Shown here: one piece after another, positions 1 through 64,000 of the stretch | How positions within the stretch are numbered: position 1 is the first letter of the stretch | Layout of the letters: each line of letters begins with the position of its first letter | Source of the DNA: Aureimonas ureilytica DSM 18598 = NBRC 106430 | GTDB lineage: Bacteria > Pseudomonadota > Alphaproteobacteria > Rhizobiales > Rhizobiaceae | Length of the DNA: 64,000 nt | NCBI RefSeq assembly: GCF_000382705.1 | Contig: NZ_ARQE01000001.1 | Coordinates: 353,551 to 417,550 of the forward strand | Reading direction: 5' to 3' | Notes under the pieces: model-generated | What the model was told of the DNA's origin: nothing | The model's database searches: none | The model's input: only the letters and a program-made list of their open reading frames with translations | Translations under genes and position numbers: made by a program

Positions 1-26
1 CAAGGAGCCGGGGCCGATCCGTTGCC

Positions 27-563
27 TCAAACGCCCTCGACCACCCGCAATCCGCCGCGAAAGCGCCGGGCGTTTTCGACATAGGTCTCGGCCGAGCGCT
101 TGAGGCCGGCAAGCGTCGCCTCGTCCAATTGGCGCACGGCCTTGGCCGGGGCGCCGATGATGAGCGAGCCTTCCGGAAATTCCTTGCCTTCCGTCACCAG
201 CGCGCCCGCGCCGACCAGGCAGTTGGGGCCGATGCGCGCGCCGTTCAGCACCGTCGCGCCCATGCCGATCAGCGTGTTGTCGCCGATCGTGCAGCCATGG
301 ACGATGGCGTGATGGCCGATCGTGCAGCCCGCGCCGATGGCGAGCGGGAAGCCCGGATCGACATGGAGCATCGCGCCTTCCTGGATGTTGGTGCGCGCGC
401 CGACCGTGATCGTGTCCCGGTCGCCGCGCAGCACCGCGCCGAACCAGACGCCGACATCCTCACCGAGCGTGACGTCCCCGATCACATGCGCGTCGGGCGC
501 GATGAAGAGGCGGTCGGGCGAGGGGAGCTTCGGCGTCAGATCGTCGAGGGCATAGACGGGCAT
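27..563 (-). CDS. gamma-class carbonic anhydrase-like hexapeptide-repeat protein
   Basis: 178 aa, a left-handed beta-helix protein of the CamH/YrdA/PaaY type. Hexapeptide repeats of the form (I/V/L)GxxxxI run from about residue 22 to 135. Three histidines in the metal-ligand pattern are present: His67 in 'MLHVD' and His84/His89 in 'GHHAIVHG', with the 5-residue spacing known for the last two zinc ligands. The start at 563 is preceded by an AAGGAAGG ribosome site. It lies 15 bp downstream of the M20 amidohydrolase, so the two probably form one transcript. Family members bind Zn/Fe, but many show weak or no CO2 hydration activity, so the actual substrate is uncertain. Confidence 0.88.
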   Translation of the reverse strand: MPVYALDDLTPKLPSPDRLFIAPDAHVIGDVTLGEDVGVWFGAVLRGDRDTITVGARTNIQEGAMLHVDPGFPLAIGAGCTIGHHAIVHGCTIGDNTLIGMGATVLNGARIGPNCLVGAGALVTEGKEFPEGSLIIGAPAKAVRQLDEATLAGLKRSAETYVENARRFRGGLRVVEGV

Positions 564-578
564 GGGAACCTTCCTTGG

Positions 579-1769
579 TCAGACGCTGGGGCTCAGGAGC
601 TCGCAGGCGGCGAGCGACAGGGCGACGACGCCGTTGCGGATGGCGCGCTCGTCCGGCTGATAGTCCGAATTGTGAAGCTCGTCCCGCCGGCCCGGCGTCA
701 TGGAGCCGATGCCGAGCTGGAAGGCCGGCACCTTTTCGCCGATCAGCGCGAAATCCTCCGCGCCGAGCGAGGGGCTGGCTTCCAGAAGCGCCTCGCGGCC
801 GAAGTGGTTTTCCACCGCGCGCATCGTGGCGCGCATCACCCGCTCGTCGCTGACGAGCGGCGGCGTGCCGCGCTCCCAGTCGAGCCGGCATTCGAGGCGC
901 AAGGACGTGGAGACGCCCTCGCAATGACGCCGGATCGCCGCCTCCATCGCCACGCGGTCGGCTTCCAGATGGGTGCGCACCGTGCCTTGGAGGCGCACGG
1001 CGTCCGGAATGATGTTGGGCGCGAGCCCGCCTTCGATGACGCCGAGCGTCAGGACGATCGGGCGCATCGGGTCCATCTCGCGCGAGACGATGGTCTGGAG
1101 CTGCAGGACCAGCGTCGCGGCGCCGACGATCGGATCGGCGGTGAGATGCGGGCGCGCCGCATGGCCCGAGCGGCCCGAGACGGTGATGGTGAACTCGTCC
1201 GACGAGCCGCCCGCGACGCCCGGTGTGAAGGAAAAGCTGCCGACCGGCTCGCCGGGATAATTGTGGAAGCCGAGCGCCAGATCGACGCCCTCCAGCGCGC
1301 CGTCCTGCATCATCCTGGCCGCGCCGCTGTCGGAGACCTCCTCGGCCGGCTGGAACATCAGCTCGATGCGCCCCGAGAGATCGGGCGCGATGCGCTGGAG
1401 CACTTCGGCGACGCCGATCAGCGTCGCAGTGTGAAGATCGTGGCCGCAGGCATGCATCTTGCCGGGAACGGTCGAGGCATAGGGCAGGCCCGTCTGTTCC
1501 TGGATCGGCAGCGCGTCCATGTCGGCGCGCAGCAGAACGGTCGGGCCGGGGCGGCCGGTGTCGATCGTCGCCATGACGCCCGTGCCGCCGATTTGGGTGC
1601 GATGGGGCACGCCGATGCGCGCGAGTTCGCGGGCCACCACGCCGCTGGTGCGCACCTCCTCATGGGCGAGTTCGGGATGGGCGTGAAGATCGCGGCGGAT
1701 GTCGATGAGCGCGGGTTCGATCTCGCCGGCGATCGCCTCGATCCGGGGTCCGATATGGTTGCTGGTCAT
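579..1769 (-). CDS. M20D family amidohydrolase (hippurate hydrolase / N-acyl amino acid hydrolase type)
   Basis: 396 aa from the ATG at 1769; the frame is open further upstream, but family homology begins here with 'RIEAIAGEI.. RRDLHAHPEL'. The M20D signature is complete: 'DMDALPIQEQTG' (about residues 83-94), 'HACGHDLHTATLIG' with Cys108 and His110 as metal ligands, 'FQPAEE' with Glu143/Glu144, and a C-terminal 'SLGAEDFALI'. Members cleave N-acyl or indole-3-acetyl amino acid amides in the cytoplasm; the substrate cannot be read from sequence. It is the first gene of a probable two-gene operon with the gamma-carbonic anhydrase and is divergent from the acyl-CoA ligase. Confidence 0.9.
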   Translation of the reverse strand: MTSNHIGPRIEAIAGEIEPALIDIRRDLHAHPELAHEEVRTSGVVARELARIGVPHRTQIGGTGVMATIDTGRPGPTVLLRADMDALPIQEQTGLPYASTVPGKMHACGHDLHTATLIGVAEVLQRIAPDLSGRIELMFQPAEEVSDSGAARMMQDGALEGVDLALGFHNYPGEPVGSFSFTPGVAGGSSDEFTITVSGRSGHAARPHLTADPIVGAATLVLQLQTIVSREMDPMRPIVLTLGVIEGGLAPNIIPDAVRLQGTVRTHLEADRVAMEAAIRRHCEGVSTSLRLECRLDWERGTPPLVSDERVMRATMRAVENHFGREALLEASPSLGAEDFALIGEKVPAFQLGIGSMTPGRRDELHNSDYQPDERAIRNGVVALSLAACELLSPSV

Positions 1770-2051
1770 CGCTCTCGTCTTCCTGTTCAGCGCTGGGGCC
1801 AACGCGCTCGCGGCTCGCCCCGGCGCCGAGCGGCACCTTGGCGGGGCGTTTCTCCCCGCGTCTTGTCCCGCGTTTTGCCGGCGGTTTCCAGTGCGAAGCC
1901 GCGTTGCGTGCCACGCCGGGACGAAGCCTCGTGCGGTCGCGCGAAAATGAGGTGACATTGACGTTTACGGAAGAGTAGATTCTTCGCGCTTGCCCTATCT
2001 CGTGTCTTTGGGAGAAGACCGGATGGAAAACGGGGCATGGGAGGAGCGGAC
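1770..2051. promoter_or_regulatory. divergent intergenic region between the amidohydrolase and acyl-CoA ligase genes
   Basis: 282 bp without a gene that must hold both divergent promoters. The half next to the ligase is less GC-rich. The clearest element is a LiuR-like 16-mer, listed separately. No terminator or small gene was recognised. Confidence 0.5.
1958..1973 (+). promoter_or_regulatory. LiuR-like operator candidate upstream of the acyl-CoA ligase
   Basis: The 16-mer TTGACGTTTACGGAAG lies 79 bp before the ATG of the ligase. It differs at two positions from TTGACGTTTACGTAAA, the form I recall for the MerR-family regulator LiuR (branched-chain amino acid and fatty acid catabolism in Proteobacteria). 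A near-identical copy lies upstream of sucC. The assignment to LiuR is from memory and inference; the match itself is visible. Confidence 0.4.
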
Positions 2052-3722
2052 ATGAACAAGCCTTGGCTGGCGCATTATCCCGAGGGCATGCCGGCGGAAC
2101 TCGGCCCGGTTCCCTACGAGACGCTGGCCGACCTCCTCAGCGAGGCCTTCGGCAAATACGCCGCGCGGCCCGCCTTCCGCCTGATGGGCGTCACTCTCAC
2201 CTATGCCGAGCTCGACCGCGCCTCGGCCCGCTTCGCCCGCTATCTCCAGAGCCTCGGGCTGACATCGGGCGATCGCATCTCGCTGATGATGCCCAATGTC
2301 TTCCAATATCCGGTGGCGGTGGCCGGCGCGCTGCGGGCCGGGCTCGTCATCGTCAACACCAATCCGCTCTACACGCCGCGCGAGCTTGCCCATCAGCTCA
2401 ACGATTCGGGCGCGCGGGCCATCGTCATCCTCGAGAACATGGCCGAGACGCTGCAGAAGTGCCGCGCCGAGGTGCCGGCGCTGGAGCATGTCGTGGTGAC
2501 GGGCGTCGGCGACATGCTGCCGGGGCTGAAAGGGCATCTCGTCAATTTCGTGCTGCGCTACGTCAAGCGCGCGGTGCCGGCCTACACGCTGCCGGGCGCG
2601 GTGCGCTGGAAGGCGGCGCTGAAACAGGGCGGGGACGGGCGCTTCACCCCCGTGCGGCGCGAGGCCGACGAGCCGGCGATCCTGCAATATACGGGCGGCA
2701 CGACGGGCGTCGCCAAGGGCGCGGTGCTGACCAACCGCAACATCGTCTCCAACGTGCTCCAGTCCGAACTCTGGAACCGGCCGGCGACGCGGCTCGTGCC
2801 CGAAAGCCAGCAGGTCGTCACGGTCTGCGCCCTGCCGATCTACCATATTTTCGGCTTCACCGTGAACATGATGCTGTCCTTGCGCCAGGGCGGCTGCAAT
2901 CTCCTGATCCCCAATCCGCGCGACATTCCCGCCGTCATCAAGACGCTCAAGACCGGGCCGTTCCATCTCTTTCCGGGCGTCAACACGCTGTTCGGCGCTA
3001 TCGCCCGGCATCAGGATGCGGGGAGCGTCGACTGGAGCCACATGGTCATGTCGCTCGGCGGCGGCATGGCCGTGCAGCGCGCGACGGCCGAGAAATGGCT
3101 GGCGCTGACGGGCAAGACGATCTGCGAGGGCTACGGCCTGTCGGAAACCTCGCCGTCGGCGGCCTGCAACATCGTCACCAGCCGCGAATACACCGGCACG
3201 ATCGGCTATCCGATCCCCTCCACGGAATTCTGCATCCTGTCGGACGACGATGCGCTTGTGCCGCCGGGCGAGGCGGGCGAGATCGCCATTCGCGGGCCGC
3301 AGGTCATGGTGGGCTACTGGAACCGGCCCGATGACACGCGCCGCGCCTTTGCCGACGGCGGCTGGTTCAAGACGGGCGATATCGGGATCATGGACGAGAC
3401 GGGCGCGATCCGCATCGTGGACCGCAAGAAGGACATGATCAACGTCTCGGGCTTCAACGTCTATCCCAACGAGATCGAGGACGTGGTGACGCGGATGCCG
3501 GGCGTCGCCGAAGCCGCCGTGGTGGGCGTGCCCGACGAGAATTCCGGCGAGGCGGTGAAGCTCTTCGTGGTGCGCTCCGACGAGGGCGTCAGCGCGGACG
3601 CGGTGAAGCAATATTGCCGCGAGAACCTGACCGGCTACAAACGCCCGCGCGAGATCGTGTTCCGCGAGGAGCTGCCGAAAAGCGGCGTCGGCAAGGTGCT
3701 GCGCCGCGCGCTGCGGGACTGA
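2052..3722 (+). CDS. long-chain fatty acid--CoA ligase (FadD-like acyl-CoA synthetase)
   Basis: 556 aa ANL-superfamily enzyme that activates a carboxylate with ATP to an acyl-AMP and then to acyl-CoA. The P-loop-like AMP-binding motif 'YTGGTTGVAKGA' is near residue 214, the 'GYGLSETSP' adenine-binding motif near 360, the hinge region 'GWFKTGDIG' near 437 followed by 'DRKKDMINVSGFNVYP', and the catalytic lysine in 'PKSGVGKVLRR' near 543. Length and motifs match FadD rather than short-chain ligases. The start at 2052 (MNKPW) is preferred over 2037 because GGAGGAG sits at the right spacing. It carries a LiuR-like site upstream, consistent with a fatty or branched-chain acid role. The exact chain-length preference is unknown. 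Confidence 0.9.
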   Translation: MNKPWLAHYPEGMPAELGPVPYETLADLLSEAFGKYAARPAFRLMGVTLTYAELDRASARFARYLQSLGLTSGDRISLMMPNVFQYPVAVAGALRAGLVIVNTNPLYTPRELAHQLNDSGARAIVILENMAETLQKCRAEVPALEHVVVTGVGDMLPGLKGHLVNFVLRYVKRAVPAYTLPGAVRWKAALKQGGDGRFTPVRREADEPAILQYTGGTTGVAKGAVLTNRNIVSNVLQSELWNRPATRLVPESQQVVTVCALPIYHIFGFTVNMMLSLRQGGCNLLIPNPRDIPAVIKTLKTGPFHLFPGVNTLFGAIARHQDAGSVDWSHMVMSLGGGMAVQRATAEKWLALTGKTICEGYGLSETSPSAACNIVTSREYTGTIGYPIPSTEFCILSDDDALVPPGEAGEIAIRGPQVMVGYWNRPDDTRRAFADGGWFKTGDIGIMDETGAIRIVDRKKDMINVSGFNVYPNEIEDVVTRMPGVAEAAVVGVPDENSGEAVKLFVVRSDEGVSADAVKQYCRENLTGYKRPREIVFREELPKSGVGKVLRRALRD

Positions 3723-3788
3723 GAGCCGGACGCCCGGCCGCCTTCATCACAGGTCGGCGACCGGGCTTCCAAACCTGCGTGGATAAGG

Positions 3789-3798
3789 TTTGTATGCA
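3789..3798 (+). promoter_or_regulatory. candidate GntR operator half upstream of the regulator
   Basis: TTTGTATGCA lies 61 bp before the regulator start. The inner 8-mer TGTATGCA recurs in inverted orientation at 6851-6860, in the divergent promoter region of the reductase and the transporter. FCD-type GntR proteins usually recognise short palindromes of the TTGTATACAA kind. Autoregulation is an inference. Confidence 0.3.
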
Positions 3799-3858
3799 CG
3801 CGCCCGACGCGCTATCGCGAAAGGCGAGCCGCCCCATCCCCGCAGACGAGGACCCGAC

Positions 3859-4563
3859 ATGAGCGAGCCAGCCGACACGCCCGCGCCCGAGCGCAAGCGC
3901 GGCTCCGGCGTGAAGATGGTCTACGACCTCCTGCGCGACGAAATCCTCGATCTCGTTCTGCCGCCGGGAAGCCCGATCGACGAGGTGCAGCTCGCCGAGC
4001 GTTTCGGCATGTCGCGCACGCCGATCCGCGAGGCGCTGGTGCGCCTGTCGGGCGAGGGTCTGGTGCACACGCTGCCCAACCGCTCGGCGGTGGTGGCGCC
4101 GATCGACTTCCTGAACCTCCACACGTTCTTCGACGCGCTGGTGCTGATGTACCGCGTCACGACGCGGCTGGCCGCCGAGCATCACCGGCCCGAAGACCTC
4201 GAGCCGATCCGCGCGCGCCAAGCCGAGTTCGCCCGCGCGGTGGCCGACCAGAACGCGCTCGCCATGATCGCCACCAACGCCGCCTTCCATTCGGCCATCG
4301 CGGAAGCTGGGCGGAACCCCTATTTCCTCGGGCTCTTCAACCGCATTCTGGACGAGGGGCGGCGCATCCTGCGCATCTACTACAATTCCTACGAGGATCG
4401 CCTGCCCCGGCAATTCGTGGACGAGCACGAGGAGATCATCCTCAAGATCGCCGGGCGCGATCTCGACGGCGCGGACCATCTGGCCCGTATCCATGCCGAG
4501 CAGATCGTGCGCCAGGTGCAGACGCTGTTCGCGCGCGGGGGAACGCTCGACATCGCGCTCTGA
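3859..4563 (+). CDS. GntR family transcriptional regulator, FCD subfamily (probable hydroxyproline regulator)
   Basis: 234 aa. The N-terminal winged helix includes 'IDEVQLAERFGMSRTPIREALVRL', the GntR helix-turn-helix signature (about residues 38-65). The C-terminal half is an all-helical FCD effector domain with the His-rich metal-site pattern ('NAAFHSAIAEAGRN', 'EHEEIILKI'). The ATG at 3859 is chosen because the GntR fold begins right after it; upstream sequence is Arg/Pro-rich and non-homologous. It stands at the head of the hydroxyproline island and is followed by a terminator, so it is probably transcribed alone and controls the flanking catabolic and transport genes. The effector is inferred to be a hydroxyproline or pathway intermediate. 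Confidence 0.88.
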   Translation: MSEPADTPAPERKRGSGVKMVYDLLRDEILDLVLPPGSPIDEVQLAERFGMSRTPIREALVRLSGEGLVHTLPNRSAVVAPIDFLNLHTFFDALVLMYRVTTRLAAEHHRPEDLEPIRARQAEFARAVADQNALAMIATNAAFHSAIAEAGRNPYFLGLFNRILDEGRRILRIYYNSYEDRLPRQFVDEHEEIILKIAGRDLDGADHLARIHAEQIVRQVQTLFARGGTLDIAL

Positions 4564-4589
4564 CCCTTTCCCGCCATCCGCACCACCAA

Positions 4590-4619
4590 GCCGTCTCGTT
4601 TCGCGAGGCGGCTTTTTTT
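4590..4619 (+). terminator. rho-independent terminator after the GntR gene
   Basis: A 9-bp stem (GCCGTCTCG paired with CGAGGCGGC, one G-U pair) with a TTT loop region is followed by seven T residues. It separates the regulator from the deaminase gene. Confidence 0.85.
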
Positions 4620-4653
4620 GCGTCTTGCCGACCCGCCCGACCGCCGCAAAATC

Positions 4654-4663
4654 TTGTCGACAA
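4654..4663. promoter_or_regulatory. palindrome TTGTCGACAA upstream of the deaminase gene
   Basis: A perfect 10-bp palindrome in a locally AT-rich promoter stretch 88 bp before the GTG start of the deaminase. It has the TTGT..ACAA form typical of FCD-GntR operators, and a GntR gene lies immediately upstream. Binding is inferred. Confidence 0.45.
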
Positions 4664-4750
4664 ATAAAATGCAATGCGCGATAGTCACGTCCAGAACGGC
4701 GGGAACGATGGCTTGAAGCTCACCGCTGGGGTCCCACGAGGAGTTTACAG

Positions 4751-5701
4751 GTGAAGGCTCAGATCTTTTCCGGCGTCATTCCCGCGCTGATGACGCCCTG
4801 CAAGGCCGACCGCACGCCCGACTACGACGCGCTGGTGAAGAAGGCGCAGGAGCTGATCGCCGAGGGCATGTCGGCGGTCGTGTATTGCGGCTCGATGGGC
4901 GACTGGCCGCTCCTCACCGACGAGCAGCGCATGGAAGGCGTCGCGCGCCTCACGGGCGCCGGTATTCCGGTGATCGTCGGCACCGGCGCGGTCAACACCG
5001 CCTCGGCCGCCGCCCATGCCGCGCACGCCCAGAAGGTCGGCGCCAAGGGTCTGATGGTGATCCCGCGCGTCCTGTCGCGCGGCTCGGTGATCTCGGCCCA
5101 GCGCGCCCATTTCAAGGCGATCCTCGCGGCGGCGCCCGAGCTTCCGGCGGTCATCTACAACAGCCCCTATTATGGGTTCGCGACCCGCGCCGATCTCTTC
5201 TTCGCGCTGCGCGCCGAGCATGCCAACCTCGTCGGCTTCAAGGAATTCGGCGGCCCGGCCGACATGCGCTACGCCGCCGAGACCATCACCAGCCGCGACG
5301 ACGGTGTGTCGCTGATGATCGGCGTCGACACGGCCGTGACCCATGGCTTCATCAATTGCGGTGCGACGGGCGCGATCACCGGCATCGGCAATGTCCTGCC
5401 CCGGGAAGTCATCCAGCTCTGCACGCTCGCCCAGAAGGCGGCCGCCGGCGACGCGCTCGCCCGCCGGCAGGCCAGGGAGCTGGAAGAGGCGCTCGCCGTC
5501 CTCTCCTCCTTCGACGAAGGCCCGGACCTCGTTCTCTACTTCAAGCACATGATGGTGCTGAAGGGTTTTGGCGAATACACGCTCCACTTCAACGAGACGG
5601 ATGCGCTGAGCGACAGCCAGCGCGGCTATGTCGAAGCGCAGCTCAAGCTCTTCGACACCTGGTATGCCGACTGGTCGAAGCGTGAAGGCCTCGCGGCCTG
5701 A
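4751..5701 (+). CDS. 1-pyrroline-4-hydroxy-2-carboxylate deaminase-like protein (DapA/HpcH-type class I aldolase fold)
   Basis: 316 aa member of the dihydrodipicolinate synthase family. The Schiff-base lysine is Lys164 in 'GFKEFGG' and the partner tyrosine is Tyr136 in 'YNSPYYGF'. True DapA proteins are shorter (about 290 aa); the long N-terminal 'SGVIPALMTPC' and 'CGSMGDWPLLT' pattern is that of the deaminases found in hydroxyproline clusters, which convert 1-pyrroline-4-hydroxy-2-carboxylate to 2-oxoglutarate semialdehyde and ammonia. Translation starts with GTG at 4751 behind a GAGGAG site. The function is strongly supported by the epimerase and FAD enzyme encoded downstream. Confidence 0.85.
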   Translation: MKAQIFSGVIPALMTPCKADRTPDYDALVKKAQELIAEGMSAVVYCGSMGDWPLLTDEQRMEGVARLTGAGIPVIVGTGAVNTASAAAHAAHAQKVGAKGLMVIPRVLSRGSVISAQRAHFKAILAAAPELPAVIYNSPYYGFATRADLFFALRAEHANLVGFKEFGGPADMRYAAETITSRDDGVSLMIGVDTAVTHGFINCGATGAITGIGNVLPREVIQLCTLAQKAAAGDALARRQARELEEALAVLSSFDEGPDLVLYFKHMMVLKGFGEYTLHFNETDALSDSQRGYVEAQLKLFDTWYADWSKREGLAA

Positions 5702-5719
5702 TCGGGCGTCGCTTCCGTC

Positions 5720-5750
5720 AAAGGCGGGTCTCGCGAGAGGCCCGCCTTTT
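5720..5750. terminator. bidirectional terminator between convergent genes
   Basis: An inverted repeat with AAAGGCGGG on the left and CCCGCCTTT on the right, T/A-tracts on both sides, lies between the convergent deaminase and Ldh2-type genes. It can serve both strands. Confidence 0.85.
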
Positions 5751-5755
5751 CTGTT

Positions 5756-6799
5756 TCAGAGCGTGACGGCGTCGAGCCCGTCGCGCTCCAGCCGGTCGAG
5801 CTGAGCGAGTTCGCTGGCCGACAGGGTGATGCCCTCGCGCTCCGACACGGCGCGCGCGGCGAAGCGGCGTTGCGAGGGGAGGCGCGCGCCCTGGCCGACG
5901 ATCGCCTCGAACAGCGTTTCGGCCCGCGCGAACGGGTCGCCCGCGCGCCCCGCCGCGAAGCGCTCGGGCGAGAAGGCGAGGATCAGCTCGCCATGGCTCG
6001 GCGACAGGTTGGTGGAGCCGAGCTGGCGCAGCGATTCCAGGCTCGTCAGATCGCCGATCATGATGCCCGCCAGAAGCTCGATCATGGTGGAGATGGCCGA
6101 GCCCTTGTGCCCGCCGAAGGTGAGCATGGCGCCGGCGAGCGCGGCTTCCGGGTCGCGCGTCGGCTGGCCTTCGGCGTCGATCGCCCAGCCCTCGGGGAGC
6201 GTTTCGCCCGCCCGACGTTTCAGCTCGATCTCGCCGCGCGCGGCGACCGAAGTCGCGAAATCGAAGACATAGGGCTCGCTGTCGCGGCGCGGCCAGCCGA
6301 AGGCGAGGGGATTGGTGCCGAGAAGCGGCTGCGTCCCGCCGGTCGGCGCGACGGTCGCATAGCTCGGGCAGAGCGCGAGCGCGGCGAGCCCGTGGGCCGT
6401 CACCGCCTCCACCTCCGGCCAGAGCGCCGAGAAATGCGTGCAATCGTTGATGACGAGCGCGGCCATGCCGAGGGTGCGGGCGCGCTCCGCAAGATGCGGC
6501 AGGCCGAGTTCGAAGGCGGGATTGGCAAAGCCGCCCTTGGCGTCGACCCGGAGGATCGCCGAGCCGTCGTCGGGCAGGAGTTCGACGATCGCGTCGGCCT
6601 CGACCTTGCCGGCCTTCACGGTCCGCAGCGCGCCCTCGATCCGGTAGATGCCATGCGACTTGCAGGCGTCCCGCTCGCCCGCCACGATGACGCGCGACAG
6701 CGCGCCGGCCTGCGCCGCGTTGAGGCCGCCCTTGCGGAAGATCGCCTCGACACGGGCCAGAAGCGCGGAAACGGGCAGGGTCTCGGACGTCAGGGTCAT
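5756..6799 (-). CDS. Ldh2/MDH-family oxidoreductase, probable delta-1-pyrroline-2-carboxylate reductase
   Basis: 347 aa of the malate/L-lactate dehydrogenase (Ldh2) fold, with 'VFDFATSVAARGEI' and 'GHKGSAISTMIELLAGIMIGD' as family landmarks. The family contains DpkA-type reductases that reduce delta-1-pyrroline-2-carboxylate or piperideine-2-carboxylate with NADPH. Here it would turn the product of the two 3-hydroxyproline dehydratases encoded at 12.3-15 kb into L-proline. The ATG at 6799 (MTLTSETL) is selected over an upstream frame extension rich in Cys and Arg. It is divergent from the ABC transporter operon across a 255-bp shared promoter region. Other Ldh2 activities such as ureidoglycolate or malate dehydrogenase are possible from sequence alone. 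Confidence 0.78.
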   Translation of the reverse strand: MTLTSETLPVSALLARVEAIFRKGGLNAAQAGALSRVIVAGERDACKSHGIYRIEGALRTVKAGKVEADAIVELLPDDGSAILRVDAKGGFANPAFELGLPHLAERARTLGMAALVINDCTHFSALWPEVEAVTAHGLAALALCPSYATVAPTGGTQPLLGTNPLAFGWPRRDSEPYVFDFATSVAARGEIELKRRAGETLPEGWAIDAEGQPTRDPEAALAGAMLTFGGHKGSAISTMIELLAGIMIGDLTSLESLRQLGSTNLSPSHGELILAFSPERFAAGRAGDPFARAETLFEAIVGQGARLPSQRRFAARAVSEREGITLSASELAQLDRLERDGLDAVTL

Positions 6800-6850
6800 C
6801 GGGGCCGGTCCTTTGCATTCGAGGGCGCGGCGCGCGCGGCCCCTCCTCTT

Positions 6851-6860
6851 TTTGCATACA
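6851..6860 (-). promoter_or_regulatory. candidate GntR operator in the reductase/transporter divergent region
   Basis: TTTGCATACA is the inverted form of TGTATGCAAA and shares the 8-mer TGTATGCA with the site at 3789-3798 upstream of the GntR gene. The surrounding stretch 6840-6990 is unusually AT-rich for this genome, as expected for two divergent promoters. Regulation by the GntR protein is inferred. Confidence 0.3.
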
Positions 6861-7054
6861 CAGAGAATATTGCAAACGACGGCTGCGCCGGGCGGGGCGA
6901 CTGCACCGCAACAGACTTTGCCGCTTTGTCTCGCAATTGCACAAAATATGCGCTGCCGACAGGTCTTGCACACTTGTTGTATTTTCTGTTTGATGCCTCC
7001 ATCCGGAGGCTCGCGAGACGAGCGCCCGATGCCGACACAACAAGGGGACAGCGC

Positions 7055-7861
7055 ATGAAGACCAAGGCCATCGCACTCAGCCTCATGGCTGCCACCGCCT
7101 TTGCCGGAGCCGCCAAGGCCGACAAGCTGGACGACATCATCGGCTCGGGCACGCTGCGCTGCGCCGTGGTTCTCGACTTCCCGCCCATGGGCTCGCGCGA
7201 CGCGTCCAACAACCCGGTCGGCTTCGACGTCGACTATTGCAACGATCTGGCGAAGGCCCTCGGCGTCACCGCCGAGATCGTCGAGACCCCGTTCCCCGAG
7301 CGCATTCCCGCGCTGATGTCGGGCCGCGTCGATGTCGGCGTCGCCTCGACCTCGGACACGCTGGAGCGCGCCAAGACGGTCGGCATGACCATTCCCTATT
7401 TCGCCTTCGAAATGGCCGTGACGGCCAACGAGAAGTCGGGCGTCACCTCCTTCGAGGGGATGAAGGGCAAGACGGTCGGCGCGACCGCCGGCACCTATGA
7501 AGCCATCGCGCTCGAGAAGCAGGTGACGGAATGGGGTTCGGGCACGTTCCGCCCCTACCAGACGCAGGCCGACGTCTTCCTGGCGCTGAGCCAGGGCCAG
7601 ATCGACGCGACCGTCTCGACCTCGACCGTCGCGCAGGCCAACGTCAAGACCGGCAATTTCCCGGGCATCGCGGTCGTCGGCAAGGCGCCCTTCGACATCG
7701 ACTATGTCTCGCTCTTCACCAACCGCGAAGAATACGGCCTCATCAACTACCTGAACCTCTTCATCAATCAGCAGGTTCGCACCGGCCGCTACAAGGAACT
7801 CTACGAGAAGTGGGTCGGCGGCGAAGCCCCGAACCTGACCGTGCCCGGCGTTTACCGCTAA
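7055..7861 (+). CDS. amino-acid ABC transporter substrate-binding protein (PAAT family)
   Basis: 268 aa periplasmic binding protein of solute-binding family 3. The signal peptide covers about the first 22 residues (MKTKAIALSL... AAKA), followed by 'GSGTLRCAVVLDFPPMG' and 'PVGFDVDYCNDLAKAL', the hallmark start of the fold, and 'VDVGVASTSDTLERAK' in the ligand cleft. The start is the ATG at 7055 after an AAGGGGAC ribosome site. First gene of an importer operon; a strong hairpin follows it, as often seen to raise the binding protein level over the permeases. The cargo is inferred to be hydroxyproline or a related imino acid from the neighbours. Confidence 0.9.
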   Translation: MKTKAIALSLMAATAFAGAAKADKLDDIIGSGTLRCAVVLDFPPMGSRDASNNPVGFDVDYCNDLAKALGVTAEIVETPFPERIPALMSGRVDVGVASTSDTLERAKTVGMTIPYFAFEMAVTANEKSGVTSFEGMKGKTVGATAGTYEAIALEKQVTEWGSGTFRPYQTQADVFLALSQGQIDATVSTSTVAQANVKTGNFPGIAVVGKAPFDIDYVSLFTNREEYGLINYLNLFINQQVRTGRYKELYEKWVGGEAPNLTVPGVYR

Positions 7862-7876
7862 GCTCCTGCCTCTGCC

Positions 7877-7920
7877 CGGCGGCGCCTCGGGGGTCTCCCC
7901 CGCGCGCCGCCGGCTTTTTT
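7877..7920 (+). terminator. strong hairpin with T-run after the binding-protein gene (partial terminator)
   Basis: A stem of about 16 bp (CGGCGGCGCCTCGGGGG against CCCCCGCGCGCCGCCG, with a bulge) is followed by six T residues. Because the permease genes follow in the same direction within 20 bp, it probably attenuates rather than ends transcription. Confidence 0.75.
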
Positions 7921-7936
7921 CGAGGGCGAGAGGGCC

Positions 7937-8602
7937 ATGTTCAACTACTCGTTTCGATGGAACCAGGCCTTCCAGGCCCTGCCGCGAATGCTCGACGGCG
8001 CGCTCGTCACGCTGCAGGTCGCGCTTCTATCCATGGCGATCGGCCTCGCCTTCGCCATTCTCCTCACCCTCTTCCGCCGCTCCGACAGCCGCATCCTCAA
8101 GGGCTTCGCGACGGCCTGGGTGGAGGTCGCGCGCAACACGCCGGCGCTGTTCCAGATCTACATGGCGCATTTCGGCCTGGGCGCCTTCGGCATCCACCTG
8201 AGCCCCTATCTGTCGCTGCTCGCCGGCATCGCCTTCAACAATGCCGGCTATCTCGCCGAGAATTTCCGCGGCGCCTTGAAGGCGATCCCCGAAACGCAGG
8301 CCCGCGCCGGGCGCTCGCTCGGCATGAGCTCGCTTCAGGCCTTCCGCTTCATCGTCCTGCCGCAGATGCTGCGCATCGCCTTCCTGCCGATCACCAACCA
8401 GATGGTCTGGGCCATTCTCATGACCTCGCTCGGCGTCACCGTCGGCATGAACACGGATCTTGCCGGCATCACGCAGGAGCTGAACGCGCGCTCCTTCCGC
8501 ACCTTCGAGTTCTTCGCCATCGCCGCCGTCATCTATTACGTCATCGCCAAGGCCGTGACGCTCGCCGCGCGCCTCGTCGCCTGGCGCCTGTTCCGGTCCT
8601 GA
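7937..8602 (+). CDS. amino-acid ABC transporter permease (HisM/GlnP type), first subunit
   Basis: 221 aa inner-membrane protein with about five hydrophobic segments. The cytoplasmic EAA-loop that docks the ATPase is visible as 'ENFRGALKAIPETQARAGRSLGMS'. N-terminal 'MLDGALVTLQVALLSMAIGLAFAI' is typical of the polar amino acid family. It pairs with the next gene to form a heterodimeric channel. Confidence 0.9.
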   Translation: MFNYSFRWNQAFQALPRMLDGALVTLQVALLSMAIGLAFAILLTLFRRSDSRILKGFATAWVEVARNTPALFQIYMAHFGLGAFGIHLSPYLSLLAGIAFNNAGYLAENFRGALKAIPETQARAGRSLGMSSLQAFRFIVLPQMLRIAFLPITNQMVWAILMTSLGVTVGMNTDLAGITQELNARSFRTFEFFAIAAVIYYVIAKAVTLAARLVAWRLFRS

Positions 8603-8612
8603 GGGGCGCGCC

Positions 8613-9266
8613 ATGTTCGAGACGGCTCTGACCCTCAACGACTTGATCTTCCTCGCCAAGGGCGCGGGCATGACGCTGGCCGTCACCGGCGTCGCCGTCA
8701 CGGCGGGCACGCTGCTCGGCATCCTGTTCGGCGTCCTGCGCTTTCAGCTCGGACCCATCTGGTTCGCGCCGATGACCTTCCTCCTCGACATCTTCCGCTC
8801 CGTGCCGCTCCTGATCCAGTTGGTGCTCGCCAACGCGTTCCAGTCCATCGCCAAGCTTGGCTGGCCGCCCTTCACGACCTCCTGCGTCGTGCTCTCGCTC
8901 TATGCGGCGGCCTATTGCACCGAGATCGTGCGCGGGGCCATGGAAGCCGTGCCCTTCACCACGCGCCGCGCGGCGCGCTCGCTGGGCATGACCTGGGGCC
9001 AGGACCTTCGCTATATCGTCGCGCCCTTGGCCACCCGCGTCGCGCTGCCCTCCTGGATCGGGCTGACGCTCGGCGTCATGAAGGATTCCGCGCTCGTGCT
9101 CTGGCTCGGCCTGATCGAGCTTCTGCGCGCCTCGCAGATCCTCGTCACCCGCCTTCAGGAACCGCTGTTCATCCTGATGATCTGCGGCCTCATCTACTTC
9201 CTCCTGAGCTTCCCGGTCGCTCGGCTCGGAGCCTATCTCGAAAGGCGCTGGTCTCCCCATGATTGA
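8613..9266 (+). CDS. amino-acid ABC transporter permease (HisM/GlnP type), second subunit
   Basis: 217 aa inner-membrane permease. It has 'FLAKGAGMTLAVTGVAVTAGTLLGI' as first membrane segment and the EAA-loop 'TEIVRGAMEAVPFTTRRAARSLGMTWGQ'. It begins 10 bp after the first permease and overlaps the ATPase gene by 8 bp, so the three are translationally linked. Confidence 0.9.
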   Translation: MFETALTLNDLIFLAKGAGMTLAVTGVAVTAGTLLGILFGVLRFQLGPIWFAPMTFLLDIFRSVPLLIQLVLANAFQSIAKLGWPPFTTSCVVLSLYAAAYCTEIVRGAMEAVPFTTRRAARSLGMTWGQDLRYIVAPLATRVALPSWIGLTLGVMKDSALVLWLGLIELLRASQILVTRLQEPLFILMICGLIYFLLSFPVARLGAYLERRWSPHD

Positions 9267-9981
9267 GATCCGGAACGTGCGCAAATCCTTCGGCCCGCTG
9301 GAAGTGCTGAAGGGCATCGACCTCACCGTCGCCAAGGGCGAGGTGCTGACGATCATCGGCGGCTCGGGCTCGGGCAAGTCGACGCTTCTCACCTGCATCA
9401 ACGGGCTGGAGCCGATCGATTCCGGCTCCATCCATATCGACGGCACCGAGGTTCACGCCAAGAGCACCAATCTCGACAAGCTGCGCCAGAAGGTCGGCAT
9501 CGTGTTCCAGCAGTGGAACGCCTTTCCGCATCTCACCGTCATCGAGAACGTCATGCTCGCGCCGCGCAAGGTGCTGGGCCTGTCCAAGGCCGAGGCCGAG
9601 GCCATCGCCGTCAAGCAGCTCGGCCATGTGGGGCTGGGCGACAAGCTCAAGGTCTATCCCGGCCGTCTCTCGGGCGGCCAGCAGCAGCGCATGGCGATCG
9701 CCCGCGCCCTCGCCATGAGCCCGGAATACATGCTCTTCGACGAAGTGACCTCGGCGCTCGACCCGATGCTGGTCGGCGAGGTGCTGGACACGCTGCGCAT
9801 GCTCGCCTCCGAGGGTATGACCATGATCTGCGTGACGCACGAGATGAAGTTCGCGCGCGAAGTGTCGGACCGAGTCGCCTTCTTCCACAAGGGCGTCATG
9901 GCCGAGATCGCGCCGCCCGAAGAGCTGTTCGGCGCGCCGAAGAACCCGGAAACGCAGACCTTCCTGGCGGCGACGCACTGA
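9259..9981 (+). CDS. amino-acid ABC transporter ATP-binding protein
   Basis: 240 aa ATPase of the GlnQ/HisP class. Walker A is 'GGSGSGKST' (about residues 34-42), the ABC signature 'LSGGQQQR' lies near 138, Walker B 'YMLFDEVTSALDP' near 157-169, and the switch histidine is in 'CVTHEMKFA'. It energises import through the two permeases just upstream and is separated by only 1 bp from the FAD oxidoreductase, tying transport to catabolism in one operon. Confidence 0.93.
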   Translation: MIEIRNVRKSFGPLEVLKGIDLTVAKGEVLTIIGGSGSGKSTLLTCINGLEPIDSGSIHIDGTEVHAKSTNLDKLRQKVGIVFQQWNAFPHLTVIENVMLAPRKVLGLSKAEAEAIAVKQLGHVGLGDKLKVYPGRLSGGQQQRMAIARALAMSPEYMLFDEVTSALDPMLVGEVLDTLRMLASEGMTMICVTHEMKFAREVSDRVAFFHKGVMAEIAPPEELFGAPKNPETQTFLAATH

Positions 9982-9982
9982 C

Positions 9983-11236
9983 ATGAACCAACCTTCTTCC
10001 GCCCAGCCGGATGTCGCGGTCATCGGCGCGGGCGTCATCGGCCTGTCCATCGCCCTGGCGCTCCAGGCGCGGGGCCTTTCTGTCACCGTTCTCGACCGCG
10101 AGGGGCCGGCGGCCGGTGCTTCGGCCGGCAATGCGGGCGCCTTCGCCTTCACCGACATTCTGCCGCTCGCCTCGCCTGGCATCCTGAAAAAGGCCCCGCG
10201 CTGGCTTCTCGACCCGCTGGGGCCGCTCAGCGTGCCGCCGCGCTATGCCGCGCGGATCACACCCTGGATGCTGCGCTTCTGGCGCGCCTGCCAGCCCGAC
10301 CGCGTGGAGGCTGCAACCGCGGCGCAAACCGCGCTGATGGATCTCTCCAAGGCCGAGCTGGAGCCTTTCCTCCAAGCGACGGGCACGCTGGGGATGCTGC
10401 GCAAGGAGGGCAACCTTCAGGTCTATGAATCCCGAGCCGAACTCGACACCTCGCAGCCCGGCTGGGACGCGCGGGCGCGGCATGGGATCGAATTCCGGCA
10501 CTTGACGGCCGCCGAGATGGCGGCGATCCAGCCCGGACTTTCGCCGCGCTTCACCCATGGCACGTTCACGCCCGGCTGGTTCTCCATCGCCGACCCCAAG
10601 ACTTACGTGCTGGCGCTGGCCGAGCGGTTTCGGGCGGGCGGTGGCGCGATCGAGCGCGCGAGCGTTTCGGCGCTGAAGCTAGAGAGCGCGGGCGTCGCGA
10701 TCGAGACCGAGGGCGGTTCCCGGCGCGCGGGCCATGTCGTGGTCGCGGCCGGGGCCTTCTCGCATCGCATCGCGCAGACGCTCGGCGAGCGCATTCCGCT
10801 GGAAACCGAGCGCGGCTACAACACGACGCTGCCGGCGGGCGCGTTCGATCTGCGCACGCAAGTCACCTTCGGCGGCCATGGCTTCGTGGTCACGCGCCTG
10901 ACCTCCGGCGTGCGCGTCGGCGGCGCGGTGGAACTCGGCGGCCTGTCGCTGCCGCCGAACTTCAAGCGCTCCGAGGCCATGCTCGCCAAGGCGAAGGCGT
11001 TCCTGCCCGGCTTGAAGACGGAAGGCGGCAAGCAGTGGATGGGGTTTCGCCCCTCGCTGCCGGATTCGCTGCCCGCCATCGGCCCGGCGCGGGCCAGCGC
11101 CCAAGTCACCTACGCCTTCGGCCACGGCCATCTCGGTCTCACCCAGTCGGCCGGCACCGCCCGGCTGGTGGCCGATCTGGTGTCGGGCCGCCCCTCCGCC
11201 ATCGATCCGACACCCTTCTCGCCGCAACGCTTCTGA
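9983..11236 (+). CDS. FAD-dependent D-amino acid oxidase/dehydrogenase, probable D-hydroxyproline oxidase
   Basis: 417 aa DAO-family flavoprotein. The N-terminal dinucleotide-binding motif is 'VAVIGAGVIGLSIALAL' (about residues 10-26), followed by the acidic residue in 'VTVLDREGPAAGAS'. The C-terminal 'GFRPSLPDSLPAIGPA' and 'YAFGHGHLGLTQSAGTARLVADL' are typical of DadA-like enzymes. In hydroxyproline clusters this protein oxidises cis-4-hydroxy-D-proline, the epimerase product, to 1-pyrroline-4-hydroxy-2-carboxylate. It is placed between the importer and the epimerase, which fits that role exactly. Broader D-amino acid use cannot be excluded. Confidence 0.85.
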   Translation: MNQPSSAQPDVAVIGAGVIGLSIALALQARGLSVTVLDREGPAAGASAGNAGAFAFTDILPLASPGILKKAPRWLLDPLGPLSVPPRYAARITPWMLRFWRACQPDRVEAATAAQTALMDLSKAELEPFLQATGTLGMLRKEGNLQVYESRAELDTSQPGWDARARHGIEFRHLTAAEMAAIQPGLSPRFTHGTFTPGWFSIADPKTYVLALAERFRAGGGAIERASVSALKLESAGVAIETEGGSRRAGHVVVAAGAFSHRIAQTLGERIPLETERGYNTTLPAGAFDLRTQVTFGGHGFVVTRLTSGVRVGGAVELGGLSLPPNFKRSEAMLAKAKAFLPGLKTEGGKQWMGFRPSLPDSLPAIGPARASAQVTYAFGHGHLGLTQSAGTARLVADLVSGRPSAIDPTPFSPQRF

Positions 11237-11263
11237 TCAGCCTTCCCCAATGAGGTCCGGCCC

Positions 11264-12265
11264 ATGGCCAACCATACGTTTTCCTGTCTCGATGGCCACA
11301 CCTGCGGCAATCCCGTCCGCTTGGTGTCGGGCGGTGGTCCGCTTCTCAAGGGCGAGACCATGCTGGAGAAGCGCGCGCATTTCCTGGCCGAGTTCGACTG
11401 GATTCGCACCGGGCTCATGTTCGAGCCGCGTGGCCATGACATGATGTCGGGCTCGATCCTCTATCCGCCGACGCGCCCCGATTGCGACGTCGCCGTGCTC
11501 TTCATCGAGACGTCGGGGTGCCTGCCCATGTGCGGCCATGGCACGATCGGCACGATCACCATGGCGATCGAGAACGGGCTGATCCAGCCGCGCGAGCCCG
11601 GCAAACTGTCGATCGACGCACCGGCCGGCAAGGTGGATATCACCTACCGCCAGGAAGGCCGCTTCGTGGAAGAGGTGCGCCTCACCAACGTGCCGGGCTT
11701 TCTCTATGCCGAGGGGCTCACGGCCGAGGTCGAGGGCCTCGGCGAGATCGTGGTGGACGTCGCCTATGGCGGCAATTTCTACGCCATCGTCGAGCCGCAG
11801 GCGAACTTCCGGGACATGGCCGATTTCACCGCCGGCGAGCTGGTCGGCTTCTCGCCCAAGCTCCGCGCCGCGCTGAACGCCAAGTACGAGTTCGTCCATC
11901 CCGAGCACCCTGAAATCCAGGGCCTCAGCCATATCCAGTGGACGGGCGCGCCGACGGTCGAGGGCGCGCATGCGCGCAACGCCGTGTTCTATGGCGAGAA
12001 GGCGATCGACCGCTCGCCTTGCGGCACCGGCACCTCGGCGCGCATGGCGCAGCTGGCGGCCAAGGGCAAGCTGCAGGTCGGTGACGAGTTCGTCCACGAA
12101 TCCATCATCGGCTCGCTGTTCAAGGGCCGGGTCGAGGCGGCGGTGACGGTGGCGAACCGTCCGGCCATCATCCCGTCCATCGCCGGCTGGGCGCGCCAGA
12201 CGGGCATCAACACGATCTTCATCGACGATCGCGACCCGTTCGCGCATGGCTTCGTGGTGAAATGA
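11264..12265 (+). CDS. 4-hydroxyproline 2-epimerase (proline racemase family, Cys/Cys)
   Basis: 333 aa. The two general acid/base cysteines of the proline racemase fold are both present: Cys90 in '[10 protein letters not shown]' and Cys253 in '[11 protein letters not shown]'. The Cys/Cys pair and the length identify the 4R-hydroxyproline 2-epimerase/proline racemase group; the catabolic neighbours favour the epimerase, which interconverts trans-4-hydroxy-L-proline and cis-4-hydroxy-D-proline. The stop codon overlaps the start of the aconitase X gene in an ATGA, giving translational coupling. Confidence 0.9.
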
Positions 12266-13947
12266 GCGGCGCGGCCCTCGCCGTCCTCGAAGGCCGGGCG
12301 GAGGGCCCGGTCCTCGCGCTCCCCGAGCCCTTGAGCTTCTGGGGCGGGGTGGACCCGGCGACGGGCCGCATCATCGACGTGCATCACCCCGCCCATGGCG
12401 CCTGCGTCTCCGGCGCGGTCCTGATGATGCCGACGAGCCGGGGCTCCTGCACGGGCTCCGGCGTGCTCCTCGATCTCGTGCTGGAAGGGCGCGCGCCGGC
12501 GGCGTTGGTGTTCTCCGGGCCGGAAGACGTGCTGACGCTCGGCGCGCTGGTGGCGGCCGAGCTGTTCGGCCGGAGCCTACCGGTGTTTCGCTTGGGGCAA
12601 GCCGATTTCGCGGCGCTTGCGACCGCGCCTCATGCCCGGCTCGGGCCTGACGGCATCGAAGCCGAAGGGCTCCGCCTCGCGGTCGAGCCCCTGTCCGCCA
12701 CGGACCTGGCGTTATCAGACCATGACCGATCCTGTCTTTCGGGCGAGCGGGGCGAGGCGGCGCGGCAGGCCATGCGGATTCTCTGCGCGGTGGCGCGCCA
12801 GCAGGGGGCCGAGACGCTGACGGATGTGTCGCGCGCCCATATCGACGGCTGCATCTATGCCAGCCCCGCCAACCTGACCTTTGCCGAGAAGATGGAAGCG
12901 CTCGGCGCTCGCGTCGCCATTCCGACGACGATGAACGCCATCTCGGTGGACCGGGAGAACTGGCGGGGGCAGGGCGTGCCGGACAGCTTCGGCTCGCCCG
13001 CCGCGCGCCTCGCCGACGCCTATATGCGCATGGGTGCCAGAGCAAGCTTCACCTGCGCGCCCTACCTTCTGCCGGGTGCGCCTGCTGAGGGCGAGGCCAT
13101 CGGCTGGTCGGAATCCAACGCCGTGATCTATGCCAATAGCGTTCTCGGCGCGCGCACGGCCAAGCACCCGGACTTTCTCGATCTCTGCATCGCGCTGACC
13201 GGCCGCGCGCCGCTTTCGGGCGTTTATCTCTCGGAGCATCGCCGCGCCCGGCGCGTGCTCCAGGTCGAAGCGCCGGACGGGGCGGGCGGGGCCTTCTGGC
13301 CCGTCATCGGCTATCTCGCCGGTCTCGCCGCGCCCGACCGCATTCCCGTCCTGACGGGCCTCGCCACTCTCGCACTGAGCCCGGACGATCTGAAGGCGCT
13401 CTGCGCGGCCTTCGGCACGACCTCCGCCGCGCCCATGCTGCATGTGGAGGGCGTCACGCCCGAGGCCGTCGGCGCGGCGCTGCCCGAGGCCGATCACGTT
13501 ACCATCACCCGCGCCGATCTGGCGACAGCCTGGGAGCGCCTGAACGGCGGCCCGGGTGACATCGATCTCGTGGCATTGGGCAGCCCTCATGCTTCGCTGG
13601 CCGAATGCCGCGCCTTGGCCGAAGCGCTGGGCGGGCGACACCGGGCGGAGGGCGTGTCGGTGATCGTCACCGCCGGGCGCGACACGATCGCGGCCGCGCG
13701 CGCCGACGGCACGCTGGCGCGCCTTCAGACGAGCGGCGTCGAGGTTCTGCCCGATCTCTGCTGGTGCTCGATCTCGCGGCCGGTCTTTCCCGAGCGGGCG
13801 AAGGTGGTGCTGACGGATTCCGGCAAATACGCCCATTACGGGCCGGGCCTGTCGGGCTGCACGGTGCGGCTCGGCACGCTTGATGATTGCGTCGAAGCCG
13901 CGCTGACCGGCCACGCGCCGCCGCGCCTGCCGGCCTGGCTCGACTGA
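12262..13947 (+). CDS. aconitase X, single-chain form; probable cis-3-hydroxy-L-proline dehydratase
   Basis: 561 aa. The first about 130 residues form the small swivel domain (DUF126: '[26 protein letters not shown]') and the rest the large DUF521 domain with '[29 protein letters not shown]' split across residues 197-225, and C-terminal cysteines in '[11 protein letters not shown]' and '[10 protein letters not shown]' that can ligate an Fe-S cluster. In archaea the two parts are separate subunits; bacterial type I proteins are fused as here. Bacterial aconitase X from hydroxyproline loci has been described as cis-3-hydroxy-L-proline dehydratase, giving pyrroline-2-carboxylate. It lies between two racemase-family genes and overlaps the first by 4 bp. 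Confidence 0.85.
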
Positions 13948-13959
13948 GGAGGACATCGG

Positions 13960-14988
13960 ATGCGCAGCATTAGGACGGTTCACGTCATTTCGGCTCATGC
14001 GGAAGGCGAGGTCGGCGACGTCATCGTCGGCGGCGTCGCGCCGCCGCCGGGCGACACGCTCTGGGCGCAGAGCCGCTTCATCGCCAGCGACAATCGCTTG
14101 CGCAATTTCGTGCTCAACGAGCCGCGCGGCGGCGTCTTCCGGCATGTGAACCTGCTGGTGCCGCCGAAGAACCCGAAGGCGGATGCGGCCTTCATCATCA
14201 TGGAGCCGGAGGACACGCCGCCCATGTCGGGCTCCAACTCGATCTGCGTGGCGACCGTCCTGCTCGACGGTGGGATCATCCCGATGACCGAGCCCGAAAC
14301 GCGGCTCACTCTGGAAGCGCCGGGCGGGCTCGTTCCCGTGCGCGCCGAGTGCCGGGACGGCAAGGCAGAGCGCATCTTCGTGGAGAACCTGCCGAGCTTT
14401 GCCGACAAGCTGGGTGCCTCGCTCGACGTGCCGGGATTGGGCACACTCAGCGTCGATACCGCCTATGGCGGCGACAGTTTCGTGATCGTCGATGCCGAGG
14501 CGCTCGGCTTCAAGCTCGTGCCCGAGGAGGCGCATGAGATCGCGCGCCTCGGCGTGCGCATCACCAAGGCCGCCGACGAGCAGCTCGGCTTCCACCATCC
14601 GGAAAACCCGGACTGGCGGCACTTCTCCTTCTGCCTTTTCGCCGGGCGCGTGGAGCGGACGGCGGAGGGCCTGCGCGCGGGCGCGGCGGTCGCCATCCGC
14701 CCCGGCAAGGTGGATCGCTCGCCGACCGGCACGGCGCTCTCGGCCCGCATGGCCGTGCTTCATGCGCGGGGAGAGATGACGGAAGCGGACAGTCTCACCG
14801 CCGTGTCGCTGATCGGCTCCACCTTTACCGGCCGTATTGTGGGACAGGCGAAAGTGGGCGGGCGTCCCGCCATCCGGCCGGAAATTTCCGGGCGCGGCTG
14901 GATCACCGGCATCCACCAGCACATGCTCGACCCCGCCGACCCCTGGCCGGAGGGCTATCGCCTAACGGACACGTGGGGCGCGCGCTGA
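13960..14988 (+). CDS. proline racemase-family protein with Ser/Thr active-site pair; probable trans-3-hydroxy-L-proline dehydratase
   Basis: 342 aa, paralogous to the epimerase two genes upstream but with both catalytic cysteines replaced: Ser90 in '[10 protein letters not shown]' and Thr256 in '[11 protein letters not shown]'. Loss of the second cysteine for threonine is the known mark of trans-3-hydroxy-L-proline dehydratases, which abstract only one proton and eliminate water to yield pyrroline-2-carboxylate. The Ser at the first site is less usual, so a dehydratase is favoured but not certain. It ends the operon, 12 bp after aconitase X, behind a GAGGAG ribosome site. The Ldh2-type enzyme of the same island would reduce its product to proline. 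Confidence 0.78.
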
Positions 14989-15084
14989 GAACGTTTTGCG
15001 ATGGGGCAGGGCGCGCGGGCGTTGCGGCCGCGAGGCGGGCGGCCGCAGGATGATGCCGACCGTTCGAGCCGGCGGGAAGGCGCT

Positions 15085-15489
15085 TTAGGCGTCGCGCTTG
15101 CCCGCCCGATCTTGCGCGCTGAGAATGGCCGGCAGGCTGGCTTCCACCCAGTCCGCCAGATCCTTCACGCGCCGGGCGGCTTCCTGGCCGAGTTCGGTCA
15201 GCGAATATTCGACATGCGGCGGCACGGTGTCGAAGGAGGTGCGGCGCACCAGACCGTCGCCCTCCAGCGCCTTCAGGGTCTGCGCCAGCATCCGCTCGCT
15301 GACCCCGTCGATGCGGCGGCGCAGGGTGCTGAAGCGGAACGTGCCCTCTTCGAGAACGATCAGCACCAGGACGCCCCATTGGCTGGTGAGGTGACGCAGC
15401 ACCGCGCGGGACGGGCAGGCGGCGGCTAGGACATCGCCGCGCCGGAGCTTGTCGGACAGGGACGGCGCGCTCTCGGACAAAATCTCCAT
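15085..15489 (-). CDS. HxlR/DUF24 family transcriptional regulator (QorR/YtfH-like redox sensor)
   Basis: 134 aa winged-helix regulator. 'WGVLVLIVLEEGTFRFSTLRRRIDGVSERMLAQTLKALEGDGLV' is the HxlR DNA-binding domain, here cited in parts across residues 38-82. Cys25 in 'AAACPSRAV' is at the position of the redox-active cysteine that senses quinones or electrophiles in this family. It is divergent from a quinone reductase-like gene with a perfect inverted repeat between them, the same arrangement as the ytfH/ytfG type pair, so it probably represses both genes until oxidised. Confidence 0.88.
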   Translation of the reverse strand: MEILSESAPSLSDKLRRGDVLAAACPSRAVLRHLTSQWGVLVLIVLEEGTFRFSTLRRRIDGVSERMLAQTLKALEGDGLVRRTSFDTVPPHVEYSLTELGQEAARRVKDLADWVEASLPAILSAQDRAGKRDA

Positions 15490-15508
15490 ACGAACCTTTT
15501 TGTGCGTA

Positions 15509-15523
15509 CTTACGTTTCGTAAG
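15509..15523. promoter_or_regulatory. inverted repeat CTTACG-TTT-CGTAAG, likely HxlR operator
   Basis: A perfect 6-bp inverted repeat with a 3-bp spacer, centred 27 bp from the HxlR start and 53 bp from the reductase start. Its position in the short divergent gap makes it the best operator candidate for the adjacent HxlR protein. Confidence 0.6.
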
Positions 15524-15568
15524 CATCCTGTCTAAGTCTCGGCGATCGATCCAGCAAGGAGATTGATC

Positions 15569-16423
15569 GTGACCATTGCCATCACCGGCGCCACCGGCGC
15601 TCTCGGACGCCTCGTCCTTCAGGGCCTCGCCACGCGACGCCCGAACGAGACCGTGGTCGCCCTCGCGCGCTCGCCCGAGAAGCTGACGGGGGCCGGCGTC
15701 GAGGCCCGCCACTTCGACTACAACGACGCCGCGACACTCGCCCCGGCGCTCGCCGGCGTCACCACGCTGCTCCTGATTTCCTCCAGCGAGGTCGGCCAGC
15801 GCGAGGCGCAGCACCGCGCGGTGATCGCGGCGGCCAAGGCCGCCGGCGTCGGGCACATCGTCTATACGAGCCTTCTCCATGCCGACCGCTCGGCCCTGTC
15901 GCTGGCGGGCGAGCATCTGGCGACGGAAGCGGCGCTGCGGGATTCGGGCATCCCCCACACGATCCTGCGCAATGGCTGGTACACCGAGAATTACATGGGC
16001 TCGGTGCCCCCGGCGCTCGCCCATGGCGCCTTCATCGGCAGCGCGGGCGAGGGGCGCATCGCCTCGGCGGCGCGGCAGGATTACGCCGAAGCGGCGGCCG
16101 TGGTGCTGACCGAGAGTGGCCATCAGGGCAAGGTCTACGAGCTTGCCGGCGACGAGGCCTATACGCTCGCCGATCTCGCGGCCGAGCTGTCGCGCCAGTC
16201 GGGCCGCGAGATTCCTTATGTGAACATGCCGGAAGCCGACTATGCCGGCGCGCTGGCCGGCGTCGGCCTGCCCAAGCCGCTCGCCGATGCGATCGCGAGC
16301 TACGACGCCAAGGCCGCCGAGGGCGCGCTGTTCGACGACGGCCGCGAACTCTCGCGCCTCATCGGCCGCCCGACGACGCCGCTCTCCGCCAGCATCACGG
16401 CGGCGCTGCAACAGGCGAAGTGA
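15569..16423 (+). CDS. NAD(P)H-binding NmrA/SDR-like protein, quinone oxidoreductase 2 (QorB/YtfG) type
   Basis: 284 aa Rossmann-fold protein starting with 'MTIAITGATGALGRLVLQGL'; the GATGALG loop binds NADP(H). 'TTLLLISSSEVGQREAQHRAVIAAAK' and 'LRNGWYTENYMG' are typical of the QorB/YtfG branch, which reduces quinones. The GTG at 15569 is chosen because AAGGAG sits 7 bp upstream; a TTG two codons earlier is the alternative. It is probably repressed by the divergent HxlR protein and induced by quinone-type stress. Confidence 0.87.
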   Translation: MTIAITGATGALGRLVLQGLATRRPNETVVALARSPEKLTGAGVEARHFDYNDAATLAPALAGVTTLLLISSSEVGQREAQHRAVIAAAKAAGVGHIVYTSLLHADRSALSLAGEHLATEAALRDSGIPHTILRNGWYTENYMGSVPPALAHGAFIGSAGEGRIASAARQDYAEAAAVVLTESGHQGKVYELAGDEAYTLADLAAELSRQSGREIPYVNMPEADYAGALAGVGLPKPLADAIASYDAKAAEGALFDDGRELSRLIGRPTTPLSASITAALQQAK

Positions 16424-16477
16424 GATCGGGCGCGGCATGGGAGAGAGCCCGTGCCGCGCCTCCGCCGCACTCACAGG

Positions 16478-16491
16478 GTTTCACGTGAAAC
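16478..16491. promoter_or_regulatory. parS: parS-like ParB-binding palindrome, intergenic copy
   Basis: Perfect 14-bp palindrome GTTTCACGTGAAAC; with one flanking base on each side it matches 15 of 16 positions of the alphaproteobacterial parS TGTTTCACGTGAAACA. It lies in the gene-free 263-bp stretch between the quinone reductase and MFS genes. A second copy is at 39131-39144. ParB binding and an origin-proximal location are inferred. Confidence 0.75.
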
Positions 16492-16686
16492 ACCGGGGGC
16501 GACGGATCGCCGCATCCGCGGCGGCACGGGTGGAGTGGGCCTCTCCAAAGGGCAGGACCCATAAGCCTTGCGAAGCGTCTCGGCCGTCCTCTTGAAACTG
16601 CATGGCAGGCTTGCAGAATCCGGGGTCGTCATGGCGGCGGCGCCATGGTGTCGCTTTGCGACGCGAACCCTTTCAGGCGGCATTCC

Positions 16687-17898
16687 ATGGACCTTTCCGT
16701 TCCCTCCTCCGTGCGGGAAGGCGGCTTGGCCGCTTCGCCCGCGCCGCGCGCGGGGCTGACGCTCGCCGCCCTGTCGCTCGGCTCCTTCACCATCGGCTGC
16801 GGCGAATTCGGCATCATGGGCCTCCTGCCCAATATGGCCGACGACCTGCGCGTCACGATCCCGCAGGCCGGCCTTCTGGTGACGGGCTATGCGCTCGGCG
16901 TCGTCTTCGGCGCGCCGCTGCTCGCCGTCCTCACCTCGCGCTGGGAGCGCCGGCGCGCGCTGCTCCTCCTGTCGCTGGTCTTCGTGATCGGCAATCTTGC
17001 CTGCGCGCTCAGCCCGACCTATGGCCTCCTCATGGCCGCGCGCGTCTTCACGGCGCTGGCGCATGGCACGTTCTTCGGCATCGGCGCGGTGCTCGCCACC
17101 GAGATCGCCCGGCCCGGGCGCGAGGCGCAGGCCATCGCCATGATGTTCGTCGGCATGACGCTCGCCAATGTCTTCGGCGTGCCGCTCGGCACGTTCATCG
17201 GCCAGGAATATGGCTGGCGCATGCCCTTCTACATCGTGACGGCGCTCGCCCTTCTCACCTCGCTGGCGCTCTTCCTCTTCGCCCCGCAGAGCTATCCGCG
17301 CGCCAATGTGCGCTTTCGCGACGAACTGCGCGCGCTCGGCCGCCCGCCGGTTCTCATGGCCATGGGCCTCAGCGTTCTGGCCTCCAGCGCCCTGTTCACG
17401 CTCTACACCTATATCTCGCCGCTCCTGTCCGAGGTCACGGGCATCGCGCCCGAGCGCGTGCCCTATCTGCTTCTCGTCTTCGGCGTCGGCATGACGCTCG
17501 GCAATGTCATCGGCGCGCGGCTCGGCGACTGGAAGCTGATGCCCGCGATCATCGGCATGTTCGGCGCCATGGCCGTGGTGCTGGCCGCCATGCATGTCCT
17601 GGCGGCCGAGACGGTGCCCATGCTGTCGCTGCTGCTCGTCTGGGGTGCGTTGGTCTTCGGGCTGGCCTCGCCGATCCAGATGCGCATCGTCGCGACCGCT
17701 GAGGGCGCGCGCAATCTCGCCTCCACCGTGAACCAGAGCGCCTTCAATCTCGGCAACGCGATCGGCGCCTGGATCGGCGCCATGCTGATCAGCGCCGGCA
17801 TTTCCTATGCCATGCTGCCCATGGCCGCCGCGATCCTCGCCGCGCTCGCCTGCGCGCTCGCCGCCTTCAGCCATCGGCAGGACCGGCGCGCCGCCTGA
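16687..17898 (+). CDS. MFS transporter (AraJ/DHA1-type exporter)
   Basis: 403 aa with about 12 hydrophobic segments. It contains 'TIGCGEFGIMGLLPNMADDL', the DHA1-family motif of helix 1-2, 'GRPGREAQAIAMMFVGMTLANVFGVPLG' around helix 5 (cited in parts), and 'TVNQSAFNLGNAIGAWIGA' in the C-terminal half, all as in AraJ/NepI/arabinose-efflux-like exporters. The ATG at 16687 is preferred to 16645 because the membrane domain starts about 25 residues later as in relatives. The substrate is not predictable. Confidence 0.88.
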   Translation: MDLSVPSSVREGGLAASPAPRAGLTLAALSLGSFTIGCGEFGIMGLLPNMADDLRVTIPQAGLLVTGYALGVVFGAPLLAVLTSRWERRRALLLLSLVFVIGNLACALSPTYGLLMAARVFTALAHGTFFGIGAVLATEIARPGREAQAIAMMFVGMTLANVFGVPLGTFIGQEYGWRMPFYIVTALALLTSLALFLFAPQSYPRANVRFRDELRALGRPPVLMAMGLSVLASSALFTLYTYISPLLSEVTGIAPERVPYLLLVFGVGMTLGNVIGARLGDWKLMPAIIGMFGAMAVVLAAMHVLAAETVPMLSLLLVWGALVFGLASPIQMRIVATAEGARNLASTVNQSAFNLGNAIGAWIGAMLISAGISYAMLPMAAAILAALACALAAFSHRQDRRAA

Positions 17899-18009
17899 CG
17901 GCGACGACAAGCCTCTAGCCGGCTGAGGGTTGAGCCGGCGCGCGCCGGGAGCGATCGGGCGTCCTGCCTCGTTCGGAAGGACGGACCTGAAGCCGGAGGA
18001 GGCGGGCGC

Positions 18010-18849
18010 ATGGTGGTGCAGATCGAACTCGGCGAGGCGGCGCGCGCGCCCGAACGCGTCGAGGCCCATGAGGTCCGGGAGGTGCGCCCGGACCTTGCCT
18101 ATCTTCGCACGATCCTCGTCAATGTCGCTTTCGTCGGCCAGCCGGGCGCCGGCGACCGGGGCTGGGTGCTGGTCGATTGCGGCATCACCGGGACCAAGGG
18201 GCAGATCACGGAGGCCGCCGCCTCGCGCTTCGGCGCGGGGGCCCGGCCCGCCGCCATTCTCCAGACCCACGGCCATTTCGACCATATCGGCGCGCTGGAA
18301 GATTTCGCCGCCGAGTGGGACGCGCCGGTCTTCGCCCACGCGCTCGAAGCACCCTTTCTCACCGGGCGGGAAAGCTATCCGCCGCCGGACACGAGCGCCG
18401 ATGGCGGCATCATGCCGAAACTCGCCCCGCTCTTTCCGCGCTCGCCGGTGGATGTCTCCGCCCATCTCCAGATCCTGCCGGACGACGGCTCGGTGCCGCC
18501 GCTGCCGGGCTGGCGCTGGGTTCACACGCCCGGCCACACGCCGGGTCACGTCTCCTTCTTCCGCGAGGCGGACCGGACGCTGATCGCGGGCGACGCCGTG
18601 ATTTCCACGGGGCAGGAATCGGCCTACGAGGTCGCCACGCAGCGGCTCGAGATGCACGGGCCGCCCCGCTATTTCACGCCGGACTGGGTGGCGGCGCGGG
18701 ACTCCGTGCGCCGCCTCGCCGCGCTGGAGCCCGAGCTCGTCGTGACCGGCCATGGCCGCGCGCTGGCGGGGCCGGCGATGCTTAAGGCGCTGCATCATCT
18801 CGCCGCGCATTTCGACGAGATCGCCCCGCCGCGCCACGAGCGCGCCTGA
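18010..18849 (+). CDS. metallo-beta-lactamase-fold hydrolase
   Basis: 279 aa. The metal motif HxHxDH is present in 'THGHFDHIGA' (about residues 87-96), a further ligand histidine in 'HTPGHTPGHVSFF' (near 178), and the bridging aspartate in 'LIAGDAVIST' (near 197). Lack of extra domains points to a general MBL hydrolase (glyoxalase II or lactonase-like). GGAGGAGG just before the ATG supports the start. No pathway context is evident; it is followed by a gamma-glutamylcyclotransferase gene, so a link to glutathione turnover is possible but unproven. Confidence 0.87.
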   Translation: MVVQIELGEAARAPERVEAHEVREVRPDLAYLRTILVNVAFVGQPGAGDRGWVLVDCGITGTKGQITEAAASRFGAGARPAAILQTHGHFDHIGALEDFAAEWDAPVFAHALEAPFLTGRESYPPPDTSADGGIMPKLAPLFPRSPVDVSAHLQILPDDGSVPPLPGWRWVHTPGHTPGHVSFFREADRTLIAGDAVISTGQESAYEVATQRLEMHGPPRYFTPDWVAARDSVRRLAALEPELVVTGHGRALAGPAMLKALHHLAAHFDEIAPPRHERA

Positions 18850-18946
18850 CGCGTCCTCCGGCCGCGCGCCCGCGCTGCGACCAAACGCGCATGACATCCG
18901 CTTGAACGGGGCGGAACGGCGCGGCGCGTTCCACGCTTCCTCGGGC

Positions 18947-19351
18947 ATGATGGATGTTTTCGTATACGGGACCCTGAAACAGGGCTTTCCCTTTCACCCG
19001 CTCGGCCTGTCCGGCGCGCGGTTTCTCGGGCCGGTGGAAACGCTGGAGCCCTATCCGATGGTAATCGCCGGCTCGTTCTACGGGCCGATGATGCTGGAGC
19101 GGCCAGGCGAAGGGCTTCGGGTGCGCGGAGAGCTCTACCGCGTCGAGCCCGAGCGGCTCGCCAAGCTCGACGAGCTGGAGGATGTCGGCAAGCCCGGCAG
19201 CTACCGCACGCGCATCGCGGTGGGCGGGCAGGGCGCCGATCGCGTCGAGGCCATCGGCTACATGAAGAGCGCCGAATGGCTGAAGCCCGTCCACACGGGC
19301 TATCTCTCGGATTATCAGGACCGGCGCTTCATCCCGCCCTGGGAGCGCTGA
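18947..19351 (+). CDS. gamma-glutamylcyclotransferase family protein (AIG2-like)
   Basis: 134 aa with the family-defining 'VFVYGTLKQGFPF' near the N terminus (substrate-binding YGTL loop) and the catalytic acidic region 'LDELEDVGKPGSYRT'. These small cytoplasmic proteins release 5-oxoproline from gamma-glutamyl amines or peptides; the exact substrate is unknown. Two in-frame ATGs (18947, 18950) are possible and differ by one residue. Confidence 0.87.
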   Translation: MMDVFVYGTLKQGFPFHPLGLSGARFLGPVETLEPYPMVIAGSFYGPMMLERPGEGLRVRGELYRVEPERLAKLDELEDVGKPGSYRTRIAVGGQGADRVEAIGYMKSAEWLKPVHTGYLSDYQDRRFIPPWER

Positions 19352-19362
19352 GGCCACCAAAA

Positions 19363-19389
19363 AAGGGGAGGCCGGCGCGGCCTCCCCTT
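19363..19389. terminator. bidirectional terminator between convergent genes
   Basis: A perfect 11-bp stem (AAGGGGAGGCC / GGCCTCCCCTT) with a 5-bp loop and an A-run on the left side, T-run on the opposite strand. It separates the cyclotransferase and OmpA-like genes and functions best for the minus-strand gene. Confidence 0.85.
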
Positions 19390-19414
19390 CGATGGTTTTG
19401 GCCGGCGCGAAGCC

Positions 19415-20077
19415 TCAGCCGGCGCGCAGCGGCGAGATGGAAATCTCGACGCGGCGGTTCTGGGCGCGGCCCGCTTCCGTCTGGTTCGAGGCGACCGGGC
19501 GCGACATGCCGTAGCCCTGCACGTTCAGGCGGCGCGGATTGACGCCCTGGCTCTGCAGGAACTGCGCGACCGAGCCGGCGCGGCGCTGCGACAGGGCGAG
19601 ATTGTAGCCCTCGCCGCCGACATTGTCGGTGTTGCCGGCCACATCCACGATCGACTGGTCGTATTTGTTGAGCACGATCGCGACCGACTGGAGCGTCGGG
19701 TAGAACTGCGAGCGGACCTGATCCTCGTTCGTGCCGAAGGTGATGTTGGAGGGCATGTTGAGGATGATCTGGTCGCCATTGCGCGTGACCGAGACGCCCG
19801 TGCCCTGGAGCTGGGCGCGGAGGTCCGCCTCCTGGCGGTCCATATAGGCGCCGATGCCGCCGCCGCCGATGGCGCCGATGCCCGCCCCGATCAGCGCGGC
19901 GCGGCCGGGGTCGGTGCCCGTCGCGCGGCCGACGAGATAGCCGCCGAGCGCGCCGGCGCCCGCGCCGATGCCCAAGCCCCCGGCCGTGTTGGAGAGCTTC
20001 TGCTCGCCGGTATAGGGATCGGTGGTGCAGCCGGCCAGGAGCGAGCCGGCGGCGAGCACGAGAAGAAGCTTCTTCAT
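19415..20077 (-). CDS. OmpA-family lipoprotein with glycine-zipper domain (YiaD-like)
   Basis: 220 aa. The signal peptide ends in a lipobox 'LLAGC' (Cys16), so the protein is lipid-anchored. Residues about 33-85 contain a glycine-zipper motif ('GGLGIGAGAGALGGYLVG', 'IGAGIGAIGGGGIGAYMD'), and the C-terminal half is an OmpA/MotB peptidoglycan-binding domain ('AGNTDNVGGEGYNLALSQRR', 'RRLNVQGYGMSRPVASN', 'NRRVEISI'). It likely tethers the outer membrane to peptidoglycan in the periplasm. Length and domain order match YiaD-type proteins. Confidence 0.92.
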   Translation of the reverse strand: MKKLLLVLAAGSLLAGCTTDPYTGEQKLSNTAGGLGIGAGAGALGGYLVGRATGTDPGRAALIGAGIGAIGGGGIGAYMDRQEADLRAQLQGTGVSVTRNGDQIILNMPSNITFGTNEDQVRSQFYPTLQSVAIVLNKYDQSIVDVAGNTDNVGGEGYNLALSQRRAGSVAQFLQSQGVNPRRLNVQGYGMSRPVASNQTEAGRAQNRRVEISISPLRAG

Positions 20078-20220
20078 GAAAGTCCAGCCTTCCGATGTTC
20101 GGACGCCTCTCGCGGGCGCCCTTCAGGATCGTTCGGAGAAGGGGCTAGAAAACAGTCTGGGCTGGATTGGGGCTGACGCTCCTGGTTTTCCACAAGCGTT
20201 GCGCTCCTGCCACAGGGGGC

Positions 20221-21126
20221 TCAGCCGGCGGCGGGCTGCCGCAGGCGCGCGGGCGCCGCCGCCTTCGGCCCGGTGAACATCACGACATTGCCGAGAAGCG
20301 TCAGCGCGAGGCCGAGGACGCCGGTCGCCGTCCAGACATAGGATTCGAAGAGGCTGGAGAGGGTCAGCGCGACGATCGGAAACAGGACCGTGGCATAGGC
20401 CGCGCGCGCCGAGCCGATGCGCGCCACCAGCATCAGATAGGTGGTGAAGCCGACCACCGAGCCGATCGCGGCGAGATAGACGAGCGCCGCGACATAGCGT
20501 CCGTCCGGGGGCGTCACGATAGGCGTGCCGGTGAGCGCGATGAGGGCGAGGAGAACGAGCGCGCCGTAGCTCATGCCCCAGGCATTGGCGGTGATGGGTT
20601 GAAGACCCGCCGCGCTGTTGCGCCGCGACACCATGTTGCCGAAGGAGAAGAACAGGGTGCCGAGCATGGCGAGCCCGATGCCGGTCAGCGTGCCCCGGTC
20701 GAGATGGGTGGCGATATCAGGCCCGAACAGGAGCGCGAGGCCGCAGGCGCCGAGAAGCGCGGCCAGAAGCGCGCGGCGCGAGATCGGATCGCCGAAGAAA
20801 AGCCGGGCGTTCAGCGCGTTGAGGATCGTCGCCAGCGAGAAGATCACCGAGATGAGGCCGGACGGCACGAAGCCGGCCGCCTTGTAGAAGCACAGGAAAT
20901 TGCAGGAGAAGAGGCACAGCGCCTGAAGCAGCACGAAGGGCTGGTCGCGCCGCGCGGGGATCTTCAGCCGGCCCGCCAGCGCCAGAGCGGCGACGAGAAG
21001 GAGCCCGGCCAGGGCGAAGCGATAGAAGACCGACACCAGAACCGGCACGGGGCCGACCTGAAAGGCGATGGCGATCCAGGTCGTGCCCCAGATCAGGACG
21101 GTGGCGATGAAGAGGGCGGCATTCAT
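20221..21126 (-). CDS. DMT superfamily (EamA) permease
   Basis: 301 aa with ten hydrophobic segments arranged as two EamA repeats; the first starts at 'MNAALFIATVLIWGTTWIAI', and 'SYVWTATGVLGLALTLLGNV' is the last helix. Such inner-membrane proteins export amino acids or other metabolites. The ATG at 21126 is selected because it begins directly with the first helix. It is divergent from an AraC-type regulator, which is a plausible controller. Confidence 0.88.
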   Translation of the reverse strand: MNAALFIATVLIWGTTWIAIAFQVGPVPVLVSVFYRFALAGLLLVAALALAGRLKIPARRDQPFVLLQALCLFSCNFLCFYKAAGFVPSGLISVIFSLATILNALNARLFFGDPISRRALLAALLGACGLALLFGPDIATHLDRGTLTGIGLAMLGTLFFSFGNMVSRRNSAAGLQPITANAWGMSYGALVLLALIALTGTPIVTPPDGRYVAALVYLAAIGSVVGFTTYLMLVARIGSARAAYATVLFPIVALTLSSLFESYVWTATGVLGLALTLLGNVVMFTGPKAAAPARLRQPAAG

Positions 21127-21512
21127 GGGCTGACGTCTCGGAAGGAACAGAAGCGGGGCAGGCGAAGGCGACGCGCCGCCGCATGAGCGGACGACACGGG
21201 GGGTTCGATCGGATCGGACGGCCGACACGTCTATTCGACGGGCGCCGACAAGGGCGGCTCGACATCGACGAGAACCCTCGTCGAACGGGAGGCGCCGACG
21301 CGATGAGGCGCCCGCGCCTTCCTCGGAGCCGCGACAGAGGCTCCCGGTGCCGATCCGTTCCGATCGCCCTTGGCTCTAGCGTGGACGCTCGGGTCCGCTC
21401 TTGACGATTCTTGCGGTAGATCGCGCTTGGCTTGGCGCCCGCTTCGGGCGCAGATTGGGCCCCGTCCACCCGTCTCGCACCGCAAGCCCCGCACCGCAGC
21501 CCCGCACGCCCC
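21127..21512. promoter_or_regulatory. 386-bp divergent intergenic region (permease / AraC regulator)
   Basis: No gene was recognised. It includes a perfect inverted repeat TCGACGAG-AACC-CTCGTCGA at 21265-21284, flanked by direct copies of GGCGCCGAC at 21241 and 21291, a plausible operator region for the AraC-type protein. The role is inferred. Confidence 0.4.
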
Positions 21513-22391
21513 ATGCCGCCTCGCTCCCTCTCGCCCTCCGTCTTCTCGGCGCTTTCGGCCTCGCCCACCGCCCAGGCCACGCACCGGCTGGACCTTGGCG
21601 CGGGGCGTTCGGCGACGATCTGGCGCAACACGCGCGACGAGGTGAGCTACGAGCAGCCGGAGGGTCACACGCTGAGCCTCTATCTGACCGGCGGCGAGGG
21701 CACGCGGCGCGTCGGCGGGCGCGGGGCTGGCGCGCGGGGAGCCAGCGGGCGGGCCGGCGCGGTCTGCATCCTGCCGCAGGGCCATTCCTCGCGCTGGGCG
21801 ATCTCCGACCCGTTCGAATTCGCCCATCTCTACGTGCCCGACCGGGAACTGCGCCGCTTCTTCGCCGAGACCTTCGAGCGCGACGCGCGGCTGATGAGCC
21901 TGCCGGAGGCGACCTTCGCGGACACGCCGCGTCTGGCGGGCGCGCTGACGCGCTTGGCCCTCGCCGTGCGCGCGGGCGAGGCGCTCGCGGCCGAGGTGGC
22001 GATGGGCGAGGCGCTGGTCGCGGCGCTCGCCCCGGAGGGCGCGGGCGGGCGGGCCGTGAAAGGAGGGCTCGCGCCCCATCTCTGCCGCCGGGTGGAGGAG
22101 CATGTGGACGCCGCGCTCGGCGAGACCATCCGGCTCGACGATCTCGCCCGTCTCGCCGGCCTCAGCCCCTTCCATTTCCAGCGCATGTTCCGCGAGACGT
22201 TCGGCCTGTCGCCGCACGCCTTCACGCGCCGGCGCCGGGTGGAGCGGGCGCGTGCGCTGCTGCGCGCGGGCGAGCCCGTGGCCGAGATCGCGGCGGCTTG
22301 CGGCTTCGGCGACCAGAGCCATTTCACCCGCGTCTTCAAGAGCGAGACGGGCCTCACCCCCGCCGCCTATCGCGCCGCGCTGCGGCGTTAG
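21513..22391 (+). CDS. AraC family transcriptional regulator
   Basis: 292 aa. The C-terminal 100 residues contain two helix-turn-helices of the AraC/XylS domain: 'IRLDDLARLAGLSPFHFQRM' and 'VAEIAAACGFGDQSHFTRVF', ending with 'ETGLTPAAYRAALRR'. The N-terminal part is a cupin-like effector region with no recognised ligand. It is divergent from the EamA permease and could regulate it. The start ATG at 21513 is the first in the frame that gives a usual length. Confidence 0.9.
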   Translation: MPPRSLSPSVFSALSASPTAQATHRLDLGAGRSATIWRNTRDEVSYEQPEGHTLSLYLTGGEGTRRVGGRGAGARGASGRAGAVCILPQGHSSRWAISDPFEFAHLYVPDRELRRFFAETFERDARLMSLPEATFADTPRLAGALTRLALAVRAGEALAAEVAMGEALVAALAPEGAGGRAVKGGLAPHLCRRVEEHVDAALGETIRLDDLARLAGLSPFHFQRMFRETFGLSPHAFTRRRRVERARALLRAGEPVAEIAAACGFGDQSHFTRVFKSETGLTPAAYRAALRR

Positions 22392-22432
22392 GCTTCGGTC
22401 GGATTGTCGGGCGCGCCGCCCTTCGCCGCGAC

Positions 22433-23020
22433 CTATTCGAAGATCGGCACATGGGGCGCGGCGTCGCGCGGCAGCGCGCCGTTGAGGCGCGGATCGTCGG
22501 CGATTTCGAGGCTTTGGCCGATCGGCCGGAACCCGGTGCGCCGGTAGAAGGCGAGGGCGCGCGGATGGTCGATCGTGTTGGTGTGCAGCCAGAGCCGCCG
22601 GATCGGCCGCGCGAAGGCGGTCTCGATCGCGTGGTTCATCAGGGCGCGTGCCGCGCCCGTGCCCTGAAGCCGCTCCGTCAAGCCGAAATACTTGATCTCG
22701 CAGGCGTCCGGCTCGGAAAAGTCGAGTTCCAGAAGCCCCTCGTCCACGCCCTCGACGCGCCAGGAGAAGATCGCGGTGCCGGGATGGGCGAGAAGCGCGT
22801 CGAGCTCGGCGCTCTCCATGTAGAGGCGCGAGAACCAGAGATGCGGGGCGCCGACCTTGCGATAGAGCGCGAGATAGGCCTCCCGCTCGGGCGCCGGCCA
22901 GGCGACGATCCGGCCCGGCAGATCGGCGGGCGCGGGGCGCAGGGGCGGGCGCTCGCGCAGTTCGAGCGAGGTGGCGATGGCGGCGATCTTGCCCCGTTCG
23001 ATCTCGTTGAAACGCTCCAT
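22433..23020 (-). CDS. GNAT family N-acetyltransferase
   Basis: 195 aa. The acetyl-CoA-binding region 'KYFGLTERLQGTGAARALMNHAIETA' is seen in a degenerate form (motif A, Q/RxxGxG/A as 'LQGTGAARAL'), followed by motif B 'LWLHTNTIDHPRALAFYRRTGFRPIG'. The ATG at 23020 is chosen because a longer frame upstream adds only Arg-rich sequence. Substrate unknown. Confidence 0.85.
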   Translation of the reverse strand: MERFNEIERGKIAAIATSLELRERPPLRPAPADLPGRIVAWPAPEREAYLALYRKVGAPHLWFSRLYMESAELDALLAHPGTAIFSWRVEGVDEGLLELDFSEPDACEIKYFGLTERLQGTGAARALMNHAIETAFARPIRRLWLHTNTIDHPRALAFYRRTGFRPIGQSLEIADDPRLNGALPRDAAPHVPIFE

Positions 23021-23147
23021 CCGCCTGTCTCCTCGCCATCCGTTCGGCTGGCGGAGTGCCATGGCGACGGGGCGGGGGCAAGGGCGGGCCTCGGGGGCGG
23101 AGAGGCGAGGGCGTGGATGTCACCGCTCCGCTCGGACGCCGCGCGGC

Positions 23148-23450
23148 TCAGCCGAGGAGCAGCGCCAGCGCGAGATAGATGGCCTGCAGCGCCACGACGA
23201 GGACGCCGCTCCACAGGAAGGCTTCTTCCCAGGTCTCGGCGATCAGGAAGATGGCGGGCATGCCGATCGCGACCGCGATCAGGAAGCGATGCAGGAACAG
23301 CCCGACGCGCCAGGGCGAGCGCTTGTCCGGCGCCGGGCGCGGCGGACGGTGCCGCCGGCGCGGATGCCGTTCCTGTCCGGGTTCGACAGGCTCGGCCTCG
23401 ATGATCCGATCGTCTTCTTCGGGCCGGTCTTCTTCGCGACGAGACGACAT
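23148..23450 (-). CDS. hypothetical two-helix membrane protein
   Basis: 100 aa. The first 45 residues are highly charged and Pro/Arg-rich; the remainder forms two hydrophobic segments ('FLIAVAIGMPAIFLIAE' and 'LWSGVLVVALQAIYLALALL'). No family was recognised. The frame is supported by the sharp switch from charged to membrane-like sequence and an RBS-like AGGAAGGTC before the ATG. Function unknown. Confidence 0.6.
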   Translation of the reverse strand: MSSRREEDRPEEDDRIIEAEPVEPGQERHPRRRHRPPRPAPDKRSPWRVGLFLHRFLIAVAIGMPAIFLIAETWEEAFLWSGVLVVALQAIYLALALLLG

Positions 23451-24003
23451 GCGACCTTCCTGCGGCGCGCGGCGCCCGGAGAGGAGGGATCGGACAGGCC
23501 GGACCGGCCCACGATCGAAGCGATGGGCAGAACATGTGCTCGACGAAGCCGCCCTTGGGCGGCGTTCGGGGACGCGCCGGTCTGGCCCTCGAGAGTAATT
23601 GAAACCTCAGGGCTTGGCGATACGCTTTTGGGTTAAAAATGCAGTTTTGATTGTGATGAACCGGATCGGTGTAGCGCCGGTCCCCCTGCGATCAAAGAGG
23701 GGCTGCCAGCAAGGCTCGCCGGATTTCCAGCAGTGTATCGGACGTCTTGAGGCGGTCCTCGCCGAGGCTTCCGCAGCGCCAGGCGTGGCGACTCCCTCGC
23801 AAACACCCGAACCTCTCTCCCCTGCGGCTCGATCGGCGCGGACTTTTCTTGAGGGCAGGTGCGCTTCTCGTTGCAGCGGGGGCTCGCCGCCACGCGCTCG
23901 TGGACATGAAAACGCCCCGGCGGGAAACCCGCCGGGGCGCTCGGTCGAGTAGGCGGACCGGGCGCCTGGCCTTTGCAGGGGGCGCCCGGCCTTGTCGGGT
24001 TCG
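23451..24003. other. 553-bp gene-free stretch with nhaA terminators and an AT-rich island
   Basis: No convincing gene was found. Next to nhaA lie two hairpins, the listed terminator and a weaker one (CCGGGCGCC/GGCGCCCGG, about 23960-23992). Bases 23600-23665 are clearly AT-richer than the surroundings and could hold a promoter, for example for the small membrane protein gene or an unlisted RNA. Confidence 0.5.
23908..23940 (-). terminator. rho-independent terminator downstream of nhaA
   Basis: Read on the minus strand, a perfect 13-bp stem (GCGCCCCGGCGGG type arm with its complement, TTT loop) is followed by TTTT. It lies 64 bp after the nhaA stop codon. Confidence 0.88.
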
Positions 24004-25203
24004 TCAGGCCGGGCGCTCGCGCGACGGGGCGAGCCAGAGCACGAGGGCGCCGAGAAGGCCGGAGGTGATCGAGCCCATGAGCACGCCGAGCTTCACTTCG
24101 TCCTGCAGAAGCGGCGAGGTCGGGAAGGCGAGAAGGCCAATGAACAGGCTCATGGTGAAGCCGATGCCGCACAGAAGCGCGACGCCGTAGAGCTGCGCCC
24201 AGGTCGCCCGCTCGGGCAGGCTCGCCCAGCGCAGGCGAATGGCGAGCGCCGCCATGCCGAAGACGCCGACCTGCTTGCCGACCAAAAGCCCCACCGCGAT
24301 GCCGACCGGCACGGGGTCGGTCAGCGCCGAAAGCGTGAAGCCGGCAAAGGACACGCCCGCATTGGCGAAGCCGAAGATCGGCACGATCAGAAAGGCGACC
24401 CAGGGCTGGATCGCGTGTTCGAGCTTCAGAAGCGGCGGCTCCTCCTGCTGGAGGCCTTCTTCGGGCACCACGAGCGGAATGGCGAGCGCGAGCACGACGC
24501 CGGCCAGCGTCGCATGGATGCCCGACAGGAACACCAGCACCCACAGAACGAGGCCGAGCGCGAGATAGGGCGCGAGCCTCGTGACGCCGCGCCCGTTGAG
24601 AAGCGCCAGAAGCGCGACCACGACCGCCGCGCCCGCGAGCGCCAGGAGATTGAGCTCAGCCGTGTAGAACAGGGCGATGATCAGAACCGCGCCGAGATCG
24701 TCGATGATCGCGAGGGCGGCGAGAAAGACCTTCAGCGAGACCGGCACGCGCGAGCCGAACAGCGAGAGAACGCCGAGCGCGAAGGCGATGTCGGTGGCGG
24801 ACGGAATGGCCCAGCCGCCCCGCGTCTCGGCCGAGCCCATGTTGAAGACGAGATAAAGCGCGGCCGGCACCGCCATGCCGCCGAGCGCGGCGAGACCCGG
24901 CAGGATGCGCGCGTCCCAGGTGGCGAGCTGGCCGCCCAGAACCTCGCGCTTGATCTCCAGCCCGACCATCAGGAAGAACACGGCCATCAGTGCGTCGTTG
25001 ATCCAGTGGAGCAGCGAGAGCGGGCCGATATAGAGGTGGAGCGCGCCGAAATACTCGGCCGCGAAAGGCGAATTGGCGACGATCAGCGCCAGGGCCGCCG
25101 CACCCATCAGGACGAGACCGCCCGAGGCCTCGCTGGCGAGGAAGTTGCGCAGGAATCGCGACGGCCGCCGGCTCGGGATCGAATTGTGGTTCTGCGAGGA
25201 CAT
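24004..25203 (-). CDS. nhaA: Na+/H+ antiporter NhaA
   Basis: 399 aa inner-membrane electrogenic antiporter that exchanges external protons for cytoplasmic sodium. The sodium-site aspartates occur in '[16 protein letters not shown]' and '[16 protein letters not shown]', as in E. coli Asp133 and Asp163/164. About 11-12 hydrophobic helices cover the protein and the length equals the family norm. The ATG at 25203 (MSSQNHNS) is preferred over 25239. It is a single-gene unit ended by a strong terminator. Confidence 0.95.
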
Positions 25204-25447
25204 GGCTTCGCCCTCCCTCCTGTTCGAAAAAGGTTGCACACATCTCCGTCGATTTGAGGGAAGCCCCCGGGCGCACGCAGCACACGCCTCGAAGGCCTAG
25301 ATAGAAGGACGAACGCCGCTTGGCGAGAGGCGATGGGCCTGCGAGCCTGACGCTTTCGCGAGCGCGAGAAGGGCGCGGGCGGCGACGGCCTCCATGCCGT
25401 CCCGGCGCCCCGCGCCGGCAAGGGGGCGGCAGGGTTCGAACGGCGTC

Positions 25448-26515
25448 TCAGCGCCGGATCAGATAGGCCTTCAGCCGCTCCAGGCGGAACAGGATGCGGA
25501 AGATGTGGCGGGCGTGCGGGCTGTTCAGGACGCGGCGGCGCAGCACCAGCTTCTTCTTGAAGGACGCGGGGATCGAGGGCATGGCGAGAAGGGTCGCCAC
25601 ATAGTCGTTGGCGATCTGCAGATATTCGCGCTTGTGCGCCGTGTACTTGCCGGGCACGTCCAGCGCGGCGTTGCGCGCTTCCCGCATGATCGGCTGGTGG
25701 AAGCGCTTGATCATCAGATCGCGCACGAAGAAGCGCCCCTTTTCCGGATCGTCGGGAAACAGGCCGATCAGCTTCTGGAAATAGCGCCAGCGCGAGCGCG
25801 CCATGCGGATGCCGTAGGACGTGCTTTCCGTGTGGATGCACCAGACGGTCACGGGCTTCGGCGTGAAGTGGTTCGTGTAGCCGCGCCGGAAGATGCGCAG
25901 GAACAGGTCGTCGTCCTCGTAGCCCATGAACTGCTCGTCGAACCCGTCGACCGCCTCGAAGGCCTCGCGCGCGATCAGCGAGGCGGAGGGCAGGACGTGC
26001 ATGTCGTTGGCGAGAAGATCGGCCAGCGAGGTCTTGGGGTGGGACGAATGGTGACTGACGATGCTGGTGCGCACCACCTGGCCGTCGCCATCGGCCTCGA
26101 ACAACTCGCCATAGACCCAGCCGAAATGCGGATCGTCGTCGGGCATGGCGTCGATCAGCGTCTCGATATGGGTCTTCAGGTAGAAGTCGTCCTGATCGAG
26201 AAAGCAGATGAAGGGCGAGGTCGAATGGCGCACGCCGTGATTGCGCGCGCTGCCCTGGCCGCCGTTCGCCTTGCGCAGGACCGTGAAGCCCATGCGCTCG
26301 GCGATCGCGTCCAGCCGCGCCGCTTCCTCGGCCGTCGATCCGTCATCCACCACCAGGAACTCGGCGGGGGGAACGGTCTGCTCCAGAACGCTGCGGGCCG
26401 AGCGCTCGATGAAGTCCGAACCGTTGTAATAGGGGATGACGACGACGACGGGCGTCTGGCCATGGCGCGCGCGCCGGGCGGCTTCCTCGGCCGGGGTCTT
26501 CGTCCAACTCGTCAT
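25448..26515 (-). CDS. family 2 glycosyltransferase
   Basis: 355 aa. The GT-A fold begins 'VVVVIPYYNGSDFIERSARS' and continues with 'FLVVDDGST', 'ARNHGVRHS' and the metal/nucleotide-sugar motif in 'FLDQDDFYLK'; 'DGFDEQFMGYEDDDLFLRIF' is the acceptor-side ED-type motif. The last 100 residues are basic and without a membrane helix, so the enzyme is cytosolic or peripheral. It likely adds a sugar to a surface polysaccharide or lipid. The ATG at 26515 (MTSWTK) is selected; the frame above it is Arg-rich. Confidence 0.88.
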   Translation of the reverse strand: MTSWTKTPAEEAARRARHGQTPVVVVIPYYNGSDFIERSARSVLEQTVPPAEFLVVDDGSTAEEAARLDAIAERMGFTVLRKANGGQGSARNHGVRHSTSPFICFLDQDDFYLKTHIETLIDAMPDDDPHFGWVYGELFEADGDGQVVRTSIVSHHSSHPKTSLADLLANDMHVLPSASLIAREAFEAVDGFDEQFMGYEDDDLFLRIFRRGYTNHFTPKPVTVWCIHTESTSYGIRMARSRWRYFQKLIGLFPDDPEKGRFFVRDLMIKRFHQPIMREARNAALDVPGKYTAHKREYLQIANDYVATLLAMPSIPASFKKKLVLRRRVLNSPHARHIFRILFRLERLKAYLIRR

Positions 26516-26848
26516 CCATCCATCTCCGGCCGGGGCGCCAAGCGTCTCCTGCGAGACGGTTTGGCCATGCGCGGGCGAGGAACCGGGGAAGGGACTTGCC
26601 CCTCGCGCGAAACGCCGGACGCCTGATGCGCGAGCGCAGCGGCGCCTTCGCAGGAATGCGCGTTCGGGGAACCGCCGGACCGACCCGAGCGGGTTGTCGT
26701 GGCGTCTCTTAACCCTTGCCGCGCGCTTGCACAACGCGCGGTCCTCGCGGCCTGTCAGCCCGAGCCCCTCGCGCCCGTCTCAACGCCGAGGGGCCCACGG
26801 CCCGCGCCCGCCCGTCTCGGCCCGTCTCGACCCTGCGCGCGCGGCCGC
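26516..26848. other. 333-bp gene-free stretch between glycosyltransferase and ankyrin genes
   Basis: It must hold the promoter of the glycosyltransferase (minus strand) and the 3' end signal of the ankyrin gene. A hairpin CCGCGCG/CGCGCGG at about 26718-26740 may be that signal, though it lacks a clear T-run. Nothing else was recognised. Confidence 0.4.
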
Positions 26849-27358
26849 TCAGGGCTCCCGGTCTTCGCCAAGCAGCGCCGGCGTGTCGGCCGCGCCCATG
26901 GCGCGCGCGGCGCCGGCGGCGGTGAGACCCTCCGGCGTGCGGCGCGCGGGGTCCGCGCCGCGTTCCAGAAACAGGCGCACGAGATCGACCCGGTTGAACA
27001 TCGCGGCCATCATCAGCGCCGTGCGCCCGTCCGGCCCGGCCGCGTCCACCGCCGCGCCGCCGTCGAGCAGCGCGCGCGCCGTCGCAGCATGGCCCTTGAA
27101 GGCGCAGCCCGCGAGCGGCGTCTGGCCGCGATCGTTGACGCGGTCCGGGTCGGCGCCCTGGCGCAGGAGAAGCGCGGCAAGCTCGGTGTGCCCGTGATAA
27201 CTCGCCAGCATCAGGAGCGTGTCGCCCTTGTCGTTGGACAGGTTCGGCGGCAGGCCGCGCGCCAGGGCCTCCTCCAGAAAGGCGATGTCGCCCTCGCGCG
27301 CGGCCTGGAACACCCGCGCCGCCAGCGCCAGCGTGTCCTCGTCGAATTGCGGCTCCAT
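26849..27358 (-). CDS. ankyrin repeat protein
   Basis: 169 aa made of about four ankyrin repeats, seen as 'NDKGDTLLMLASYHGHTELA', 'NDRGQTPLAGCAFKGHAATA' and 'GPDGRTALMMAAMFNRVDLV' plus a degenerate first and last repeat. No signal peptide, so a cytosolic protein-binding scaffold. Single small ankyrin proteins of this sort are common in Proteobacteria; partner unknown. Confidence 0.9.
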   Translation of the reverse strand: MEPQFDEDTLALAARVFQAAREGDIAFLEEALARGLPPNLSNDKGDTLLMLASYHGHTELAALLLRQGADPDRVNDRGQTPLAGCAFKGHAATARALLDGGAAVDAAGPDGRTALMMAAMFNRVDLVRLFLERGADPARRTPEGLTAAGAARAMGAADTPALLGEDREP

Positions 27359-27765
27359 GCTCGTTCCCTCGTCGCTCGTCGCTGCGGCCCATTATGGAGC
27401 GCGCCGCGCTCTTGGGTCCCTCGAAACCCCGCCGCGCGGCGTTTGGCAAGCGGGAAAAGAGCGGCGAACGAAGGCGCGGGCGTCTCGCCCTGCCGCGCGG
27501 GACGGAGAGGTCGCGAGGGCGGGGCCATCGCCCGCAAGCGGACAACAGGGGCGGCCGGCGTGTCTCCCGGCTGCGCGCTTCGAACCGCTGCCGCCAGCCC
27601 GCGCCCTCACGGATGGAGAAGGCCGCGCAAGCCGTGTCCGCGATCCGTGAGGGCTCCACGCGGACCACCGCCTCGCCCGCAACGCCGGCTTTCGCGGCCT
27701 CGCGCGAGGGCCTCCGGCGCCCTGCGCTCTTGCTCCCGGCCGCTCACTTGCCCATAGCATGGTCG
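27359..27765. other. 407-bp gene-free divergent region (ankyrin gene / rsmB)
   Basis: All six frames give only Arg/Pro-rich translations. It probably holds both promoters. In several Rhizobiales relatives a DUF1674 gene lies next to rsmB; none was found here. Confidence 0.45.
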
Positions 27766-29199
27766 ATGGAAACACCCCGCACATCCGCCCGCTCCGCCGG
27801 CTCGCCCGGCCGACGCTCCTCCGCTCGCCCCTCCGGCTCGGGAGGGCGCCCGCCCGCCGATCCGCCCAGTGAGCGCCCCGGCATCGCCTCGCGCCGCACC
27901 GCCGCCCGGCTGCTCGCCGCCGTGGTGGACGCGCGCACCTCGGCCGACGGGCTCACCGACCGCCGCCACGGCCATCCCGACTTCCTGCGCCTGCCGCCGC
28001 GCGACCAGGGGCTGGTGCGCGCGATCCTTCTCAGCGCCCTTCGGCGCCGAGGCACGATCGAGGCGATCCTCGACGAATGCCTGGAGCGGCCTTTGCCGGC
28101 GCGCGCGGCGCATCTGCGCCATGTCCTGCATGTCGGCGCGGCGCAGATCCTGTTTCTCGACGTGCCGGATTCGGCGGCGGTCGATCTCGCCGTGGCGCAG
28201 GCCTCCGGCGATCCGCGCTCGGAGCGCTTCGCCGGCCTCGTGAACGCCATCCTGCGCCGCGTGGCGCGCGAGAAGGACGCCTTTCTCGCCCAGTTCGACG
28301 ATCCGCGCCTCGACTGCCCGCCCTGGCTCTGGGCGCGGCTGGAGGCGGCCTATGGCGAGGACGGCGCGCGCGCCATCGTCGCCATGCATCGCCTGCCCGC
28401 GCCGCTCGACTTCACGGCGCGCGGCGAGCCCGCCGCGGTTGCCGAGGCGCTGCAGGCCAGCCTCCTGCCCTTCGGCACGGTGCGGCGCGCGCCGGGCGAG
28501 GAGGCGGTGAGCGATCTGCCGGGCTTCGAGGCGGGCGACTGGTGGGTGCAGGACGCCGCCGCCAGCCTGCCGGCCCGGCTCATGGGCGAGGTGAAGGGCC
28601 TGCGCGTCGCCGATCTCTGCGCCGCGCCCGGCGGCAAGACGGCGCAGCTGGCCGCCAGCGGCGCCGATGTCACGGCGGTGGAGATTTCCCCCTCGCGCCT
28701 GCGCCGCCTGAAGGAGAATTTCGCCCGGCTGAAGCTGGAGGCGCAGTTCGTCGGCAGCGATCTCATGCGTTTCGAGCCGGAAACGCCCTTCGACGCCGTG
28801 CTTCTCGACGCGCCCTGTTCCTCCACCGGCACGATCCGCCGCCATCCCGACGTCGCCTACACCAAGGACGAGACGGAGCTGCGCAAGCTCGCCGAGGTCC
28901 AGGCGCGGCTTCTGGCGCGCGCGGCCGATCTCGTGGCGCCGGGCGGGCTTCTCGTCTTTTCCAACTGCTCGCTCGACCCGATCGAGGGCGAGGAAACGGT
29001 CGCCGCCTTCCTCGCTTCGCGCACCGACTACACGGTGGAGCCGGTGCGCGAGGAGGAGGTTCCGGGCCTCGGCGAGGCCGTGTCGGCTTCGGGCTTCCTG
29101 CGCACGACGCCCGCCATGCTGAGGCGGGACACGCCCGAGCTGTCCGGCCTCGACGGCTTCTTCGCCGCCCGCCTGCGCCGCGCCGCGACCGCGCGCTAG
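27766..29199 (+). CDS. rsmB: 16S rRNA (cytosine-C5) methyltransferase RsmB/Fmu family
   Basis: 477 aa. The N-terminal NusB-like RNA-binding domain ('RRTAARLLAAVVDART', 'RDQGLVRAILLSALRRRGTIE') is followed by a Rossmann-fold methyltransferase: SAM loop 'DLCAAPGGKTAQLAASGADV' near 283, motif IV 'LDAPCSSTGTIRRHPD' near 346, and the second cysteine in 'FSNCSLDPIEGEE' near 398. The two cysteines are the catalytic pair of 5-methylcytosine RNA methyltransferases; m5C967 of 16S rRNA is the known target of RsmB. The ATG at 27766 is the most likely start because upstream translation is a low-complexity shadow. Neighbourhood with the heparinase-like gene and purH is the usual rhizobial order. Confidence 0.9.
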   Translation: METPRTSARSAGSPGRRSSARPSGSGGRPPADPPSERPGIASRRTAARLLAAVVDARTSADGLTDRRHGHPDFLRLPPRDQGLVRAILLSALRRRGTIEAILDECLERPLPARAAHLRHVLHVGAAQILFLDVPDSAAVDLAVAQASGDPRSERFAGLVNAILRRVAREKDAFLAQFDDPRLDCPPWLWARLEAAYGEDGARAIVAMHRLPAPLDFTARGEPAAVAEALQASLLPFGTVRRAPGEEAVSDLPGFEAGDWWVQDAAASLPARLMGEVKGLRVADLCAAPGGKTAQLAASGADVTAVEISPSRLRRLKENFARLKLEAQFVGSDLMRFEPETPFDAVLLDAPCSSTGTIRRHPDVAYTKDETELRKLAEVQARLLARAADLVAPGGLLVFSNCSLDPIEGEETVAAFLASRTDYTVEPVREEEVPGLGEAVSASGFLRTTPAMLRRDTPELSGLDGFFAARLRRAATAR

Positions 29200-29573
29200 A
29201 GCATGTCCAGCGAAAGCCGAGTCGGCTTTCGCGCCCGGACAGGCTCTGGACGCCTGCCCAGCGAAGGCCGGACCGGCTTTCGAGGGGCGGAGCGACACGC
29301 CGGGGATGGGGCGGGTGCCTGTTCGCTCCACCCCCCCGAAGGCCGGCTTTCGCCCTCCCGTCCGGGTCGCCGACGCCTTGGGAAGACCCGTCCTGACGGG
29401 AATGTGTTGGGCGGGACGGCGCCCCGTTTCGGCCACAATGCCTGTCATTAGCGCGGTGTTAACCCTGCTCGTCGAAAAATCGGCGCAACACGACAGGCCG
29501 GCCGAGGCCCCCTCCTGCGACGCGCGCAGGGCTGGGGCAGAAGGCCCGGCATCGTTGGTCGGGGGAAGTTGCG
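29200..29573. other. 374-bp gene-free region between rsmB and the heparinase-like gene
   Basis: The first 155 bp contain three related palindromes (listed as a repeat). The last part is AT-richer and includes TTAACCC, probably the promoter of the heparinase-like gene. No open frame in it looks coding. Confidence 0.5.
29210..29352. repeat. three related palindromic hairpin repeats
   Basis: Three copies of a palindrome of the type CGAARGCCG-N(0-3)-CGGCTTTCG at 29210-29232, 29262-29282 and 29337-29352. All can form hairpins of 8-10 bp. They directly follow the rsmB stop, so the first may act in termination; as a set they resemble a REP-like element. Confidence 0.6.
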
Positions 29574-31259
29574 ATGACGACGGGATTTGTCGACGAGCCA
29601 CGCTTGGCGGGGCTGATGGTCCGCGAGACGGTGCGTCGTCTGCGCGGTGTCGGGCCGGCGATCGTCGGCTTCGCGCCGCTCGCCGGCCGGCGCGCCGGCC
29701 GCATCCTGGCCGTGCCGGTGGACCTGCGCCGGGCCGAGCCGAGCTTCGTCGAGACCTTCTATTCCGGCCGCCTGTCGCTCGCCGGCCATGACGTCGAGTT
29801 CGGAAGCCGCTCGCCCTTCCTCCTGCGCGGCGCGCCGCGAAGCTGGATGGCGGAACTGCACGGCTTCGGATGGCTGCGCCATTTCACCGAGACCGGCGAC
29901 GCGCTGTCGGCCGAGCAGGCGCGCGTTCTGGTGGCGGATTGGCTCGTCCTCGATCGCCGCGCCCTGCCGCGCCTCGCCTTCGACCACGAGGTCGCCGCCC
30001 GCCGCCTGATCAGCTGGCTCGCCCATGCGCCGATCGTGCTCGCCCAGGCGCACGCGCCCTTCCGCCGACGCTTCGAAACCGCGCTGGCCCGCGAAGCGCG
30101 CCGCTTGTCGCGCGCCAGCGCCTCGGCGCCGGAGGGCCTGCCGCGCCTTCTGGTTCGCATCGCGCTCGCCACCGCCGCGCTCTGCCAGCCCGGCCGCCGC
30201 TCGCTCGTGCGCCCCGCCGCCAAGCTCCTGTCGGACGAGCTCGACCGGCAGATCTATCCCGATGGCGGCCATATCTCGCGCAACCCCGCCGCGATCCCGG
30301 CGCTGCTCGCCGATCTCCTGCCGCTGCGCCAGCTCTTCGCCCATCGCAACCAGGCGGTGCCGCGCGCCCTGTTCAGCGCGATCGACCGGATGCTGCCGGC
30401 GCTGCGCTTCTTCCTGCATGGCGACGGCGCGGTGGCCCTCTTCAACGGCGCGGCGCTCGCCGATCGTTCGCTCCTCGCCCTGCTCCTGCGCTACGACGAA
30501 ACGCTCGGCGAGCCGGCTTCCGCGCTGCGCCAGACCGGCTATCAGCGCTTGGCGGCCGGCGGCACGGTGCTTCTCGCCGACACCGGCCTGCCGCCCGCGC
30601 CCGCCCATGCGGGCGAGGCCCATGCCGGCACGCTCGCCTTCGAGTTCTCCTCCGGGCGTCGGCGCATGGTGGTGAATTGCGGCGCGACCACCCGCGCCGA
30701 GGATGCCGGTCGGCGTCTGGCGCGCAACACGGCGGCGCATTCGACCCTCGTGCTCGGCGATCATTCCTCCTCGCGCTTCGCCAAATCGCCGATCCTCGAC
30801 CGCTATCTCGGCGTGCCGCTCCTGCCGGGGCCGACCCGCGTGCCGGCCTCGCGCGAGGACACGGGCGAAGGGCATCTCCTCACCGCCGCCCATGACGGCT
30901 ACCGGCTTCCCTTCGGCTTCGTGCACGAGCGGCAGATTCACCTTTCCGGCGACGGACGGCGGATCGAGGGCGTCGACCGCCTGTTCCAGGCGACCGGGCG
31001 GAACCAGCGCCCGGCCGGCGACCCGCCGCTCGGCATGTTGCGCTTCCATCTCCACCCGGACGTGACGGCCGACGAGACGCAAAGCGGCATCCGCCTCCAG
31101 CATGGCGACGAGATCTGGTGGTTCCGCAGCGAGGTCCCGGCGCGGCTGGAGGATTCCATCTTCTTCGCCGATCCGGCCGGCGCGCGCCCGAGCGCGCAGA
31201 TTTCGGTCGTGTTCGACCCGATGGAGCGCACCCAGCTCGGCTGGTGCTTCGAGCGATAG
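29574..31259 (+). CDS. heparinase II/III family protein
   Basis: 561 aa. The N-terminal half is an alpha-helical toroid region ('SFVETFYSGRLSLAGHDV', 'ISWLAHAPIVLAQAH', 'SDELDRQIYPDGGHISRNP') and the C-terminal half a beta-sandwich heparinase II/III domain ('VVNCGATT', 'ARNTAAHSTLVLGDHSSSRF', 'GIRLQHGDEIWWFRS'). No signal peptide is evident. Proteins of this kind stand between rsmB and purH in many rhizobia; the true substrate is unknown and may be an endogenous glycan. The His/Asn-rich 'AHSTL' stretch resembles the lyase catalytic motif. Confidence 0.88.
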   Translation: MTTGFVDEPRLAGLMVRETVRRLRGVGPAIVGFAPLAGRRAGRILAVPVDLRRAEPSFVETFYSGRLSLAGHDVEFGSRSPFLLRGAPRSWMAELHGFGWLRHFTETGDALSAEQARVLVADWLVLDRRALPRLAFDHEVAARRLISWLAHAPIVLAQAHAPFRRRFETALAREARRLSRASASAPEGLPRLLVRIALATAALCQPGRRSLVRPAAKLLSDELDRQIYPDGGHISRNPAAIPALLADLLPLRQLFAHRNQAVPRALFSAIDRMLPALRFFLHGDGAVALFNGAALADRSLLALLLRYDETLGEPASALRQTGYQRLAAGGTVLLADTGLPPAPAHAGEAHAGTLAFEFSSGRRRMVVNCGATTRAEDAGRRLARNTAAHSTLVLGDHSSSRFAKSPILDRYLGVPLLPGPTRVPASREDTGEGHLLTAAHDGYRLPFGFVHERQIHLSGDGRRIEGVDRLFQATGRNQRPAGDPPLGMLRFHLHPDVTADETQSGIRLQHGDEIWWFRSEVPARLEDSIFFADPAGARPSAQISVVFDPMERTQLGWCFER

Positions 31260-31385
31260 GCGCGGCCCATTCCCCTCCGTCGGCCGGGTGAGACTTGGCC
31301 GACGAAGGATCGACGGGCGGCGAATGGCTGACGCGAGGCGGGCAGGCGCTATCTACCCGTTTCACCGCTCGGGAGCCCGGCCGCC

Positions 31386-31553
31386 ATGTCTCGCCTTCTT
31401 CTTCTCGCCGCGCTCGGCGCCTGTCTTGCCGGCTGCGGCATGAACCGGGCCGTCGCGGTTCTGCCCAACACGCTGGACGATCTCGGCCGGCGCACCGAGC
31501 CCCTGCGCGAAGGGCGCCAGCCCGGCGACGAAGCCTTGGCGGCGGCGCGCTGA
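31386..31553 (+). CDS. small putative lipoprotein (55 aa)
   Basis: A short frame with a clear lipoprotein signal: positively charged start 'MSRLLLLAALGACLAGC' with lipobox LAGC and Cys17 as lipid anchor. The mature part is only about 38 residues, charged and without recognised domain. It sits 126 bp after the heparinase-like gene. Support comes from the signal sequence alone. Confidence 0.5.
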   Translation: MSRLLLLAALGACLAGCGMNRAVAVLPNTLDDLGRRTEPLREGRQPGDEALAAAR

Positions 31554-31580
31554 AGCCGCCGTTCCCACCCGGTAAGCCGG

Positions 31581-31988
31581 CTAATCTCTGTCGGTGCCGA
31601 GAACCTGCGCTGCGACTTCCACGGCTTTCGAGAGCGGCGCGGGAAGCGCATCCAGCGCGAACCAGCCGAGCGCCTCGTGCTTGTGCGGCTCGACGATGCG
31701 CGGCTCGCCCGTGAAACGATCCGCCCGATAGACCGGCGACACCCAATGCGTATCCGCCTCGCGATCGATCAGGTCCACCACGCAGAGAAGCGCGAGCGGG
31801 CCGACCGCGATCCCGAGTTCCTCGGCCGTTTCGCGCGCGGCCGCCGTCTCGGTCGGCTCGAACGGATCGACCTTGCCGCCCGGAAAGCTCCAGCTGCCCG
31901 CTTCCGGCGCGCCGCGCCGCTGGACGAGAAGGAGCCGCCCCTCCCGCAGGATCGCCACGCCGCAGCCGACACGCGGTTCACTCGCCAT
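31581..31988 (-). CDS. Nudix hydrolase (MutT/ADP-ribose pyrophosphatase-like)
   Basis: 135 aa. The complete Nudix box GX5EX7REUXEEXGU is visible from 'GGKVDPFE' to 'RETAEELGI' (about residues 37-60), giving the Mg-binding helix. The fold lacks extra domains, so it is a small MutT-like or NUDT15-like nucleoside diphosphate-X hydrolase; substrate unknown. The ATG at 31988 (MASEPRVG) is taken, an alternative ATG five codons upstream is possible. Confidence 0.9.
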
Positions 31989-32217
31989 CGCAGGTCCTTC
32001 CATTGTGTGCGGGTCGCTTCTACCGGCAAACCGGCGCGCGCGCCAAGCGGGCGGGGCAGGGGAGGCGGGGCGGTTTCGGTGCGGCCGAGCGGGGATCGGC
32101 GCGTTCGGCTGGGCTCGCCGGCCTTGTGAGCGGCGGGTTTGCGCACTATGGGGAGGCGATCCGCCGGGGCCGCGCCCCGATCCGCCGATCGCCCTTTCCA
32201 GCCTGGAGTGCCCGCCC

Positions 32218-33831
32218 ATGGCCGTCGCCGCCAATCTTTATCCCGCCCCCGATCGTCATCCGGTGCGCCGGGCGCTCCTGTCCGTCTTCGACAAGACCGG
32301 GCTCGTGGATCTGGCGCGGGGCCTCTCGGCGCGCGGCGTCGAACTCGTTTCCACCGGCGGCACGCGCGCCGCGATCGAAGCGGCCGGCCTGCCGGTGCGC
32401 GACGTGTCGGAGCTGACCGGCTTTCCCGAGATCATGGACGGGCGCGTGAAGACGCTGCACCCCGGCGTCCATGGGGGGCTCCTCGGCATGCGCGCCGACC
32501 CCGCTCATCAGGCGGCGATGGACACGCACGGCATTTTCGGCCTCGACCTTCTCGTGGTCAATCTCTACCCCTTCGCGCAGACCGTCGCGTCGGGCGCCGA
32601 CAAGGCTTCGATCATCGAGAATATCGACATCGGCGGCCCGGCCATGATCCGCGCCGGCGCCAAGAACCACGCCTATGTCAGCGTGCTCACCGACCCGGCC
32701 GACTACGACGCCTTCCTCGCCGCGCTGGACGAAGGCAAGGGCGAGGTCGAACTCGACCTGCGCCGCCGCCTCGCCGGCAAGGCCTATGGGCTGACGGCGA
32801 GCTACGACGCGGCGGTCTCGGCCTGGTTCGCGGGCGTCACGCAGGATGTCGCCCCGGCGCGGCGCGCCTTCGCCGGCACGCTCTCCTCCTCGCTGCGCTA
32901 TGGCGAGAACCCGCACCAGACCGCGAGCTTCTATCTCGACGGCTCCAACCGCGCCGGCGTCGCCACCGCGCGGCAGGTGCAGGGCAAGGAACTGTCCTAC
33001 AACAACATCAATGACACCGACGCCGCCTTCGAGCTCGTGGCCGAGTTCGACCCCGCCCGCACCGCCGCCGTCGCCATCATCAAGCACGCCAACCCCTGCG
33101 GCGTGGCGGAGGGCGGCACGCTTCTCGACGCTTATGCCAAGGCGCTCGCCTGCGACCCGGTCTCGGCCTTCGGCGGCATCGTGGCGCTGAACCGCAAGCT
33201 CGACGCACAATCGGCCGCCGAGATCGTCAAGGTCTTCACCGAGGTCATCATCGCGCCGGAAGCGGACGAGGAGGCGATCGCCCTCGTCGCGGCCAAGAAG
33301 AACCTGCGCCTCCTCCTGACCGGCGGCCTGCCCGACCCGCGCGCACCCGGCCTTCTCGTGAAGTCCGTCGCCGGCGGCCTCCTTGTCCAGAGCCGCGATT
33401 CCGGCACGGTGGACGCGCTCGACCTCAAGGTCGTCACCAAGCGCGCGCCGAGCGAACAGGAAATGGCGGATCTGCGCTTCGCCTTCCGCGTCGCCAAGCA
33501 TGTGAAGTCCAACGCCATCGTCTATGCCAAGGATCTGGCGACGGTCGGCATCGGCGCCGGCCAGATGAGCCGCGTGGATTCGGCCCGCATCGCCGCCCGC
33601 AAGGCCGAGGACGCCGCGCAGGCGGCCGGCGGCCAAGTGCTGACGCGCGGCTCGGCGGTGGCCTCCGACGCCTTCTTCCCCTTCGCGGACGGTCTCCTTT
33701 CGGCGGTCGCGGCCGGCGCGACGGCGGTGATCCAGCCGGGCGGCTCGATGCGCGACCAGGAGGTGATCGACGCCGCCGACGAGCACGGCATCGCCATGGT
33801 CTTCACGGGCATGCGCCATTTCCGCCATTGA
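32218..33831 (+). CDS. purH: bifunctional AICAR formyltransferase / IMP cyclohydrolase
   Basis: 537 aa cytosolic enzyme for the last two steps of purine synthesis. The N-terminal MGS-like cyclohydrolase domain contains '[20 protein letters not shown]', '[15 protein letters not shown]' and '[13 protein letters not shown]'. The C-terminal transformylase part has '[12 protein letters not shown]', '[13 protein letters not shown]' and the catalytic '[12 protein letters not shown]'. It ends with the conserved '[14 protein letters not shown]'. Length is standard. A perfect terminator follows at 33878. Confidence 0.97.
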
Positions 33832-33877
33832 GGCGCGCCGCGCCGCTCCGTGCGGATCGTCAGCGGTTTCGATTTGG

Positions 33878-33914
33878 CAAAGGCCGCCGGTTCGCCCGGC
33901 GGCCTTTGGCGTTT
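33878..33914 (+). terminator. rho-independent terminator of purH
   Basis: A perfect 13-bp stem (CAAAGGCCGCCGG / CCGGCGGCCTTTG) with a 5-base loop, followed by GGCGTTTT. Confidence 0.85.
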
Positions 33915-33962
33915 TCAGGCCGAGGCCTTGGGATGGCTTGTGTTCGCTTTGGGATCGTGCTT

Positions 33963-33979
33963 ACTTTGCATTACAAAGT
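33963..33979. promoter_or_regulatory. operator candidate ACTTTG-N5-CAAAGT upstream of the membrane protein gene
   Basis: Perfect 6-bp inverted repeat with a 5-bp spacer, ending 9 bp before the ATG of the membrane protein. The same CTTTG-N5-CAAAG layout occurs over the start of uppS at 34993-35007. The winged-helix regulator encoded between them is the natural binding partner. Confidence 0.6.
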
Positions 33980-33988
33980 GAGGACGTC

Positions 33989-34603
33989 ATGGGCGACTAC
34001 GAACGGGCCTTGGCCGATATCGACGACATCCGCAGTCGGATGGCGGCGAGCACCGTGTTTCATGGGCTCGGTCCCGCCGCGCTCGCGACGACGGGTGGTC
34101 TCGCCATCGCCACCGCTCTCGTGCAGGGCGCGCTGATCGCCGTCCCGGCGGAGCGCCCCGGCCTGTTCTTCGCCGGGTGGATCGCGGTCGCCGTCGTCAG
34201 CGTGGTGCTGGTGGGGGCCGAGATGGTCGTGCGCTCGCGCCGCCACCATGCGGGCCTTGCCGATGCGATGATTTTCCAGGCGGTGCACCAGTTCCTGCCG
34301 GCCGGCGCGGCGGGCGCGGCGCTCGCGCTGATCCTCGCCCGCTTCGCGCCGGACGCGCTGTGGATGCTGCCGGGCCTCTGGCAGATCCTCGTCAGCCTCG
34401 GCCTCTTTGCCGCCGCCCCGTCGCTGCCGCGCGGCACCCTGATCGCGGCCGCCTGGTACTTCGTCGCCGGCTGCGCCGTTCTCATGCTGGAGGGCTCGGC
34501 GCCCACGCTCTCGCCCTGGTCGATGGGTGTGCCCTTCGCGGTCGGGCAGCTGCTTCTCGCCGCCGTCGTCCGCCATGCTTCGGGAGATCACGATGCAAGA
34601 TAG
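33989..34603 (+). CDS. hypothetical integral membrane protein
   Basis: 204 aa with about six hydrophobic segments after a short charged N terminus ('MGDYERALADIDDIRSRMAA'). No domain family is recognised with confidence. Its last 11 bp overlap the start of the winged-helix regulator gene, so the two are cotranscribed and probably translationally coupled. Such membrane protein/regulator pairs occur as self-regulated cassettes. The start at 33989 places the ATG right after the operator-like repeat. Confidence 0.78.
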   Translation: MGDYERALADIDDIRSRMAASTVFHGLGPAALATTGGLAIATALVQGALIAVPAERPGLFFAGWIAVAVVSVVLVGAEMVVRSRRHHAGLADAMIFQAVHQFLPAGAAGAALALILARFAPDALWMLPGLWQILVSLGLFAAAPSLPRGTLIAAAWYFVAGCAVLMLEGSAPTLSPWSMGVPFAVGQLLLAAVVRHASGDHDAR

Positions 34604-34964
34604 CGCCGCGCCCTTTTCCTATGACGGCCTCGACCGCGTGATCCACGAGAAGGCGCGGCTCGGGATCATGACTTCGCTCGCCGGCCACGCGAAGGGCCTC
34701 GCCTTCGCCGATCTGAAACGGCTCTGCGGCCTCACCGACGGCAACCTGTCGCGCCATCTCCAGGTGCTGGAAGAGGCCGGGCTCGTCGCGATCGACAAGG
34801 TGTTCGAGGGCAAGCGCCCGCTCACCACCTGCCGCCTGACGGCGGCCGGCCGCGCGCGTTTCCTGGATTATCTCGCCGTGCTCGAACGCGTCGTGCGCGA
34901 CGCGGCGGAGCTCGCCAAGACGAGCGGCGCGGACGCCCCCGCCTTGCGCCCGCGCAACGCCTGA
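34593..34964 (+). CDS. winged-helix transcriptional regulator (HTH_27/MarR-like)
   Basis: 123 aa. The DNA-binding domain is '[20 protein letters not shown]' followed by '[20 protein letters not shown]' and the wing '[21 protein letters not shown]', the pattern of small standalone winged-helix proteins. The ATG at 34593 has a GGGAGA site and overlaps the preceding gene. It is followed within 36 bp by uppS. The matching inverted repeats on both sides of the gene pair suggest that it controls this cassette, including itself. Confidence 0.85.
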
Positions 34965-34992
34965 CCCCTTCCCGAATTTTTTTGCACTGGAG

Positions 34993-35007
34993 CTTTGCGA
35001 TGCAAAG
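34993..35007. promoter_or_regulatory. operator candidate CTTTG-N5-CAAAG overlapping the uppS start
   Basis: Perfect inverted repeat; one more pair (C/G) extends it to CTTTGC-GAT-GCAAAG. It covers the ATG at 35000 and so could block translation or transcription of uppS. It matches the site at 33963-33979 in sequence and spacer. Confidence 0.6.
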
Positions 35008-35719
35008 TGGTTTCGCCGACAGAATGCATATCGGCCTGATCATGGATGGCAACGGCCGCTGGGCCACCGCGCGCGGCCTACCGCGCGTTCGCGGTCATCA
35101 GGCCGGCGTGAAGGCGATCCGCCCCGTGGTGGAAGCCGCCGCCGAGGCGGGGGTCGGCACGCTGACGCTCTATGCCTTTTCGAGCGACAACTGGCGCCGG
35201 CCGGCGGCCGAGGTCTCCGGGCTGATGGCGCTTCTCGGCCGCTACCTGCGCGAGGAGATCGCGACGCTCGCGAGAAGCGGCGTGCGGCTCGGCTTCATCG
35301 GCCGGCGCGACCGCTTGCCGGCGGGGCTCGCCGCGCGCATCGCCGAGGCCGAGCGGGAGACGGCGGGAGCCGAGCGGCTGCATCTGCGCATCGCCTTCGA
35401 CTATTCGGCGCGCGACGCCATTCTCGCCGCCGCCCTCCAAGCCGCCCACGCCGCTCAAGCCGGCCCCGGCCTGTCGCGCGAGGCCTTTTCGCGCCTCGTC
35501 ACCAGCGACGGCGCGCCGGATGTCGATCTTCTGATCCGCACCGGCGGCGAGCAGCGGTTGAGCGACTTCCTCCTGTGGGAATGCGCCTATGCCGAGCTCC
35601 TCTTCGTGGAGCGCATGTGGCCCGATTTCGGGCCCGCCGATCTCACCGAAGCCCTGGCGCGCTTCGCGCGGCGCGAGCGCCGCTTCGGCGAGGTGCCGGA
35701 GGCCGCCGTCGCCGCCTGA
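35000..35719 (+). CDS. uppS: isoprenyl transferase, undecaprenyl diphosphate synthase family
   Basis: 239 aa cis-prenyltransferase that extends farnesyl diphosphate to undecaprenyl diphosphate, the cell-wall lipid carrier precursor. The catalytic Asp16 is in '[15 protein letters not shown]', followed by '[11 protein letters not shown]', '[16 protein letters not shown]' and the C-terminal '[20 protein letters not shown]' (conserved RTGGExRLSNFLLWQ with Asp for Asn). The housekeeping copy normally sits between frr and cdsA; this one follows a membrane protein and a regulator, so it is probably a second, regulated copy. The start at 35000 has GGAG 8 bp upstream; ATG 35024 is an alternative. Confidence 0.88.
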
Positions 35720-35765
35720 CGAAGAGGCGCCGGCAGGGTTCGGGCCGAGACGGCATGCGGGTCGG

Positions 35766-37184
35766 TCAGGCGCTGCGGGGCAGGCGGGGCAGGAGCGCGA
35801 GGCCGAGGATGAAGAACAGGGCGATCACCGACATGCCCCAGCGCGTGGCCGTCGCCGGCTCCACCCAGAGCGCGGCGAAGGCGGTCGCGCCCGCCACGAG
35901 AAGCGGCGCGAGAAAGCCCGTGGCGCGGCCCGCGAGGGAATAAAGGCCGAACCAGCGCGCGGCGTCCGCGACCGGCACCGCCATGGCGAGCGCCGAGCGC
36001 GAGGAGGCCTGGACCGGGCCGAAGGCGATGCCGATCAGGACGCCGTAAAGGAGAAAGGCCCGCTCGGCCGGCGTCGCGAAGAGCCCCGTCGCCTCGGACG
36101 GGGCAAAGCGCAGCGCGCCGAACAGCGTGGAATCCGGCGTGGTGGAAACGATGCCGACGGTCGCCAGCACCAGCATCGCGAGCCCCGCGACCACCACCGG
36201 GCGCGGGCCGAAGCGCCGGTCGAGAAAGGCCGCCGCCAGACAGCCGATCGTCGCCGCGACCGCGAGAAGGAGGCCGAACACGCCACTTTCCGTCGTGCTC
36301 CAGCCAAAGCTCGCCGCCGCGAAGGCGCCGCCGAGAACGAGAAGGGCGTTGATCCCGTCCTGGTAGAGCATCCGCGCCAGGATGAAGCGGGCAAGGCGCG
36401 GATGCTGCGCGAGATCGCCGCGCAGCGTGCGCCAGAAGGAGGGGGCCTCGCCCGCTTGCGCGACCGGGGGCCGGCGCGGGCGGTCGGGCACGAACAGGAA
36501 CATCGGCCAGACGAAGGCGAGATACCAGAGCGCCGCCAGCGGCCCGGCCGCCCGCGCGCCTTCGAAGCTCGTGGCGTCCAGCCCGAAGAACGGCGGGAGG
36601 CCGAGCAGCGTCAGGCCGCTGGCGGGCTCGGCGGCGAGCAGCCCGAGCGTCACCACCAGCGCCAGAATGCCCCCGACATAGCCCGTGCCCCAGGCGATGT
36701 TGGACACGAGGCCGAGCGAGGCGCGCGGCACGAGGCTCGGCAGAAGCGTGTCGTTGAGCACCACCGACAGCTCCGCCGCGATGCCGGCGAGAACCACCGC
36801 GATCGCCACCGGCAGGAGCGGGGAGCCGGGCGCGGCGAACCAGAGCGTGGCACAGCTCGCCACCTGCACCAGCGCCAGCGTCGCGAGCATGGGCTTCACC
36901 GGCCCGCGCCGGTCGGTGCGCTGGCCGAGAACAGGCGAGGCAAGGGCGACGAGAAGGCCCGTCGCGCCCGCCGCGAGCGCCCAGGCCGACTGCCCACGGG
37001 CGGGGTCCTCCGCCAGATGCGCCACGAAATAGGGGCCGAAGACGAAGGTCAGCACCACCGTGAAGAAGGGTTGGGCGGCGAAATCGAAGCCGATCCAGCT
37101 CCACACCGCCCGCCGTCGCAGCGGCGAGGGGGAAGGGGAGGAAGAGGAAAGAACCGGCTGCGGCGCGGGCTGGGGCTCGGTCAT
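35766..37184 (-). CDS. MFS transporter, Atg22/UMF1-like
   Basis: 472 aa with about 12 hydrophobic segments. The family start 'WSWIGFDFAAQPFFTVVLTF' and 'FGPYFVAHLAEDP' is that of the UMF1/Atg22-like branch of MFS permeases, and 'LGLVSNIAWGTGYVGGILAL' is another landmark. Bacterial members are mostly uncharacterised; fungal Atg22 exports amino acids from vacuoles, so an amino acid or peptide role is possible. The ATG at 37184 is selected. Convergent with uppS. Confidence 0.85.
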   Translation of the reverse strand: MTEPQPAPQPVLSSSSPSPSPLRRRAVWSWIGFDFAAQPFFTVVLTFVFGPYFVAHLAEDPARGQSAWALAAGATGLLVALASPVLGQRTDRRGPVKPMLATLALVQVASCATLWFAAPGSPLLPVAIAVVLAGIAAELSVVLNDTLLPSLVPRASLGLVSNIAWGTGYVGGILALVVTLGLLAAEPASGLTLLGLPPFFGLDATSFEGARAAGPLAALWYLAFVWPMFLFVPDRPRRPPVAQAGEAPSFWRTLRGDLAQHPRLARFILARMLYQDGINALLVLGGAFAAASFGWSTTESGVFGLLLAVAATIGCLAAAFLDRRFGPRPVVVAGLAMLVLATVGIVSTTPDSTLFGALRFAPSEATGLFATPAERAFLLYGVLIGIAFGPVQASSRSALAMAVPVADAARWFGLYSLAGRATGFLAPLLVAGATAFAALWVEPATATRWGMSVIALFFILGLALLPRLPRSA

Positions 37185-37390
37185 GATCGGCTCTCGTGAG
37201 GGGGCGAAAGGCTGCAAGCTGTAGCCGAGCCGCGCCCGGTTTCGAAGGGGCCGGTCCGCAACCTGTCCAAAGCTTCATCCCTCATCTCACGAGGCCGCTT
37301 GTGGACGGCGCGAAATCGGATCACAACATCCGACCGATCGCTGCTTCCAAGCCCCGGACGTCCGGGCGCGGCGGTCTTCGGGAGGGTGAC

Positions 37391-37522
37391 ATGGCCAAGG
37401 GTCAGATGCGCAGCAACAAGGAAACGCGCAAGCCGAAGGCGGACAAGGCCAAGAAGGTCGAGCCGACGGCGACCGGCGTTCCCGGCAAGTTCGCCACGCC
37501 CCAGAAGGACGCGAAGAAATAA
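37391..37522 (+). CDS. small basic protein (43 aa), conserved hypothetical
   Basis: Starts 'MAKGQMRSNKETRKPKADKA' and ends 'KFATPQKDAKK'; very rich in Lys and without hydrophobic segments. A good GGAGGG site lies 5 bp before the ATG. Short Lys-rich proteins beginning MAKGQ(M)RSNKE are frequent in rhizobia, so I consider it real; function unknown. It is followed by a weak hairpin (GGCCGGC/GCCGGCC, 37542-37563). Confidence 0.75.
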   Translation: MAKGQMRSNKETRKPKADKAKKVEPTATGVPGKFATPQKDAKK

Positions 37523-38059
37523 GGTTTCGACACCGCAGCGCGGCCGGCTGCTTGCTGCCGGCCCGCCTTCCTGACGCTCTCTCGACCCTGGCCCCACACG
37601 GCCCGGGATCGCGGCTTCGGGAAAGCGCTCGACAAAGCCTCACGGTCGCGCTGCGTCGGCTCCCGGCTCCCGGCTCCCGGCTCCCGGCTCCCGGCTCCCG
37701 GCTCCCGGCTCCCGGCTCCCGGCTCCCGGCTCCCGGCTCTGCCTGACGTCCTCCCCGTTCGTGCGAACCTCTGCGGCGTCGAGCGTCGAGCGGTGCGGAG
37801 GCAGGGCTCGGCTTTCGAGGCCGACGCCGATCCCTCGGCGGCTTCCGCTGGTTGTTCTGTTGCGGCTCGGGAGTTGTGGACCGATCCTCGCGGGATCGAC
37901 TTCTCGGATCGCTTCATCGTTTGTCCGAGGGCGGCCCACGCGGCTCGCCCGTCGGCAGGTCCGTCGCGACGGCACTGATGCCGATATCGCATCACCCAAG
38001 CGCCGCGCCTCGCGACCGAGCGACGCTCTCTCGCCCTCCGCCCGGAGGCCCCCATGGGC
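37523..38059. other. 537-bp gene-free stretch with a 7-bp tandem repeat
   Basis: No coding frame stands out. The main structure is the GGCTCCC array, listed separately. The rest is ordinary GC-rich sequence with no promoter that I can recognise. Confidence 0.5.
37658..37740. repeat. tandem repeat of the 7-mer GGCTCCC, about 11.7 copies
   Basis: Eleven perfect copies of GGCTCCC in a row (37658-37734) followed by a partial copy GGCTCT. The pattern is uninterrupted and lies outside genes, hence a likely slippage-prone VNTR. Confidence 0.95.
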
Positions 38060-38716
38060 CTAGTAAAGCGTCGTCTTCAGCCGCTCCGGCAGCGCCTCGT
38101 CATAGGCCGCGCCGTCGAAGGCTTCCTGCGACAGGGTGCGCAGGATCGTGCCGGGGCTCGGCAGGGTTTCGCGCGCGATCCGGCTCTCCTCGCTCCAAAG
38201 GCCGGCGCGGATCACCGCTCGGCTGCACTGGAAGAAGACACTCTCCACGCGGATGCGCAGCACGGATTTCGGTGGGTGGCCCGCCAGGGTGAAGCGGGCG
38301 AGAAGGCCGGGGTCGACGCGAATTTCGGCCGTGCCGTTGACCCGGAGCGTTTCGCCGATGCCGGGCAGGAGAAACAGAAGCGCGACGCGCGGATCGGCGA
38401 GGATGTTGCGCAGGGCGTCGATCCGGTTGTTGCCGCGCCGGTCCGGCAGAAGCAGCGTCTTGCGGTCCTCGATCTCCACGAAGCCGGCGGGGTCGCCGCG
38501 CGGCGTCACGTCGAGCCCGCCCGGGCCGACCGTCGCCAGGGCGACGAAGGGGGCGGCCTCGATGAAGGGCCGATAGACCGGATGGAGGTGGTCGACCTCC
38601 TTGATCCGCGAGGGCGGCGCGACCGGCCCGTACAGCGCTTCCAGCGCGGCGAGCGTCGCGACGCGGCCCGCCTCGGTCCGCTTCCCTCCGGCGCGCTCCG
38701 TCTCGATCCCGTCCAT
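38060..38716 (-). CDS. pyridoxamine 5'-phosphate oxidase-family FMN flavoprotein (MSMEG_1061-like)
   Basis: 218 aa with an FMN split-barrel: 'FIEAAPFVALATVGPGGLDV', 'TPRGDPAGFVEIEDRKTLLLPDRRGNNRIDALRNIL' (given in parts) and 'PRVALLFLLPGIGETLRVNG'. The 'DRxGNNRIDxLRNI' signature characterises the MSMEG_1061-like PPOX branch. Such proteins bind FMN or F420 and reduce unknown substrates; it is not a true PdxH. A perfect 15-bp inverted repeat separates it from the glutamate dehydrogenase gene. Confidence 0.88.
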   Translation of the reverse strand: MDGIETERAGGKRTEAGRVATLAALEALYGPVAPPSRIKEVDHLHPVYRPFIEAAPFVALATVGPGGLDVTPRGDPAGFVEIEDRKTLLLPDRRGNNRIDALRNILADPRVALLFLLPGIGETLRVNGTAEIRVDPGLLARFTLAGHPPKSVLRIRVESVFFQCSRAVIRAGLWSEESRIARETLPSPGTILRTLSQEAFDGAAYDEALPERLKTTLY

Positions 38717-38744
38717 CTCTCGTCTTTCCGTTGGCTCGGCGGTT

Positions 38745-38781
38745 GTCCGGCCGGACCGCGCGGGAGGCGGTCCGGCCGGAC
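38745..38781. terminator. perfect 15-bp inverted repeat between the dehydrogenase and flavoprotein genes
   Basis: Arms 38745-38759 and 38767-38781 are exact reverse complements (GTCCGGCCGGACCGC) with a 7-base loop. It follows the stop codon of the NAD-glutamate dehydrogenase. No T-run follows, so termination is likely but not certain. Confidence 0.55.
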
Positions 38782-38787
38782 GCTTCG

Positions 38788-41700
38788 TCAGTGCCCGAGG
38801 TCCTGCAGGAGACCGGCCGCGAGGGTGAGGCGCGAGACCGAGGTCTCGCCCGTGCCGGCGAGGCGCGCCATCTGCTCGCTGGCATCGCGCAGCGCGTCGC
38901 CCTGTGATTCCAGCCAGTCGGCCACGGGATCCTGACCCCGGCCGTTCTGGAGGGCGAGCACGGCCAGACGGCGGCGCTCCCGCGCGATCTGGCTCGCGGC
39001 GCGCTCCAGCGCCAGCGTCTCGTAATAGTCGGTCGGCCGCAGCGTGCCGAGCGCGGCTTCGAGCTGGCCGATGCGCAGGACGTGCGACAGCTCGAACATG
39101 GCGCGCACCGCCGCCTCGATCGGCTGCGATGTTTCACGTGAAACGGCATCCATGTCCGGCACCAGCGCCAGAAGCGGAAGCAAGGCAAGATCGGCGGCAA
39201 GGTCCTGCGGCACGCCCCGGCCGACATAGTCGGCCTCCGCCGCCTCCACGGCCTGACGCGCGCGCTCGCTGGCGAGCATCGCCAGTTGCGGCTTCAGGCG
39301 TCGCACGCGCTCCTGCAGCGCCGCGACGGCCGGGCCGAGATCGGTCGCGCCCGCCCGGACGGTGCCGACCGTGACGCGCTGGAGGAAGAGCGAGACGGCG
39401 GCGTAGAGCTCGTTCTGCACCTCGCCGGGCAGGGCGGCGTCGAGCGCGTCGATGCGTTTCAGAAGGTCGGCGGCCTCGAACCCGTCGGCCGCCAGAACGA
39501 AGCCCTGGCAGACCGCGCTCGCATTGCGGCCCGTCGCGTCGCGCAGCACCACGGCGAAGCTCGGCCCCAGCCGGTTGACGAGATCGTTGGCGAGCCCCGT
39601 CGCCACGATCTCGCGGCGCAGGCGATGGCCGTCGATCTCGGCGGCAAAGCCCTGCCGCATGGCCGGCGGGAAGTAGGAGACGAGCCGCTCGTGGAGATAG
39701 GAATCGTCCGGCAGCGGGCCTGAGACGATCCCGTTGAAGAGGTCGATCTTGGCATAGGCGAGAAGCACGGCGAGTTCGGGCCGCGTCAGGCTCTGGCCCT
39801 TGGCGCGCAGGTCCGCGATCGCCGCATCGCTCGGCAGGGTCTCCACCGCGCGGTCGAGCGCGCCGGTCTCCTCCAGAACGTTCATGAGCCGCGTCTGAAG
39901 CGCGAGGCGCGAGGCGCCGGCGCGCTGTTCCAGGGAGAGCGCCAGCGTCTGCTCGTAATTGTTGCGCAGGACGAGCCGCGCCACGTCGTCCGTCATGGAG
40001 GCGAGAAGCGTGTCGCGGTCGGGCCGGGTCAGGCGCTCGGCCGCCATGGCGGCGCGCAGCGCGATCTTGATGTTGACCTCGACGTCCGACGTGTTGACGC
40101 CCGCCGAATTGTCGATCGCGTCCGTGTTGAGCCGCACGCCCGCGCGCGCCGCCTCGATGCGCGCCTGCTGGGTGAGGGCGAGATTGGCGCCTTCGCCGAT
40201 CACCTTGGCGCGGAGGTCGCGGCCGGTGACGCGCACCGGATCGTTGGCGCGGTCGCCGACATCCTGGTTGGTCTCGGAGCGGGCGCGCACATAGGTGCCG
40301 ATGCCGCCGAACCAGAGAAGGTCCACCGGCGCGCGCAGGATGGCCGAGATCACCTCCTGCGGGGTTCCCGAGCGCTTGTCCCAGCCGATCGCCTCGGCCG
40401 CTTCGGCCGACAAGGTGATGCGCTTCTCGCGCCGCGAGAAGACGCCGCCGCCCGCCGAGATCTTCGAGCGGTCGTAGTCGTTCCAGGAAGAGCGCGGCAG
40501 GTCGAACAGGCGGCGGCGCTCGGCGAAGGAGGCGGCCGTGTCCGGCTGCGGGTCGATGAAGATGTCGCGATGGTCGAAGGCCGCGACGAGGCGCGTCTGC
40601 GCGGACAGCAACATGCCGTTGCCGAACACGTCGCCCGACATGTCGCCGCAGCCCGCCGCCGTGAAGGGCTCGGACTGGATGTCCCAGGCCTTGTCACCGG
40701 AACCCATCTCGCGGAAATGCCGCTTCACGGCCTCCCAGGCGCCGCGTGCGGTGATGCCCATGGCCTTGTGGTCGTAGCCCGCCGAGCCGCCGGAAGCGAA
40801 GGCGTCGCCCAGCCAGAAGCCGCGCGCTTCGGCCACCGCGTTCGCCGTGTCGGAGAAGGTCGCCGTGCCCTTGTCGGCGGCGACGACGAAATAGGGATCA
40901 AGATCGTCGTGGCGCACCACGCCCTGCGGCGTCACCGTTTCACCGGCCGCATCGATATTGTCGGTCACCGACAGGAGCGAGGCGATGAAGACGATATAGG
41001 CCGAGCGGCCGGCCTCGAACCAGACGTCGCGCTGCGCGGGGTCAGGCAGGCGCTTGGGGTAGAAGCCGCCCTTGGAGCCGACCGGCACGATCACGGCGTT
41101 CTTGACCTGCTGCGCCTTCACGAGGCCCAGCACTTCGGTGCGGTAGTCCTGGCTTCGGTCGGACCAGCGAAGGCCGCCGCGCGCCACCGGGCCGAAGCGC
41201 AGGTGGACGCCCTCGACGCGCGCGTCGAAGACGAAGATTTCGCGATAAGGCACGGGCGCGGGAACGCCCTCCAGAAGATGCGGGTCGAACTTGAAGGCGA
41301 GCGCCGGATCGACCTGCGCGGGCCGCGAGTTCGGATCGGCTGAGACCTTCGGCACGGCGTAGAAATTGGTGCGCAGCGTCGCGAGGATCGCGGAGAGAAA
41401 CCGGCGGGCGACGCGGTCCTCGTCCAGCGTTTCCAGGGCGTCGAGGGACGTGCGCAGGCGCTGGAGAATGGCGAGCGCGCCGCGCCGGGCCGCGCGCTCG
41501 GCCTCGCCGTCGCCCTTCAGATCGTCGGGCAGCGCGTCCTCGCGGCCGGCCTGCGCGGGGTCGAAGCTCGCGGAGAAGAGCTCGGCGAGATCGCGCGCGA
41601 TGGCCGGCTGGCGCTCCAGAACCTGCGCGATGAAGGCGTCCGTATAGGCGAAGCCCGTCTGCCGGATATAGCGGGCATAGGCGCGCAGCATGTTGGCGGT

Positions 41701-43668
41701 GCGCCAGTCGAGCCCGGCGGCGAAGACCAGCGCGTTGAACCCGTCATTCTCGATGCGCCCGTCGGTGACGGCGGCAAAGGTCGCCTCCAGCGCCGCGCCG
41801 CCATCGGGGAGCGCGATGGCGCCGCCTGCGCGCAGCGTCAGCTCCATGTCGTGCAGCCAGACATTGGTCTCGTCGGGGCGGCGCACTTCGAAGGAGCGCT
41901 CGGCGACGGCCGAGAAGCCCATATTCTCGAGGATCGGCACGCGGCGCGAGAGCGACAGCGGCTCGGCGTAATTGTAGAGGCGCAGGCGCAGCACGTCCGG
42001 GCCGTCGCTCTTGCGGCGATAGAAGTCCGCCGCGAGGCGCTGCTCGTGCGACAGGGCGAGAATGTGCAGCGCGTCACCCACCGCCTCGTCGGGCGGCACG
42101 AGATCGCGGTAGCCGTCCGGCAGGCCGGGAGCGAGCGCCATCAGCTCGCCATAATGGCCGGCGGCGGCGCTGGAGCGCTCGAAGCCGAACATCCAGTCAC
42201 GCGCGAGATCGGCGATCGCCTCTTCCAGCCCGGCCGGGTCGGGCTGCGGCGTCACCCCGCCCCGGCGGCCGATGATGAAGTGGATCGAGGCGAGCGAGCC
42301 TTCCGGGAAGGCCGGATACCAGGCCGAGACATGGCCGTCGTAGCGCTCGGCCAGAAGCAGGCCGATCTCGTCGCGCAGCCGCGCGTCGTAGCGCTCGCGC
42401 GGCACGAAGACGAGCACGGAGGCGAAGCGGTCGAAGCGGTCGATGCGTGGCAGGACGCGGATGCGCGGGCGCTCGCCGAGTTCGGTGATGACGCCGATGA
42501 ACTGTTCCAGGAGATCGGTGTCGATCTGGAACATCTCGTCGCGCGAATAGGTGTCGAGCGCCACGCTGAGCGCCTTGGCCGAATGCGAGCGCGGCGAGAA
42601 GGCGAAGCGCTCGATCACCGTTTCCGCCTTGCGGCGCAGAAGCGGGATGGAGAGAACCGAACTCGTATAGGCGCTGGAGGCGAAAAGGCCGACGACGCGG
42701 GTTTCGCCGACGAGCCGCCCCTCCGCGTCGCGCCGCTTGATGCCGACATAGTCCATGTAGACGCGGCGATGGACGCGCGAGCGGGCATTGGCCTTCGCCA
42801 CGATCAGCGGGGCGGGGTCCTCCAGAAAGGCGCGGACCTCGGCGCTGGTGGAGGCGCCCGGCGCTTCGCGCCGGAGAACGCGCACGTCCGGGTCGGTCAG
42901 GATGCCGAGTTCGGCCCCTTCGACCCGGCGCAGCGCCTCGCCCTCGGGGTAGTAGGTGAAGTCGCGAATGCCGAGGAAGATGAAATTGTCGTCGCAGAGC
43001 CAGCGCAGGAGCGCCGCGCCCTCGCGCTCGGCGGCGGCGCGGGCTTCGTCACCCTCGCGACTGGCGCGCGCCTCGATCTCCCCCGCCGCGTCCTCGACGC
43101 GCGCGCGCATGGCCAGATGATCGCGGTTGACGACGCCGACCTCGGCGAGGATCGCCTCGAGATCGGCGGCGAGCGTCGCTTCGAGGCTCGGCTCGGCGCT
43201 CGGCTCGATCGCCACCTGAATGAGGCTGATGCGCTCGCGGCCCGAGCCCTCGCGGCCCGCCGCCTGGAATTCCGTCGGCGTGCCCGAGGCGTCGCGCGTC
43301 ACGTCCAGCACCGGATGCGACACGGCGTGAATCGCCGGGGCGCTGGTGGCGATCGCGGCGGTCACGCTGTCGAACAGGAAGGGCATGTCGTCATGCACGA
43401 GCGTGACGAGCGTCACGCCCTGGCCGAGCCGCGCCGCCTCCTCGAAGCGCTCGACGCGCACCAGCGAGCCGCCGGGGCGGTGGTCGGCCAGAAGCGCGGC
43501 GGCGCGCTCGGCCATGCGGGCGAGAAACGCCGGATCGAAGGGCGCGAGATCCTCGGCCGGCGGGCGGGCGAAGAGGAGCGGGGCCAGCTTTCGCGCCGCG
43601 CTCCCGTCCGGCAGGCGCGTCAGGACGGCTTCGAGAACGGTGCGCTTCTCGCCGGTCGATTCGGGCAT
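38788..43668 (-). CDS. gdhB: NAD-specific glutamate dehydrogenase, large (180-kDa) class
   Basis: 1626 aa. It oxidatively deaminates glutamate to 2-oxoglutarate with NAD+. The long N-terminal regulatory half has ACT-like segments; the catalytic core around residues 830-1130 shows 'GPVARGGLRWSDRSQDYR', 'KNAVIVPVGSKGGFYPKRLP' with the substrate lysine, and 'LLWFGGIGTYVRARSETN'. Length fits the L_180 class (about 1600 residues) typical of alphaproteobacteria. The ATG at 43668 (MPESTGEK) has GAGGAACC upstream. A parS palindrome lies inside the coding sequence near the 3' end, encoding Val-Ser-Arg-Glu-Thr. A monocistronic unit is likely. Confidence 0.95.
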   Translation of the reverse strand: MPESTGEKRTVLEAVLTRLPDGSAARKLAPLLFARPPAEDLAPFDPAFLARMAERAAALLADHRPGGSLVRVERFEEAARLGQGVTLVTLVHDDMPFLFDSVTAAIATSAPAIHAVSHPVLDVTRDASGTPTEFQAAGREGSGRERISLIQVAIEPSAEPSLEATLAADLEAILAEVGVVNRDHLAMRARVEDAAGEIEARASREGDEARAAAEREGAALLRWLCDDNFIFLGIRDFTYYPEGEALRRVEGAELGILTDPDVRVLRREAPGASTSAEVRAFLEDPAPLIVAKANARSRVHRRVYMDYVGIKRRDAEGRLVGETRVVGLFASSAYTSSVLSIPLLRRKAETVIERFAFSPRSHSAKALSVALDTYSRDEMFQIDTDLLEQFIGVITELGERPRIRVLPRIDRFDRFASVLVFVPRERYDARLRDEIGLLLAERYDGHVSAWYPAFPEGSLASIHFIIGRRGGVTPQPDPAGLEEAIADLARDWMFGFERSSAAAGHYGELMALAPGLPDGYRDLVPPDEAVGDALHILALSHEQRLAADFYRRKSDGPDVLRLRLYNYAEPLSLSRRVPILENMGFSAVAERSFEVRRPDETNVWLHDMELTLRAGGAIALPDGGAALEATFAAVTDGRIENDGFNALVFAAGLDWRTANMLRAYARYIRQTGFAYTDAFIAQVLERQPAIARDLAELFSASFDPAQAGREDALPDDLKGDGEAERAARRGALAILQRLRTSLDALETLDEDRVARRFLSAILATLRTNFYAVPKVSADPNSRPAQVDPALAFKFDPHLLEGVPAPVPYREIFVFDARVEGVHLRFGPVARGGLRWSDRSQDYRTEVLGLVKAQQVKNAVIVPVGSKGGFYPKRLPDPAQRDVWFEAGRSAYIVFIASLLSVTDNIDAAGETVTPQGVVRHDDLDPYFVVAADKGTATFSDTANAVAEARGFWLGDAFASGGSAGYDHKAMGITARGAWEAVKRHFREMGSGDKAWDIQSEPFTAAGCGDMSGDVFGNGMLLSAQTRLVAAFDHRDIFIDPQPDTAASFAERRRLFDLPRSSWNDYDRSKISAGGGVFSRREKRITLSAEAAEAIGWDKRSGTPQEVISAILRAPVDLLWFGGIGTYVRARSETNQDVGDRANDPVRVTGRDLRAKVIGEGANLALTQQARIEAARAGVRLNTDAIDNSAGVNTSDVEVNIKIALRAAMAAERLTRPDRDTLLASMTDDVARLVLRNNYEQTLALSLEQRAGASRLALQTRLMNVLEETGALDRAVETLPSDAAIADLRAKGQSLTRPELAVLLAYAKIDLFNGIVSGPLPDDSYLHERLVSYFPPAMRQGFAAEIDGHRLRREIVATGLANDLVNRLGPSFAVVLRDATGRNASAVCQGFVLAADGFEAADLLKRIDALDAALPGEVQNELYAAVSLFLQRVTVGTVRAGATDLGPAVAALQERVRRLKPQLAMLASERARQAVEAAEADYVGRGVPQDLAADLALLPLLALVPDMDAVSRETSQPIEAAVRAMFELSHVLRIGQLEAALGTLRPTDYYETLALERAASQIARERRRLAVLALQNGRGQDPVADWLESQGDALRDASEQMARLAGTGETSVSRLTLAAGLLQDLGH
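39131..39144. promoter_or_regulatory. parS: parS-like ParB-binding palindrome inside gdhB
   Basis: Perfect 14-bp palindrome GTTTCACGTGAAAC; the flanking bases give TGTTTCACGTGAAACG, 15 of 16 matches to the parS consensus. It is within the coding sequence of the NAD-glutamate dehydrogenase. Intragenic parS sites are known in several bacteria. Confidence 0.75.
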
Positions 43669-43857
43669 GATGGTTCCTCGTTCGTTCGGCCAGGCCGCCG
43701 ACGCTGCGTCATATCGCGCCGGGACCCTGCCAAGGCCCGCTGACGCGGGGCTTTCGGGCCTCCCGCCGCTGGCGGCTTTCCTTGGGTGATCTCCGCGCGA
43801 CAGAGTCAGGGCGCCGTCGCGGCACGATCCCACCGGCGGAAGAATGGAACGTCTGGC

Positions 43858-44490
43858 TTAGATTTCCACCAGTCGATCGGGAAGGACGTTGCCGCTTCCC
43901 GCGCGCGGCGGAAAGCGCGTCGCCAGAAGCGCGCCGCAGCGGCCGACTGCCGCCTCGAACCCGTCCGCCAGCCGGTCGCCCCGCGCGGCCTCGGTGAGAC
44001 CAGCGACGATCCCGTCCCATTCGCCCTGCTCGACATGGGCGGCGATGCCCTCGTCGGCGATCACCTCGGCATAGCGCTCCTGTTCGGACACGAAGACGAG
44101 GACGCCGGTGCGATCGGGCGTCCTGTGGAGATTGTGGGCGAGGAACTGCGCCCGCGCCATGCGCGCGGCGCGCATCCGCGCCAGCGCCGGCGGCACGAAG
44201 AGCATCACGAGGCGGGAGGAGCGCAGAAGGAAGAACAGGAGAAGCGCGCCCGCGAGCTGCGCGGTTTCGATCGCGAGCGTGGGAAGCGCGAGGCCGGCGA
44301 GCCAGGCGAGCGCGGCGGCGAGCCAGCCGAGAAGAAGGGAAAGAGCCAGCGCGAGCGTCGCGGCGACGAAGCGGTAATCGTCGCTCGCGCGGGCGAAGAC
44401 GGCATAGATTTCGCCGCTCGTTTCCCGTTCCGCCGCCGCGATGGCGGCGGCGATGCGCGCGTGGTCGTCCTCCGTGAAGCGAAGCACCAT
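43858..44490 (-). CDS. TPM domain membrane protein
   Basis: 210 aa. It starts 'MVLRFTEDDHARIAAAIAAAERETSGEIYAVFA', the TPM (TLP18.3/Psb32/MOLO-1) domain, here interrupted by two hydrophobic segments ('FVAATLALALSLLLGWLAAAL', split, and 'LAGALLLFFLLRSS'), and continues 'RTGVLVFVSEQERYAEVIAD'. It is the third gene of the lemA-TPM operon, 9 bp after the preceding one. Function of the family in bacteria is not settled. Confidence 0.87.
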   Translation of the reverse strand: MVLRFTEDDHARIAAAIAAAERETSGEIYAVFARASDDYRFVAATLALALSLLLGWLAAALAWLAGLALPTLAIETAQLAGALLLFFLLRSSRLVMLFVPPALARMRAARMARAQFLAHNLHRTPDRTGVLVFVSEQERYAEVIADEGIAAHVEQGEWDGIVAGLTEAARGDRLADGFEAAVGRCGALLATRFPPRAGSGNVLPDRLVEI

Positions 44491-44499
44491 GGCCGTCTC

Positions 44500-45414
44500 C
44501 TACCAGCTTCCCGAGGCGCCGCCGCCTCCGAACGATCCGCCGCCGCCCGAGAACCCGCCGCCGCCGGACGAGCCGCCGCCCCAGCCCGAGCCGCCGCCGA
44601 AGCCGCCGCCCCAGCCGGGGCTGATCGGACCTACGCGCCGCCGCCGCCGCGCCGGCTGGCGCAAGCCGCTGCCGGGACCGCCGCGCCCGCCGCCGCCGCC
44701 GAACAGGCGCGCCAGAAAGGCGAGGACGATCGGCCCGACCGCGACGAACAGGATGAACAGGATCACGACGAGGCCGAACCAGCCTTCGCCCTTGCCTTCC
44801 TGCCAGCCGCCATTGCGCTCGGCGCGCTGCTTCACCTCCTCGGCATCGCCGCCGACGATCTGGAGAATGGCCTCCGTGCCTGCCCGGATGCCGCCCGCAT
44901 AGTCGTTGGCGCGGAAGCGGGGCAGGATGTCGTTCTCGATCACGAGGCGCGACAGGGCGTCGGTGAGCGTGCCCTCCAGCCCGTAGCCGACCTCGATGCG
45001 CACCTTGCGATCGCCCTTGGAGACGAGAAGGATGACGCCGTTGTTCTCGCCTTCCCGGCCGATGCCCCAGGCGCGACCGAGACGGTAGCCATAGTCGGCG
45101 ATGTCGGTGCCTTGCAGATCGGGCACGGTCGCGACCACGACCTGATCGCTGGAGCGCTCTTCGAAGGCGGCGAGCTTCTGGGTGAGGTCGGCCTCGGTCG
45201 CCGCGTCGAGAAGCTCTGCCGCGTCCACCACGCGCCCGCTCAAGGGCGGAAAGGTCTGCGCGCTCGCGGGCAGGGCGTATAGCGCGAGGAGGCAGAGCGC
45301 GGCGAGCGGCAGGAGCGCGCGCCAGCGCCGGGCCAGACGCTCGAACGCGCTCCGGCGAGCGAGCGGGTCGAGGCGGGTCGGACGGAGGCCGATCGGACCA
45401 GGCAGGGCGCGCAT
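44500..45414 (-). CDS. TPM domain (YgcG-type) protein with glycine-rich tail
   Basis: 304 aa. After a signal-like hydrophobic segment ('LLPLAALCLLALYALPASAQ') comes the TPM domain ('PLSGRVVDAAELLDAATEADL', 'SSDQVVVATVPDLQGTDIADY', 'NNGVILLVSKGDRKVRIEVG'), one membrane helix ('FGLVVILFILFVAVGPIVLAF') and a Gly/Ser-rich tail of about 50 residues. This domain order is the YgcG form that usually follows lemA. An ATG at 45414 or the GTG at 45417 can serve as start. A membrane role is likely, exact task unknown. Confidence 0.88.
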   Translation of the reverse strand: MRALPGPIGLRPTRLDPLARRSAFERLARRWRALLPLAALCLLALYALPASAQTFPPLSGRVVDAAELLDAATEADLTQKLAAFEERSSDQVVVATVPDLQGTDIADYGYRLGRAWGIGREGENNGVILLVSKGDRKVRIEVGYGLEGTLTDALSRLVIENDILPRFRANDYAGGIRAGTEAILQIVGGDAEEVKQRAERNGGWQEGKGEGWFGLVVILFILFVAVGPIVLAFLARLFGGGGGRGGPGSGLRQPARRRRRVGPISPGWGGGFGGGSGWGGGSSGGGGFSGGGGSFGGGGASGSW

Positions 45415-45427
45415 CACCCGCGCGCCC

Positions 45428-46084
45428 TTAGGGCCGGAAGGAAACGGGCGGGGGCGTGTCGGCGCCGACGCGCGCCTCGAAGACCTGCATCGGCTTGGCG
45501 TCGGGGTAGAGGAAGCCGGCGATCCAGCGGCCCGGAACGGTGCGAAGCTCGGTGTTGTAGGCCTGCACGGCCTCGATATAGTCGCGGCGCGCCACGGCGA
45601 TGCGGTTTTCCGTGCCTTCCAACTGGCTTTGCAGCGCCATGAAGTTGGCGTTGGATTTGAGGTCCGGGTAGCGCTCCACCGTGACGAGCAGGCGCGACAG
45701 CGCGCCGCTCAATTGCTCCTGCGCCATCTGATAGCGCTGCACGGCGGCGGGGTCGGTGAGCTGGTCGGCCTGGATCGTGGTCTGCGTCGCCTTGGCGCGC
45801 GCTTCCGTCACCGCCGTCAGGACGTCGCGCTCCTGCGCGGCATAGCCCTTCACGGTTTCCACGAGATTGGGAATGAGATCGGCGCGGCGCTGATACTGGT
45901 TCTGCACCTCGGCCCAGCGCGCCTTGGCGCTTTCTTCGAGGGTCGGCACGTTGTTGACCCCGCAGGCGGACAGGAAAGGCGCGAGAAGAAAGAGGGCAAG
46001 CGCGAGGCGAAAGGGCGCGAAGCGGGACGGCGCGGAGTGGGACGCGTCGAGCGACGCGGCGGCGGACTGGGACACGGGACGCAT
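45428..46084 (-). CDS. LemA family lipoprotein
   Basis: 218 aa. The N terminus has a signal ending in the lipobox 'FLSAC' (Cys41), so the protein is lipid-anchored. The helical LemA core is 'WAEVQNQYQRRADLIPNLVE', 'TVKGYAAQERDVLTAVTEAR' and 'RYPDLKSNANFMALQSQLEG', ending with the family-typical 'ARRDYIEAVQAYNTELRTVPG'. First gene of a three-gene operon with two TPM proteins, the standard lemA-ygcG arrangement. Confidence 0.93.
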   Translation of the reverse strand: MRPVSQSAAASLDASHSAPSRFAPFRLALALFLLAPFLSACGVNNVPTLEESAKARWAEVQNQYQRRADLIPNLVETVKGYAAQERDVLTAVTEARAKATQTTIQADQLTDPAAVQRYQMAQEQLSGALSRLLVTVERYPDLKSNANFMALQSQLEGTENRIAVARRDYIEAVQAYNTELRTVPGRWIAGFLYPDAKPMQVFEARVGADTPPPVSFRP

Positions 46085-46241
46085 TCCTTCAGGTCACGGG
46101 CCAGCACACTGGCAAGACCGCCCCGATATAGGGCAAGATGTCGCGGCGGGCAGGAGGGCTGTTTCACCCAAAAAAGCTTATGCGCGCCGGGGCGCCGGCC
46201 TCGTCTTGCCCCGCACCGGCTTTTCGGTCAGGTTCGCCGCC

Positions 46242-46499
46242 ATGACAGGACGACCCCAAGACCAAGAGCGCCGCGACGAGGCCGAGGCGATCCTGCGCCG
46301 CGTGCGTCAGGAAACGGAGCCGCAGATCGGCCTGTCGGCCGAGCGGATGAGCCAGGGCGTGCGCCGGCATTTCTGGGGCGGCGACGCCGACCCGGCCGAC
46401 CGGATCGAGGTCTGGGGCACGCGCATCGGCCGGCTGGCGGGCCTTGCCGCCTTTTGCGGGCTCGCCGCCTATCTCGCGGTCAGTCTGATGGCGCAGTAG
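46242..46499 (+). CDS. hypothetical protein with C-terminal membrane anchor
   Basis: 85 aa. The first 60 residues are charged ('RRDEAEAILRRVRQETEPQI', 'FWGGDADPADRIEVWGTRIG') and the last 20 form one hydrophobic helix. Small proteins with this composition occur in rhizobia, but no named family is recognised. The ribosome site is weak. Function unknown. Confidence 0.7.
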   Translation: MTGRPQDQERRDEAEAILRRVRQETEPQIGLSAERMSQGVRRHFWGGDADPADRIEVWGTRIGRLAGLAAFCGLAAYLAVSLMAQ

Positions 46500-46722
46500 A
46501 ACAGGGGCGACGATGAAGCAGCGGTCGGTTTCGGGTCGGGTCAGCGCGCGCCGCATGGGCTGCGCGAGGCGGCTTTCGGCCGCGCGGGGGCCGCTCGCGC
46601 GTCGTTCCGTGCCGGCCAGCGCGACCGTCGCGACGCGCCGCCTTCGCCCTTTCGCGCCCGGTTCGTTTCCTGTCCCGCCGGGCGCGCGCTCCCGTCTCGC
46701 CCGCAACATCCTCTAGGCTCCC

Positions 46723-47622
46723 ATGTCCTATGTCTCTGCCGCGTCGGATGAAAAGCCGGCGGTTCTCTCGATCTCGTCGCATGTCGCGCGCGGCACGGTG
46801 GGCAACCGGGCCGTGGTCTTCGCGCTGGAAACGCTCGGCTATCCCGTCTGGTCGGTGCCGACCGTGACGCTGCCCTGGCATCCCGGCCATGGGCCTTCGA
46901 CGCGGATCGTGCCGGACGCCGAGACCTTCGCGGCCTTCGCGGCGGACCTCGCGCGCGCGCCTTGGCTCGGCGAGGTCGGCGCGGTGATCTCGGGCTATTT
47001 CGGCGCGCCGGGGCAGGTCGAGGCCGTGGCCGCGCTGGTGGACGCGGTGAAGGCGCGCAATCCGCGCGCGCTCTATCTCTGCGACCCCGTGCTCGGCGAC
47101 GGCGGGGCGGATGGCGCGGGCCGGCTCTACCAGCCGCGCGCAGTTCTGGACGCGATCCGCGACCAGCTGATCCCGCGCGCCGACATCGCCGTGCCCAACC
47201 GCTTCGAGCTCGAATTCCTCACCGGGCTCGAATTTTCGGCCAACAATCATCTGGTGGAGGCGGCGAGCGCGCTCGGGCCGCGCTCGGTCGTGGTCACCTC
47301 GGCCTATCCGCTGCTGCGCGGCGGCATCGGCAATCTCCTGGTGGAGGACGACACGGCGATCCTCGCCGAGCATCGGCGCATCGAGGGCGTTCCGAACGGG
47401 CTCGGCGACCTCACGGGCGCGGTGTTCCTGGCGCGCAAGCTCGCCGGGCTTTCGGGCGAGAAGGCCCTCCAATCCACCACCGCCGCCGTGTTCGAGATCC
47501 TGGCCCGCACCACCAAGCGCGGCAAGGACGAGCTGACGCTGGAAACCGACGCCGACAGTCTGAAGACGCCGATGGCCATGGTGCAGATCCGCCGTCTGGC
47601 GACCGGCGGCCGGCGCGCTTGA
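46723..47622 (+). CDS. pdxY: pyridoxal kinase PdxY
   Basis: 299 aa ribokinase-fold enzyme that phosphorylates pyridoxal to PLP. Landmarks are 'VLSISSHVARGTVGNRAVVF', 'VISGYFGAPGQVEAVAALV', 'YLCDPVLGDGG' and the anion-hole/catalytic aspartate in 'NGLGDLTGAVFLARKLAG' (near residue 230). Length and motifs match PdxY. It is alone on this strand, 31 bp before the DUF429 gene, so the two may be cotranscribed. Confidence 0.92.
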   Translation: MSYVSAASDEKPAVLSISSHVARGTVGNRAVVFALETLGYPVWSVPTVTLPWHPGHGPSTRIVPDAETFAAFAADLARAPWLGEVGAVISGYFGAPGQVEAVAALVDAVKARNPRALYLCDPVLGDGGADGAGRLYQPRAVLDAIRDQLIPRADIAVPNRFELEFLTGLEFSANNHLVEAASALGPRSVVVTSAYPLLRGGIGNLLVEDDTAILAEHRRIEGVPNGLGDLTGAVFLARKLAGLSGEKALQSTTAAVFEILARTTKRGKDELTLETDADSLKTPMAMVQIRRLATGGRRA

Positions 47623-47653
47623 GGCGGCTCGCGTCGCCGCGCGGGATCGGGGT

Positions 47654-48424
47654 TTGAGCGAAAGGAGAAGCCTTGCCGGCGTCGACGGATGCCGGGCCGG
47701 CTGGATCGCGGCCGTGGAGCATCCGCGCGGGCGAACCGAGCTTCGCGTCCACGCCCGCTTCGCCGATCTCGTGGCCGCGCTGCCCGAGGAGGCGCTCATT
47801 GCCGTGGACATGCCGATCGGCCTGCCGGATCGGATCGAGGGCGCGGGCCGCGCCGCCGAGATCGCCGCCCGGCCGCTTCTGCCGCCGGAGCGCCGCTCCA
47901 GCCTGTTCTTCATTCCCGCGCGCCCCGCGGTGGAGGCCGGGGCCGGGCCCTTCGGCGATGCTGGGGAGCGCCGGGCCGCCTTCGCGCGCGTCACCGCCCT
48001 GTCGCGCGCGACGTCCATGCCGTCCCGCGCCGTGTCGATCCAGGGCTTCTGCCTGTTCCCCCGCATCGTGGAACTCGACCGCCTCCTGCGCGCCGACCCG
48101 ACCCTTGCCGCCCGCGTTCACGAGAGCCATCCCGAGCTTGCCTTCGCGCGGCTGAATGGCGGGGCGGCGATGCGCCAGCCCAAGAAGCGGGGCGGGCGGG
48201 CCTCGCCGGATGGCATGGCGGAGCGCCGGGCGGTCCTGCGCGCCGCCGCCCTGCCGCCCGCGCTTCTCGAGGGTGCGCCGCCGCGCGGGGCGGGCGAGGA
48301 CGATCGGCTGGATGCCTGCGCGCTGCTTCTCGTGGCGCGGCGCATCGCGCGCGGGCAGGCGGTCAGCCACCCAGACCCGCCCGGCCGCGACGCCCATGGC
48401 CTGCCGGTGGCGATCTGGGCGTAG
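47654..48424 (+). CDS. DUF429 domain protein
   Basis: 256 aa. The family signature 'LAGVDGCRAGWIAAVEHP' is at the N terminus, followed by 'LIAVDMPIGLPDR' and the late 'HESHPELAFARLNGG' and 'DDRLDACALLLVA'. The RNase H-like acidic residues Asp11, Asp53 and the C-terminal DxxDA suggest a nuclease-like fold of unknown function. The only in-frame start that keeps the motif is TTG at 47654. Confidence 0.85.
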   Translation: MSERRSLAGVDGCRAGWIAAVEHPRGRTELRVHARFADLVAALPEEALIAVDMPIGLPDRIEGAGRAAEIAARPLLPPERRSSLFFIPARPAVEAGAGPFGDAGERRAAFARVTALSRATSMPSRAVSIQGFCLFPRIVELDRLLRADPTLAARVHESHPELAFARLNGGAAMRQPKKRGGRASPDGMAERRAVLRAAALPPALLEGAPPRGAGEDDRLDACALLLVARRIARGQAVSHPDPPGRDAHGLPVAIWA

Positions 48425-48518
48425 CTCCCTATGTGAGCATGTGCAAAAAAGGTTAGAGACGTTCGAATCGATCGGCCGCGGCTGCCCCGAAAGGCGCGGC
48501 TTTCCTAGAGGAGCGCCC

Positions 48519-49268
48519 ATGTCCCTTCTTCCTTCCGTTCTTCTCGACGGCTACCGGAGCTTCGTGGAAGGCCGTTATCTGCAGGAAACCCAGCGCTACC
48601 GCACGCTGGCGCGGGAGGGACAGGCGCCCGACACGATGGTGATCGCCTGCTGCGATTCGCGCGCGGCGCCCGAAACCATCTTCGGCGCGGGCGCGGGCGA
48701 ATTGTTCGTGGTGCGCAACGTCGCCAATCTCGTGCCGCCCTACCGGCCGGACGGCGATTTCCACGGCACCTCGGCGGCGCTGGAATTCGCGGTGCAGGCG
48801 CTCAAGGTCAAGCACATCGTGGTGATGGGTCATGGCCGCTGCGGCGGCATCAAGGCGGCGCTCTCGCCCGATGCCGAGCCCCTGTCGCCCGGCGACTTCA
48901 TCGGCAAGTGGATGAGCATCCTGGAGCCGGTGGCCGCCGCCGTCTCGTCCAACGAGCTTCTCACCTCGGGCGAGCGGCAGACCGCGCTGGAGCGCATCTC
49001 GATCCGCACCTCGATCGGCAATCTGCGCTCCTTCCCCTATATCGCCGAGCGCGAGGCGGCGGGGGACCTGACCCTGCACGGCGCCTGGTTCGACATTTCC
49101 ACCGCCGAGCTCTGGGCGATGGACAACGAGAGCGGCGACTTCCAGCGCCCGCTCGTGGATCTCGACCCCGAGCCGAAGGACAGTCTGGCGGCGGGCGATC
49201 CGATGCACGGCGTCAAGGACGAGCCGGCGGACGGCAGCGAGGACGCGCTCTCGGAAGGGGCGAACTGA
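48519..49268 (+). CDS. beta-class carbonic anhydrase
   Basis: 249 aa zinc enzyme converting CO2 to bicarbonate. The zinc ligands are Cys in 'IACCDSRAAPE' (CxDxR motif near residue 45) and His/Cys in 'VMGHGRCGGIKAAL' (near 103-107). Additional landmarks are 'LFVVRNVANLVPPY' and 'GTSAALEFAVQAL'. A C-terminal extension of about 40 acidic residues follows the catalytic domain. GAGGAG upstream supports the start. It is of the plant-type beta class, distinct from the gamma-class homologue at the window start. Confidence 0.95.
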   Translation: MSLLPSVLLDGYRSFVEGRYLQETQRYRTLAREGQAPDTMVIACCDSRAAPETIFGAGAGELFVVRNVANLVPPYRPDGDFHGTSAALEFAVQALKVKHIVVMGHGRCGGIKAALSPDAEPLSPGDFIGKWMSILEPVAAAVSSNELLTSGERQTALERISIRTSIGNLRSFPYIAEREAAGDLTLHGAWFDISTAELWAMDNESGDFQRPLVDLDPEPKDSLAAGDPMHGVKDEPADGSEDALSEGAN

Positions 49269-49448
49269 GCGCATCGCCCTCGCGGGCGCGCTTGGCTCTT
49301 GCGTGGCCGCCTCGCCACAATTTACCTTGCATTTTAACGAAAGGGTGGTGAGCCGGCTTGCGAAACCCGGCGGCCCTCCCTTTTAACGGAATGGAAACGG
49401 CGCGCGTCGGGGACGGCGCCGATGGCGCATCACGAGGATCGGGCTGAC

Positions 49449-50018
49449 ATGACCCATTGGACCAAGACCGGCGCGGCCCTGGCGGCGCTTCTGACCGTGG
49501 CGGGGTGCAATTCGGTCGCCCCCGGTCTCGGCGGCGCGAGCCTCGGCGGCAACGGGTCCGGCGTCGCGCCGCTGCGCGCCGCGCCGACGGGCCAGGTCTA
49601 TGCCAACCAGCTTCCCCCGCCGCCTCCGCCGCCGGCGGCCCCGCCCACCACGGCGCAGACCCCTCCGCCCACCGGCGAAACCCCGCCTGCGAACGGCGCG
49701 ACGCCGGCCGCCCAGCCGACCCGCACCGCCTCCACCGCGCCGGTCACGCGCGAAGGTCTCGTCGGCGCGTGGCGCGTCTCGTCGGGCGGCGGCAATTGCC
49801 AGATCTTCATGGCGCTGACGCAGTGGACCGGCGGCTACCGCGCCGCCTCGCGCGGCTGCCCCGGTCAGGTCGCCGACGTGTCCGCCTGGGACGTGTCGGG
49901 CAGCCAGGTCGTTCTGAAGGATTCCAGCGGCTCCACCGTCGCCACCCTCAGCAACACCGGCGGCACGCGCTACGAAGGCACCACGAGCGGCGGCCAGTCG
50001 GTCAGCCTCTACCGCTGA
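49449..50018 (+). CDS. Omp19-like outer membrane lipoprotein (AprI/Inh protease inhibitor family)
   Basis: 189 aa. The signal ends in the lipobox 'LTVAGC' (Cys20 region) and is followed by a Pro-rich linker with a run of seven prolines. The C-terminal beta-barrel Inh domain 'LVGAWRVSSGGGNCQIFMAL', 'GYRAASRGCPGQVADVSAWD' and 'TTSGGQSVSLYR' aligns closely, by memory, with Brucella Omp19, a surface lipoprotein that inhibits host proteases. The two cysteines can form the fold's disulfide. The ATG at 49449 gives the right signal peptide. The match is a strong pointer to Hyphomicrobiales. Confidence 0.88.
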   Translation: MTHWTKTGAALAALLTVAGCNSVAPGLGGASLGGNGSGVAPLRAAPTGQVYANQLPPPPPPPAAPPTTAQTPPPTGETPPANGATPAAQPTRTASTAPVTREGLVGAWRVSSGGGNCQIFMALTQWTGGYRAASRGCPGQVADVSAWDVSGSQVVLKDSSGSTVATLSNTGGTRYEGTTSGGQSVSLYR

Positions 50019-50034
50019 TCCAAAGCTTTCTCGC

Positions 50035-50110
50035 GGCCCGCTCCTTGAGGAGAAGGCCAGCGTCTCGTCGCGCCGTCCGGCCTTCTCCTTCGGGAGCGGG
50101 CCGGGCGGCG
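50035..50110 (+). terminator. large two-part hairpin downstream of the Omp19-like gene
   Basis: Arm 50035-50058 pairs with 50079-50102: GGCCCGCTCC and AGGAGAAGGCC match their complements exactly, separated by a 3-base internal loop. A T-run (GGCGTTTT) follows at about 50107. It lies 16 bp after the stop codon, so termination is the likely role. Confidence 0.75.
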
Positions 50111-50237
50111 TTTTGCCGTGCGCCCCGGCGGATGCTAACAGGCCGGCCATGCCGCGCCGCCTCGGCGCTCTTCCGCCCTCTCGTTGCGCGGGTGGGGCAG
50201 GGGGCGCGGGCGCGCTTGTTCTTGAGGTTGATCCGAC

Positions 50238-51413
50238 ATGGCTGATGCGAAGGGTTACGGCAGGCCCGGTTCCGAACGCGGGCCGGTGCGCACCGAGTTG
50301 GAGCGGCGCGTGCGCGCGGGCGACATCCAGCCCGACCCGATCCAGGCCGATCTCTCCGACAAGCTCGACCGGATCGGGCGCGAGCTGAAGCTCCAGGCGC
50401 TGCCGGCCAAATCCAGCGCGCTCGGCTGGCTCTTCGGCAAGCGCGACAAGCCGGAGGCGCCGCGCGGGCTCTACATCTACGGCTCGGTCGGGCGCGGCAA
50501 GTCCATGATGATGGACCTGTTCTTCAAGCTCTGCCCCGAGCCGCGCAAGCGCCGGCTGCATTTCCACGAATTCATGCGCGAGGCCCATGCGCGCATCAAC
50601 GCGCACCGCGCGGCGGTGAAGGCGGGCGAGGCGAAGGGCGACGATCCGATCCCGCCCGTCGCCGAGGCGATCGCGGCGGAAGCCCGGCTCCTGTGCTTCG
50701 ACGAATTCACCGTGACGGACATTGCCGACGCGATGATCCTGTCGCGCCTCTTCGACGCGCTGTTCGCGCAAGGCGTCGTTCTCGTGGCCACGAGCAATGT
50801 CGCGCCCGACGATCTCTACCGCAACGGCCTCAACCGCCCGCTCTTCCTGCCCTTCGTGGAAACCCTGAAGCGGCACACGGAACTCTATTTTCTGGATGCC
50901 CCGACCGACTACCGGATGGAGACCGTGGAGGGCGAAAGCCTCTATGTCACGCCGCTCGGCCCGGAGGCGGAGCGGCGCATGGACGGGCTCTGGCGCTCGA
51001 TCCTCGCCGGGGCGAGCGAAGCGCCGGAAGCGGTCGAGGTCGCCGGGCGGCGGGTCGCGGTGCCGCGCGCCGGCAACGGGGCGGCGCGCTTCGCCTTTGC
51101 CGATCTGCTCCAGCGCCCGCTCGGCGCCAACGACTATCTGGCGCTCGCCGCGCGCTACGACACGCTGATGCTGGATGGCATTCCCGTCCTCACGCAGGAC
51201 CAGCGCAACGAGGCCAAGCGCTTCATTCTCCTGGTGGACACGCTCTACGATGCCGGGCGGCGCATCGTGGTCTCGGCCGCCGCGCCCGCGCACGAGCTGT
51301 ATCGGGCGAGCTCCGGCACCGAGCTGTTCGAGTTCGATCGCACGGTCTCGCGCCTCACCGAAATGCGCTCCGGCGACTATCTCGACCGCGCCCGCGCCAA
51401 GGCCGCCGCCTGA
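50238..51413 (+). CDS. zapE: cell division protein ZapE / AFG1-like ATPase
   Basis: 391 aa. Walker A is 'YGSVGRGKSMMMDLF' (near residue 81) and Walker B 'LLCFDEFTVTDIADAM' (near 152); the downstream 'ATSNVAPDDLYRNGLNRPLF' and 'DTLYDAGRRIVVSAAAP' are family-specific. In E. coli ZapE associates with the division ring; mitochondrial AFG1/LACE1 helps degrade complex IV subunits. In many rhizobia the gene precedes mdh-sucCDAB; here mdh is missing. Confidence 0.93.
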   Translation: MADAKGYGRPGSERGPVRTELERRVRAGDIQPDPIQADLSDKLDRIGRELKLQALPAKSSALGWLFGKRDKPEAPRGLYIYGSVGRGKSMMMDLFFKLCPEPRKRRLHFHEFMREAHARINAHRAAVKAGEAKGDDPIPPVAEAIAAEARLLCFDEFTVTDIADAMILSRLFDALFAQGVVLVATSNVAPDDLYRNGLNRPLFLPFVETLKRHTELYFLDAPTDYRMETVEGESLYVTPLGPEAERRMDGLWRSILAGASEAPEAVEVAGRRVAVPRAGNGAARFAFADLLQRPLGANDYLALAARYDTLMLDGIPVLTQDQRNEAKRFILLVDTLYDAGRRIVVSAAAPAHELYRASSGTELFEFDRTVSRLTEMRSGDYLDRARAKAAA

Positions 51414-52024
51414 GCGGGGCGTCGCCGGATGCCCTCAAAGTCAACGCGTCCCGAAACGCCCGACGGCTCGGCGCCTCGGGTTCGGGACGCGGGGTGCCTT
51501 GCCGCCGGAAGCGCGTGTCCGGCACAACGGACGCCGGCTTCCGGCGATCCTTGGAAAAATTTCATTTTGAGGCGTCCTCGCCAGCTTTCCCGTTGTTCGA
51601 ACGACGCTTTACCATTGACCTTTACGTAAGCCCCACATGGTCTAACCGTTTGAAACTGCTAGTGCCCCAAAAGCAATGATTGCGCTTTAGCCGGGAGGCG
51701 GGTAACTCAGCGCCCAAGACCGGCCGGGGCAGGACGCCCGGGGTGCCGGAGGGGAAGGGCATGGCCCGTCGTCTCCGAGCCCCTGCGATCCGCCCGCGCC
51801 GCCAATGCGAAACGAGGCGTCATGGCGCGACCGCGCATTCAACGGATCGGGACGGAGCCTGCGGCCATCGCCGCCGGCATGCCCCTTTTCGTTCGCGCGC
51901 CCCTGTCCGCCCGCGCGCCTGCGTCCTCCCGCACGGGCCGCTTCGCCCCTCCGCAGCTCCGGGCCCGCTGGCGCTTCGCCCGCGCGGCCCGTGGCATCGA
52001 TCCCGCTCCCAAAGAGATGATCCC
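51414..52024. promoter_or_regulatory. 611-bp leader region between zapE and sucC
   Basis: No gene could be identified; the expected mdh is absent. Bases 51555-51690 are clearly AT-richer and contain the LiuR-like 16-mer, suggesting a promoter for the suc operon there, with a long G-rich leader (about 330 bases) before sucC. A structured leader or attenuator is possible, but no known riboswitch was recognised. Confidence 0.5.
51615..51630 (+). promoter_or_regulatory. LiuR-like operator candidate upstream of sucC
   Basis: TTGACCTTTACGTAAG shares 14 of 16 positions with the motif at 1958-1973 in front of the acyl-CoA ligase, and the preceding base A is also the same. It is located in the AT-rich part of the leader. 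Alternatively TTGACC may be a -35 element of the suc promoter. Confidence 0.4.
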
Positions 52025-53212
<1,188 letters not shown>

Positions 53213-53266
53213 TCCGCCCGCGCTTCTTCCGCCGACCGACGCACTTTTCGGAGTCTCGAAAGACCC

Positions 53267-54169
<903 letters not shown>

Positions 54170-54186
54170 CGCATCTTCCGGTCCGA

Positions 54187-54207
54187 GCGGGGCGGTTTCG
54201 CCCCGTT
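54187..54207 (+). other. hairpin between sucD and sucA
   Basis: A 7-bp GC stem with a GTTT loop (CGGGGCG-GTTT-CGCCCCG) just after sucD, followed by TTTCGG. It may be a processing or partial-termination signal in the 216-bp gap. Confidence 0.45.
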
Positions 54208-54385
54208 TCGGCCGGAATGCCCCTAGAAGAGAGGATGCCGCGCGGCTGACCCGGCCCGCGCGGCCTTCGCGCAAGGTGAAACCGGGTAAACGCGTTTCGA
54301 GTGAACGGCGAAGACATCGACCTTCGCCCTTTTTCCCCTTCCAAGGAGACGGCGCCCGACAAAGCGGGAGCCGCGTTTTCAGATC

Positions 54386-57300
54386 ATGGCACGCAACCCG
54401 GCGAACGAATCCTTCGCGCAGACCTCGTTCCTCTACGGCGGCAACGCCGACTATATCGAGGAACTGGCGGCCGCCTTCGAGCGCGACCCCGCCTCCGTTT
54501 CGGAGGAATGGCGCGCCTTCTTCGGCGCGATGGCCGACGACAAGGCGACGGTGGTCAAGAACGCCGAAGGCCCGTCCTGGCAGCGCGCCAACTGGCCGAT
54601 CGCGGCCAATGGCGAACTCGTCTCGGCGCTCGACGGCAACTGGGGCCAGACCGAAGCCCGCATCGAGAAGAAGCTGCGCGACAAGGCCGCCGAAGCGCCC
54701 AAGGGCGCTGCCGGCCCGTCCGAAGCCGACATCCTTCAGGCGACGCGCGATTCGGTGCGCGCGGTCATGCTGATCCGCGCCTACCGGGTGCGCGGCCATC
54801 TCCATGCCAAGCTCGATCCGCTCGGCATCGCCAAGTCCGCCGACGAAGACTACAACGAGCTGAGCCCGGCCAATTACGGCTTCACCGAAGCCGATTTCGA
54901 CCGCAAGATCTTCATCGACGGCGTGCTCGGCATGGAGTTCGCCTCGATCCGCGAGATCGTCGACATTCTGGAGCGCACCTACTGCTCGACGATCGGCGTC
55001 GAGTTCATGCACATCTCGAACCCGGCCGAGAAGCAGTGGATTCAGGAGCGCATGGAAGGGCTTGACAAGGGCGTCGCCTTCACGCCCGAGGGCAAGCGCG
55101 CCATCCTCAACAAGCTGATCGAGGCCGAGGGCTTCGAGAAGTTCATCGACATCAAATACAAGGGCACCAAGCGCTTCGGCCTCGACGGCGGCGAAGCGCT
55201 GATCCCCGCGCTGGAGCAGGTCATCAAGCGCGGCGGCCAGATGGGCCTCAAGGAAATCGTGTTCGGCATGGCCCATCGCGGCCGTCTGAACGTGCTCGCC
55301 CAGGTCATGGGCAAGCCGCGCCGCGCCATCTTCCACGAGTTCAAGGGCGGCTCCTTCAAGCCCGAGGACGTCGAGGGTTCGGGCGACGTGAAGTACCATC
55401 TGGGTGCCTCGTCCGACCGCGAGTTCGACCAGAACAAGGTCCACCTCTCGCTGACGGCCAACCCCTCGCATCTGGAAATCGTCAACCCGGTCGTGATGGG
55501 CAAGGCCCGCGCCAAGCAGGACCAGATCGGCGGCGGTCGCACCCGCACCGAGCCGGTTCCGGCCGAGGTGCGCGCCGAGGTCCTGCCGCTCCTGATCCAT
55601 GGCGACGCGGCCTTCGCCGGCCAGGGCGTCGTGGCGGAATGCTTCGGCCTGTCGGGCCTGCGCGGCCACCGCGTCGGCGGCACGCTGCACGTCATCATCA
55701 ACAACCAGATCGGCTTCACCACCAATCCGCGCTTCTCGCGCTCCTCGCCCTATCCGTCCGACGTGGCGAAGATGGTCGAGGCGCCGATCTTCCACGTCAA
55801 TGGCGACGATCCGGAAGCCGTCACCTACGCCGCCAAGATCGCGATCGAGTTCCGCCAGACCTTCGGCAAGCCCGTCGTCATCGACATGTTCTGCTACCGC
55901 CGCTTCGGCCACAACGAAGGCGACGAGCCCGGCTTCACGCAGCCGATCATGTATCGCAAGATCCGCGAGCATAAGACGACGCTCGAGATCTACGCCGCCA
56001 AGCTCGTCGCCGACGGCGTGCTGAGCCAGGAGGACGTCGATGCCCGCCGCGCCGAATGGCGCGCGGACCTCGAGGCCGAATACGAGGCCGGCCAGAGCTA
56101 CAACCCGAACAAGGCCGACTGGCTGGACGGCGCGTGGTCGGGCCTCAAGCGCGCCGACGACGAGGACGAGCAGCGTCGCGGCAGCACCGGCGTTCCCGTC
56201 AAGACGCTGAAGGAACTCGGCCGCAAGCTGACCGAGGTCCCCGGCGACTTCGAGGTCCACAAGACGATCGGCCGCTTCCTCGAGAACCGCGCCAAGGCGA
56301 TCGAGACCGGCGAGAATCTCGACTGGGCGACCGGCGAGGCCCTGGCCTTCGCCTCGCTCCTGACCGAGGGCACGCCGATCCGCCTGTCGGGCCAGGATTC
56401 CGAGCGCGGCACCTTCTCGCAGCGTCACTCGGTGCTCTACGATCAGCGCAACGAGAACCGCTACATTCCGCTCTCGAACCTCGCCAAGGGCCAGGCGGCC
56501 TACGAGGTCATCAACTCGATGCTCTCGGAAGAGGCCGTGCTCGGCTTCGAATACGGCTACTCGCTGGCCGAGCCGAACGCGCTGACGCTCTGGGAAGCCC
56601 AGTTCGGCGACTTCGTGAACGGCGCGCAGGTCGTGATCGACCAGTTCATCTCGTCGGGCGAAGCCAAGTGGCTGCGCATGTCGGGCCTCGTGATGCTCCT
56701 GCCGCATGGCTACGAGGGTCAGGGTCCCGAGCACTCCTCGGCGCGCCTGGAGCGCTTCCTCCAGGCCTGTGCCCAGGACAACATGCAGGTCGCCAACTGC
56801 ACGACGCCGGCCAACTACTTCCACATCCTGCGCCGGCAGATGAAGCGCGACTTCCGCAAGCCGCTGATCCTGATGACGCCGAAGTCCCTCCTGCGCCACA
56901 AGCGCGCCGTGTCGGACCTGAGCGAGATGGGCGGCGACACCTCGTTCCATCGTCTCCTGTGGGACGACGCCGAGATGAAGCCGAACTCGCTCACCGTGAA
57001 GCTGCGCAAGGACAAGGACATCCGCCGCGTCGTGCTCTGCACCGGCAAGGTCTATTACGACCTTCTGGAAGAGCGCGAGAAGCGGGGCATCGACGACATC
57101 TACCTCCTGCGCGTCGAGCAGCTCTACCCGTTCCCGGCCAAGGCGCTGGTCAACGAGCTGTCGCGCTTCAAGGATGCCGAGATCGTCTGGTGCCAGGAAG
57201 AGCCCAAGAACATGGGTGCCTGGAGCTTCATCGAGCCCTATCTGGAGTGGGTGCTGGACCGCATCGGCGGCCCGAAGCGTCGCGCCCGCTACGCCGGACG

Positions 57301-57397
57301 CCAGGCGGCGGCCTCGCCCGCGGTCGGCACCATGTCGAAGCATATCGCCCAGCTGGAAGCCTTCCTCGAGGAAGCTCTCGGCAACGCGGCGGCCTGA
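54386..57397 (+). CDS. sucA: 2-oxoglutarate dehydrogenase E1 component
   Basis: 1003 aa thiamine-diphosphate enzyme that decarboxylates 2-oxoglutarate and transfers the succinyl group to the lipoate of SucB. The N terminus ('FLYGGNADYIEELAAAFERD') carries the E2-binding part; 'EIVFGMAHRGRLNVLAQVMG', 'HGDAAFAGQGVVAECFGLSG' and 'VIINNQIGFTTNPRFSRSSP' are active-site landmarks, and 'CQEEPKNMGAWSFIEPYLEW' closes the protein. Full family length. Transcribed with sucCD and sucB. Confidence 0.98.
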   Translation: MARNPANESFAQTSFLYGGNADYIEELAAAFERDPASVSEEWRAFFGAMADDKATVVKNAEGPSWQRANWPIAANGELVSALDGNWGQTEARIEKKLRDKAAEAPKGAAGPSEADILQATRDSVRAVMLIRAYRVRGHLHAKLDPLGIAKSADEDYNELSPANYGFTEADFDRKIFIDGVLGMEFASIREIVDILERTYCSTIGVEFMHISNPAEKQWIQERMEGLDKGVAFTPEGKRAILNKLIEAEGFEKFIDIKYKGTKRFGLDGGEALIPALEQVIKRGGQMGLKEIVFGMAHRGRLNVLAQVMGKPRRAIFHEFKGGSFKPEDVEGSGDVKYHLGASSDREFDQNKVHLSLTANPSHLEIVNPVVMGKARAKQDQIGGGRTRTEPVPAEVRAEVLPLLIHGDAAFAGQGVVAECFGLSGLRGHRVGGTLHVIINNQIGFTTNPRFSRSSPYPSDVAKMVEAPIFHVNGDDPEAVTYAAKIAIEFRQTFGKPVVIDMFCYRRFGHNEGDEPGFTQPIMYRKIREHKTTLEIYAAKLVADGVLSQEDVDARRAEWRADLEAEYEAGQSYNPNKADWLDGAWSGLKRADDEDEQRRGSTGVPVKTLKELGRKLTEVPGDFEVHKTIGRFLENRAKAIETGENLDWATGEALAFASLLTEGTPIRLSGQDSERGTFSQRHSVLYDQRNENRYIPLSNLAKGQAAYEVINSMLSEEAVLGFEYGYSLAEPNALTLWEAQFGDFVNGAQVVIDQFISSGEAKWLRMSGLVMLLPHGYEGQGPEHSSARLERFLQACAQDNMQVANCTTPANYFHILRRQMKRDFRKPLILMTPKSLLRHKRAVSDLSEMGGDTSFHRLLWDDAEMKPNSLTVKLRKDKDIRRVVLCTGKVYYDLLEEREKRGIDDIYLLRVEQLYPFPAKALVNELSRFKDAEIVWCQEEPKNMGAWSFIEPYLEWVLDRIGGPKRRARYAGRQAAASPAVGTMSKHIAQLEAFLEEALGNAAA

Positions 57398-57448
57398 CGG
57401 CCGCCGCATGTCCCGACCCCCCTTTTTTGATTCACGAACGAGCAAGCG

Positions 57449-58711
57449 ATGAGCACCGAAGTCAAAGTCCCGACGCTGGGCGAATCCGTCACCGAGGCCA
57501 CGATCGGCCAGTGGTTCAAGAAGGCAGGCGACCGCGTCGAGCAGGATGAGATCATCGCCGAGCTCGAGACCGACAAGGTGACGGTGGAGGTTCCCGCCCC
57601 CGCCGCCGGCACGCTGGCCGAGATCGTCGTCAAGGAAGGCGAGACGGTGGAAGTCGGCGCGCTGATCGCGGTGATCGGCGAGGGCGGTGCCGCCGCCGCT
57701 TCGGCGCCCTCGGCCAAGCCCGCCGCCGCGACGCCCGCCCCGGCCACCCCGGCGCCGTCGGCCAAGGAAGGCTACGGCAACGCCGCGCCGGCTCCTGCCG
57801 CGCCCGCCGCCGCCGGTTCCGACATGCCGGCCGCGCCCTCGGCCCAGAAGCTCATGGCCGAGAAGGGCCTTGCGGCCTCCGACGTCGAGGGTTCGGGCAA
57901 GCGCGGTCAGGTCCTGAAGGGCGACGTGCTCGACGCGATCGCCAAGGGCACGACGGCCCCGGCCGCTTCCGCCCCGGCGGCGCCCCGCCCCGCCTCCTCG
58001 GCGACGGATGCGCCGCGCGAGGAGCGCGTGCGCATGACCAAGCTGCGCCAGACCATCGCGCGCCGCCTGAAGGACGCCCAGAACACGGCCGCCATGCTCA
58101 CCACCTTCAACGAGGTGGACATGACGGCGGTGATGGAGCTGCGCGCCCGCTACAAGGACCTGTTCGAGAAGAAGCACGGCGTGAAGCTCGGCTTCATGGG
58201 CTTCTTCACCAAGGCCGTGACGCACGCGCTGAAGGAAATCCCGGCCGTCAACGCCGAGATCGACGGCACCGACCTCATCTACAAGAACTACTGCCATGTC
58301 GGCATGGCCGTGGGCACCGACAAGGGCCTCGTGGTTCCCGTGGTGCGCGACGCCGACCAGATGTCGATCGCCGGCATCGAGAAGGAACTCGGCCGCCTCG
58401 CCAAGGCGGCGCGCGACGGCTCGCTGACCATGAGCGACATGCAGGGCGGCACGTTCACGATCACGAACGGCGGCGTCTACGGCTCGCTCATGTCGACGCC
58501 GATCCTGAACGCCCCGCAGTCGGGCATCCTGGGCATGCACAAGATCCAGGAACGTCCGATGGTGGTCGGCGGCAAGATCGAGATCCGCCCGATGATGTAT
58601 CTGGCGCTGTCCTACGATCACCGGATCGTCGACGGCAAGGAAGCCGTGACCTTCCTCGTGCGCGTCAAGGACTCGCTGGAGGACCCCGAGCGTCTGGTGC
58701 TCGACCTCTAA
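57449..58711 (+). CDS. sucB: 2-oxoglutarate dehydrogenase E2 component (dihydrolipoyl succinyltransferase)
   Basis: 420 aa. Domains in order: lipoyl domain (1-76) with Lys43 in '[13 protein letters not shown]'; Ala/Pro linker; E3-binding domain ('[20 protein letters not shown]'); second linker; catalytic acyltransferase domain with '[20 protein letters not shown]' and the active-site histidine in '[18 protein letters not shown]'. It receives the succinyl group from SucA and passes it to CoA. Starts 51 bp after sucA. Confidence 0.98.
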
Positions 58712-58786
58712 AGACCTCCAGACAGCGGGCCGCCCACGAGCGGCGGCCCGCCGTTCGACCGACCGACAGGCAAGCGAAGACACGAG

Positions 58787-59362
58787 ATGGGCCGGCACCT
58801 GCGCATGATCCGGGAACCGATGGCGGCAGCCTGCGCCGCGCGCCTTCGCGCGCCCCGTTCGGCGGCGTCCGCCCTCGCCGTCCTGCTCGCGCTCGCCGCC
58901 ATTGGCCCCGCGAGGGCGCAGGACGCCGCGCTGCCCGATTATCGCGACGACCGCTCCACCGCCGCAAGCGTCATCGAAAGCCTCTACAACGCGATCAACC
59001 GGCGCGAATACTTACGCGCCTGGAGCTATTTTCGCGACGAGCCGGACCGGCCCGGTTTCGAGAGCTTCGCCAAGGGCTATGCCGACACGAGCCGCGTGCG
59101 CGTGAAGCTCGGCGCCACCGAGTCCGAAGGCGCGGCGGGCTCGACCTATTACCGCGTGCCGGCCGTGGTGGAAGCCACGCGCGGCGGCACGGCCACCGTG
59201 TTCTCGGGCTGCTACGAGCTGCGCCTCGTGCAGCCGGCGGTGCAGGCCGAGCCGCCCTTCCAGCCCTTGGGCGTCGTGCGGGGCAATCTGCGCCAGTCCA
59301 AGGCGACGTTCGAGGAGGGGCAGGGCGACTGCTCCCAGTCGAACGCGCCGGCCAAGCCGTGA
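58787..59362 (+). CDS. hypothetical secreted protein in the suc cluster
   Basis: 191 aa. An N-terminal signal ('SALAVLLALAAIGPARAQ') is followed by 'ASVIESLYNAINRREYLRAW', which resembles the helix of SnoaL/NTF2-like folds, and 'FAKGYADTSRVRVKLG'. Two cysteines may form a disulfide. Similar proteins occur between sucB and lpd in some rhizobia as I recall. Function unknown. ATG 58805 would also give a signal peptide. Confidence 0.75.
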   Translation: MGRHLRMIREPMAAACAARLRAPRSAASALAVLLALAAIGPARAQDAALPDYRDDRSTAASVIESLYNAINRREYLRAWSYFRDEPDRPGFESFAKGYADTSRVRVKLGATESEGAAGSTYYRVPAVVEATRGGTATVFSGCYELRLVQPAVQAEPPFQPLGVVRGNLRQSKATFEEGQGDCSQSNAPAKP

Positions 59363-59492
59363 GCGCGGCCCCCTGCCGAGCCTTGCGCCCGCGCGCGGCT
59401 CGGGGCCCAGTGGAGGTTCAGTCTCGCGCGCCGCGCCCTAGCTCAAGGCATCCGGGGCGCAGGACGCGCCCGCTCGCGGAGCTTGCCCGATC

Positions 59493-59894
59493 ATGAACAC
59501 GTCCTTGTCTCTGGAACTCGCCCTTCTGGGCTGGTCCGTCGTTCTCCTCTTCATCCATATCGGCCTGCAGGGCCAGCTCGCGACCCGCGAGCGTGGCACC
59601 GACTGGAACGCCGGCCCGCGCGACGGGCAGGCCAAGCCCCTCGGCCTCCATGCCGGCCGGGCCGAGCGCGCCTTGCGCAACTTCCAGGAAACCTGGCCGG
59701 CCTTCATCGCGCTGGCTTTGGCGCTCGCCATTTCCGGGCGCACCGGGGGGATCGGCGCGACCGGGGCGCTCGTCTGGTTCGTCGCCCGCCTCGTCTATCT
59801 TCCGCTCTACCTCTTCGGGGTTCCCTATATCCGCAGCCTCGCCTGGCTGGTTTCGGTGATCGGGCTCCTCCTCATGCTCATTCGCTTCCTCTGA
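59493..59894 (+). CDS. MAPEG family membrane protein
   Basis: 133 aa with four hydrophobic segments ('LELALLGWSVVLLFIHIGLQ', 'PAFIALALALAISG', 'IGATGALVWFVARLVYLPLY', 'LAWLVSVIGLLLMLIRFL'). 'AGRAERALRNFQETWPAFIA' with the central ERAxxNxxE motif is the mark of the MAPEG family, glutathione-linked or eicosanoid-type membrane enzymes in eukaryotes and of unknown role in bacteria. It ends 19 bp before lpd. Confidence 0.88.
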   Translation: MNTSLSLELALLGWSVVLLFIHIGLQGQLATRERGTDWNAGPRDGQAKPLGLHAGRAERALRNFQETWPAFIALALALAISGRTGGIGATGALVWFVARLVYLPLYLFGVPYIRSLAWLVSVIGLLLMLIRFL

Positions 59895-59913
59895 CAAACG
59901 AAAAGACGGCTCC

Positions 59914-61332
59914 ATGTCCGACACCACTGAAACCTTCGATCTCGTCGTCATCGGCTCCGGCCCGGGCGGCTATGTCTGCGCCGTGAAGGCCGCCCAGCTC
60001 GGGCTGAAGGTCGCGGTCGTGGAAAAGCGCGCGACCTATGGCGGCACCTGCCTGAACATCGGCTGCATCCCGTCCAAGGCGCTGCTGCACGCCTCCGAGA
60101 TGTTCGCCGAAGCCAATCATGCCTTCGGCGATCTCGGCATCAAGGTCGCGCCCGAGCTCGACCTGCCGACCATGCTGGCGCACAAGGACAAGACCGTGCG
60201 CGCCAACACGGACGGCGTCGCCTTCCTGTTCAAGAAGAACAAGATCACTGGCGTCATCGGCACCGGCCGCATCGCCAAGGCCGGCGAGGTCGAGGTGACC
60301 GGCGAGGACGGCGCCAAGCGCACGCTCCAGACCAAGGCGATCTGCATCGCCACCGGCTCGTCCGTCGCGGGCATTCCGGGCCTCGACGTCGCCTTCGACC
60401 GCGACACGATCGTCTCCTCGGACGACGCGATCGCGCTCCAGAAGGTGCCGGCCACGATGGTGGTCGTCGGCGGCGGCGTGATCGGCCTCGAGCTCGGCTC
60501 GGTCTGGTCGCGCCTCGGCGCGCGCGTCACGGTGGTCGAATATCTCGACAAGATCCTGGGACCGATGGACGCCGACGTGTCCAGCCAGTTCCAGAAGCTC
60601 CTCGTCAAGCAGGGCTTCCACTTCAAGCTCGGCGCCAAGGTCACGGCCGTCGCCAAGAGCGCGTCGGGCGCGAGCGTCACCTTCGAGCCGGCCAAGGGCG
60701 GCGAGGCCGAGACGCTGGAAGCCGAGGTCGTCCTGATCGCCACCGGCCGCAAGCCCTTCACCGAGGGCCTCGGCCTTGCGGAAGCGGGCGTCGCCATGGA
60801 CAAGGCGGGCCGGGTCGAGATCGACGCGCATTACCAGACCAACGTGCCGGGCATCTACGCCATCGGCGACGTGGTGAAGGGGCCGATGCTGGCGCACAAG
60901 GCCGAGGACGAGGGCATCGCGCTCGCCGAAATCCTCGCCGGCCAGCGCGGCCACGTGAACTATGGCGTCATCCCCTCCGTCGTCTACACCTCGCCCGAGG
61001 TCGCCTCGGTCGGCGCGACGGAAGAGGAGCTGAAGGCGAACGGCACGGCCTACAAGGTCGGCAAGTTCCCCTTCTCGGCCAATGGCCGCGCGCGCGCCAT
61101 GCTGCACACGGACGGGTTCGTGAAGATCCTCACCGACGCGGCGACCGACCGCGTGCTCGGCGCCCATATCCTCGGCTTCGGCGCCGGCGACATGATCGCG
61201 GAAGCGGCCGTCCTCATGGAGTTCGGCGGCTCGGCCGAGGATCTCGCGCGCACCTGCCACGCCCATCCGACCCTGTCGGAAGCCGTGCGCGAGGCGGCCT
61301 TCGCGGCCTTCGCCAAGCCGATCCACATGTAG
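59914..61332 (+). CDS. lpd: dihydrolipoyl dehydrogenase (E3)
   Basis: 472 aa FAD-disulfide oxidoreductase that reoxidises dihydrolipoate with NAD+. The FAD motif 'LVVIGSGPGGYVCAVKAAQL', the redox-active pair Cys46/Cys51 in 'GGTCLNIGCIPSKALLHASE', the NAD-binding 'MVVVGGGVIGLELGSVWSRLG' and the catalytic His in 'CHAHPTLSEAVREAAFAAFA' are all present. It closes the 2-oxoglutarate dehydrogenase cluster and is followed by a terminator. Confidence 0.97.
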   Translation: MSDTTETFDLVVIGSGPGGYVCAVKAAQLGLKVAVVEKRATYGGTCLNIGCIPSKALLHASEMFAEANHAFGDLGIKVAPELDLPTMLAHKDKTVRANTDGVAFLFKKNKITGVIGTGRIAKAGEVEVTGEDGAKRTLQTKAICIATGSSVAGIPGLDVAFDRDTIVSSDDAIALQKVPATMVVVGGGVIGLELGSVWSRLGARVTVVEYLDKILGPMDADVSSQFQKLLVKQGFHFKLGAKVTAVAKSASGASVTFEPAKGGEAETLEAEVVLIATGRKPFTEGLGLAEAGVAMDKAGRVEIDAHYQTNVPGIYAIGDVVKGPMLAHKAEDEGIALAEILAGQRGHVNYGVIPSVVYTSPEVASVGATEEELKANGTAYKVGKFPFSANGRARAMLHTDGFVKILTDAATDRVLGAHILGFGAGDMIAEAAVLMEFGGSAEDLARTCHAHPTLSEAVREAAFAAFAKPIHM

Positions 61333-61377
61333 GAATCGAGAGCGCTCGGCGTTCGCGCGGGCGCTGCGCGACGATCG

Positions 61378-61410
61378 AGGCCGGAGCGGGACCCCCGTTC
61401 CGGCCTTTTT
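61378..61410 (+). terminator. rho-independent terminator after lpd
   Basis: Stem AGGCCGGAGCGG / CCGTTCCGGCCT with one G-U pair and a GACCC loop region, followed by TTTTT. Confidence 0.85.
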
Positions 61411-61510
61411 CGTGCGCGATCTTCCCTAGCGTTAAGTTCGGCCTCACCATATCGGCCGAGACGCAGGCGAAGGCGGGAAAGTTCAGACCTCGGAAACGGT
61501 TTCGGCCCCA

Positions 61511-62929
61511 ATGTCCCTCCGTTCCAGACCTGCAACGATGCCGGTCTCGATACGGGTTCTTTTCATGAGTCTTGCAGCCGCCTATCTGATCGGCATCCCC
61601 CGGATGCCCGGCTCGCAGTGCCCCGACGCCGATCCGCGGGTGGACTTCAGCCTGTCCGACGATCCGCTTCAGGCCGTGGAGCGGGAGCTCGAACGCCTGC
61701 CGCACGGGCCGACGCTCTTCGCGGACGGGCTGGAAGACATCTATCAGGCCGAGCGGGACGCGCGGCGCGCCGAGCGCCTTCCGCCCTGGCTGCGCCTTTG
61801 GAGCCTCGGTCAGGCCGGGATCGGCCTCGGGCTTCTGACCGATATCTGGCCCCTCGTTCCTTCGCCCACCTCGACGGCGGTGGAGCTTCTTCTGGCGCTT
61901 TGCCTGCTCGCCTTTCCCCTGTCCACCCTGACGCGGGCGAACCGGTTGGCGGTCGCGTCGATGGTCTGGGCTCTGATCGGCCTCGTGCTCCAGGTGGCGC
62001 TTCTCGCCCTTCCGGCCTGGACCGGGGAGCCGGTCTCGCCCGCCCTTCTCGTCGCGCCGCCCGTGGCGCTGGCCTTCCTGTGCGGCGCGCCGCTGCCGGA
62101 CGCCTGGAGCCGGATGGCGGCCGGGGCCTTCACGCTCGCGTCGATCCTCGCCGCGCTGGTGGTTCTGCCGGGTGCGTCGGCCTTGACCTTCGGCCTCGGC
62201 ATGGCGGCGCTCTGGGGCGCGCAGCGGCGGATTCGCGAACGCCTTGGCAGCCTGCGCCGCGAAAGCTTTCTCCTGCGCCGTCAGGTCCGGCTTCAGAACG
62301 AAGCGGCCTCCGCCGAGCGGGCCGCCATGGAGCGCCTCGCCAAGGTGGACGCGCTGACCGGCATTCCCAACCGGCGCGCCTTCGACGCCCAGCTGATCGA
62401 GCATCTCGTGCGCGCCCGGCCGAGCCGCCCGGTCTGCGTGGCCTTGCTCGACATCGACTATTTCAAGGCGCTCAACGACGCGGCGGGCCATCTCTCGGGC
62501 GACGAATGCCTGCGCCGCGTCGCCGGGGCGCTGCGCAAGGCGGCGGGCGAGGCCTTGGTGGCGCGCTATGGCGGCGAGGAATTCGCGGTTCTGTTCGAGG
62601 CGGACGAGGAGCCGGCCCTGAGCGAGCGGCTGGAGCGCCTGCGAGAGGCGGTGCTCGCGCTCGACATCGCCCATCCCGGCCGCCGGGGCGAGCGCCTGAC
62701 GATCAGTCTGGGCGCGGCCACGGCGACGGAAGCCGAGAACAGCCGCGTCGTCTTGGACCGCGCCGACACGGCGCTCTACCGCGCCAAGAACGAGGGACGC
62801 AACCGCGTGGCCTTCGAGCCGAAGGCGGTGCCCGTGCCGGACACGGCCGATCTGCGACGCCTGCTCGACATCGCGCGGGACGAGCGCGGAGCGGTGCCGG
62901 CAGAGGGCAGGGCGCGCGCGCAAGCGTGA
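61511..62929 (+). CDS. membrane-bound diguanylate cyclase (GGDEF)
   Basis: 472 aa. Residues about 85-245 contain five to six hydrophobic helices of a membrane sensor region without a named domain. The GGDEF domain follows a coiled-coil-like linker ('RRQVRLQNEAASAERAAMER') and begins 'DALTGIPNRRAFDAQL'; the active-site loop is GGEEF at residues 354-358 in 'ARYGGEEFAVLF'. The product is cyclic di-GMP. The inhibitory RxxD site five residues ahead is absent (sequence KAAGEALVA), so feedback control may be missing. Which of the N-terminal ATGs is used is open. Confidence 0.9.
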   Translation: MSLRSRPATMPVSIRVLFMSLAAAYLIGIPRMPGSQCPDADPRVDFSLSDDPLQAVERELERLPHGPTLFADGLEDIYQAERDARRAERLPPWLRLWSLGQAGIGLGLLTDIWPLVPSPTSTAVELLLALCLLAFPLSTLTRANRLAVASMVWALIGLVLQVALLALPAWTGEPVSPALLVAPPVALAFLCGAPLPDAWSRMAAGAFTLASILAALVVLPGASALTFGLGMAALWGAQRRIRERLGSLRRESFLLRRQVRLQNEAASAERAAMERLAKVDALTGIPNRRAFDAQLIEHLVRARPSRPVCVALLDIDYFKALNDAAGHLSGDECLRRVAGALRKAAGEALVARYGGEEFAVLFEADEEPALSERLERLREAVLALDIAHPGRRGERLTISLGAATATEAENSRVVLDRADTALYRAKNEGRNRVAFEPKAVPVPDTADLRRLLDIARDERGAVPAEGRARAQA

Positions 62930-62993
62930 GCCGTCCCGCCCGTCCCGCACAGGTCTGCATGCGGCGAGGCGGCCTGGATCGCGATTCGGGCGA

Positions 62994-63257
62994 TCAGTTC
63001 AACCGGCCGCTGCGGCAGCGCGCATAGGCGCGCCGGCCCGAATCCTCGGCCTGCTGGCGCGTCAGAAGCCGCGAACCCAGCGAATCCCCGGCGTCGATCT
63101 GGTTCTCGTAGGTGTTGCGGGCGGTCTGGTCCGCATAGTTCTCGCAACCCGCGCGGACGGGCGGGCGGTAGGATTCGGGCGCGAGCCCGATCGGCGGTTC
63201 CGTCGCGACGCAGCCGGCGAGCGGCGCGGCGAGAAGAAGAACGAGAAGAGGACGCAT
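62994..63257 (-). CDS. small putative lipoprotein (87 aa)
   Basis: Signal 'MRPLLVLLLAAPLAGC' with lipobox LAGC (Cys16) and an 70-residue mature part containing two more cysteines ('GCENYADQ', 'YARCRSG') that may form a disulfide. No family recognised. The ATG at 63257 is preceded by GGGAGGGTTTC. Confidence 0.75.
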   Translation of the reverse strand: MRPLLVLLLAAPLAGCVATEPPIGLAPESYRPPVRAGCENYADQTARNTYENQIDAGDSLGSRLLTRQQAEDSGRRAYARCRSGRLN

Positions 63258-63396
63258 GAAACCCTCCCGAGGGTCCGACAGCGGACAGGAAGGGAAGCGG
63301 TGCCAGGGCCGGAAGGTTCCCGCGCCGAGCGGCCCGCAAGAGGCCGCGATGCGCTCGGCTTGGGAGCGCTCACCTCTTGCGCGTCCGGTGTCGGCG

Positions 63397-64000
63397 TCAG
63401 TCCGCCCGCGTCACCGTCCATCCCGTGCGGCGCAGGCTCTCCACGAGGCCCGTTTCGCCCGGCAGATGCAGCGCGCCGACGGCCACGAAGAGGCCGCCCT
63501 TCGTCAGGAGCGGCTGAAGCCGTTCGCTCATCACCGCATTGCGGCGGTCCACCACCGCCTCGTCGAAGCGCTGCGTCACCTCGATCGAGCGCGCCTCGTC
63601 GGTTCCCGCCGGCGCGAGCGCCGAGGTGGCGGGCTCGATCAGCGCGATGCGGCCGCTGAGATAGAGATCGGTCATGGTCTCGAAGAGATCGGGCAGCTCG
63701 TCCACGAGATCGAGCGTCGCGGCGAGATTGTCCACCTGAAGATCGAGCGGCATGGAGGCGAGGGCTTCGAGCTGCTCGGTCGCCTTTTCCAGACCTTCCA
63801 CCGGCTTGCCGCTGTCCTTCGCATCCTGCGCGAGGGCGAGGTCGAGCACTTTGGCGCCCTCCTTCATGCGCGCGGCCTCGCAGGGCGCGACGAGAAGCTG
63901 GGTTGCGAGAAACCAGGGCTGCAGCGTCTGCACGGCGGCGAGCGGCATGGCGCGCTTCTCGAGCTGGGGCGCGAGCTGCTTCATCTCGTCGGGGGGAACC
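63397..64000 (-). CDS. TraB/GumN family protein, 5' part beyond the window
   Basis: At least 201 codons are present; the frame is still open at base 64000, so the N-terminal half is missing. The C-terminal 'RNAVMSERLQPLLTKGGLFV', 'VGALHLPGETGLVESLRR' and 'TGWTVTRAD' are characteristic of TraB/GumN (PrgY-like) proteins. Bacterial members are often periplasmic and are proposed to be metal-dependent peptidases (the 'GALHLPGE' His is a ligand). It is annotated as partial. Confidence 0.85.
   Translation of the reverse strand, partial: VPPDEMKQLAPQLEKRAMPLAAVQTLQPWFLATQLLVAPCEAARMKEGAKVLDLALAQDAKDSGKPVEGLEKATEQLEALASMPLDLQVDNLAATLDLVDELPDLFETMTDLYLSGRIALIEPATSALAPAGTDEARSIEVTQRFDEAVVDRRNAVMSERLQPLLTKGGLFVAVGALHLPGETGLVESLRRTGWTVTRAD

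Follow-up and report, generated by a model that had tools for sequence, protein, structure and literature searches.

A putative autorepressed operon for a second cis-prenyltransferase, with an operator over the uppS start codon

What is a cis-prenyltransferase gene (uppS) doing behind a membrane protein gene and a regulator gene, between two matching palindromes? Such a cassette occupies positions 33963-35719 of the window, by which we mean the whole 64-kb stretch of DNA that was analysed. A sequence-only reading had described it as a self-regulated unit providing a second, inducible supply of undecaprenyl diphosphate, and its palindromes, genes and coordinates for this interval were all correct. 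We propose that the cassette is an autorepressed operon for a second cis-prenyltransferase. For the full mechanism set out below, we put the probability at roughly 0.55.

The first gene of the cassette (33989-34603, + strand) is an ORF for a 204-aa membrane protein, and overlaps by 11 nt the gene for a 123-aa winged-helix regulator of the HTH_34 family (34593-34964, + strand). The third gene encodes the second UppS, a 239-aa cis-prenyltransferase of the PRK14839 type (35000-35719, + strand). Operator 1 (33963-33979, either strand; ACTTTG-N5-CAAAGT, ACTTTGCATTACAAAGT) lies ahead of the membrane gene, and operator 2 (34993-35008, either strand; CTTTG-N5-CAAAGT, CTTTGCGATGCAAAGT) lies over the uppS start. 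Both contain the 15-mer CTTTG-N5-CAAAG, their centres are 1029 bp apart, and the uppS start codon occupies positions 8-10 of the operator 2 15-mer. We placed this start at 35000 and not at the ATG at 35024 because of the GGAG ribosome-binding site (34989-34992, + strand) and the conservation of ATG-CAA-AGY. The GGA is conserved in a 37-row logo, as is a T-run farther upstream (34977-34983, + strand) that is probably a U-rich leader.

A putative operon promoter (33938-33967, + strand), recognised by comparison only, comprises TTGTGT (33938-33943), 18 nt and TACTTT (33962-33967), and this second hexamer extends into operator 1. CTTG(C) recurs by eye 17-18 nt upstream of TACTTT in most of 38 relatives compared, which places operator 1 on the likely −10 element. 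An extra half-site, CTTTG (33947-33951, + strand), lies between the promoter hexamers, 17 bp upstream of operator 1, and shows weak conservation at offset −17 in a 38-row logo. A strict sigma-70 promoter scan of the cassette returned nothing, the operator 1 promoter included. A terminator scan of the cassette found none, and no stem at the T-run.

The cassette enzyme scored well above the cut-offs of PF01255 (248.7 bits vs 27) and TIGR00055 (229.9 vs 109.55). It passed NF011412 / PRK14839 (369.6 vs 334) and failed NF011408 / PRK14834 (277.5 vs 348), which we take to be the canonical alphaproteobacterial UppS type. In an alignment that included the canonical copy and six relatives, it retains intact the motifs DGNGRWA, SS(D/E)NWRRP and RT(G/S)GE-RLS-F, presumably the catalytic motifs of UppS. 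The alanine in LTLYAFSS would suggest a long-chain product; we did not use it as evidence. By profile and motifs, the cassette enzyme is a predicted second cis-prenyltransferase. The genome also carries a canonical uppS at the usual pyrH-frr-uppS-cdsA place; the search for another uppS beside cdsA was thus successful, and the cassette uppS is not the only one in the genome. In the tree, a branch with an SH-aLRT of 98 separated the 37 cassette UppS rows from 31 canonical UppS.

A regulator-profile scan of named genomes yielded 467 relatives, of which the best 80 were kept as named loci, so that close relatives and Bradyrhizobium are over-represented. These 80 comprised 55 Bradyrhizobium, 8 Methylobacterium and 7 Aurantimonadaceae, the remainder being Methyloligella, Rhodopseudomonas, Afifella, Faunimonas, Hyphomicrobium and unclassified records. 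All three genes were present in 79 of these best 80 of 467 loci, which bears out the earlier view of the cassette as a unit. The exception was Aurantimonas sp. CSK15Z-1 (L074), which has lost the cassette uppS and whose genome (G037) has the canonical uppS only. At L074:4377-4450, operator 2 and the start codon remain as a scar, with a stop after 18 codons. In both L074 and L066, uppS is missing, a DUF4153 protein follows the scar, and the membrane gene and regulator are retained.

The membrane gene was found in 35 of 397 genomes of an order sample, and the suggested survey of the cassette across relatives showed all three genes there in 30 of 30 loci inspected from these 35. A phylum sample had the membrane gene in 13 of 398 genomes, all in the window's class. 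Five of 289 genomes in a class sample, the window's included, had a UppS above the NF011412 cut-off, and all five had the cassette. Among 121 genomes of the window's family, the regulator matched at E <= 0.001 in 33 and at E < 1e-40 in four (the window's included); all four had the membrane gene and three had uppS. The other listed genome of the window's genus (G079) gave no regulator match. The distribution of the cassette is patchy, and the cassette is rare in the window's own family.

We also compared 40 genomes with the membrane gene, namely 33 of the 35 order genomes (G565 and G739 were left out) and seven others. Two uppS genes were present in 35 of them, and a cassette-type uppS only in three (G576, G674 and G741). 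G037 and G1104 kept the membrane gene and regulator with the canonical uppS only, so the pair may have another job. The cassette uppS match at G435:C2:918078-918584 (L306) covers only positions 1-174 of the 219-position family model, and this gene is possibly truncated or frameshifted.

The two operators were conserved together with the cassette. Operator 1 was exact in 66 of the best 80 of 467 named loci, with one mismatch in 12 and two in 2 (at most one mismatch in 78/80). Operator 2, in the 79 named loci with uppS, was exact in 66, with one mismatch in 11 and two in 2 (at most one in 77/79), and the start codon fell at positions 8-10 of its 15-mer in all 79 (75 ATG, 4 GTG). Of the 30 inspected order loci, 29 had operator 1 and 26 had operator 2 with at most one mismatch. 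A two-mismatch operator 2 was also found in G652 (Faunimonas), Fulvimarina, G1171 and G1153, where loss of the canonical gene is not established.

Within the window alone, two sites with one mismatch are unremarkable (0.76 expected; 16 of 100 shuffles reached two). In the whole 5.09-Mb genome (5,087,183 bases), exact CTTTG-N5-CAAAG occurred twice, both times in the cassette, and the control pattern, read backwards, occurred four times. At the control rate, one would predict ~0.0009 sites over the cassette (1.1 kb), and two there would have a probability of ~4e-7 by our own arithmetic. Across the best 80 of 467 named loci (652 kb), 132 of the exact sites and 23 of those with one mismatch fell where the two operators are expected, against 1 exact and 3 one-mismatch sites elsewhere. 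The single exact site elsewhere was the leftover operator 2 of L074, and two of the three one-mismatch sites adjoined an exact operator 1. The control palindrome gave 0 exact and 8 one-mismatch sites in the same loci. These data confirm that the two matching operators flanking the regulator, as first described from the window, are real and represent one motif that is conserved with the cassette.

In 28 of the 40 cassette genomes, the number of exact sites, those of the cassette among them, did not exceed that of the backwards control. A refined pattern found three sites outside the cassette in four genomes (one in G268, two in G1104), each within an ORF, and no further regulon target was found in the four genomes scanned. 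Among the matches listed, exact sites exceeded the backwards control in G658 (24 vs 6), G026 (10 vs 4) and G1104 (9 vs 1), and these genomes may have larger regulons.

Codon usage at the start of uppS shows that operator 2 is constrained at the nucleotide (DNA) level. The second codon was Gln in 37 of 41 dereplicated genes and was CAA in 37/37, compared to 52/186 Gln codons elsewhere in these genes. The third was Ser in 34 of 41 and was AGT in 24/34, compared to 22/511 elsewhere. Residues after the third varied freely in the alignment with the canonical copy and six relatives.

From linkage and conservation, we infer that the regulator binds operator DNA. The HTH_34 regulator would bind both palindromes as a dimer. 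At operator 1, over the likely −10, it would prevent transcription of the entire operon, including the regulator gene, from starting. At operator 2, which lies 1029 bp downstream and has no visible promoter of its own, it would act as a second brake on uppS alone, either as a roadblock to elongation or by looping to operator 1. Production of UppS would thus require that most of the repressor has been released. We regard these three steps as likely. The membrane protein would inform the regulator about the condition of the membrane or the carrier lipid, most simply by tethering the regulator to the membrane in the way that SdpI tethers SdpR; this sensing is the weakest step and is proposed by inference. 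Once released, uppS would add undecaprenyl diphosphate.

The regulator is a member of the HTH_34 family by both profile and fold. It matched PF13601 (HTH_34) at E 5.9e-23 (81.3 bits vs a cut-off of 27), and its model (pLDDT 88.0) is a winged helix with a long C-terminal helix, with 1ub9 as the nearest solved structure. We rejected its assignment as an SdpR autorepressor (NF033789; 15 bits vs a cut-off of 100). The membrane protein was modelled by AlphaFold2 with a pLDDT of 90.8, as one N-terminal helix and six membrane-length helices. It had no Pfam family above cut-off (at E <= 1 only DUF3487, below cut-off) and no match among PDB folds at E <= 0.001 in Foldseek. Its best VIA-align hit was a designed helical barrel (Z 8.2), a kind of match that the tool warns is common for helical bundles. 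An undecaprenyl-diphosphate phosphatase of the PAP2 or BacA type was considered and rejected, as there was no Pfam match and PAP2 structures appeared only at Foldseek E values of 1.7 and 3.4.

In the strongest alternative, the regulator itself responds to a ligand such as an isoprenoid, or to redox state (for example through oxidation of Cys45), and the membrane protein is an effector and not a sensor. Cys45 was invariant in 44 dereplicated regulators and lies just before the predicted recognition helix; many of the regulator's structural neighbours are MarR and PadR proteins, several of them solved with small ligands. However, an invariant cysteine may be structural, and the overlapping membrane and regulator genes stay together even without uppS, which favours a working pair. 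We consider self-sensing a serious contender, although with odds clearly short of even. Sensing through the membrane protein could also be extended to a rather speculative form, which we think improbable as a whole. The membrane protein and regulator would be a one-operon carrier-lipid thermostat of Gram-negative alphaproteobacteria, in which the membrane protein gauges free undecaprenyl phosphate and accordingly retains the repressor or lets it go; the start-codon operator would open uppS last, and the unit would have taken over as the only uppS in part of Methylobacterium.

A further alternative is that operator 2 covers an internal promoter, with uppS on its own, possibly leaderless, transcript and two promoters repressed independently. 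The A/GCTTTG of operator 2 does resemble the −10-like ACTTT of operator 1, and a Bradyrhizobium study reports 320 transcript starts 0-10 nt upstream of annotated start codons (PMC4842269). Yet the 37-row logo has no CTTG −35 at the right distance from operator 2, and the conserved GGA and T-run point to translation from a longer mRNA. The strict promoter scan found none here either, though it also missed the operator 1 promoter. We judge an internal promoter to be unlikely.

A role of operator 2 in restraining uppS can be assessed in genomes where the cassette holds the only uppS. G576, G674 and G741 belong to genus g112, which includes Methylobacterium (four g112 loci are identical to named Methylobacterium loci). 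In these three genomes, cdsA directly follows frr with no uppS between them, operator 2 is gone, and operator 1 has one mismatch. Among 79 sampled g112 genomes, counted by hand by score class, 31 had only a cassette-type uppS, 35 had both types (one partial) and 13 had only the canonical type; the frr-cdsA junction was checked in G576, G674 and G741 of the 31. These 31 genomes had no other PF01255 protein at E <= 1e-20. The genus thus holds species with either uppS or both. Among the 13 canonical-only genomes, however, are incomplete ones (G1185, 70%). The membrane gene and regulator stood beside uppS in 65/65 cassette loci inspected, out of 66 cassette-type loci (the partial one, in G1132, was left out).

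Operator 2 was erased (at least four mismatches) in 10/31 sole-copy genomes compared to 0/34 two-copy genomes (P = 2.5e-4, Fisher test, kinship ignored). This is as expected if operator 2 throttles uppS. The remaining sole-copy loci had operator 2 with one mismatch (19/31) or two (2/31). With operator 2 retained in this form, either repression there cannot be strong or the signal is usually present. An exact operator 2 was found in 0/31 sole-copy genomes vs 13/34 two-copy genomes. This difference alone is no evidence, because the one-mismatch form is as common with two genes; it occurred in 19/34 two-copy genomes and in the 13 two-copy loci nearest to the sole-copy ones on the tree.

When the three proteins are placed on one tree, a single change is enough to explain the sole-copy state (branch support 68), whereas the loss of operator 2 requires four. 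All four losses fell in the sole-copy part, which makes up 31% of the tree length (about 0.009 by chance), and this clustering is suggestive only. One reading is that operator 2 tends to be lost only where the cassette enzyme must carry the essential function. As it is the only UppS type in 31/79 g112 genomes, the cassette enzyme can be the housekeeping supply. The idea of a second, inducible supply therefore holds as far as a second uppS is concerned, whereas a purely auxiliary or emergency role does not fit these 31 genomes.

The genes next to the cassette vary among relatives. In 24 of the best 80 of 467 named loci, uppS has a B12-binding radical-SAM (BchE-like) gene downstream (for example, L084:5166-6686 and L070:5202-6725, with 22 other named loci); the 24 span several families, and three of the genes are short fragments and one is apparently interrupted. 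Two of the proteins scored 532.9 and 528.4 on the BchE model (cut-off 481.35). The gene is possibly a fourth operon member in those relatives. Aureimonas sp. AU20 (L315) carries the cassette on the 436-kb plasmid pAU20b, and both there (L315:5735-8189) and in A. jatrophae (L122), a linalool dehydratase/isomerase-family gene and a prokaryotic diacylglycerol kinase gene come next. Judged by their gene families, these neighbours form a terpenoid or prenyl-lipid context. The window has no fourth gene, and an opposite-strand major-facilitator gene follows uppS. Of the window's own flanking genes, purH alone recurs, in L074. Upstream groups spanning more than one family label were, among the 15 groups listed, confined to Nitrobacteraceae and one unclassified record.

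A hopanoid link as a requirement was rejected, as squalene-hopene cyclase is absent from the window's genome and two large genera, g366 and g112, supply most of the 21 matches in genomes with the membrane gene. The cyclase (TIGR01507, E <= 1e-50) was found in 21/35 order genomes with the membrane gene vs 54/362 without it, as cross-counted by hand from two 397-genome samples taken as one draw.

The genes downstream of uppS in relatives could mean that the cassette UppS makes a special polyprenyl, and not the ordinary carrier, which the fourth-gene enzymes of relatives would later change, whether the BchE-like B12 radical-SAM enzyme or the linalool dehydratase/isomerase-family enzyme with diacylglycerol kinase. 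The recurrence of these genes behind uppS is what speaks for it, but the window does without a fourth gene, and in the 31 g112 genomes with no other PF01255 protein the enzyme must supply the essential carrier. We find this version doubtful, somewhat more so than the internal promoter. Finally, we consider it very improbable that operator 2 acts in RNA, as an inverted repeat whose hairpin would mask the start codon from ribosomes. The palindrome does span the start codon, immediately behind the ribosome-binding site, in 79/79 named loci with uppS, but the hairpin is absent from the folded 66-nt leader of the window (no stabler than shuffles, z 0.43), the one-mismatch form CTTTA...CAAAG, which is common, loses a base pair with no compensating change, and operator 1, the same palindrome on the likely −10, cannot be a leader hairpin.

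The cassette occurs in many bacteria of soils and plants, is conserved in Bradyrhizobium and Methylobacterium and is able to become the only uppS. If the autorepressed-operon reading is true, so compact a unit, made up of a repressor, a membrane protein and UppS, would open the homeostasis of the carrier lipid to experiment in Gram-negatives that are easy to culture, and a start codon inside a repressor site would offer a clean natural case for roadblock regulation. In the open-licence literature, we found no description of the cassette, of a conserved operator at the start of uppS, or of Methylobacterium genomes in which the cassette-type uppS is the sole copy. Each enzyme and the regulator family are already known, as is the pairing of an autorepressor with a membrane protein (SdpR-SdpI; PMC1626106).

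Several known systems resemble parts of the cassette. NF011412 / PRK14839 (second-type di-trans,poly-cis-decaprenylcistransferase), whose cut-off the cassette UppS passes, names the enzyme only; the regulator, operators and membrane partner lie outside the model. Repressor sites downstream of a promoter can stop elongation, as described for LacI roadblocks (PMC4132739). Unlike those, the cassette site is natural, lies about 1 kb away and is fused to a start codon, and roadblocking here is our proposal. How carrier-lipid levels are controlled for wall and surface polymers is an open question, studied in Bacillus via SigM (PMC11081497). The likeness is a membrane-linked transcription switch tied to carrier-lipid supply, which for the cassette is proposed. 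SigM is a sigma factor with an anti-sigma factor and acts on several processes, whereas the cassette has a repressor whose exact genome sites lie only in its own operon. The closest parallel is SdpR-SdpI of Bacillus subtilis, where an autorepressor is held at the membrane by a polytopic protein from the same operon. In contrast to SdpR, the cassette regulator falls below the SdpR model (15 vs 100 bits) and its sequestration is a proposal, and the cassette adds a prenyltransferase and a second operator on its start codon.
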